From Candidatus Thorarchaeota archaeon (lineage in GTDB: Archaea > Asgardarchaeota > Thorarchaeia > Thorarchaeales > Thorarchaeaceae), in the NCBI GenBank assembly GCA_016839605.1, contig JAEOTX010000149.1, positions 1 through 34,009 of the forward strand: a stretch of 34,009 bases of DNA, read 5' to 3'. A program made the translations under genes and the position numbers. Positions 1 to 34,009 of the stretch are shown in pieces. The stretch's first letter is position 1. Every line of letters begins with the position of its first letter. The notes under the pieces were generated by a model. That model was given only the letters and a program-made list of their open reading frames with translations. It was not told the origin of the DNA and did not search any database.

Positions 1-130
1 CAAAGTGCAATGGATTGTAGTCTCCACTCAGGTCTCCGAATATTTTGATATCTTCTTCTGTAATAGTATGTTCTACTTCCGCGTGCTGTCCTATTGACAG
101 GTCAGAATATTTTGTAATTTCCATCTTCAT
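1..130 (-). CDS. MaoC-like (hot-dog) dehydratase, N-terminal fragment
   Basis: Only the first 43 codons lie in the window; the gene runs off the left edge. The visible end reads FGDLSGDYNPLHF, the typical MaoC/(R)-specific enoyl-CoA hydratase motif in which the D-x(4)-H portion holds the catalytic Asp and His. Enzymes of this family hydrate trans-2-enoyl-CoA to 3-hydroxyacyl-CoA, or do the reverse. The start ATG at 130-128 overlaps the TGA stop of the upstream KAS III-like gene by one base (TGATG), and a second ATG lies two codons in (124-122). This makes it the third gene of a leftward ligase, KAS III-like, hydratase operon. The family call rests on one motif, but the motif is strong and the neighbours suit acyl-CoA metabolism. 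Confidence 0.8.
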   Translation of the reverse strand, partial: MKMEITKYSDLSIGQHAEVEHTITEEDIKIFGDLSGDYNPLHF

Positions 131-1152
131 CACTCTCTCATAGTTCCCCATCTTATCGTCATAGCATTCCATGACCATCCGATTCCAGCTGCGGTTAACA
201 CCACCACATCCCCCTCTTTGATTTTACCATCCCTCAGACCTTCTTCGAGAGACACAATCGAGTCGTTTTGCCCCATATGCCCCCATTCCTCGAAGTACGT
301 CGATTGCTCATACGGATGAACCCCAAGCTCATTGGCTACGTACTCAAATGCGCTTCTCTTCATCCTGATTAGACCAAGATAGTCGATGTCCTCTCTTGAA
401 TATCCACTCTTCACAAGTGACTCATCAACAACCTTTAGGAAGTTACTCATTGAGAGCCTGTCAAGTCGATCCTTGAGACCGGCTGGGTCTGTAACATCGA
501 GATAGTGCAACCTCTGCTCAAGCGTTTCACAGGTAGCTGGCATTACCGTACCTCCTGCAGGAACATACACATCTTCTGAAAACTGACCATCGGAGATGAC
601 ACTGCCCTCAAGAACTACGTTTTGCGGATAGTCATTCCGAAGTATCATCGCAACTCCACTGGCAGCTAGGTCGTGCATGAAGCGAGTCCGAATGTTGGTG
701 TAATCGATAAGGTCACAGTTTCTATATCCACTACCAATCAGGACTCTACGGTATCCATGAGTCTGCATCAATGACTTGGCAAGAATCATCGCGACAACAA
801 TGGTGCCACACCTCTGGTTGACATCGAAGGCCCATGCTTTAGTCGCACCCACCTCGTTTTGAAACTTAATCGCGTAGGTCTGCATCGGATGTTCAGCGTA
901 CACCTCTCCAGCCCATATCACCAAGTCAATATCATTAGCTGGATCAATTCCCGCTCGCTCAATAGCTACCTTTGCTGCTTTGATTCCCATGGCAACCGTA
1001 TGGTCGTCAGGACCTGGTACCGATTTGCTCAACATCCCCATCTTTGTCTTGATGATTTCAGCAGGAGTTCCAGAATGCTCAGAGATATACTCAGCTGTGT
1101 GTCTCTCTGAAGGTATGTAGGTCCCTATCGCTTCAATACCAATTGATGTCAT
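130..1152 (-). CDS. KAS III (FabH)-like condensing-enzyme homologue, atypical active site
   Basis: A 340-residue thiolase-fold protein of normal KAS III length. FabH-type enzymes use a Cys-His-Asn triad to condense an acyl-CoA with malonyl-ACP. Here the nucleophile Cys115 is kept in the context FDVNQRCG. The block aligned with FabH PHQANLR reads LIRMKRS, so the His is absent (Ile262 by ungapped alignment). The block aligned with YGNTS reads WGHMG, so Asn becomes His292. The C-terminal glycine-rich strand (TAAGIGWSWNA) is family-like. Decarboxylative condensation is therefore doubtful; thiolysis, acyl transfer or a non-decarboxylating condensation are alternatives. The ATG overlaps the ligase stop by four bases (ATGA) and the stop overlaps the next gene, so the three are translationally coupled. 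Fold is confident; reaction unknown. Confidence 0.8.
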   Translation of the reverse strand: MTSIGIEAIGTYIPSERHTAEYISEHSGTPAEIIKTKMGMLSKSVPGPDDHTVAMGIKAAKVAIERAGIDPANDIDLVIWAGEVYAEHPMQTYAIKFQNEVGATKAWAFDVNQRCGTIVVAMILAKSLMQTHGYRRVLIGSGYRNCDLIDYTNIRTRFMHDLAASGVAMILRNDYPQNVVLEGSVISDGQFSEDVYVPAGGTVMPATCETLEQRLHYLDVTDPAGLKDRLDRLSMSNFLKVVDESLVKSGYSREDIDYLGLIRMKRSAFEYVANELGVHPYEQSTYFEEWGHMGQNDSIVSLEEGLRDGKIKEGDVVVLTAAGIGWSWNAMTIRWGTMRE

Positions 1153-2684
1153 GATTGTTCCTCCAATTCTCTTTTCAGAATCTTACCTGCGGCACTCTTG
1201 GGTAGGTCTTCACGAAATTCATAGTACTTGGGTATCTTGTAGCGTGCCAATTTCCCATCAAAATAGATTCGGACTTCATCCTCTGTCAACGACTCACCAG
1301 TTCTCAGTACAATGAATGCTTTGCCCACTTCACCCCATTTTTCGTCAGGAACTCCTACCACTGCAGATTCAGAGATTTTGGGGTGTTTGTAAAGAATCTC
1401 CTCTATTTCAGTGGGAAACACATTCTCGCCACCACTGATGAACATATCCTTCTTGCGACCAACAATATAGTAGAATCCGTCCTTGTCCTTCATTACTAAA
1501 TCCCCGGTGTGAACCCATCCATCAGGTTCCACCACCTTCGCTGTTTCCGCTGGTTCTTCCCAATATCCACTAAATGCGTGTGGTCCTTTGAGCAATAACT
1601 CTCCCACTTCTCCATTTCCTACCGCATTATTATCATCATCAGCTATCATGGTGTCACAATGGAATGCAGGAAAACCAACAGATGTTGGTCGCTTCTTCAC
1701 TGTATCATCAGGCAGGTGGAAATTATTGGGTCCTACCTCAGTGAGTCCATACCCCATCTTCAGAATCTTGTCGAGTGCCCAGTATTTTTCCATTATCGCA
1801 ACAGGACACGGAGCGCCACCACTGATGAACACTCGCACGTGGTCAAAGTTTGTCTTCATGAAATTCGGCGATTGTGAAATCATGTTAAACATAGTAGGGA
1901 CGCCAATCACAACAGTGCATTTCTCTCTCTCAATCACTCTGAGTGTTTCCTCAGAATCGAAGTCACCCATGATTACACTCAATGCTCCAAGGTGGTAGAA
2001 CGGAATGAGAAGTACATTGATGCCACCCGTATGAAAGAGTGGAAAGAGTAGTGGTTGAATATCATCTGGTCTAAGTCCCCAAGAAACGATTGTGTTAACT
2101 GAGTTCCAAAATACCAATCCATGTGATAGGACAGCACCTTTGGGAAGACCTGTAGTTCCTCCTGTAAACACGATGAGCCAAGGATCATCCATTGTAATCG
2201 AAGGTCGTTCTACTGCGTTAGAGGATTTCTTTGTCATGAGCGATGAAATATCGGAGTCTGCATCATACGTCTTATCTCCCAGGACGACTAGTTGCTTCTT
2301 TTCAAGGAATGGACGGAGTTCCCCAAATTGGGTTCGCAAATCGGGATCATAGAAAACCACTGAAGGATTTGTCTTCTTCAAAAGATATTGAATCTCAGGT
2401 GTGGTGAGCCGGATGTTGAACGGAGTCGCAATAGCTCCTATCTTTCCACAAGCAAAGAGGATTTCAAGAAAGTCGAATCTATTCTTCGAATAGATGCCTA
2501 CTCGGTGTCCCTTTTGGACTCCTGAATCAAGCAATACTCTTGCCACTTGATTCGCTCGTCTATCCATATCTTCGAATGAGTATCTCTTATTCTGGATGTT
2601 GTCAACTATTGCTTCTCTCTCTGGAGTCAATAGAGCCCTTCTTCCTGTCCAGTCACCTATCCATGACCAGTCCTTCAGGTCCAT
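1149..2684 (-). CDS. AMP-forming acyl-CoA synthetase (class I adenylate-forming)
   Basis: A 511-residue carboxylate-CoA ligase, which activates a carboxylic acid with ATP to an acyl-adenylate and then to the CoA thioester. Motifs appear in order: the P-loop FTGGTTGLPKG (172-182), the adenine-site block GYGLTEVGP (311-319), the ATP-binding TGD (393-395), the hinge region VGRKKDMFISGGEN (408-421), and the C-terminal catalytic Lys501 in AAGKILKREL. Length and layout resemble medium- or long-chain fatty-acid or aromatic acid CoA ligases; the substrate cannot be read from the sequence. It is the first gene of the leftward operon and is divergent from the importer genes. A paralogue at 9194-10744 has Lys at the same residue number. 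I see no clear Shine-Dalgarno before the ATG. Confidence 0.92.
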   Translation of the reverse strand: MDLKDWSWIGDWTGRRALLTPEREAIVDNIQNKRYSFEDMDRRANQVARVLLDSGVQKGHRVGIYSKNRFDFLEILFACGKIGAIATPFNIRLTTPEIQYLLKKTNPSVVFYDPDLRTQFGELRPFLEKKQLVVLGDKTYDADSDISSLMTKKSSNAVERPSITMDDPWLIVFTGGTTGLPKGAVLSHGLVFWNSVNTIVSWGLRPDDIQPLLFPLFHTGGINVLLIPFYHLGALSVIMGDFDSEETLRVIEREKCTVVIGVPTMFNMISQSPNFMKTNFDHVRVFISGGAPCPVAIMEKYWALDKILKMGYGLTEVGPNNFHLPDDTVKKRPTSVGFPAFHCDTMIADDDNNAVGNGEVGELLLKGPHAFSGYWEEPAETAKVVEPDGWVHTGDLVMKDKDGFYYIVGRKKDMFISGGENVFPTEIEEILYKHPKISESAVVGVPDEKWGEVGKAFIVLRTGESLTEDEVRIYFDGKLARYKIPKYYEFREDLPKSAAGKILKRELEEQS

Positions 2685-2865
2685 AATGATTTAGAATGAA
2701 AACATTGTCAAGTATTAGTCTTACTGAAGAGAAACTTGCTGCACTGGGGAGATATCTGCCCGTTTCATTATTCCCGGAATCCAAAAGGTATATTATTGGC
2801 CGGCATCGGACCCTCTTGGGATATCCAATTCCAGATATGCCATGTCAATTCAGGAGGAAGTCGAA
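2685..2865. promoter_or_regulatory. Divergent promoter region between ligase and livG
   Basis: Short intergenic stretch between two divergent units. On the plus strand, TATATTA at 2789-2795, preceded by an A-rich CCAAAAGG, is a good archaeal TATA/BRE candidate that predicts transcription from about 2815-2820. A strong Shine-Dalgarno AGGAGG at 2852-2857 follows, eight bases before TTG at 2866. No equally clear TATA box is visible for the leftward ligase gene. Inferred from pattern only. Confidence 0.5.
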
Positions 2866-3660
2866 TTGTCCTCAGCGAATGAACTTATCCTGAGCACGAG
2901 TGGGTTGACCAAGAATTTTGGTGGTCTAGTTGCTGTCAATGATGTAAGTCTTGATGTCGAAAGAGGTTCGATAAAAGCAATCATCGGTCCAAATGGGTCC
3001 GGAAAAACTACCTTTTTCAATCTCATTACAGGAGCCCTTCCACCTACAGCTGGACGAATATTCTTTGAAGGTCAAAATATAACTAGATCCTCAATGCATC
3101 AACGGACACGACTAGGCATATCACGCTCCTATCAGATCACGAATATCTTCCCGTATCAAACAACATTCGAGAATATTCGATTGGCAGCTCAGGGCTGTAG
3201 TGGTGCAAGAGTAAACTTCCTAGGGATGTTAAAGAGAGCAGGCTCATATGATGAGTTTCATGAGAAGGTCCTGGATATTGCTTCAATTGTGGGTCTTGAT
3301 CCTACGAGGCTCTATATCCCGGCCGCTTTGATACCGCATGCTGAACAAAGAAAGCTTGAAATCGCGATGGCGCTCGCTACAGAACCGAGACTCCTCTTAC
3401 TTGACGAACCTGCTGCGGGAATGGCAATAGAAGAGATACCAGAGGTTATTGATGCCATTTTGCGGGTAAAAGAATCCTATGGTGATCAACTAACTCTACT
3501 TGTGGTTGAGCATAAGATGGACATTGTTATGACCCTCAGTGAGGAAATCTTTGTTCTTTCAGAAGGAAAGATGATTGCGAAAGGGTCTCCAAAGGAGATC
3601 CAAGAAAATGAACAAGTGTTGACAGCTTATCTTGGTGGTACAGATGAACAACTTGCTTGA
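2866..3660 (+). CDS. livG: Branched-chain/hydrophobic-substrate ABC importer ATPase, LivG type
   Basis: One of the two ATPases of a Liv-type (HAAT) importer. Numbered from the TTG start at 2866: Walker A GPNGSGKT at 41-48, the LivG-specific segment GISRSYQITNIFP near 84-96, Walker B LLLLDEP at 176-182, followed by AAGM, and the switch His216. The ABC signature is odd: at the LSGGQ/LSYGEQ position it reads PHAEQ (157-161), so the conserved Ser and central Gly are gone. I chose TTG at 2866 because AGGAGG lies exactly eight bases upstream. An in-frame ATG at 2842 would add eight residues but has no ribosome site and would place AGGAGG inside the gene. It leads a tightly overlapping operon. The cargo may be amino acids or, given the neighbours, carboxylates. 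Confidence 0.88.
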   Translation: MSSANELILSTSGLTKNFGGLVAVNDVSLDVERGSIKAIIGPNGSGKTTFFNLITGALPPTAGRIFFEGQNITRSSMHQRTRLGISRSYQITNIFPYQTTFENIRLAAQGCSGARVNFLGMLKRAGSYDEFHEKVLDIASIVGLDPTRLYIPAALIPHAEQRKLEIAMALATEPRLLLLDEPAAGMAIEEIPEVIDAILRVKESYGDQLTLLVVEHKMDIVMTLSEEIFVLSEGKMIAKGSPKEIQENEQVLTAYLGGTDEQLA

Positions 3661-4363
3661 AATACAAGACGCTCACGTATACATTGGCTCCTTCTATATT
3701 TTACAAGGAATCTCAATGGTCGTACCCAAAGGAGAAGTGACTCTGTTATTGGGCAGGAACGGTGCTGGTAAAACTACAACGATGAAAACAATACTCGGTC
3801 TCTATCCACCTAGAGAAGGAAAGGTTGTTTTCAAGGGTGAGGAAATATCAAATCTGCCTACCCATAAAATTGTCAATAAAGGCATTGGATATGTCCCTGA
3901 TACCAGAAGGATATTTGGGACACTGACAGTTGAACAGAATCTAACTGTGTCTAGACGGAAGAGCAGTTCTCGGGATGACCTGCAAGAACGATTGGATCTC
4001 ATCTTTGACTTGTTTCCTGACATGAAAGGATTTCTCAAGCAGAGAGCAGGAACTCTGTCTGGCGGTCAACAGCAAATGCTAGCTGTAGCCCGTGCATTGG
4101 TGAATGACAATGATTTGTTGCTCATAGACGAACCTACAGAGGGATTGAGTCCTCTCTTGGCTAAGAATCTTATCAATGCTCTTGACAGACTAAAGGAATT
4201 CGCCACTATCTTACTAGTCGAACAGAACTTTCGGACTGTGTCGAAGCTGGGTGATAACTACTACATTTTCGATAGTGGAAAAATCGTGCATGAGGGCAAT
4301 AACATGAGTGAGCTAATAGCCGACAAGGCACTTGTTGCACAATACTTGGGGGTGAGCATTTAA
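3644..4363 (+). CDS. livF: Branched-chain/hydrophobic-substrate ABC importer ATPase, LivF type
   Basis: The second ATPase of the Liv-type importer, about 239 residues, which is normal for LivF. It has Walker A GRNGAGKTT near residues 37-45, an intact signature LSGGQQQM, Walker B LLIDEP followed by the LivF hallmark TEGLSP, and the switch segment LLVEQN, where Gln replaces the usual His as in other LivF proteins. I prefer ATG 3644, which has GGTGG just upstream; an in-frame TTG at 3632 would add four residues. It overlaps livG by 17 bases and its TAA overlaps the permease ATG (TAATG at 4361-4365). Because LivG has a degenerate signature motif and LivF an intact one, the two ATP sites of the transporter may not be equivalent. 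Confidence 0.9.
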   Translation: MNNLLEIQDAHVYIGSFYILQGISMVVPKGEVTLLLGRNGAGKTTTMKTILGLYPPREGKVVFKGEEISNLPTHKIVNKGIGYVPDTRRIFGTLTVEQNLTVSRRKSSSRDDLQERLDLIFDLFPDMKGFLKQRAGTLSGGQQQMLAVARALVNDNDLLLIDEPTEGLSPLLAKNLINALDRLKEFATILLVEQNFRTVSKLGDNYYIFDSGKIVHEGNNMSELIADKALVAQYLGVSI

Positions 4364-5475
4364 TGACTATGCAAACAAAGAGATTCTCTCCTCGGGATTA
4401 CTTGGAGGAAAACCCACAGGTTCGTAAGATATTGAGAATTGCAATGGTTATTGCACTCATAATAATTGGAGGTCTATTGGTCGTAATGGCTATAGACGTT
4501 TATACATGGGATGGATTTGTTGCAAGGACTAGCAAATCGGTGGTTAATGGTCTTGCGCTCAGCATGTTGCTTTTCTTGATGGTTTCTGGTTTCTTCTTGA
4601 TCTTTGGTCTATGTGATGTCATCAATTTCGCTCATGGCGCTTTCTTTATGTTGGGAGGGTTCATGGGTTTTGTTATCTATCTTGGAACCGAGGCTCTTTT
4701 CCTAGATTCAACCCTGCCGTTCCATCTTATCTTTGGAGCTAATCAATTTGCCATGTCTCTCACAGCTTTTATTGTAAGTGCCCTTGGAGCTACTGCAATT
4801 CTTGCCCTTATTGGTGGAGGAATAGAGTTCTTTACAGTTCGGCGGCTTTATGGCAATCCTATTGCTCAGATACTGCTGACAGTTGGTTTTATGTTCATTA
4901 TCACTCAGATTGCCGAGATCATCTGGGGGCCTCCCCAATTTAGCTACTTCATTACTCCCAATTCGCAAATAGCCTACTTCTTCATGAGTGGTATTCTTGA
5001 TTTTGGCGAAGGGATGATATTTGAGATATATCGCATTTTCTTGATTTTTCTCGGGTTAGCAGTTGCTGCAATAATGTTTGTTGGATTTAGAAAGACACGT
5101 ATCGGACTCCAGATACAAGCAGGTATAGAAGATTCAGAGATGGTTGAAGCGTTAGGGACTGATATCAGAAAATTGTTCACAATTGTATTCATGTTGGGTG
5201 CAGGTCTAGCGGGACTATCAGGTGCTGTCCTGGTCCCGTGGATTGGAGCAAACTCAGGACATGGTTTGACATACCTCATTTACGCTTTTGTCATAGTCGT
5301 TATTGGCGGCGCACATTACGGTCGCTTTGAAGGGACTTTCTTCGGTGCGCTTATAGTCGGTCTATCAATGCAATTCACAGCATATTTCATTCCATTTCTT
5401 GAGAACATCATTGTATTCATCATTATGGCGATTATTCTGATTATAAGACCAGGAGGACTGACGGGTCATGAATGA
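4363..5475 (+). CDS. livH: Liv-type ABC importer permease, LivH family
   Basis: A 370-residue polytopic membrane protein of the LivH permease family. It has a cytoplasmic N-terminus, a first span near residues 24-46, then LivH-like segments such as GLCDVINFAHGAFFMLGGF. The coupling-loop region RKTRIGLQIQAGIEDSEMVEALG (around 245-267) contacts the ATPases. The stretch GAHYGRFEGTFFGALIVGL near the end is also typical of LivH. It is somewhat longer than usual (about 290-310 residues) because of the N-terminal extension. The start is coupled to the livF stop, and its last 8 bases overlap the livM start. With LivM it should form the membrane channel; the substrate is not determinable. Confidence 0.9.
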   Translation: MTMQTKRFSPRDYLEENPQVRKILRIAMVIALIIIGGLLVVMAIDVYTWDGFVARTSKSVVNGLALSMLLFLMVSGFFLIFGLCDVINFAHGAFFMLGGFMGFVIYLGTEALFLDSTLPFHLIFGANQFAMSLTAFIVSALGATAILALIGGGIEFFTVRRLYGNPIAQILLTVGFMFIITQIAEIIWGPPQFSYFITPNSQIAYFFMSGILDFGEGMIFEIYRIFLIFLGLAVAAIMFVGFRKTRIGLQIQAGIEDSEMVEALGTDIRKLFTIVFMLGAGLAGLSGAVLVPWIGANSGHGLTYLIYAFVIVVIGGAHYGRFEGTFFGALIVGLSMQFTAYFIPFLENIIVFIIMAIILIIRPGGLTGHE

Positions 5476-7210
5476 AGAAAGAAAAATCGTTGGGAATCTG
5501 AAAGGAACTATCCTTAGGATACCCTCTATACTTTCAAACAATAGAACAGTAATCGCTGTTCTAGCGTTTTTGTACTTACTCCCATTGGGTACAACTGCAG
5601 GGACGTCCCCCGTTCGAGCTCTGCTCTTCCTTATTACTCAGATAATGATTTTCAGTCTTCTTGCAATGTCTTTTGATCTACAATTAGGCCGTTCAGCGCT
5701 TCTGAATTTTGGACATGTTGCACTTTTCGGTGTGGGGGCTTATTTCATGGCATATACTTTGGATGCAGGTTTTCTCCCCGAGCCCTTTAATGCTATTGCA
5801 GCCATTCCATATCCGCTCACGTTAGTTCTAGCAATGATGATTGGAGGATTTCTTGGGCTTATAATGGGATTGACAACGAGCCGAATGAGAGGCACAGCAT
5901 TTGCATTTATTGCTTTAGCGATTTCGATGTTCCTCTATAATTTCTACGCTGAAAATCCGGGTCTTTCTGGTGGAGAAACAGGACTGGGGGTGCCAACTCC
6001 AGATCTCATCAGGACTGCACCTTTCTATCTGCTCTTTGTCGCCCTTGCATTTGTATTCCTTGCCGCTTTTGCTGGAATGGTCATCCTTTACTTGAAGAAG
6101 CGAACGGATTCAATTGCCCTCATCTTGTTCACTCCAATCATGATAGTCTTTACAGCTTTCCTATTCTTATTTGGAACAAACATCTATGGGCCTATACTGG
6201 TATTCTATGCCTTTCTTGGGATGATACTTCTCTTTTGGATGGAGCGGAAGAGACGAATAAGTGACCCTTTAGAATATGTTGAGAAGACGTTTGCAATGAA
6301 AGGTGAAGTGGAAACCACTAACAAGATGACAACCTATGTAATACCTTTCATTATCATAATAATAACCCTCATAGGTCTGGCAGTTACTTTCGGAACCAAC
6401 ATTGCTGAGATGGTATCCCTGTGGATTGAAGACACCACCACATTCTATTACACAATTCCGGTGCAATTCTATCTAGTATTGACTTGTCTTGTGATGACCT
6501 ACTTCTTCATTAGGCGATTAATTGCATCACCATTTGGGAGAATGGTAACTGCGGTTGCTCAGAATGAAGAACGGGCTGAAGCCTTAGGCTACAATAGCTA
6601 TCGTGCCAAAATAGTCGTTCTTGTTATAAGTGGGGCAATTGCCGCTCTTGCGGGGGCGTTGTATGCACCTTTCATTAGAACTATTGATCCGGGCACTGCA
6701 TTAGGAGTCGAGGTGACAATCAATGCGATGTTGTACACCATTATCGGAGGAATTGGCACACTACTAGGCCCAATACTCGGCACAGGAGTAGTGGTGTACT
6801 CTGAGCTAAATCTGGTAGACTTCATCACGGAGGGTCTAGGCCTACCTGGACGATTATGGTTGGTTGGGCTAGGAGTGATGTATATTTTCATTGTTCTATT
6901 CATGCCCCTTGGTATCGTAGGTTCTATTGGACGCAGGGCTGGGTCTATCAAAGAAAGTCTACGACAATTGAAATTCGGTCGTTTTGAGTTTGGACTGAAG
7001 GATGTTGACTATTGGGTATTTGGGTTCCTAGGAATAATGGGCCTATTCTTCTTCTTGGTGGAAGATCCTAGGTTTCTCCCTATTGCTATCGGTATCTTTG
7101 GATTTCTGGGGGTAGTAGGTTTCTTCCTTTTGTATATCTTTAGAGGGGAGATTTCATCGAGAATAAGAAGCTACGCCAAGAAATTGCGCTTTGCTAGAGG
7201 AGGCGATTGA
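5468..7210 (+). CDS. livM: Enlarged Liv-type ABC importer permease, LivM family
   Basis: The second permease subunit. At 580 residues it is much longer than ordinary LivM proteins (roughly 300-430). The N-terminal LivM part (FDLQLGRSALLNFGHVALFGVGAY, then GGETGLGVP near residue 170) and the C-terminal part (GRMVTAVAQNEERAEALGYN, then GALYAPF and YTIIGGIGTLLGP) are canonical. Between them, about residues 185-335, lies an insertion with several extra hydrophobic spans and the charged loop RKRRISDPLEYVEKTF. After the usual end (MPLGIVG) there is a further 80-90 residue tail with about two more spans. The reading frame is uninterrupted, so this looks like a real architecture. It overlaps livH by 8 bases; the next gene starts directly after its stop. 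Confidence 0.87.
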   Translation: MNEERKIVGNLKGTILRIPSILSNNRTVIAVLAFLYLLPLGTTAGTSPVRALLFLITQIMIFSLLAMSFDLQLGRSALLNFGHVALFGVGAYFMAYTLDAGFLPEPFNAIAAIPYPLTLVLAMMIGGFLGLIMGLTTSRMRGTAFAFIALAISMFLYNFYAENPGLSGGETGLGVPTPDLIRTAPFYLLFVALAFVFLAAFAGMVILYLKKRTDSIALILFTPIMIVFTAFLFLFGTNIYGPILVFYAFLGMILLFWMERKRRISDPLEYVEKTFAMKGEVETTNKMTTYVIPFIIIIITLIGLAVTFGTNIAEMVSLWIEDTTTFYYTIPVQFYLVLTCLVMTYFFIRRLIASPFGRMVTAVAQNEERAEALGYNSYRAKIVVLVISGAIAALAGALYAPFIRTIDPGTALGVEVTINAMLYTIIGGIGTLLGPILGTGVVVYSELNLVDFITEGLGLPGRLWLVGLGVMYIFIVLFMPLGIVGSIGRRAGSIKESLRQLKFGRFEFGLKDVDYWVFGFLGIMGLFFFLVEDPRFLPIAIGIFGFLGVVGFFLLYIFRGEISSRIRSYAKKLRFARGGD

Positions 7211-7211
7211 G

Positions 7212-8051
7212 TTGCCACATGTAGCTATAGGTGACGTTGATCTCTATTATGAATCTCATGGGGCCCCCGGACTCCCAACAATTGTTTTCATTGGAGGATG
7301 GGCCAGTTACCGTTGGATATGGTTTCGACAAATTCCCTACTTAAAAGAAAGATACAGATGTATTGTCTTTGATAATCGTGGATCCGGAAGAAGTTCCAAA
7401 CCTGATTATCCGTATACAATGGATATGTTTGCTAGCGATACCGTTGGTCTGATGGAGGCATTGAATATCGAAACTGCACATGTCCTAGGGATTTCAATGG
7501 GTGGATTGATTGCACAGCAAATAGCTATTTCCTATCCTGAAAAGCTTCGAAGTTTGATCATTGTTTCTAGCCATTTTGGAGGGCCCAATCATATTCCTAT
7601 AGATGACAAAACACTGGCCTTGCTAGGTGCCATTCCCACTGAAACAATCTCGAGAGAGCAGTCCATGGAGATGCGTTATAGGGCAACTTTCAGTCCGCAG
7701 TTCCTTCAAGAAAACAGGTCATTGATAGAATTAACACAAGAATGGGCAAATAAGCATCCAGCACCGCTATTTGCACAAGTACATCAAGCCTCTGCAACAA
7801 GCGCATTTAATGCTGAATCGGAATTGAAAAAGATATCTGCACCTACACTTATCTTACATGGAGATAGTGACCTTGCGGTACCGACTAGGAATGGAGAACT
7901 GTTAGATCAACGCATATCCAATTCGAAATTGAAAATCATAAAGGACGCATCACATTTTGTCATCATTGAAAAGCATGAAGAGTTCAATAATGAGGTAATG
8001 AATTTTATAGATGAAGTGGAACAAGGACAATTCTCTCCTAGGCCCCAGTAG
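7212..8051 (+). CDS. Alpha/beta-hydrolase fold protein, serine type
   Basis: About 279 residues, a standalone alpha/beta-hydrolase. The nucleophile elbow is GISMGG with Ser95 (numbered from the 7212 start). The acid is probably Asp220 in HGDSDLAVP, and the base His248 in DASHFVIIE. The oxyanion region FIGGWAS and the segment DNRGSGRSSKP are typical of esterase, enol-lactonase and C-C-bond hydrolase relatives. TTG at 7212 is chosen because AGAGGAGG at 7196-7203 lies eight bases before it and the livM stop ends at 7210; an upstream in-frame TTG at 7191 precedes that ribosome site. It is in the importer operon and may hydrolyse an ester, lactone, thioester or 1,3-diketone-type intermediate. Substrate unknown. 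Confidence 0.85.
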   Translation: MPHVAIGDVDLYYESHGAPGLPTIVFIGGWASYRWIWFRQIPYLKERYRCIVFDNRGSGRSSKPDYPYTMDMFASDTVGLMEALNIETAHVLGISMGGLIAQQIAISYPEKLRSLIIVSSHFGGPNHIPIDDKTLALLGAIPTETISREQSMEMRYRATFSPQFLQENRSLIELTQEWANKHPAPLFAQVHQASATSAFNAESELKKISAPTLILHGDSDLAVPTRNGELLDQRISNSKLKIIKDASHFVIIEKHEEFNNEVMNFIDEVEQGQFSPRPQ

Positions 8052-8112
8052 AAGGTGATTTAGGCAAGAAAGAGTGTGCTTGTCCAGATATCAAACTTAG
8101 AGGAAGTTGTAG

Positions 8113-9123
8113 ATGGTTCGTTCAGCTGTGGTCACAAGTCTGGGAATGTATGTTCCTGAAAAGATGTTAACAAATGAAGAAATTGAGCAGATGCTTGATC
8201 GTCCTGGAACAGCAGATTGGTTGGTGGAGAATGTTGGCATCAGACAACGTCACATCATGGCTGAAGATGAGGTGACATCTGATCTTGCTCTTCATGCTGG
8301 TCGTGAAGCATTAGAAAATACGGGATTGGAAGCAGACGATCTCGACCTAATCATTTTGAGTACTGACACACCGGACTATCTATCTCCAGCAACTTCCGTT
8401 GTGGTTCAGCACAAACTCGGCGCAAAAAATGCAGGTACATTTGATGTCAACTGCGCTTGTGCCGGTTTGGTCACTTCTTTGGATATTGCTTCTCGATATA
8501 TCAAAACAGACTCGGACATTAATTCGGTATTGGTGATTGGCGCATATGGAATGACCAAATTTGTAGATTGGACTGATCACTATACCTGTACGTTGTTTGC
8601 GGACGCTGCAGGAGCTATGGTAGTGCGAGCCAGTGAAGACCAAGAAGGATTCATAGCCTCAAAATTGATTTCGGATGGCTCATTCCACGATCATCTAGGT
8701 ATCTTCGTTGGAGGAACAGCTGAGCCACCAACAGTTGAAGCAATCCAGAATCATAGGCACCATCTATCTTTTCGTAAACGCTTTCCTGCAGACACAAACC
8801 TCCAACATTGGCCAACTATGACAAGAGATTGTGTATCAAAGGCGAATCTATCCATCGAGGATATCGATTGGATTTTCTTCACTCAGGTGAACATACGAAC
8901 TATTGAGGCGGTAATGAAGGAACTAGGTATGCCTCTTGAGAAGACCCACAATGTTATGGATAAATGGGGTTATACAGGTTCAGCTTGTATTGCATTGGCG
9001 ATGTACGATGCAATTGAGCAAGGAAAACTTCCGCCACCTGGACAAGGAAATGGTGAGAATATAGCACTCTGCTCGTCGGGGGGAGGTTTCAACATGGCTG
9101 CCGCTGTGTTGAAATGGTGGTAA
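8113..9123 (+). CDS. Second KAS III (FabH)-like condensing-enzyme homologue, atypical active site
   Basis: A 336-residue FabH-family protein. The nucleophile Cys116 is kept in FDVNCACAGL, with a further Cys at 114. The His of the PHQAN motif is Thr257 (FFTQVNIRTIEAV, otherwise closely aligned), and the Asn of YGNTS is Tyr287 (KWGYTGSA). The alignment is clean on both sides of each change, so these are substitutions rather than misalignment. The normal malonyl-decarboxylating chemistry is unlikely; acyl transfer, thiolysis or non-decarboxylative condensation are possible. It diverges considerably from the KAS III-like gene at 130-1152, so the two are probably not redundant and could even pair. 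It lies 61 bases after a hydrolase and 70 before a ligase, in the same direction. Confidence 0.85.
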   Translation: MVRSAVVTSLGMYVPEKMLTNEEIEQMLDRPGTADWLVENVGIRQRHIMAEDEVTSDLALHAGREALENTGLEADDLDLIILSTDTPDYLSPATSVVVQHKLGAKNAGTFDVNCACAGLVTSLDIASRYIKTDSDINSVLVIGAYGMTKFVDWTDHYTCTLFADAAGAMVVRASEDQEGFIASKLISDGSFHDHLGIFVGGTAEPPTVEAIQNHRHHLSFRKRFPADTNLQHWPTMTRDCVSKANLSIEDIDWIFFTQVNIRTIEAVMKELGMPLEKTHNVMDKWGYTGSACIALAMYDAIEQGKLPPPGQGNGENIALCSSGGGFNMAAAVLKWW

Positions 9124-9193
9124 GGGATTTTTATTCCGGTTGTTCTTGATAATGCATATTGAGCAGGTATAGATTTCCTACTGAGGGGATTCA

Positions 9194-10744
9194 ATGGTAA
9201 ACCAGTTTGATTATTTATCCAAGAGGGACATCTTCTCACCAGAGGCTGAAGCTCTAGTAGATGTTGAAACCGGGAGAAGATACTCCTATAGGGCGTTCAA
9301 CAAACGTGCGAATAAGGTCGCCAACTTCCTTCAACAAGTAGTTGAATTTCAGAAGGGGGATCGTTTATGCATTCTTGCCCAAAATAGCTTGGAATACTGG
9401 GAAACGTTTTTCGGATGTCAAAAGAGTGGAGGTATTTTCAGTCCGCTCAACTGGCGGTTGGTCGCTCGAGAATTAGCGGGACTGATTGATGATCTTGCCC
9501 CCTCCGTGTTATTCTTTGATTCTGAACTAGCTGAAGTTGCATCAGAGCTGAAGCAAGATGTCACGGTTGAACACTGGGTCTCATTGGATTCGAAAGGAAC
9601 GGAAGTGGAAGGTTCTCTAAGCTACGAGGAAGGTATGAATAAAGCAGCATCCAGTCCGCCTGATGCAGTTGATCTCTCTTATGAAGATCCAATGGGCATC
9701 GTATTTACTGGAGGGACAACGGGTCTTCCAAAAGGTGCTATGATTACCTACAGACAGGTTGCGTTCAACACTCTTACTACAATTAGGGACATCCTTCCTG
9801 GTGATGTCTACATAAATCATCTACCTCTCTTCCATGTCGGAGGACTCTATGTTTATGCAATTCCACTCTTCATATTGGGAGGAAAAGTAATCCAAATGAA
9901 GAGATGGGATCTTGATGTGTTAATTGATGTAATCAACAAGGAGAATCCAAACTTCTTCTTTGCCGTTCCCACGCAATATCGAATGCTGATGAATCATCCT
10001 GATTTCAACTCAATTGACTTCAAGAACGTTCGATTCTTGACATCCGGAGGCGAACCTTTACCCTTAGACATTATCAAGACATTCCGAGAGAAACACGGAG
10101 TAAAATTCAAACAAGGTTTTGGAATGACAGAGGTTGGACCAGGTTGTTTTGCTCTTGATCCATGGGATGCTGAACGTAAGATTGGCAGTATTGGTACGCC
10201 CAACTTCTTCATCGACGCGAAAGTAGTTGATCCTGAAACCGGAAGGGACTGCAGTGCAAACGAGGTTGGTGAACTTCTGTTCAGAGGACCAACGGTGACT
10301 ATTGGCTACTGGAATCGACCAGAATTGAATAAGACGCTATTAGATGAAGGTGGCTGGTTTAGCACAGGCGACATGGTCTATTTCGATGATGAGGGGTACT
10401 ACTATGTAGTGGATCGGGTGAAGGACATGTTCATCTCTGGGGGTGAGAATGTCTATCCCAGAGAAATCGAAAAACTCCTGGAAGAGCATCCAAAGATAGC
10501 TCAAGTGCAGGTAATCGGCGTACCTGATTCCAAATGGGGAGAGGTTGGACGTGCGATTGTTGTCTTGAAGGCGGGACAAGAAGCATCGGAGGAAGAAATA
10601 ATCGACTACTGCGAAGGTAAACTGGCTAGATTCAAGATTCCCAAATCAGTGCGCTTCACAGAGAGTTTCACTTCCTATATCTCGGGAGCGGGAAAGATCC
10701 TAAAACGAAGATTGCGGGAGGATTTTGGACAGGAGGAGAAATAG
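9194..10744 (+). CDS. Second AMP-forming acyl-CoA synthetase
   Basis: A 516-residue adenylate-forming CoA ligase, paralogous to the one at 1149-2684. Motifs: P-loop FTGGTTGLPKG (171-181), GFGMTEVGP (308-316), TGD (391-393), DRVKDMFISGGENVYP (407-422) and the catalytic Lys501 in GAGKILKRRL. The gene starts at ATG 9194 behind GAGGGG. Two bases separate its stop from the second hydrolase, so the pair is co-transcribed. Having a second ligase beside a single importer suggests either two related substrates or activation of both a parent acid and a product acid. The exact acid is not readable from the sequence. Confidence 0.92.
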   Translation: MVNQFDYLSKRDIFSPEAEALVDVETGRRYSYRAFNKRANKVANFLQQVVEFQKGDRLCILAQNSLEYWETFFGCQKSGGIFSPLNWRLVARELAGLIDDLAPSVLFFDSELAEVASELKQDVTVEHWVSLDSKGTEVEGSLSYEEGMNKAASSPPDAVDLSYEDPMGIVFTGGTTGLPKGAMITYRQVAFNTLTTIRDILPGDVYINHLPLFHVGGLYVYAIPLFILGGKVIQMKRWDLDVLIDVINKENPNFFFAVPTQYRMLMNHPDFNSIDFKNVRFLTSGGEPLPLDIIKTFREKHGVKFKQGFGMTEVGPGCFALDPWDAERKIGSIGTPNFFIDAKVVDPETGRDCSANEVGELLFRGPTVTIGYWNRPELNKTLLDEGGWFSTGDMVYFDDEGYYYVVDRVKDMFISGGENVYPREIEKLLEEHPKIAQVQVIGVPDSKWGEVGRAIVVLKAGQEASEEEIIDYCEGKLARFKIPKSVRFTESFTSYISGAGKILKRRLREDFGQEEK

Positions 10745-10746
10745 CC

Positions 10747-11553
10747 ATGCCATTCAGTGAAGTAAATGGGATAAACATCTATTATGAGATCCATGGCAAA
10801 GGTGAGCCAGTAGTCTTTGGTAATGGTGTCTTCCAAAATACATTGGGGTGGGTCAATCAGATTCCAACGTTTTCTAAAGAGTATCAAGTCATATTGTATG
10901 ACATGCGTGGGCAAGGCCAAAGCGATAAGCCCGAAGGTCCATATTCTTTCGAAATCCATGCTGAAGACCAAAAGACTCTTCTCGAAAATCTTGGGATTTC
11001 TGAAGTTCATCATGTTGGAATCAGTTACGGGGCTGAACTTGGTCTAGTCTTTGCGTTGACATATCCAGAAATGCTGAAGAGCCTTGTCGTTTGTAGTGCT
11101 GTTTCATTTGTAGGACCCTTACTCAATAAGATGGTCCAATTATGGAGGTATGCTTGTGCTCGTGAGGACCCTGAGATGTTCTATTTCGCAACATTGCCTT
11201 TGAATTTTAGCGAGACCTTCCTTCGAGAGCAAACTGCTGTTCTAGAACAAGCAAAAGAACGATACGTGCATTTAGATTTTCCACCGCTTGTAAGATTGAT
11301 AGATGCTTTTCTGAAGCTGAATATCACGGACAAGTTACCGCAGATCGAAATACCCACTTGTGTCATTGCGGGTGAGAAGGATATTTTGAAGCCTGCATAT
11401 CCGTATTCGATGGTGATTCATGATGGTGTGCCCAATTCAGAAATGGTCATAATTCGTGATTCGGGGCATGCCATTATGTTTGACAAACCCGAAGAGTTCA
11501 ACAGCATAGTTCTAGGATTCTTACGAAAGCATTCCCAATCGCATAAACTCTAG
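10747..11553 (+). CDS. Second alpha/beta-hydrolase fold protein, serine type
   Basis: A 268-residue alpha/beta-hydrolase. Catalytic residues visible: Ser93 in GISYGAE, Asp212 in AGEKDILKP, His241 in RDSGHAIMFDKPEEF. The segment YDMRGQGQSDKP and overall layout resemble 3-oxoadipate enol-lactonase and related esterases or thioesterases. A strong AGGAGG precedes the ATG, and the gene follows the ligase by two bases. Its nucleophile is Ser, not Asp, which argues against a haloalkane dehalogenase or beta-lactone decarboxylase (OleB) role. It is only distantly similar to the hydrolase at 7212-8051. It ends the rightward importer operon before the solute-binding protein promoter. Confidence 0.85.
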   Translation: MPFSEVNGINIYYEIHGKGEPVVFGNGVFQNTLGWVNQIPTFSKEYQVILYDMRGQGQSDKPEGPYSFEIHAEDQKTLLENLGISEVHHVGISYGAELGLVFALTYPEMLKSLVVCSAVSFVGPLLNKMVQLWRYACAREDPEMFYFATLPLNFSETFLREQTAVLEQAKERYVHLDFPPLVRLIDAFLKLNITDKLPQIEIPTCVIAGEKDILKPAYPYSMVIHDGVPNSEMVIIRDSGHAIMFDKPEEFNSIVLGFLRKHSQSHKL

Positions 11554-11593
11554 AGAGGGGTAATTCCGCTGTTATTCCCCAATTTCCTTAAGA

Positions 11594-11644
11594 GATATAT
11601 ATCGGGGGCCCCAGCGTTAAGGGCTAGACATAGAATGTCTATGT
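11594..11644 (+). promoter_or_regulatory. Promoter and candidate operator of the solute-binding protein gene
   Basis: GATATATAT at 11594-11602 is a strong archaeal TATA box and predicts transcription start near 11623-11627. A perfect inverted repeat, ACATAGA-ATG-TCTATGT (7-bp arms, 11628-11644), begins right at the predicted start. That is a position where archaeal repressors commonly block transcription. A GGAGG ribosome site at 11682-11686 follows, 7 bases before the ATG at 11694. This gives the binding-protein gene its own, probably regulated, promoter. Inferred from pattern only. Confidence 0.5.
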
Positions 11645-11693
11645 TCTAAATCTAACACAATACTGTTCAAGTACTGTGATTGGAGGAAAGAAG

Positions 11694-13187
11694 ATGAAAA
11701 AAATACGAACGATATCGCTATCTCTTTTGTTGCTACTATCGGTATCCCTCTTCTTGCCCTGTTTCTTGGCTAGACCAGCTGCTGCACAGCCAGACCCAAT
11801 TAAGATTGGAGTTTTCACCCCCGAAACAGCAGGTCTGATAGCATATGGACCATGGACAAAACAAGGCTTCTCATTGGGATTGGAATATGCAACTACGATG
11901 ATGGGATATGATAATAAGAACAAGACCGAAGCAGGTCGGCCCTATGAAGTTCACTTTTATGATACTCAGGGTGATATAACCCATGCAGCATCCGAAGCAG
12001 TAGATGCTATCGAAACTGATGGAATCGACATTCTCGTCGGAGGAACTTCTAGTGCAGTTGCCGCAGCAATAGCACCTATTGCTGAAGATTATGAAAAGCT
12101 ATATTTCATAAGTCCAGCTGCTGCTTCTTCACTGACTGCTGCTGACTTTAATCCATACATTTTCCGTATCGCCAGAAACAACTGGCATGATGCCTATGCA
12201 GGCGTCACGTATGCTATGGATTACCTCAACTATACGAAATTCGCCTTTCTTGCTGCTGATTATTCCTTTGGATATGACGGCGTTGCTTCAATGACAACTG
12301 TAATCGAGGACAAGGGAGGAGTAGTGCTCAGTTCCGTGTATGCAAATCTCTTTGATACTGATTTCTCTCAAGAGATTGATGCTCTCAAAGCTGCTGATTT
12401 AGTAAACGATATTGAGTATCTGTTCATCATTTGGGCTCTTGACTTCTCATATCTATACAATGACATGACAACATACAATCTCGCAGCTGACATGGAAATT
12501 GCTGGAGCATGTATTGATATCCTTTCAATGAACACCATTGAAGCGAGTTTGACTCCTCCAGCTACCTACATCGGTTCCACTGGGCTCTGTCTGTACGGCT
12601 ATGAACTACCCAACAACACGGTTAATGATTGGATGGTGGACCAGCATGTCACACAAAACATCATGCCGAATCATCTCTTTGCACTGACCTATCGAGTACC
12701 AGAGCTTTTCACTGCAAGTGCCTTTGCAACGGCGCAATTCTTGGTTGATGTAACAAATGCGGTCCCAGATCTAGATACGCATTCGATGATCAACTATCTT
12801 GAAGGCGGCATTACCATTGACTGCCCGAAGGGACCAACATACTTGAGACCGGGTGACCATCAAGGGCTTGCAGAGATGTATATCGCAGAAGCTGTGAATG
12901 ATACCCGCTCCGGGTCTGAAACAGAGAATCTCGTCATTGCCGAATTGGTTGAAACCTTAGACCGTGACACTGTTGCACCTCCAGTTGAGGCTGTCTGGGA
13001 TGGCGTTCCATATGTTCCAGGTGGATTCGCACCAGAAACAACCACTACTACTACTACTACCACTCCTACGACGACAACCGAACCTCCACCACCACCACCA
13101 CCGATTGATCCGATACTGCTTCTGGCACTCGGTGGCGGAGCTCTAGTAGTGATAGTCCTCATTGTCGTGGTAATGAAAAGGCAATAG
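11694..13187 (+). CDS. Membrane-anchored Liv-type solute-binding protein
   Basis: The extracellular receptor of the importer, a type I periplasmic-binding-fold protein (LivJ/LivK, receptor-ligand-binding family) of about 497 residues. It has a Sec signal (MKKIRT followed by a long Leu/Ser stretch, with AAAQ as likely cleavage site), then PIKIGVFTPETAG. The central motifs VGGTSSAVAAAIAPIAEDY and ISPAAASSLT are typical of the ligand cleft. After residue about 445 comes a Thr/Pro linker, a run of Pro, and one C-terminal membrane span ending VVMKRQ. This linker-plus-anchor layout is common in archaeal binding proteins and places it outside the cell. ATG 11694 is chosen over GTG 11676 because GGAGG lies between them. 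It has its own promoter downstream of the importer operon. Confidence 0.9.
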   Translation: MKKIRTISLSLLLLLSVSLFLPCFLARPAAAQPDPIKIGVFTPETAGLIAYGPWTKQGFSLGLEYATTMMGYDNKNKTEAGRPYEVHFYDTQGDITHAASEAVDAIETDGIDILVGGTSSAVAAAIAPIAEDYEKLYFISPAAASSLTAADFNPYIFRIARNNWHDAYAGVTYAMDYLNYTKFAFLAADYSFGYDGVASMTTVIEDKGGVVLSSVYANLFDTDFSQEIDALKAADLVNDIEYLFIIWALDFSYLYNDMTTYNLAADMEIAGACIDILSMNTIEASLTPPATYIGSTGLCLYGYELPNNTVNDWMVDQHVTQNIMPNHLFALTYRVPELFTASAFATAQFLVDVTNAVPDLDTHSMINYLEGGITIDCPKGPTYLRPGDHQGLAEMYIAEAVNDTRSGSETENLVIAELVETLDRDTVAPPVEAVWDGVPYVPGGFAPETTTTTTTTTPTTTTEPPPPPPPIDPILLLALGGGALVVIVLIVVVMKRQ

Positions 13188-13200
13188 CATCAATACAAAT

Positions 13201-13239
13201 GTAGTCTGGAAATCCCCCAGACTACTCCCCTTCTTTTTT
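13201..13239 (+). terminator. Hairpin terminator after the solute-binding protein gene
   Basis: Perfect 9-bp stem GTAGTCTGG (13201-13209) with CCAGACTAC (13217-13225), 7-base loop, followed by a pyrimidine/T-rich tract with TTCTTTTTT. It lies 14 bases after the stop codon. The stem is symmetric, so it may also protect the convergent Roadblock gene from read-through. Confidence 0.7.
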
Positions 13240-13330
13240 CTCAATATCAAGAACAGCTGCTCAGAAGAACAGAGAATCATCTGCTCTAGAATCCTCACTG
13301 CAAACCAGCGGTATAGAAATCGATTTGCTC

Positions 13331-13726
13331 TTATGTCGAGAGTAGATCGCCGACTTCTTTGGCGTATTTCCTCATCTGAGTTGTAGCCAAGCCCATGGAT
13401 GTCAAGTCTTTGGCGGCACCCATAAGTAGAAACTCGCCAGCCTGTGAAAGGACAGCAAAACCCTTCGCTCCTCTGACCGTCACCTCAAAGAGTTCTCCCA
13501 AATCAAGCCTCTCTGGAGATGCAGCCATCTCTCCAGTCATCAACAATGCTGCACTTACAGCAGCCATGAGGTCTGGATCTGCTTCAGAGTCCTCTGTGGC
13601 GAAGTACGCCAGCTTTACACCCTGTTTGCTGACAACCGCAATGGCGTCAAGGTCAGCATAGTTGGTCAATCCCATTAGGAGCTCTACGAGTTCCTTCTCC
13701 TTTTCTGGGTCGAGATGTTGCGACAT
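13331..13726 (-). CDS. Roadblock/LC7-domain protein
   Basis: A 131-residue single-domain Roadblock/LC7 (MglB-like) protein. The fold is recognisable from an N-terminal helix (LVELLMGLTNY), the strand-turn DLDAIAVVSKQGVKLAY, a central helix DPDLMAAVSAALLMTGEMA and a strand pair ending FLLMGAAKD. Family members bind small GTPases as activators or scaffolds, or act in dynein- and Ragulator-like complexes; they are expanded in Asgard archaea. No partner GTPase lies in this window. It sits 28 bases downstream of the gelsolin-like gene on the same strand with a GGGAG site before the ATG, so the two are likely co-transcribed. A link between GTPase signalling and actin regulation is an inference from this pairing. 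Confidence 0.87.
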   Translation of the reverse strand: MSQHLDPEKEKELVELLMGLTNYADLDAIAVVSKQGVKLAYFATEDSEADPDLMAAVSAALLMTGEMAASPERLDLGELFEVTVRGAKGFAVLSQAGEFLLMGAAKDLTSMGLATTQMRKYAKEVGDLLST

Positions 13727-13754
13727 GATATCTTGCTCCCTATTGATTCAGTGG

Positions 13755-14693
13755 TTATTTTGCTACTAGCTTCTTCTTCTTTTTAGTGGTCTTAGCCTTT
13801 CCCTTCGCGGCTGGTACAGCAGGCGCTTCTGTTTCGGACCTGAAGAAACTGATAAGGTCTCCCAAGCGCTCTTTCATCTCTTGCTTGATTGGGCTCAGAA
13901 TGGCTTCAGGCGTGCCCTTTAGTAATTCAATGCCTAGGACCTTCCCATCCTTCACAATAACGCGAGGAATGAATCCCTCTGCCATAAATGTGCCCTCTGG
14001 CGGATCCCTGACTTTTTCGAACTTCCTCTCGACTTTCTCTTGTCCAAAGACGGCTATCTTATGCTCTGCAACTGTGAACAATTCATTATACACGATTAGC
14101 AGTTCTCTCTGGTAGCCTTCAGGTGGATCAGTTGTCTGCAACTCCTCAATCATAGCGCTTATCTCACTTGAGACTGGCACTGCAGGGGGAGCAGTAGCTG
14201 GAGCTGCCTTTGGGATTGCTGCAGGTTTGGGTGGGGCTTTGGCTGTAGCAGGTGGCTTCGGAGGCGGTGCCGCTGCTTTTGGAGCTGGTTTCGGCTTCGG
14301 AGGTGGTGCAGTTTCTACCTTTGCAGTTGGTGTTTCTGCGGCAGGTGCTTTTGGTTTTGGCTTTGGGGGGGCTGTAGTCGGAGCCTTCTCTCCTGGCTTA
14401 AGGACACGTGTTGCAGCTGTTGTGCCATCTAAGGCGGTGAAAAACGTTGGCGGCTCTTCGCCTTCGTCTACCGCGCGTACCTTGAAATGGAATCCGTACT
14501 CAGTTCGAAGATTGGTAGCAACTCTGGCACCAATGAATTTCCTTCTGATTCCTGCTTGAGTACCCTTCCAAAGATAGATTGACTTGGTCTCGTCGTCAAC
14601 AACGCAGACAACCATTTGAGAATCTAAGTCCGCTTTGGAAATCTCAACTTCGTTGAGGGTTCCATCCTCCATTACCTCATAACCTACGACCAT
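13755..14693 (-). CDS. Gelsolin-like domain protein with Pro/Ala/Lys linker and a C-terminal domain
   Basis: A 312-residue protein in three parts. Residues about 25-90 read as one gelsolin-like domain: VVCVVDDETKSIYLWKG, a helix with ARVATNL, then VRAVDEGEEPPTFFTAL, matching the gelsolin pattern of a strand, Y-x-W-x-G, a helix and the GEEP-x-F ending. Residues about 100-175 are a low-complexity Pro/Ala/Lys linker. Residues about 178-295 form a further unrecognised domain, followed by a Lys-rich tail. Gelsolins bind, sever or cap actin in eukaryotes, and Asgard gelsolin-like proteins are known to act on actin. It heads a two-gene unit with a Roadblock protein. Function on archaeal actin is inferred; alternatively it is a signalling scaffold. 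No signal peptide or membrane span, so cytosolic. Confidence 0.7.
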   Translation of the reverse strand: MVVGYEVMEDGTLNEVEISKADLDSQMVVCVVDDETKSIYLWKGTQAGIRRKFIGARVATNLRTEYGFHFKVRAVDEGEEPPTFFTALDGTTAATRVLKPGEKAPTTAPPKPKPKAPAAETPTAKVETAPPPKPKPAPKAAAPPPKPPATAKAPPKPAAIPKAAPATAPPAVPVSSEISAMIEELQTTDPPEGYQRELLIVYNELFTVAEHKIAVFGQEKVERKFEKVRDPPEGTFMAEGFIPRVIVKDGKVLGIELLKGTPEAILSPIKQEMKERLGDLISFFRSETEAPAVPAAKGKAKTTKKKKKLVAK

Positions 14694-14764
14694 GATTGTT
14701 CACTAACTTGCAGTTTTTGTCTTCTTGCTCCTGTGCCCCCAATCCGGGCAACTGAAGACTAGTC

Positions 14765-14816
14765 GAGATATGGTCATCTCTGTGGACAACTGGATATCTC
14801 TGTTTGGGATATAAGA
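14765..14816. promoter_or_regulatory. Divergent promoter region, gelsolin-like gene and membrane-protein gene
   Basis: GATATAAG at 14808-14815 reads as a TATA box on the plus strand; its complement, TTATATC, can also serve the minus strand. A 7-bp inverted repeat, GAGATAT (14765-14771) with ATATCTC (14794-14800), lies at the position of the predicted leftward start. The whole 220-base gap (14694-14913) shows no gene. Weak evidence, pattern only. Confidence 0.3.
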
Positions 14817-14913
14817 TTGTTATTGTGGTGGATGTAGCACGTACAAACACTGAAAGTGAAGCAGGTCAACAAGCCTTATGTAGCAGGGGAGCTAACGGCT
14901 TTCGTTGGTGCCG

Positions 14914-15972
14914 ATGACTGAACAGTCAGCTGAAGCATTCTATGCTGAGCAATTTGGTAAAGGCAAGACTCTCACTGTGTTCCAGCTAATTCTAGGCTTT
15001 GTTATCTCTACACTCATTATGGTTGGATCCACTTGGGGTCTCATATACGTCTATGACGTTCTGACAGATTTCACAATATCACCATCGAATCTAGGCATTT
15101 ACACGCTTGCAATGACGATAGGATCTCTTGTTGCTACGATAATTGGTGTAATTGTATGTTATGTCATTCTGAAGGTCCCGCGTTCCGCTTTGGTGCTATT
15201 GAGGGTTCATGAGTTTTTCAAGAGAGGCACTGGTGAGTATTTTGTCTGGCCAGAACCCAAGAATCAAAGCTTGAGACTTGTCTTTCGGAGGGCGCTATAC
15301 GGCTCTATTCTAGTTGTTGGCATTGGCATGACCCTGGTCAGTTTTGAATTGATGGGCGTTGCACAAACTGCGGATCTTGCTGTTTTTGGCACTTGGGTTG
15401 TGATTATCTCTGCAGCTGTTCTTCCTCTCACGATTCTGATATTGTACTATGGTCCGTGGCTCATTAAGGATGCAGGCCTCTTCCACATGGACCTCAGGGA
15501 TCGCTCACTCAGCAATGTAGGCGACGACTTAGAAGACATGCTCGAGTTCTTTGCAGGGGTTGATCTGGTTCTTGTTTGGCTTGAGTTGACATTGACGGCA
15601 GGCTTCGAGCAACCCTGGTTTTCAGTATTTGTGATCATGGTAGCTTTGGGTCCTCTGCTCGCCATAATCTTCAATTTCACCCTCGTGTTCATGTTTATCA
15701 AAAACCGAGCCACGTTGCAGATTATTGACCGCTTGGTGGCCCGATATGATACGCAAGATATGTTCAACGCATCAGACAGCATCAGAACCAAAGTCCTCGC
15801 CCTCATTGATAGAGATATTCTTGCTTCACTAGAAACATCTGATGATGATGCTAGTACTTCCGTTGAAGAAGAATATGACTCCATTCCGATTGAATCTGAT
15901 GAGACCGAGGAACCTGCTGTGACTCAAGAAGAAGATACTGTTGTCACTGAAGAAGAAGACAGCTGGACTTAG
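14914..15972 (+). CDS. Unrecognised multi-span membrane protein with acidic C-terminal tail
   Basis: I do not recognise a family. From ATG 14914 the protein has about 352 residues and roughly five or six membrane spans: near 20-45 (LILGFVISTLIMVGSTWGLIYV), 57-82, 123-147, 152-180 and 232-264. Soluble loops lie between them, including one after the second span with FKRGTGEYFVWPEP. The last 50 residues are soluble and very acidic, rich in Glu, Asp, Ser and Thr (VEEEYDSIPIESDETEEP). There is no signal peptide beyond the first span. A TTG at 14905 is an alternative start. It is divergent from the gelsolin-like/Roadblock pair and convergent with thiQ (8 bases apart). The acidic tail could be a cytoplasmic docking segment; that is speculation. 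Confidence 0.7.
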   Translation: MTEQSAEAFYAEQFGKGKTLTVFQLILGFVISTLIMVGSTWGLIYVYDVLTDFTISPSNLGIYTLAMTIGSLVATIIGVIVCYVILKVPRSALVLLRVHEFFKRGTGEYFVWPEPKNQSLRLVFRRALYGSILVVGIGMTLVSFELMGVAQTADLAVFGTWVVIISAAVLPLTILILYYGPWLIKDAGLFHMDLRDRSLSNVGDDLEDMLEFFAGVDLVLVWLELTLTAGFEQPWFSVFVIMVALGPLLAIIFNFTLVFMFIKNRATLQIIDRLVARYDTQDMFNASDSIRTKVLALIDRDILASLETSDDDASTSVEEEYDSIPIESDETEEPAVTQEEDTVVTEEEDSWT

Positions 15973-15980
15973 CACAATCT

Positions 15981-17042
15981 TCATTCGTCAATGAGCATCA
16001 CTGATCCATCAGTGAATCTGAAGCCAACTTCGGCTTCTTTCATTGACCTTAGCTTATGAGCTAGCGATTCATCTGGAACTGAGGCTACAATAGCTTGTCC
16101 ATGAAAGTCGATTGTGATTCTGAAAGTTCCTATTCTTGGAACAACAGAGATTATTGATGCTGTTGGAGCGTCTGTATTCCCATCCAGAGTTAAGACGATG
16201 TCCTCTGGCTTAACAGTGTATTTCACTGTCTGGCCCTCTACTCCAGATCCATTTGCACCAAATCGATATCCATCAGTTTCGACAATTACGTGCTCTTTTT
16301 GCAGCTCCATTACCACGCCTGTCAGAACATTTCCGCTTCCCAAGAAGCTAGCCACGAACTCATTGGCAGGTCTATCATAAAGCTCCTCAGGCTGGCCTAC
16401 TTGATTGACCACTCCTTCATTCAGTATTGCCACGCGATCAGATATGGCGAACGCCTCATCCTGGCTATGAGTCACATAGATAGTAGTGATATCAAGCTCA
16501 TCCTGTATCCTTCGAATTTCGGTCTGGAGCCGTTCCCTCAATTGAGGATCTAATGCTGAGAGAGGCTCGTCAAGAAGGAGAAGATTCGGCTCTTTTGCAA
16601 GAGCTCGTGCCAGAGCAATCCTTTGGCCCTCTCCACCGCTCACCTCGTTACTTCGCCTCAGCAGCAGGCCTCGAATATCCAAAAGGTCTGCCAGATACTC
16701 AACCCGGTCAATGGTTGCTTCGCGACTCCATCCTGCCATTTCTAGCGCGAATGCTATATTCTGATACACATTCATGTTTGGGAAAAGTGCCACAGATTGA
16801 AACACCATGCCTATGTTCCTATCTCTTGGAGGAGCTAATGTGACATCTTGATTATCAAAAAGAAGTCTACCTGCTTGTGGTCTGAAGAAACCTGCAATCA
16901 TTCGAAGTGTTGTAGTCTTTCCTGACCCGCTTGGCCCTAGTAGGGTCATGAGCTCCCCATCATTGACTGTGAGGTCAATGGGGCCAATACTTGTACCATC
17001 TCTGAATCTTCGCATAAGTCCGTGCAAAACAACACTAACCAC
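15981..17042 (-). CDS. thiQ: Thiamine ABC importer ATPase (ThiQ/PotA-like)
   Basis: A 353-residue importer ATPase. Walker A GPSGSGKT at 36-43, signature VSGGEGQ at 134-140, Walker B LLLLDEP at 154-160, and switch His192 in VTHSQDEA. After about residue 235 there is a TOBE-like C-terminal domain (NVLTGVV, VKPEDIVL), as in PotA/FbpC-type ATPases; E. coli ThiQ lacks this and is about 232 residues. I chose GTG 17042 because it overlaps the permease stop by one base (TAGTG) and has a near-perfect ribosome site AGGAGGTG just upstream (complement at 17050-17057). An upstream ATG at 17105 would overlap the permease by 64 bases. The thiamine assignment comes from the neighbouring ThiB and ThiR; on its own it could be a polyamine, iron or sulfate type. 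Confidence 0.85.
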   Translation of the reverse strand: MVSVVLHGLMRRFRDGTSIGPIDLTVNDGELMTLLGPSGSGKTTTLRMIAGFFRPQAGRLLFDNQDVTLAPPRDRNIGMVFQSVALFPNMNVYQNIAFALEMAGWSREATIDRVEYLADLLDIRGLLLRRSNEVSGGEGQRIALARALAKEPNLLLLDEPLSALDPQLRERLQTEIRRIQDELDITTIYVTHSQDEAFAISDRVAILNEGVVNQVGQPEELYDRPANEFVASFLGSGNVLTGVVMELQKEHVIVETDGYRFGANGSGVEGQTVKYTVKPEDIVLTLDGNTDAPTASIISVVPRIGTFRITIDFHGQAIVASVPDESLAHKLRSMKEAEVGFRFTDGSVMLIDE

Positions 17043-18685
17043 TATAATGCACCTCCTGAAGTATCGCCTGAAAGTTTCCCAATTGCCAGAAATGCGATAA
17101 AGCATATCGCTACGAGAACAAAGGCGGCTGCTCCAGCCTCCACCATTCTGCGAACGCCTAGATACTGGTAGATCACGACAGCCAATGTTGTGTTCTGCTC
17201 GAGTGCAATGAACAATGTTGCTGACATCTCACCAATGGCCATAGCAAATGCGAACACCCCTCCTGCAAGGATTCCCGGTGCTAGCAGAGGAAGCTCAACA
17301 TGGAACAATCTCTGCAGGCGCGACGCTCCCAACGATTCTGCTTGCTCAAGGACTTCGCTGTCAATGTTCCTAAGAGATATCTCGATAGCTCTAGCGCTGA
17401 AAGGCAGCCCAATGAGCGTTTGCGCAATCACAATCAGAACCCAAGGATTGGTAGTCAGCCCTAACGGGACCGCAATGATACGCATTAGACCATATGCCAC
17501 TGTGATTGCAGACACACCTAGGGGCAGAAGCGTCATCGCAGATGCCAGGGTTGGCAAGCCCCTCTGCCGAGTTCTGTGTAGGTAGGCTAAAGGAATGCCA
17601 AACACAACAGCTAGGATGGTAGCTAGGACTGCATACAACAGGGAATTAGCCAGAGGCAGAAGACCTCCTCCCGCCCCAGGATCGAGCAGATTAGCAAATC
17701 CCTGGAGTGTGTATTGATCGCTAAACGGGTTGTAAACGGCTGCTTGTGCAATAGCGATTATTGGTCCAGCGACTAGAACTGCAATGAGCACAAGGTAACC
17801 GGCCGCACAAGCTCTCCATTTCAAGCTAATCTCGTCAAAGGACATTGTTTTGATTGTCCCAGTTCTTCCACCATTGTCCTGGATTCTTCCAAGTCTAATA
17901 TAGGAATAGGCGAGGGCCATGGTGATGAGAATTTGAATCATTGCTAGAGAACTTGCCTCACCAAAATCGAAGGTTCTGAAGGCATACCAGATTCGCACCT
18001 CTAGGGTCATGTACCTACCCTCTCCAAGTGCTAGAACTATTGGAAATGACATGAAACAGAAGAGAAATGTTAGAACTGAAGCAGCTAAGAGAGACGCACG
18101 AATGTGAGGTAGGATGACATGCCTGAATTTCTGAAAGGTGGTCGCTCCAAGAATCTCTGCAGTTTCTTCAATCTCAGGATTCAATCTCTCCAGTGCTGAC
18201 GAAACCATGACGATGACTAATGGTATATTATAGAACGTGTGGGCCAGGATTATTCCAACAAATCCATTTGCTAAGTTCAAGATACTATCAGATGTTCCGG
18301 CTATGGTCATAAAGAAGGAGTCCAAGATTCCAAATTCTCCGAAAACACGCAGGAAGCCTACTACCACAACAATAGGCGGCAATACGAAGGGTACGATGAG
18401 CGATGCTCTTAGCAGGGACTTCCCTCTCATTCTCAATCTAGCTAGAAGAAATGCACCTGGCAGACCAATAATCACGACTAGTATCGTGCTGATTAGGGCT
18501 TGAAATACTGTAAAATTGAGAACCGACTGTGTCACCATTGAAGAAATGACATCAATGAATGATGTGCCTGGTCCGTAAACAAGGCCTTCGACCAGAACTG
18601 TGACAACAGGGAAAACTAGGAAAGCTCCAAGAAGCACCAGCGGAGAAGCGATAGCAGCCCATCTTAGTGAGGATCTCCACTCCAT
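17042..18685 (-). CDS. thiP: Thiamine ABC importer permease, two-domain fused type
   Basis: A 547-residue permease with about 12 membrane spans and two copies of the binding-protein-dependent transport domain, as in ThiP and FbpB (ThiP of E. coli is 536 residues). Each half carries the cytoplasmic coupling loop: EIEETAEILGATTFQKFRHV at about 171-190 and EQAESLGASRLQRLFHVELP at about 447-466. The fused two-domain form means no second permease gene is needed. It lies between thiB (15 bases upstream) and thiQ (one-base overlap), so all three should be one transcript. ThiP and FbpB types are hard to separate by sequence; the thiamine call rests on context. Confidence 0.87.
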   Translation of the reverse strand: MEWRSSLRWAAIASPLVLLGAFLVFPVVTVLVEGLVYGPGTSFIDVISSMVTQSVLNFTVFQALISTILVVIIGLPGAFLLARLRMRGKSLLRASLIVPFVLPPIVVVVGFLRVFGEFGILDSFFMTIAGTSDSILNLANGFVGIILAHTFYNIPLVIVMVSSALERLNPEIEETAEILGATTFQKFRHVILPHIRASLLAASVLTFLFCFMSFPIVLALGEGRYMTLEVRIWYAFRTFDFGEASSLAMIQILITMALAYSYIRLGRIQDNGGRTGTIKTMSFDEISLKWRACAAGYLVLIAVLVAGPIIAIAQAAVYNPFSDQYTLQGFANLLDPGAGGGLLPLANSLLYAVLATILAVVFGIPLAYLHRTRQRGLPTLASAMTLLPLGVSAITVAYGLMRIIAVPLGLTTNPWVLIVIAQTLIGLPFSARAIEISLRNIDSEVLEQAESLGASRLQRLFHVELPLLAPGILAGGVFAFAMAIGEMSATLFIALEQNTTLAVVIYQYLGVRRMVEAGAAAFVLVAICFIAFLAIGKLSGDTSGGAL

Positions 18686-18700
18686 GATCTCGCCCTCGAG

Positions 18701-19825
18701 CTAGGTTATTCTAATTTCAACATATGTGTTAAGCCAGACAGTGAGATTGGCTGCAATCTCCGTTCTTGGAAGGAGCTCATTTAGCAAAGATACCTCGCTG
18801 GGATGTAGTGCATATTCAAAGGCTGGGTCCAAATCAACACCATTTCTGACAGGGAACATCCATTGGTTTGTAGCTATGAGGGATTGAAAAGTTTCATTCA
18901 GACAATAGTCAATGAACAATTTTGCCAGATCAGGATTTGGACCGTTCTTGACTAATCCCAAACCTTCGACCTGCATCCACGCATAGTAGTCACCATCATG
19001 GTAGATCGGAGCAATTCCTGTTTCTGGTTCTCCTCCATAGAAATACACTGAATATGCACCATCAGTTCCATAGCTATTCATAATGTGCTTGCTTGGAGAA
19101 TCGTACCAGACACTCCATGCTTCAGACCATCCTGGCTGCACGTCTATATACTCATTGACATCAATCCACCATTCTGTCCAGTTCAAATGCAGAAGCTTCT
19201 CGTGAAACGCAATTTCTGTTAAAAGGAACGCAAGACCCGGACTACTGAATTGAGGATCTTGAGTGACTAAGCCGCTTGCCAAGTCTTGGACCGCCAAATC
19301 CGCGAATGTCAGGTTATTCAACTGCGGGAACAGATCAAGGCTGCTGTTCTTGTATATCAGGGTTACAAGACCAAAATCAAATGGGATAATATAGTAATCA
19401 GGATCTAGGGCATCAATGAATGTGGAGTTCACTACATCAATGTTCGACGGTTCGTACGGGGTAAGGAGATCAGTTACCCCCGATTGAAGAATTAGGATGT
19501 TATCAATCCCGATAACCACATCTGCAACAGGATTGCTTTGCTCTGTGCCCAATCGTGAGATGATGCCATTGGCATCTGTCTGAAGTCTCTCGATTGTCAC
19601 ATTGCAATTGAATCGCTCCTCAAACGGACCGAAGGCTCTCTCGAATATTGTGTCTTTATCATCACCCCACTGCATGAAGCTATCATAGGTATAGACAATC
19701 AGAGTGGGTTTCTCACTCGGGGGCCGAAATGAGATTATAGCTATAGAGGCGACTGCAATAACAGCTACAATGACCACTGCGGCGACCACAAATCTAGGGT
19801 CTCTTCTCACTGGATACTCAGACAT
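18701..19825 (-). CDS. thiB: Thiamine ABC importer substrate-binding protein (ThiB/TbpA-like)
   Basis: About 374 residues. A N-terminal anchor span (FVVAAVVIVAVIAVASIAIISF) puts the domain outside the cell. The mature part matches ThiB: LIVYTYDSF, ADVVIGIDNIL, IPFDFGLVTLIYKN, TQDPQFSSPGLAFLL, and late AWMQVEGLGLVKNG and NQWMFPVRNG. These follow the ThiB order closely (YTYDSF, DVVLGLDN, PFDYG, DPRTSSPGLAFLL, NWMYPV). It scavenges thiamine, or possibly thiamine phosphates, for ThiPQ. I chose ATG 19825 because a TATA box at 19847-19854 places the transcription start at about that base, implying a leaderless mRNA; ATG 19840 would lie upstream of that start. It is divergent from thiR, which probably represses it. 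Confidence 0.88.
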   Translation of the reverse strand: MSEYPVRRDPRFVVAAVVIVAVIAVASIAIISFRPPSEKPTLIVYTYDSFMQWGDDKDTIFERAFGPFEERFNCNVTIERLQTDANGIISRLGTEQSNPVADVVIGIDNILILQSGVTDLLTPYEPSNIDVVNSTFIDALDPDYYIIPFDFGLVTLIYKNSSLDLFPQLNNLTFADLAVQDLASGLVTQDPQFSSPGLAFLLTEIAFHEKLLHLNWTEWWIDVNEYIDVQPGWSEAWSVWYDSPSKHIMNSYGTDGAYSVYFYGGEPETGIAPIYHDGDYYAWMQVEGLGLVKNGPNPDLAKLFIDYCLNETFQSLIATNQWMFPVRNGVDLDPAFEYALHPSEVSLLNELLPRTEIAANLTVWLNTYVEIRIT

Positions 19826-19846
19826 CACAGACACAACCATACTATT

Positions 19847-19877
19847 CTTATATCTGTGTTATACAACATAGTTATAG
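19847..19877. promoter_or_regulatory. Divergent thiB/thiR promoters with candidate ThiR operator
   Basis: The minus-strand TATA (GATATAAG, complement at 19847-19854) serves thiB and the plus-strand TTATAG at 19872-19877 serves thiR. Between them, at 19854-19871, lies an 18-bp dyad: half-site CTGTGTTAT and, on the other strand, CTATGTTGT, matching at 7 of 9 positions with core TGTT-N4-AACA. A repressor bound here would cover the upstream elements of both promoters. The binding by ThiR is inferred. Confidence 0.6.
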
Positions 19878-19913
19878 AACGGACTGAGATAAATAGTTTG
19901 CTTTGGAGTGAAT

Positions 19914-20843
19914 ATGATGCGACCCCCATGTGAACTCGTACAGAAAGAGTATCTACCAAGTCTTAGAGCTAATCTCGCGATGAGGCTTCATGAATCAGGT
20001 CAGTCTCAGAGTGAAATTGCACGGAGAATGAGTATCACCCAGGCAGCTGTGAGCAAATATCTCAGTCAGGGGAGCAAAAAACGCTCACTCCAGAAGCATG
20101 TAGACATTCTCACAGAGAATCTCATGAATATGATACTGTCTGATGCTCCTCAGCAAGACAAGATGGTGAAGGAGATGTGCAAGACATGCATGTACCTTCG
20201 AATTGGATCTTCAATCTGCAAAATGCACAGAGAATCCGTGCCAGCTTTAGGTGAGGTGAAATGTCAGATTTGTACAGACCTTCTTGCAGGTGAGGAAAAG
20301 GAGTTCACAAGTCGAGGAGTGACGCTGAGAGATCTTCAAGAAGCCTTAGTACAAATCTCGAATGCTCCTCAGTTCTCGCTTCTAATTCCTCAAGTAAGAG
20401 CAAATCTTGTAGCATGCGGGTCGGACGCCAGTACATACATGGACGTAGCTGGGGTTCCTGGACGAATCACGCTGGTTAATGGACGTGCTGTAGCTCTGAC
20501 TACTCCTCAGTTTGGTGCCTCACAGCACACTGCCAATCTTCTTCTTTGGGCACGATCGAATTGGCCATCACTTCAAGCTTGCCTGGGTATCAGGGGAACC
20601 AAGGAGATTGTCACCGCTGCAGAACAAAATGGCTTCAAGATGATTGGTCTATCAACACCCGCTACTGACCATGTATCAATCTCTGAAGCTGCTCAGAAAT
20701 TTACAGGGCGCGCGAAGAAGACGCTACAAAATGTCGCGATACATGTCCCCGGTGGAATTGGCGTAGAACCCATTCTCTACCTCTTTGGTCCAAGTGCAGT
20801 AGGCTTAGCCAATGTATCAATATCTTTGAGCAAGAAGTTGTAG
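19914..20843 (+). CDS. thiR: HTH-ThiN thiamine regulator (ThiR family)
   Basis: About 309 residues: an N-terminal helix-turn-helix, a Cys-rich middle and a C-terminal ThiN domain. Using numbering from GTG 19908, the HTH is at about 31-55 (QSQSEIARRMSITQAAVSKYL). The middle has Cys91, 94, 104, 119 and 122 plus His107, a likely metal site. The ThiN part (about 150-311) shows IPQVRANLV, DVAGVPGRITLVNGRAV and FGASQHTANLLLWAR. ThiN domains make thiamine phosphate or, in ThiR regulators, sense it; archaeal ThiR proteins repress thiamine synthesis and uptake genes. The divergent thiBPQ operon supports this. The start is ATG 19914, 19917 or GTG 19908; GGAG at about 19905-19908 favours an ATG. Confidence 0.88.
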   Translation: MMRPPCELVQKEYLPSLRANLAMRLHESGQSQSEIARRMSITQAAVSKYLSQGSKKRSLQKHVDILTENLMNMILSDAPQQDKMVKEMCKTCMYLRIGSSICKMHRESVPALGEVKCQICTDLLAGEEKEFTSRGVTLRDLQEALVQISNAPQFSLLIPQVRANLVACGSDASTYMDVAGVPGRITLVNGRAVALTTPQFGASQHTANLLLWARSNWPSLQACLGIRGTKEIVTAAEQNGFKMIGLSTPATDHVSISEAAQKFTGRAKKTLQNVAIHVPGGIGVEPILYLFGPSAVGLANVSISLSKKL

Positions 20844-20915
20844 GGTCCTGTCATACACATCCTTATTTCTTCTAGAAGGGAGCATCAGTTGATACTACAT
20901 ACTAGGCGGTCTGCG

Positions 20916-21764
20916 ATGGTCAAAATAAGAAATGGCATAATGAAGGATTGCAAGGACCTTCTAGAGGTGTATATGGGCACCCGTTGGTCTGAGGGATTCA
21001 CCACTGTTGAGCAAGTCAAAATGGAGCATAAAGGCGTGGCGTTTGAGAAATGGGGTTGGCTTGTAGCAGAGATTCGAGGAAGAGTAGTGGGTGAAATCCT
21101 GTGCCGTATTGAGAAGAACCCAGTTGCTGGAAGAATTGGTATCATTAGAAGCCTCGGAATCGATGTTCGGCATCAGAAGAAGGCCATAGGAACGAAACTG
21201 ACCAAGGCTGCGGAGAAAGTGCTGCGAGCCAAAAAAGCTGGACGGTTTGTCGGAACCACCACTCCAGAGGCGTACAATTACTGGATGAAGGTCGACTATC
21301 ATAAACGCTATTGGGTGCTGAAGATCGAGTCACCCCTCTCAAAAATACCTTCCAAGAGTTCTAAGAAGTTGAAACGTAATATCATCTCAGAACCAAAGAC
21401 ACTCCTAAAGACAATGCGCTTCTCAAACATAGCTTATCCTGGAGAACTCGCAGAAGTCGCCAGAGAAATCATCACATATGGAAAGTCCGGTTTGATAATG
21501 GAGTTCTACTCAGATGATGTTCTCATGGGTGTGGGTGCTGTTGTCAAACAAGATGACAACACGGCGAAGTTCATAGCAGATGTCACACCAAAGGGTGCTG
21601 ATTTTTCGAATCTTGTTGTACTTCAGACTGCGAAAGCTGCCTCCAAGCTGAAGCCAAAGAAGGTCTGGACTCTCATTCCTGAGGATAAACTCCCTTGGTA
21701 CAAGGGATTAGTCAAGTGGAAGTCCGAGATATATCGGAACTTCCCTGTGACCAAGTTAGCCTAG
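20916..21764 (+). CDS. GNAT-family N-acetyltransferase with C-terminal extension
   Basis: About 282 residues. The N-terminal half (from VKIRNGIMKDCKDLLEVY) is a GNAT domain: a central strand VVGEILCRIE, then SLGIDVRHQKKAIGTKLTKAAEKVLRAK, where R-H-Q-K-K-A-I-G is the acetyl-CoA pyrophosphate loop (consensus Q/R-x-x-G-x-G/A, slightly degenerate). The second half (about 160-280) looks like a further, divergent GNAT-like or substrate-binding module. It has strands MEFYSDDVLMGVGAVV and AKFIADVTPKGA and a basic linker PSKSSKKLKRN. Substrate unknown. I start at ATG 20916, where the domain begins; TTG 20889 with GGGAG upstream would add nine residues. Its stop codon overlaps that of the convergent surface protein through the palindrome CTAG. 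Confidence 0.75.
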   Translation: MVKIRNGIMKDCKDLLEVYMGTRWSEGFTTVEQVKMEHKGVAFEKWGWLVAEIRGRVVGEILCRIEKNPVAGRIGIIRSLGIDVRHQKKAIGTKLTKAAEKVLRAKKAGRFVGTTTPEAYNYWMKVDYHKRYWVLKIESPLSKIPSKSSKKLKRNIISEPKTLLKTMRFSNIAYPGELAEVAREIITYGKSGLIMEFYSDDVLMGVGAVVKQDDNTAKFIADVTPKGADFSNLVVLQTAKAASKLKPKKVWTLIPEDKLPWYKGLVKWKSEIYRNFPVTKLA

Positions 21765-23950
21765 TTCCCTTCCTGTTCTGACTCCATTGCAAGTGGGACT
21801 GCAATGTTAGTGAAGATTAGTGCAGCTCCTATTGCCCATATACTTGCCATATTGATATGCCATATTGCGAATGGAATAGAGTTCACACCCAATGCAAAGA
21901 AGACACCTGCAACAATTGCAACGAATAGCAGATCTGCTATGAGAACTGCTGCTATGGAGCTTCCTGTTCTCCATCGCCTGATCGGCAGACCAAACGCAAT
22001 AACAAGAATGACAACCAAGCTCACAATCTCTTCCAGTTTGAAGTTTGCGAATCCAAATAGTTCTTCGGCATCTCCTTCGAGTCCTTCATCTGTCACAATG
22101 AGGACTTTCACAACATGTTCCCATTTGCTGTATTGGTTCGTATCGATTTCGAAGGTTATCTCTCCGACATCGACTATGAGACCTTCAAGAGTCGTCACAA
22201 CTTCATCATCGACAAATACTGTCAGATTCACAGTGTCCCATGTGCTGTCGATTTCAACGGTGAATGTAGTAACTCCAACCACAACATCCTCTTGTGGGGA
22301 CACGAAGCTAACCAAAGGTATGCCGTGATTGTCAACTTCAAGGGTTATTTTATAGATATAGACGAAGCCTCCAGTAGCATATGCTCTGAATGTGAAGTTG
22401 TGCTCTCCTTCTGAGTACGATGTTGTGTTGATATTGAACGAAGCTATGCCGGTTTGCAGTGTGATGTTAACAACATCAGAAACGAGTGCACCATCAATGT
22501 ACGCTGAGAGTGTTACATTAGCATAGGGAGATTCAATTCGGAGGGTGATGGTTGCATCTCCTGATACGCTATCGTAGGCTGTTAGGTCTCTGATTTCGAA
22601 TCTCACATGGTCAAGGAAATTGAAGTTTCTTGATGTTGAACTCTGAATTCCTTCTTCAGTTTCTACAATAGCCACAATCGTTTGATCACCATTTTCGTAG
22701 CGGCTACCATTTATCGCGTAGATTCCAACTCCGCTGGCAACTAGAGTCTGATTATACTCTGTTGTTATCTCATCGTCGACTGTGATAGTCAAGTTAACGA
22801 AATCGTAATCCGAAGTTATATTCAGCGTAAACTCATCCAATCCAATGAAGTCTACACCAGCATCTGGTGTCAGAAATACAATAGAAGGTGCCCCATGATT
22901 GTTGACAGAGAAGATATACATGTAGGTGACATTGGCGTTCTCTCCAGTCATGTTGTACTCAAACAACAGAGTGAAATTCAGAGCCCCCTCTGCGAGTATA
23001 GTTGTGTTTAGTTCCAAGTCATGTGCGCCATTGCTGATGAATGTTAAATTGAACTGGGGATATTCTATCTCGCCTTCCACAAACAAGGTGAGGTTTGCTC
23101 CGCCATAATCTGAACCAAGGTGCACAGTGAGATTGAATTCGCCAGACACTTGACTCTGGTTAGTTGGTGAAAGAAGATAGAGTGTGATTGGCTGCCCATC
23201 GTTGTCAACAACAAATGCGAGGTAGTGGGAATGAGTCTCCTGAATATCAGATACATTGTAGTCGAAGATGAGAGTGAAGTTAAGTAGGCCTTCTCTGATT
23301 GTGGTTGTGTCAACCTGAACCACTTGAGGCTCGCCAACTATTGTTGTACCATCATATGCAGGATAGATTGTACCATCGATGTAGAGTGTGAAATTAATGA
23401 AAGCAAAGTCCGTTGTGATATTGAGTAGAAGACTTGCTGTACCTGTGAGTGTGCTTTCATTTGCTGGACTTTGAAGGCTTACCTCGAAGTTCTGGAGATC
23501 ATTGTCAACAAAGTACTCCAAGTAGAATGATTCCTTCTCATCCCATGTTTCATTCTTGTATTCAAGGAGAATAGTGAAGTTGAGATTGCCTTCAGCGAGA
23601 GTCAATGTATCAACTGACAGCATTTGATTACCTGTACCAATTGGGGTCTTGTTGTATGCCGAGTAGATTGCGTCCTCAATCAATAGGGTGACATTGAGTG
23701 TCCCAAAATCGGATGTTATGTCTATAGTGATGTCCAAATCGCCCGAAGCACCACTCCTGTTTGTAGGACTGACTAGACTAACTGATATGTTCTGAGAGTC
23801 AAAGCCAGCAGTGACCGAATAATGTGAATCATCCAGGCGGGCTACCATGGAAGTGTCATTTGTGGTCATAACAAGTGGTTGAACATAGATTGCTCCGGCT
23901 AATATTACGGCAAGGAGCATTATTGATAGGAGTCTACTCGTTGACTTCAT
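21761..23950 (-). CDS. Large surface protein with tandem Ig-like repeats and C-terminal membrane spans
   Basis: About 729 residues. A Sec signal or anchor (STSRLLSIMLLAVILAGAIYV) is followed by about six tandem repeats of 92-101 residues, each beginning with a motif like VSLVSPTN (SLQSPANES, YLLSPTNQS, VSFVSPQED) and containing a strand such as LNVTLLIEDAI or VNLTVFVDDEV. They end in a segment like VDNDGQ or VDNHGI. The pattern is that of Ig-like/cadherin-like beta-sandwich domains. More than twenty N-x-S/T sequons suggest dense N-glycosylation. The last 90 residues hold about three membrane spans and end in a short acidic tail, so the repeats face outward. ATG 23950 is preferred because GGAAGG lies seven bases upstream; ATG 23971 is an alternative. 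Likely an adhesin or envelope component; no ligand can be named. Confidence 0.8.
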   Translation of the reverse strand: MKSTSRLLSIMLLAVILAGAIYVQPLVMTTNDTSMVARLDDSHYSVTAGFDSQNISVSLVSPTNRSGASGDLDITIDITSDFGTLNVTLLIEDAIYSAYNKTPIGTGNQMLSVDTLTLAEGNLNFTILLEYKNETWDEKESFYLEYFVDNDLQNFEVSLQSPANESTLTGTASLLLNITTDFAFINFTLYIDGTIYPAYDGTTIVGEPQVVQVDTTTIREGLLNFTLIFDYNVSDIQETHSHYLAFVVDNDGQPITLYLLSPTNQSQVSGEFNLTVHLGSDYGGANLTLFVEGEIEYPQFNLTFISNGAHDLELNTTILAEGALNFTLLFEYNMTGENANVTYMYIFSVNNHGAPSIVFLTPDAGVDFIGLDEFTLNITSDYDFVNLTITVDDEITTEYNQTLVASGVGIYAINGSRYENGDQTIVAIVETEEGIQSSTSRNFNFLDHVRFEIRDLTAYDSVSGDATITLRIESPYANVTLSAYIDGALVSDVVNITLQTGIASFNINTTSYSEGEHNFTFRAYATGGFVYIYKITLEVDNHGIPLVSFVSPQEDVVVGVTTFTVEIDSTWDTVNLTVFVDDEVVTTLEGLIVDVGEITFEIDTNQYSKWEHVVKVLIVTDEGLEGDAEELFGFANFKLEEIVSLVVILVIAFGLPIRRWRTGSSIAAVLIADLLFVAIVAGVFFALGVNSIPFAIWHINMASIWAIGAALIFTNIAVPLAMESEQEGN

Positions 23951-24018
23951 AGTCAAGCCTTCCTGATGCATAGTGACCAGTGGTCAGGCTGGGGCGACAG
24001 GATTGAGCCCGTTTTTAA

Positions 24019-24082
24019 AGCTAGCGCCGGTTTGATATTCGTACGCTAGCTGAATCTGAACCGGATTCAATTCGCTTATATT
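24019..24082 (+). promoter_or_regulatory. Promoter region of the activase gene with two inverted repeats
   Basis: TTATATT at 24076-24082 is a TATA candidate predicting transcription near 24104, 18 bases before the ATG. Upstream are two perfect inverted repeats: AGCTAGCG/CGCTAGCT (24019-24026 and 24044-24051, 17-base spacer) and TGAATC/GATTCA (24051-24056 and 24064-24069). They could be regulator sites or the terminator side of the neighbouring gene; no T-run follows, which disfavours a terminator. Confidence 0.35.
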
Positions 24083-24121
24083 GAATGAAAGTGCGAGAGA
24101 GCCATAAGAAGACTCGGTCAA

Positions 24122-25069
24122 ATGTATGGAGCACACGCTTTGACAATTGGACTTGTAACCAACATTCAGAGATGTTCGACAGAAGATGGACCCGGAATCC
24201 GAACCACTGTCTTCCTTAAAGGATGTCCCATGAGTTGTATCTGGTGCCATAATATAGAAGCAATAGAGTCTCAACCACGGACAGTCTGGTATTCAGCGAA
24301 GTGTATTGGTGATCAAGCCTGCATCGAAGCATGTCCTGAAGGCGCCTTAAAGCTTCTTGATAATGGCATGAAGATTGACTTAGAGAAATGCAAGATTTGT
24401 GGAATTTGTGAAGAGGTGTGTCCTACTGGTGCAATCAAGGTCATGGGGAAAGAATGGGAATCAGAAGCATTGGTGGAGGAGTTGCTCCGCGACAAGGTTT
24501 TCTTTGCCACATCAGGAGGAGGAGTCACACTCTCTGGAGGAGAGGCAACTTTTCAAGCTGATTTTATGGTAGAGCTAGCTGAAGGCTTGCGAGAGAAAGG
24601 AGTTCATGTGGCTCTGGATACTTGCGGCCATTGTAGTGAATCTGTGATCAAGCAAGCTTTGTCTGCAGTTAATATGGTTCTTTACGATCTAAAAGTGATG
24701 GATCCTAAGAAACACTTGGAGTATACAGGAGTACCCTTGACACAAGTCCTCTCAAACGCAAAAGTAGTGGCTGAAAGCGGATTGCCAGTTTGGATTCGGA
24801 CACCTGTAATCCCTGAGTACACTGACAGTGAAGAAAACATCCGGGCTATCGCACGGTTCATCGTTGATACTTTCCCACAAGCTGAACGATTTAATCTTCT
24901 GGCTTTCAATAAGATGTGCATTGACAAGTATACTCTTTTCGGACTCGAATATCCATTAAGGAAAGTGGATCTTGTTTCAAAACATAAAATGGATCGATTG
25001 GCGGATATTGCTAGAGAAGAGGGTGTGACCAATGTCGTATGGTCAGGAATGACAAAGAATAATGATTGA
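24122..25069 (+). CDS. Glycyl-radical-enzyme activating protein (radical SAM, PflA/YjjW family)
   Basis: A 315-residue radical SAM enzyme. The activase signature STEDGPGIRTTVFLKGCP is followed by the cluster motif Cys35-x3-Cys39-x2-Cys42 and the SAM-binding LSGGEAT (GGE at 139-141). A ferredoxin-like insertion at 60-105 marks it as the long activase type, as in BssD or CutD relatives. Motif 1 is Cys61-x2-Asp64-x2-Cys67-x3-Cys71-Pro and motif 2 is Cys90, 93, 96, 100. In motif 1 an Asp takes a Cys place, as in Pyrococcus ferredoxin. Such enzymes generate a glycyl radical on a partner such as pyruvate formate-lyase, a diol dehydratase or a benzylsuccinate synthase. No partner gene lies in the window, so the target is unknown. 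Implies an anaerobic lifestyle. Confidence 0.88.
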   Translation: MYGAHALTIGLVTNIQRCSTEDGPGIRTTVFLKGCPMSCIWCHNIEAIESQPRTVWYSAKCIGDQACIEACPEGALKLLDNGMKIDLEKCKICGICEEVCPTGAIKVMGKEWESEALVEELLRDKVFFATSGGGVTLSGGEATFQADFMVELAEGLREKGVHVALDTCGHCSESVIKQALSAVNMVLYDLKVMDPKKHLEYTGVPLTQVLSNAKVVAESGLPVWIRTPVIPEYTDSEENIRAIARFIVDTFPQAERFNLLAFNKMCIDKYTLFGLEYPLRKVDLVSKHKMDRLADIAREEGVTNVVWSGMTKNND

Positions 25070-25135
25070 ATTATCTCAAGGACCACACCAAAACCCTTTT
25101 TGTCAACATAATTCAGCAAATCGTTCGAGCCATCA

Positions 25136-25666
25136 ATGAGAACCTGGGAATATTCCACAAAAGACGGCGCTATTATATCAGTGCGCCATGCAGTTCCCGC
25201 TGACGCTCGGCAGCTCCATGGTGGTTTCAACGAGGTCATTCAAGAGGGGATATGGCTCCCTACATTCAATGCAAATAGTAACATTGCAGACTGGGTGAAC
25301 TGGATTCAGCGGACTAATCAATGTCGTGACGTGATGCTAGTAGCTGAGATTGATGAAAAGTACACAGGACATCTCACCCTCCAGACTGAGGAATGGATGG
25401 CTTCAAGGCACGTCGCAAAGCTTGGCATTATTGTCGCAAAACAGCATAGAGGAAGGGGGATAGGGCGAGCTTTGATGCGCGCTGCCGAAGAGGCTGGGTT
25501 GGCTTCAGGTTTTCAGAAGATTGTGCTTAGCACATTTGAAGACAATGCAATAGCACAATCGCTATACTTGGCGATGGAATACCGCGAGGTGGGCATCAGA
25601 AAGCGTCACTTCAAGATGCCGAAGGGCTTTATAGACGAAGTACTATTTGAAAAGGAACTTGATTAG
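25136..25666 (+). CDS. GNAT-family N-acetyltransferase
   Basis: A 176-residue single-domain GNAT protein. The acetyl-CoA loop is clear: GIIVAKQHRGRGIGRALMRAAEEAG (Q-H-R-G-R-G-I-G at about 103-110), followed by KIVLSTFEDNAIAQSLYLAMEYREVG, the typical final strand and helix in which Tyr often acts as general acid. The N-terminal part VRHAVPADARQLHGGF is the usual first strand and helix. The length and ending KRHFKMPKGFIDEVLFEKEL resemble phosphinothricin/RimI-like members, but the substrate cannot be named. It lies 66 bases after the activase, with a short T-run (CCTTTTTG near 25096) between that may terminate the activase transcript, and 28 bases before the HTH-ACT gene. Confidence 0.87.
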   Translation: MRTWEYSTKDGAIISVRHAVPADARQLHGGFNEVIQEGIWLPTFNANSNIADWVNWIQRTNQCRDVMLVAEIDEKYTGHLTLQTEEWMASRHVAKLGIIVAKQHRGRGIGRALMRAAEEAGLASGFQKIVLSTFEDNAIAQSLYLAMEYREVGIRKRHFKMPKGFIDEVLFEKELD

Positions 25667-25694
25667 AAATCCAACATGTACGGCGGTCACTTGA

Positions 25695-26204
25695 ATGTGG
25701 CGTGAAATTGTAGAGTACTTCCATGAATCCCCTCAAAGGTTGAAGGTGGCCCAGGCCATTGTCCGTCATGGCTTCAATATTGAAAAACCAGGAGTGATTC
25801 GTTGTGGACCTATTCGCGTACCATTGAAAGCCATTGGCGATGCGCTTGGTATCGATAGGCGAACGGTCCGAGCAACCACTGAAGACATCTGTCAAAATGA
25901 TCAGCTCTGTGAATTTTTCAAACGTCTGCAACCGGCGGGGCCCTCTCTTGAGAAAGTTCGTGAGGTCCTAGGCTATGGCGTGTTGACAATCTTTGTCGAG
26001 TCTCCCGAGAATGCCGGCATTCTATCAGAAGTGACATCTACTATTGCAGGCTATGGAATTTCAATCCGACAGGTTCTAGCAGAGGACATCGACATATACG
26101 AAGAGCCTTGCTTGAAGGTCATCACCCATGAACCTCTCCCGGGGAGAGTTATCGAAACACTCACCGCGATCAAAGGTGTGAGTCGAGTCATCATTGAGAA
26201 ATAA
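25695..26204 (+). CDS. HTH-ACT domain regulator (COG2061-like)
   Basis: A 169-residue protein combining an N-terminal winged-helix-like segment (KAIGDALGIDRRTVRATTEDI, about 45-65) and a C-terminal ACT domain (about 93-169). The ACT domain begins GVLTIFVESPENAGILSEVTSTIAGYGISIRQVLAED and ends with KGVSRVIIEK, the standard strand-helix-strand-helix-strand order. The size and layout fit the archaeal family annotated as predicted regulators of amino acid metabolism (COG2061). ACT domains bind amino acids, so it likely senses one; which is unknown. It follows a GNAT gene by 28 bases and precedes an MFS gene by 62, all rightward. DNA binding is inferred from the HTH-like helices. Confidence 0.8.
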   Translation: MWREIVEYFHESPQRLKVAQAIVRHGFNIEKPGVIRCGPIRVPLKAIGDALGIDRRTVRATTEDICQNDQLCEFFKRLQPAGPSLEKVREVLGYGVLTIFVESPENAGILSEVTSTIAGYGISIRQVLAEDIDIYEEPCLKVITHEPLPGRVIETLTAIKGVSRVIIEK

Positions 26205-26266
26205 TCAAGTGCCTCTTAGCAACACTGAAAAGGCTGCACAATTGCCCCGCTCTGAGCGCTTCTGTA

Positions 26267-27529
26267 ATGGATGAAATTGAGGAACAACCAGCAGTAGACA
26301 ATGCCCTGTATCAGGAGAGCAGTCCTGACAAGAAGACGGGCATGCACCAGGTATGGATGCTGGCAATATCATTGAGTATCCTCCAGATTGGCTTTGGTAT
26401 CGTGACTCCAATCTTCCCATTCTATATCGTGGAATTAGGAGTTGGTGCAACCGAACTAGGTGTACTTGCAGCTTCATTTGCACTCACTAGAATTCTATTG
26501 GCAGGTCCATTGGGGGGCCTATCGGACAGAGTAGGAAGAAAGAGAGTCCTTCTTGTGGCGCTCGCTGGTTTTGCTGTTTCAAATCTCATCTACGCCTACG
26601 CTGATACCATCATTGTGATGATCATCGCCAGATCACTGGAGGGTGGGATATCCGCAGGATTCTATCCCGCGGCCAATGCATTCGTGTCTGATATGACAAC
26701 TCCTGAAAACAGAGGGAGTGCCATGGGATATTTGAGCATGGGTAACATGGTCGGTTTTGTAGTGGGCCCCTCGCTTGGCGGGATTTTAGCAGAATACCTC
26801 GGTATTCGTCTTCCCTTCGTTATTGCTGCCGCAGCAAGCCTTGTTACTCTGGTCATTCTGAACCTCATTGTTCATGAGCCTGAACGCCAGACATCACTGA
26901 GCGAGCTTGAAAAGCGTAGAATACCTGTACGTGAGGTCTTCTCAAAGAACGCGAAAGCATACTCCGCGCTTGGTATCACAATGTTCGCAAACATGTTCGC
27001 TATTGGAATCTTGGAAGTAGCATTCATGCTTGATGCCGTTCAAAGATATGCTTTCAGTCCCTTACAGATTGGAGTGTTCTTTGGTGTTCTCGGAGTGATT
27101 GTTATCATAGGAAACATCGCCTTCGGAAAGATGTCTGACAGACTAGGAAGAAAATGGTTAATTACAAGTGGTTCTCTTGTCGCCGCCCTGTCTCTGTATT
27201 TCTTCATGATTGCATCCGGCGTGGTAGACTTCTACTTAGCTGGTGCAATACTAGGCGTGGCAATTTCCATGAGAGGTCCTACAATCCAAGCAATGATAGC
27301 TGATCTCTCAGATGCAAGAGCATATGGAAGCGTAATGGGCACATTTGGTGCGATCAGCAACTCCGCCTATGTAGTGGGTCCAATCTTGGGCGGTGTTATG
27401 TTTGATACTAGTGGAGACTCGATTTCCGCACTAGGCCTCACTGTCATGGTATCTGTTGCATCAGCTTTTGTTGCAGGGATTGGTCTACCTGACTACAAAC
27501 CCAGTAAGGCTTCTCCAGACTCTGAATAG
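26267..27529 (+). CDS. Major facilitator superfamily transporter (drug:H+ antiporter-like)
   Basis: A 420-residue, 12-span MFS protein. Motif A appears in both halves, between spans 2-3 (GGLSDRVGRKRVLL, about 83-96) and 8-9 (GKMSDRLGRKWLIT, about 287-300). Span 5 has the motif-C-like GFVVGPSLGGILAEYLG, which is diagnostic of antiporters of the DHA1 (multidrug efflux) type, and it recurs as YVVGPILGGVMFD near the end. The N-terminal 25 residues are polar and charged, and the C-terminus is short (PDYKPSKASPDSE). No convincing ribosome site is seen before ATG 26267. It is convergent with the MEMO gene, eight bases apart. Export of small hydrophobic compounds is likely; the substrate is unknown. 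Confidence 0.9.
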   Translation: MDEIEEQPAVDNALYQESSPDKKTGMHQVWMLAISLSILQIGFGIVTPIFPFYIVELGVGATELGVLAASFALTRILLAGPLGGLSDRVGRKRVLLVALAGFAVSNLIYAYADTIIVMIIARSLEGGISAGFYPAANAFVSDMTTPENRGSAMGYLSMGNMVGFVVGPSLGGILAEYLGIRLPFVIAAAASLVTLVILNLIVHEPERQTSLSELEKRRIPVREVFSKNAKAYSALGITMFANMFAIGILEVAFMLDAVQRYAFSPLQIGVFFGVLGVIVIIGNIAFGKMSDRLGRKWLITSGSLVAALSLYFFMIASGVVDFYLAGAILGVAISMRGPTIQAMIADLSDARAYGSVMGTFGAISNSAYVVGPILGGVMFDTSGDSISALGLTVMVSVASAFVAGIGLPDYKPSKASPDSE

Positions 27530-27537
27530 CGCTAAGA

Positions 27538-28377
27538 TTAGACAATCTCTGCTGACACGTAAGCCACTACGTCTTTGTAGTTGCCTGTCATATCACCTGA
27601 GTTAGTATACTTCAGCACATCAAACCTAGTAGCGCCACGTTCCTTCGCGTATACCATAGCAGTAGCAATGGGGCCAGCTCCACAAATACTCACACGATGA
27701 CTCTGTACAAAATCAATGAAGCCTTGGGGATCCAAAAACTCGAGATATTCCATTGCTTGACTGTCCTTCTTCTTGGCACTCTCTGCGGATTCAAAATGTG
27801 TGAAATCAGAGCTAGCAATTACAAGAATGTCCAAATCATTAGCCAGTGAAGCGATTGTCTTTCCTATAGATTCGCACAACTCGTATGTAGGTTCTCTAAT
27901 ACAGATTGGCACAAAGCTGAGGTCTTCTCCAAACATGAATTGGAGAAAGGGTAGCTGCACCTCAATTGAGTGTTCACTGCTGTGCGCTACACAATCGTTG
28001 GAAGCGTGTTCGTTTTCCTCGACAATAGCGGAGCCCAATTCTGTATCATATCGTACAGTTCCCAATGGTGTTTCCCAGTTTTCATTACATACTGCAGCTC
28101 GTGCACCAACACCATAGTGATTTGGACCGATTATCACGATATGTTGTGGCTTACCATCCTCATAGAGCCGGAGAAAGCTATGCGCAGCTGGCATCCCTGA
28201 ATACATGTACCCTGCATGCGGAGCTATGATTGCTTTCAGTTCACGTGTTGTACCTGGATCATCCCCGGGAAGACGTCCGGGTCCGAGGCCGGTTAGAAAA
28301 CAGTTCTGAATTCTCTCAGTGAGGATCTCAGCTTTTCCTTCATAGAATCTTCCGGCAACCACTGGCATACGAACCAT
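27538..28377 (-). CDS. MEMO1-family protein (AmmeMemoRadiSam system protein B)
   Basis: About 279 residues, the archaeal relative of human MEMO1. It starts MVRMPVVAGRFY, the usual N-terminus of the family; the TTG at 28389 would add four residues. Putative metal residues match those known in human MEMO (His49, His81, His192, Cys244): His54 in IAPHAGYMYSG, His87 in GPNHYG, His194 in SSDFTHFE and Cys232 in SICGAGP (numbered from 28377). The fold is related to class III extradiol dioxygenases, but a dioxygenase activity is not established; a copper or iron role in redox chemistry has been proposed for the family. The partner AMMECR1 and radical SAM genes of the named system are not in the window. 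It is downstream of hisS, separated by a strong hairpin. Confidence 0.92.
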   Translation of the reverse strand: MVRMPVVAGRFYEGKAEILTERIQNCFLTGLGPGRLPGDDPGTTRELKAIIAPHAGYMYSGMPAAHSFLRLYEDGKPQHIVIIGPNHYGVGARAAVCNENWETPLGTVRYDTELGSAIVEENEHASNDCVAHSSEHSIEVQLPFLQFMFGEDLSFVPICIREPTYELCESIGKTIASLANDLDILVIASSDFTHFESAESAKKKDSQAMEYLEFLDPQGFIDFVQSHRVSICGAGPIATAMVYAKERGATRFDVLKYTNSGDMTGNYKDVVAYVSAEIV

Positions 28378-28406
28378 ATTGAATCCCAAAGAACCATAGA
28401 CATGGT

Positions 28407-28440
28407 GTGAGAAAAGCCTTACCGTGTAAGGCTAACTCAC
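28407..28440 (-). promoter_or_regulatory. Long hairpin between hisS and the MEMO gene
   Basis: The 72-base gap contains a perfect 8-bp stem AGCCTTAC-CGT-GTAAGGCT (28415-28422 and 28426-28433), extended outward by GTGAG/CTCAC (28407-28411 and 28436-28440) across a small 3x2 internal loop, 13 pairs in all. Read on the minus strand, TTTCTC follows the inner stem. It could be a terminator of hisS, an RNA-processing site or a translational control of the MEMO gene. Confidence 0.5.
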
Positions 28441-28449
28441 CTTTGCCCT

Positions 28450-29754
28450 CTAAAGACGTTCCTTGATTTCATTGGTCAGATTCTCAATCTTGACTTGCGT
28501 GGTCTCCTTGGTGCTCATATTTCTTAGACTTGCCTCGCCTTTTTCGATGTCTCGTTGACCAACAATCACAACAAACTTGGCCTTTCTAGACTCCGCCTGT
28601 TCAAACAGCTTCTTGAGAGGTCTCTCCATGAGATCACATTCTCCAGAGATGCCTTCGCTGGCTAATTCAGCAAGTAGCTTCATGCCATATTTGACCATGG
28701 GTCTCTTTATGGGGGCAATATAGACATCAATCCCAGTATCTAGCTTATCACCAAAACCACGTGCCATCAGGATGTCTATGAGTCGATCGATGCCCATTGA
28801 GATACCAGTAGCAGGTGTAGGCTGCCCGCCAAATTGCTCTATGAGGTTGTCATATCGACCTCCCCCGCCAATTGAACCTAGCTTCGGCTTTCCGAGATAG
28901 GCAACTTCGAATACTGGTCCGGTGTAGTAATCAAGCCCACGAGCGAGAGACATATCGAACTCGGTGAACTCGCCTAATCCACTCTCATCAAAGATCTCGG
29001 CCATTAGTTGTAACTCCTCAACGCCCTTCATTCCCGTTTCAGATCCCTCAAGAAGCGCTGCAAATTTGTCAAGCGTTTCTAGGCCGGAACCCCTGACTTG
29101 AATAGCATCAAGTAGGAAATCACTCTCTTTGGTGCCGATTCCTCGAGTCTTGAGTTCTTCTTTGACTCCTTCTCTACCAATCTTATCGAGCTTGTCAATC
29201 GCCCTGAAGCACTCGAATGCTAAGTTGTCAGAGACCCCTGCCTTCTCTACCATGCCCTTGAGCACCTTTCGATTGTTGATTCGTATGATATAGCTATCAC
29301 CAAGAACTCGTTTCAATAGCTCAAGAGCCACAAGAATCACTTCTGCATCCGCAGCCGAGCTGCTGGCACCCACGATATCTACATCAGCCTGACTGAATTC
29401 CCGGTACCGTCCTGGTTGGGGCCTATCATATCTCCATGCCTTTCCTATTGCATACCGCTTGAATGGCTTTGGCAGATGAGGATTTGAAGCTGAGATTCTG
29501 GCCAACGGAATCGTTAGGTCAAATATGAGTCCCAACTCTCGATCGCCCTTATCTTTGAATTTGAAGGTCTCTGCTTCTATATCATCGCCGCCCTTTGCAG
29601 AAATTGTTTCCCAGAGTTCCATCACTGGAGAATCTAAGGGCTCATAGCCGAAATGCTTGAAGACCTCAATTGCGGTGGCAATCAAGTACTCTCGAATTCT
29701 CATCTCAGGACCCATAAGGTCCCTCATGCCTCGTACTCGTCTCAAATCTGACAA
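28450..29754 (-). CDS. hisS: Histidyl-tRNA synthetase
   Basis: A 434-residue class II aminoacyl-tRNA synthetase that charges tRNA-His. Motif 2 is KAWRYDRPQPGRYREFSQADVDIVG at about 105-129. The His-specific peptide LARGLDYYTGPVFEV is at 270-284, followed by GGGGRYDNLIEQFGG. Motif 3 is GISMGIDRLIDIL at 317-329. The C-terminal anticodon-binding domain spans about 342-434. The N-terminal MSDLRRVRGMRDLMGPEM is typical. The start codon is TTG (29754-29752) with GGAGG (complement at 29763-29767) exactly eight bases upstream. An A/T-rich stretch about 20 bases before the start may be the promoter. Domains and length are normal for the family. Confidence 0.95.
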   Translation of the reverse strand: MSDLRRVRGMRDLMGPEMRIREYLIATAIEVFKHFGYEPLDSPVMELWETISAKGGDDIEAETFKFKDKGDRELGLIFDLTIPLARISASNPHLPKPFKRYAIGKAWRYDRPQPGRYREFSQADVDIVGASSSAADAEVILVALELLKRVLGDSYIIRINNRKVLKGMVEKAGVSDNLAFECFRAIDKLDKIGREGVKEELKTRGIGTKESDFLLDAIQVRGSGLETLDKFAALLEGSETGMKGVEELQLMAEIFDESGLGEFTEFDMSLARGLDYYTGPVFEVAYLGKPKLGSIGGGGRYDNLIEQFGGQPTPATGISMGIDRLIDILMARGFGDKLDTGIDVYIAPIKRPMVKYGMKLLAELASEGISGECDLMERPLKKLFEQAESRKAKFVVIVGQRDIEKGEASLRNMSTKETTQVKIENLTNEIKERL

Positions 29755-29909
29755 TTAGAAGTCCTCCATAAAATTCTCGCAGCAACAACTCCTTGGGGCG
29801 GCATAGAGTCCACTAACACAGTCATCATTGCAGATGAACTAAGCCACCAACATCCAATGTTGTCACCAAAGGCGAGTCGGCTGTGATGGACTTTAAGTCT
29901 TACGCTTGC

Positions 29910-31241
29910 TCATGCTATTGGGAGTATCCCAAAGAAGAGTAAGAGGATGAATATTATTACTCCTGCCGCCATGATCAATGAGTCCTTGGCTACCATCTTG
30001 AGCAGGGTGGTTTCACGATCTGAGGTATAGACATAGACCATTTTATTCAACACTGAGGTGGTAGTAGCGATGACAACGGCATACACTGCTGTTGAAAGCG
30101 ACATTGTTGCACCTGCAAATCCAATTCCGACAATTGCAACAATAGCCCCCGCTGAAGCAAAACCTCCAATGGATGCTGCCACAAGAACTCCCAAGTCAGC
30201 GTAGATGTCTTGTAGAAACAGCGAGAGGACAGACACACCAGCGAACACAAGAGCGAATCGAATCGCTGCTCCAAACTCAAAGGGTGATACTAAGGCACCT
30301 TCCAGTTGTTCGTCCTCAACCTTTTCTGACCTCTTGCTTACCCTGCGCATTCGATAAAGTCCAACAAGGAACAGTATTGCCAGAGGTATCATGTAGTATC
30401 TGAATATCTGGAGTGATGGGTCTACAATAATCAGAAGAACTCCATTCCTAAGAACCATGGCAACGTTTGCAAGGACTGCGCCTACTGCCGTCCTTCCAGG
30501 AAATGCTCTTTCAGTGCGAACGTGAAAGTCTGTCAAGCTTGAAACTGTTGCCTCGCTATTGGCAAATCCGCCAAAGAAACCGAAGAAGTATGGTCCCCTT
30601 CCTCGGAATTTCTTGACTAGCAGATAGTTGACAAAGCTGATTGTCAATAGGATAATTGCAAAGAGATAGATCTGGAAAGTCGGAACAGTTATTGTCCATA
30701 GCTGAACAGTCTGAGGCATCAGCGGCCACAGGAACAAGATCAGTACTCCCAGCTCAGCTGCGCTAATCATTTCCTCGCGTGTGATTACTTCAACTGCTGT
30801 TCTGAACTCTTGCTTGAATCCTAAGACAAGAAACACTAGGAATGAAACAGTCATAGCGAATACTGCCAATGGGCCTATAATCTGTCCAGGAGCAGGTATC
30901 TCATCGAGTCCTACAATCGTGCCCAATACAAAGGAGATTGCCAGAACGATTGATGTCGTCATTCCCTTGCGCATGGTTCGAAACATCTTGTAGATAACCT
31001 GAACTCCAATCAAGATTGTAGAGACCGCGATCGCATAAATCAGGATCAAAGAGTTGCTAGTAATCGTGTATGTGTAGGCAGAAACGGTTCCGAATAGACT
31101 CAGAAGACCAAATGATCTGACACCACCAGGTGACTCTTCTATGTCTCTCTTCTGTCGCTCAAGTCCAATGAGAGCTCCAACAGCGAAGCCTATCAAGCAT
31201 CTTACAACAAGGTCTGAACTGAGGAGCGTCTCTTGCATCAT
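29910..31241 (-). CDS. MgtC/SapB-DUF4010 membrane protein
   Basis: A 443-residue protein with about eleven or twelve membrane spans. The N-terminal third matches the MgtC/SapB domain (CLIGFAVGALIGLERQKR, then GGVRSFGLLSLFGTV). The rest, from about residue 155, matches DUF4010 (GPYFFGFFGGFANSEATVSSLTD, GRTAVGAVLANVAMVLRNG). The combined form (COG3174-like) is common in archaea and bacteria, often predicted as an inner-membrane transporter or magnesium-related protein, but its function is not established. It lies 155 bases upstream of hisS on the same strand. That 155-base gap holds no gene, only a short inverted repeat CAACAT-CCA-ATGTTG at 29848-29862. ATG at 31241 is followed by a second ATG. 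Confidence 0.87.
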   Translation of the reverse strand: MMQETLLSSDLVVRCLIGFAVGALIGLERQKRDIEESPGGVRSFGLLSLFGTVSAYTYTITSNSLILIYAIAVSTILIGVQVIYKMFRTMRKGMTTSIVLAISFVLGTIVGLDEIPAPGQIIGPLAVFAMTVSFLVFLVLGFKQEFRTAVEVITREEMISAAELGVLILFLWPLMPQTVQLWTITVPTFQIYLFAIILLTISFVNYLLVKKFRGRGPYFFGFFGGFANSEATVSSLTDFHVRTERAFPGRTAVGAVLANVAMVLRNGVLLIIVDPSLQIFRYYMIPLAILFLVGLYRMRRVSKRSEKVEDEQLEGALVSPFEFGAAIRFALVFAGVSVLSLFLQDIYADLGVLVAASIGGFASAGAIVAIVGIGFAGATMSLSTAVYAVVIATTTSVLNKMVYVYTSDRETTLLKMVAKDSLIMAAGVIIFILLLFFGILPIA

Positions 31242-31297
31242 GAATCACACTCTGCTCTATGCGGAACTAACGGTTGGGTTTGAATCCCATTTAAGAC

Positions 31298-31320
31298 ATT
31301 GTGTCTTTGCACAATATAAC
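31298..31320 (-). promoter_or_regulatory. Promoter and inverted repeat before the DUF4010 gene
   Basis: On the minus strand, TTATATT (complement at 31313-31319) is a TATA candidate, predicting transcription near 31290. A perfect 6-bp inverted repeat ATTGTG/CACAAT (31298-31303 and 31310-31315) abuts it. The 105-base gap between the DUF4010 and Rpo6 genes otherwise shows nothing clear. Confidence 0.35.
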
Positions 31321-31346
31321 AAAGAAAAGAGAAGACGAGGTCGACC

Positions 31347-32024
31347 TCAGTCGAGCCTCGTGTTTTCTAATAGACGAGTGAGTGGGATGTCGAAATATTC
31401 ACCTGTTGGCAACGTTCTTCTGACAGTCATCGGGAGGACACGAGCACGTAGTTCTGCTTCTGCCAGAGAAAACAGCTCACTGGGGGCAGTTCGTGTATCG
31501 ACTATCACAGGTGCACCCATTGAAATCTGCAAAGCCCTTGCTCCAATAATCCTGGCTTTCTCAAACCTACTCAGCCATTTCGGACCAATGGGAATGCCCA
31601 TTGATACCTTATCTGTTTCAAGTCCTGTTTTCAGACTGGATCGGATCTTGGCGCGAGCAATCTCCTCAGCCGGAGGTAGTTCATGAACATCAGGATCTGG
31701 TTCGGGGGCTTTCTTCCTCTTTGATTTCTTGCCCTTTCGAGTAAGGTCTATCTCTCCAGCCTCGACTGCTTCTTTCAGCTTTGTCGCAGCTGTAATGAAA
31801 TCAACTGCCTTTGCTGTACTGACTCCAGGAACGGCCGCTGCAAGCTCTTCAGAATCTGCTGAAGCGATCTTATCTATGGTATCATAGCCGGCTGCGACCA
31901 ATTTCTCGGCATTCTTGGGTCCAACCGATTGGATATTTGTGAGAATCTGTGCTTTCTCAGCATCAGTTTCCTCTTTAGATTCCTCTTCAGTCTTGGTTTC
32001 CGTTTCCTTGGGGTCGTCTGACAT
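31347..32024 (-). CDS. rpo6: Helix-hairpin-helix/RNA polymerase subunit Rpo6 (RpoK, RPB6-like) fusion
   Basis: About 225 residues. The C-terminal part (about 148-220) is the Rpo6/RPB6/omega core: [22 protein letters not shown], then [27 protein letters not shown], which follows the archaeal RpoK order closely. Archaeal Rpo6 is normally only about 55-120 residues. Here it is preceded by an acidic leader rich in Glu and Lys (about 1-25), a helix-hairpin-helix region (about 30-84: [19 protein letters not shown] and [16 protein letters not shown]) and a basic linker [13 protein letters not shown]. The helix-hairpin-helix resembles DNA-binding tandem motifs of RAD51/XPF type. ATG 32024 is preferred; GTG 32030 is an alternative. 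It lies 34 bases downstream of the thermosome gene, so the two are probably co-transcribed. Fusion is seen directly; its role is unknown. Confidence 0.85.
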
Positions 32025-32058
32025 ACGCACACCTGCTCTCTATTGTGTTTGACTGCTT

Positions 32059-33699
32059 CTAATCCTCGTCGGCGTCAAAGTCGCCGCCAGGACCTGCTCC
32101 ACCCGCGTCAAAGGCTGCTCCCTTAGAGCTTATGACATCATCGATTTTTAGGATCATTTGCGCAGCTTCAGCTGATGACAAAACAATCTGCCTATTAACA
32201 AGTGCGGACTCAATGATTCGAGCCTTTTTCATGTCATCCACTTTACCCTTGCCAATATCTACACCATATGTGACTTTGCCAGCTGCATGAGCGTTTCTGA
32301 GATTCACTATCATGTCAATAGGATCTAGACCTGCGTTCTCAGCAAGAGTTGTTGGCAAAGACTCAATGGCATCAGCAAATGCATTCACTGCATATTGCTC
32401 ACGACCCTTGAGTGTTTCTGAGTAGTCTCGCAGTTGCTTTGCAATCTCTCCAGCCAGAGATCCGCCTCCATATGTGATGTACGGATGAATCACGATATCC
32501 CGCACAACATAGAGTGAGTCGTTTAACGCGCGGTCAACCTCGTCTACTATGTGGTCTGTGCCTCCTCTGACAAGAAGAGTAACAACCGATGTCTTCTTTG
32601 TGCCTTCTATGAAGAGCATCTTGTCCTCGCCAACCGTCCTCTGTTCCACAAGCTTTGCAGTTCCAAGGTCGTCCTTGGTGAGATTCTGAATCTTCGACAC
32701 AATTGTAGCGCCAGTTGTCCTGTGCAATCTCTCGATGTCTGATTTTTTGATTCTCCTCACAGCCATGATGTTCTCTTTTGCCAAGTAATGTTGCACAACA
32801 TCATCAATTCCCTTCTGGGCAATAACAACGGTCGCGCCCACCTCAACTATCTTGTCAACCATGGATTTCAGCATGCGGTCTTCCTCATCCAGGAAGCTCT
32901 GCATAGATGTGGGATCACTGATTGCAATCTTCGCATCAAATTCAGTCTTCTGAATCTCTAATGGACTCTCAAGAAGCACTATCTTGGCATTCTCAGCTTT
33001 CTTCGGCATGCCTGGATGTACTATCTCCTTGTCCAAAACCAAACCTTTCACCAGTTCAGTGGCATCTACCTGCATTCCTTCCTGTTTCTGTCTGGGAATG
33101 TCATCAATGTTCAATTCCTCATCAGGACCACGGTCCTTGTTAATGGCAAGTACAGCATCAACAACCACCTTTGACAGTTTGTCACGGGAGGTTGAGACGA
33201 ACTTGCTGGACATGGCTGTCCTAGAAGCATCAACGAGAATCTTCTTGTAACCGCTGCTCTCAGGATCGACTTTCTCTGCTGTCGCCTCGATGACATCAAG
33301 GGCTTTGTCTGCTGCCTTGCGGTATCCACTGACGATGGTAGTTGGATGGATTTTCTGATCAAGAAGAGTTTCCGCTGCCTTCAATAGCTCTCCGGTGAAT
33401 ATCGCAGCAGTTGTGGTCCCATCTCCGACCTCTGCGTCAACCGTCTTAGCAACTTCAATCACCATCTTCGCTGCAGGATGCGCTACATCCATCTCTTTCA
33501 GAATGGTAGCACCGTCATTTGATACAGTGATATCCCCAAAGCTGTCAACTAACATTTTATCTGCGCCCTTGGGGCCTAGTGCAGACTTGACTGCCTCAGC
33601 TATTACAATCGCAGCCATGATGTTGTTTCTCTGTGCATCACGACCACGAGTCCTCTCGGTGTCTTCTCTCAGTACTATTACTGGTACCTGTTGACTCAA
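32059..33699 (-). CDS. Thermosome subunit (group II chaperonin)
   Basis: A 546-residue archaeal chaperonin, which folds proteins in an ATP-driven double ring. Nucleotide-site motifs: [12 protein letters not shown] (41-52), [12 protein letters not shown] (59-70), [16 protein letters not shown] (91-106). A helical-protrusion region and a GGG-containing C-terminal ATP segment ([12 protein letters not shown]) are normal. The tail ends [15 protein letters not shown], acidic rather than the GGM repeats of some thermosomes, so folding-chamber tail features may differ. The start codon is TTG (33699-33697) with GGAGG (complement 33708-33712) eight bases upstream; an ATG at residue 28 would remove conserved N-terminal sequence. 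A second thermosome subunit is not in the window. The gene precedes the Rpo6 fusion and has a palindromic TATA upstream. Confidence 0.95.
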
Positions 33700-33779
33700 T
33701 ACTTGTTCCTCCGCCTGAATAAATCATTAACTATCGTGAAAGCGAAACTTCCAGATAACTGTACATGGACTTCGGGTTG

Positions 33780-33793
33780 AGCTTTTAAAAGCT
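33780..33793 (-). promoter_or_regulatory. Palindromic TATA element of the thermosome gene
   Basis: AGCTTTTAAAAGCT is a perfect 14-bp palindrome about 80 bases upstream of the TTG start, with TTTTAAAA as a plausible TATA core predicting transcription near 33760. The sequence GAAAGCGAAAC (33738-33748) lies between. The gap also holds an A/T-rich tract at 33830-33837 (TTTTTAT on the minus strand), which may end the upstream DUF89 transcript. Confidence 0.4.
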
Positions 33794-33847
33794 GCGGTCT
33801 GTGAAAGCTCTGGCGTGTCGTTTGTCATAAAAACCTTGTCTAATATC

Positions 33848-34009
33848 CTAGGGCGCCGGGCGCCTTAGCACGACATTGTCTCCCTTTTTCGCAAAGATTG
33901 CTCTGGAGATGTGAGAACACTTCCCCCTTGTGATATAGAATGTCTCTATCTTCATCTCCCGCTGGATCTCTGGAAAGGACTCTATATTGGCCTGCCCCTT
34001 TGAGATGAC
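33848..34009 (-). CDS. DUF89 family protein (ARMT1-like), C-terminal fragment
   Basis: Only the last 53 codons are in the window; the gene extends beyond the right edge on the minus strand. The visible end reads VISKGQANIESFPE, then IETFYITRGKCSHISRAI and FAKKGDNVVLRR. This matches the conserved DUF89 C-terminus (DVIISKGQGNFESL, then a FLL-x-KC-x-VIA segment and a GDxV strand). DUF89 proteins are metal-dependent phosphatases thought to remove damaged sugar phosphates. The frame is open to the window edge and ends at TAG 33850-33848. The call rests on a single conserved end but is specific. Confidence 0.75.
   Translation of the reverse strand, partial: VISKGQANIESFPEIQREMKIETFYITRGKCSHISRAIFAKKGDNVVLRRPAP

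Follow-up and report, generated by a model that had tools for sequence, protein, structure and literature searches.

A gelsolin gene and a Roadblock gene paired across Asgard archaea: a candidate two-protein actin-regulator module

Asgard archaea are the closest living relatives of eukaryotes. Of interest here are the means by which these cells control their actin skeleton and whether actin was under GTPase control before eukaryotes arose. We analysed a window of 34,009 nucleotides from a Candidatus Thorarchaeota archaeon (contig JAEOTX010000149.1), in which the gene for a protein with one gelsolin domain and, after it, a domain of another kind, the architecture of the 1DGelX class, is directly followed by a Roadblock/LC7 gene. 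The pairing of the two genes in Asgard archaea is ancient and specific, and a functional link between their products, as predicted from it, is likely. With moderate confidence, we propose that this ancient operon encodes a two-protein actin-regulator module, in which the Roadblock protein would be docked on 1DGelX to give a platform recognisable by small GTPases. The unit comprises the following features:

13755-14693 (-): 1DGelX gene, 312 aa, with a gelsolin domain, a Pro/Ala/Lys linker, an X domain and a basic tail
14418-14693 (-): single gelsolin domain, residues 1-92, with the W-x-G motif W42-K43-G44 and a long basic helix-like stretch, I49-R63
14169-14417 (-): low-complexity Pro/Ala/Lys linker, residues 93-175, 31% Pro, with two PPP runs
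13824-14168 (-): X domain, residues 176-290, predicted as a helix, five strands and a helix
13758-13823 (-): Lys-rich C-terminal tail of 1DGelX
13727-13754 (-): intergenic spacer of 28 bases, read directly, with a GGGAG motif resembling a ribosome site at 13740-13736
13331-13726 (-): Roadblock/LC7 gene, 131 aa, orthologue of the 1DGelX-linked Roadblock gene in other Asgard archaea

The first-pass annotation had placed the two reading frames on one strand, 28 bases apart, which is exact. Its two family calls are right, gelsolin by phmmer and family profile and Roadblock by Pfam, and its picture of a lone gelsolin-like domain joined by a Pro/Ala/Lys linker to an unknown C-terminal domain is borne out; that domain, about residues 176-290, has no Pfam family. 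Only the extent needs correction: the gelsolin domain is present, but it covers residues 1-92 instead of 25-90. With one strand, short spacing and an order conserved in other genomes, the two genes have the marks of a two-gene operon, and no GTPase gene lies within it. The pair stands alone, as the downstream gene (11676-13187 (+), a periplasmic-binding protein) converges on it and the upstream gene (14905-15972 (+), no Pfam match) diverges from it. A promoter and terminator scan of the locus used bacterial consensus patterns, which are uninformative for an archaeon. Elsewhere in the window, reading the translations of 2842-13187 by eye, we recognised genes of a branched-chain amino acid type ABC transporter, adjoined by acyl-CoA ligase, ketoacyl-synthase-like and alpha/beta-hydrolase genes. 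The protein encoded at 31347-32030 (-) carries an RNA polymerase subunit K (Rpb6-like) domain at its C-terminus, and its N-terminal region resembles the helix-hairpin-helix domains found in RadA and its relatives.

Judged by profile, the gelsolin assignment is secure, and the profile search that had been suggested as its check came out in its favour. The single 312-aa sequence misses PF00626 at the cut-off, and the isolated domain reaches E 0.077; in phmmer the same protein matches the solved Asgard gelsolin 7C2F at E 1.2e-12 and the two-domain Asgard gelsolins (2DGels) at 2.5e-8 and weaker. A profile of the 19-member family recovers Asgard 2DGels at 1e-17 to 6e-12, 7C2F at 2.6e-16 and animal gelsolins at 4e-11, with villin also among its matches, and PF00626 itself is matched by 18 of the 19 members (best E 4e-6). 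In the W-x-G motif, W is kept in 67 and G in all of 70 1DGelX homologues. Neither phmmer nor Pfam finds a second gelsolin domain in the protein, which places it outside the 2DGel class; its plan, in which a domain of another kind follows the lone gelsolin domain, is that of 1DGelX. An ADF/cofilin identity (PF00241) was considered and rejected, with a match in one of the 19 members only, at E 0.14.

The analysis points to X as an undescribed domain found in Asgard archaea. Its profile has matches in 198 of 228 Asgard genomes, including 43 of the 45 of good quality, and in the proteins examined X is accompanied by a gelsolin domain except where a contig end cuts the gene. A conserved-peptide scan of 84,980 species genomes, whose reach is close relatives only, hit nothing but Asgard-labelled MAGs and two labelled simply 'archaeon'; the nearest named relatives of the window's X domain in it are Thorarchaeota MAGs. 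Across 39 diverse Asgard members, R196, E197, G234, R244 and E256 (numbering of the window protein) are invariant. The structure prediction of the C-terminal domain that the annotation had advised gives a confident model that matches no known fold: a second AlphaFold2 model, from the 39-sequence alignment, has a mean pLDDT of 87.7 (91-95 in most of the core), and its topology is a helix, five strands and a long helix, with no helix between strands. Pfam searches with the 39 members and a PDB profile search returned no known family, and Foldseek returned no fold relative for either of two models (mean pLDDT 84 and 88) against the PDB, or for the second against viral structures; the best values were E 0.07-0.4 at a TM of about 0.2. 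Neither the profiles nor the predicted order of elements supports reading X as a Roadblock/longin domain or as another gelsolin domain.

The 131-aa protein scores 33.1 bits on PF03259 (cut-off 23; E 4.6e-8), and the profile of linked orthologues matches the solved Roadblock proteins 9JUE (5.4e-11) and 7F8M (1.4e-9). The 3.08-Mb host genome holds only eight Roadblock domains, and a single one of them reaches E<=1e-18 with the linked-orthologue profile. Roadblock proteins usually regulate small GTPases, and GTPase-independent roles also exist. Two variants of the locus were seen in passing. At locus L005 of G033, the gene that comes directly after the pair on its downstream side (2962-3360) encodes a 132-aa protein whose sequence character is, by eye, Roadblock/longin-like, with no Pfam match. 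Families f24 and f25 encode, no more than a few kb from 1DGelX, a Roadblock protein of 284-309 aa (L094:1436-2338, L095:1541-2395, L096:4315-5244). Its Roadblock domain is joined by a long linker of low complexity to a C-terminal end that is conserved, DKEAVLEALKVLGWEE, mirroring the domain-linker-domain plan of 1DGelX.

Conservation of the pair in Asgard genomes, which the first-pass annotation had made a test of its idea, holds. Taking the best Roadblock place per genome, a Roadblock orthologue lies within about 1 kb of X or 1DGelX in 101 of 125 genomes, these being the strongest matches, with f15, f18, f19, f22 and other more distant families of weaker X and Roadblock matches outside the score. 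Of the linked genomes, 98 have both genes on the same strand and three on opposite strands. The Roadblock query profile was built from linked copies and may favour linked lineages, yet it finds unlinked ones. Eight families are linked (f1, f2, f3, f7, f9, f12, f26 and f27). Linkage is not obligatory, because no genome of f10, f13, f20 or f28 has the orthologue linked; three f2 genomes lack the linkage too, and there the orthologue may be on another contig. Within the Thor-like family, Roadblock adjoins 1DGelX at 27 of 27 loci; an apparent counter-example, G002, was discarded, as an assembly gap leaves a run of N inside its linker. Among the loci read, genome repeats included, all 110 same-strand cases have Roadblock downstream, at a median gap of 31 nt. 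It is a neighbour at all 36 named 1DGelX loci, in MAGs labelled Thor-, Loki-, Odin- and Baldrarchaeota, versus none of 20 loci chosen as controls, which hold other single-gelsolin genes and come from 20 genomes of one family, the host genome among them. Chance adjacency is estimated at less than 1% per genome (16 neighbouring slots over about 3000 genes), because the 3.08 Mb hold only eight Roadblock domains; this count and the control set rule out a chance neighbourhood through common Roadblock genes. The outer neighbours vary by lineage while the pair persists, and by eye no small-GTPase gene was recognised beside it at the loci read. In the f27 loci L076, L082 and L087, Roadblock adjoins 1DGelX on the opposite strand, and therefore the linkage can outlast a shared transcript. 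As for other neighbours, the gene just upstream in L070, L078, L081, L085 and L093 resembles, by eye, that of a bifunctional enzyme of NAD(P)HX repair (Nnr-type), and downstream in L078, L081 and L087 a large protein, shared by eye, has a vWA domain (by Pfam, run on L078 only).

Such a pattern can be read in two ways. First, the pair may be a co-expression unit only: both proteins would serve the same process, such as membrane or cytoskeleton dynamics, with no mutual binding, 1DGelX working alone on actin and Roadblock on a GTPase elsewhere. We consider this possible but distinctly the less probable reading. It would account for linkage being lost or inverted in some lineages though both genes persist; however, a physical partnership is the better fit to a fixed order and short spacing that persist in eight families while the neighbours change, and two-gene units of this type usually encode stoichiometric partners. 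Second, the proteins may bind each other, as we propose.

The calcium-ligand positions of the gelsolin domain were assigned by sequence alignment to Asgard 2DGel domains; which residues are the type I and type II ligands we take from what is known of human gelsolin and from the aligned 2DGel residues. At the type II Glu position (residue 51), 56 of 70 1DGelX proteins have R or K and most others S, V, L, A, I or N, and at the type I Asp position (residue 63), 69 have R and one K; the compared Asgard 2DGel domains have E and D there. The single-domain chain 7C2F, aligned with them, lacks the ligand residues too, and their absence is therefore not decisive for gelsolin membership. According to the 2DGel paper, the type I site in D1 coordinates Glu167 of actin (PMC9433394). 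The host genome encodes a clear actin, whose YEG motif keeps the Glu167 equivalent, and we hypothesise from these sequences that the type I Arg could form a direct salt bridge with this Glu, replacing calcium.

The same residues could be read otherwise, and the gelsolin fold of 1DGelX may have been repurposed, so that the protein works off actin and its basic gelsolin helix and X bind a membrane, a GTPase or Roadblock partners. The conserved basic residues R50, K52, R57 and R63 in place of calcium ligands would suit such a role, and Sec23 has a gelsolin fold without acting on actin. Against this, the nearest solved relative, 7C2F, is an Asgard single gelsolin domain, presumably a member of a series of actin-complex structures. 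Asgard single-domain gelsolins (ProGel) are reported to act on actin (PMC9433394), and we regard repurposing as unlikely.

The order of gelsolin domain, linker of 64-129 aa and X is constant across 70 distinct homologues. A comparison of 19 Thor-like sequences gives mean pairwise identities of 81% for the gelsolin domain and 78% for X, against 36% for the linker and 45% for the tail, and therefore the gelsolin domain and X are both under strong constraint. An LVAK end is invariant in complete Thor-like 1DGelX proteins and missing from the other families. That 1DGelX is a scaffold whose linker recruits profilin, the Roadblock protein being its localiser, is very improbable: Thor-like linkers are 21-34% Pro with PPP runs, and a Thor profilin binds polyproline at 250-500 uM (PMC8410842), but these runs are found mainly in Thor-like relatives and a few others, and what most families keep is the length of the linker and not its composition.

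In the module that we propose, the single gelsolin domain of 1DGelX would bind actin independently of calcium, and the flexible linker would keep X apart from that domain. The docking partner of 1DGelX would be a Roadblock homodimer, with X as the most likely site, and dimerisation would unite two gelsolin domains into a functional analogue of a 2DGel, thus tying the paired domains to a Roadblock platform that small GTPases may recognise. Actin binding, the complex of the two proteins, X as the docking site and the coupling to GTPases are all steps that we infer, and GTPase coupling, the route to actin at which the first-pass annotation had hinted, is the least certain of them. The host genome has 30 Ras-family GTPase matches, and in MK-D1 small-GTPase genes are generally outside operons with Roadblock, longin or TRAPPC3 genes (PMC10933270). 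A bolder form of the proposal we put forward tentatively, as probably going too far: X would be a new Asgard domain that docks a dedicated Roadblock dimer, and through the operon a gelsolin that needs no calcium would be physically joined to a platform for small GTPases. This would be GTPase-to-actin control of an ancient, non-eukaryotic form that existed early in Asgard evolution. Most Asgard Roadblock genes carry no genomic hint to their partners, and this pair gives one specific, phylum-wide candidate partner. With the two genes adjacent, whether GTPase signalling is directly linked to actin becomes a testable question in Asgard cells.

Asgard gelsolins were reportedly introduced in a PNAS paper of 2020. 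The protein class itself is already known, as its architecture was named '1DGelX' in published Asgard work, which counts two such proteins in MK-D1 and three in GC14_75 (Akil 2022, PMC9433394); the mention, in the part of that paper available to us, gives no sequence, partner, X fold or Roadblock linkage. From the name and count, the published proteins share one gelsolin domain and an X domain with ours, and the Lokiarchaeota-labelled loci L108, L118 and L136 carry a 1DGelX protein of the window type. No description of a gelsolin-Roadblock gene pair in Asgard archaea was found in the open-licence literature, where absence is not proof. Asgard ProGel, a single gelsolin/cofilin-like domain with 7C2F as the nearest solved chain, resembles the window protein in its single gelsolin domain without calcium-ligand residues, but it is about 94 aa long, without linker or X, and none of the 20 short-gelsolin loci has a Roadblock neighbour. 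The Asgard 2DGels (7C2G, 7C2H, 7WHF and 7WHG) share the gelsolin fold, with a significant profile match, but they have two gelsolin domains and the calcium-ligand E and D, and the window 1DGelX lacks both. Asgard Roadblock/LC7 proteins (7F8M and 9JUE by sequence) share the full-length Roadblock domain (profile E about 1e-9 to 5e-11), but these have been studied free-standing or as GTPase fusions. MglA-MglB and the Ragulator/TRAPP Roadblock platforms offer a parallel for a Roadblock dimer as a GTPase-binding platform; to our knowledge they have no gelsolin partner, whereas the window unit joins a gelsolin gene to the Roadblock gene and has no GTPase gene of its own.
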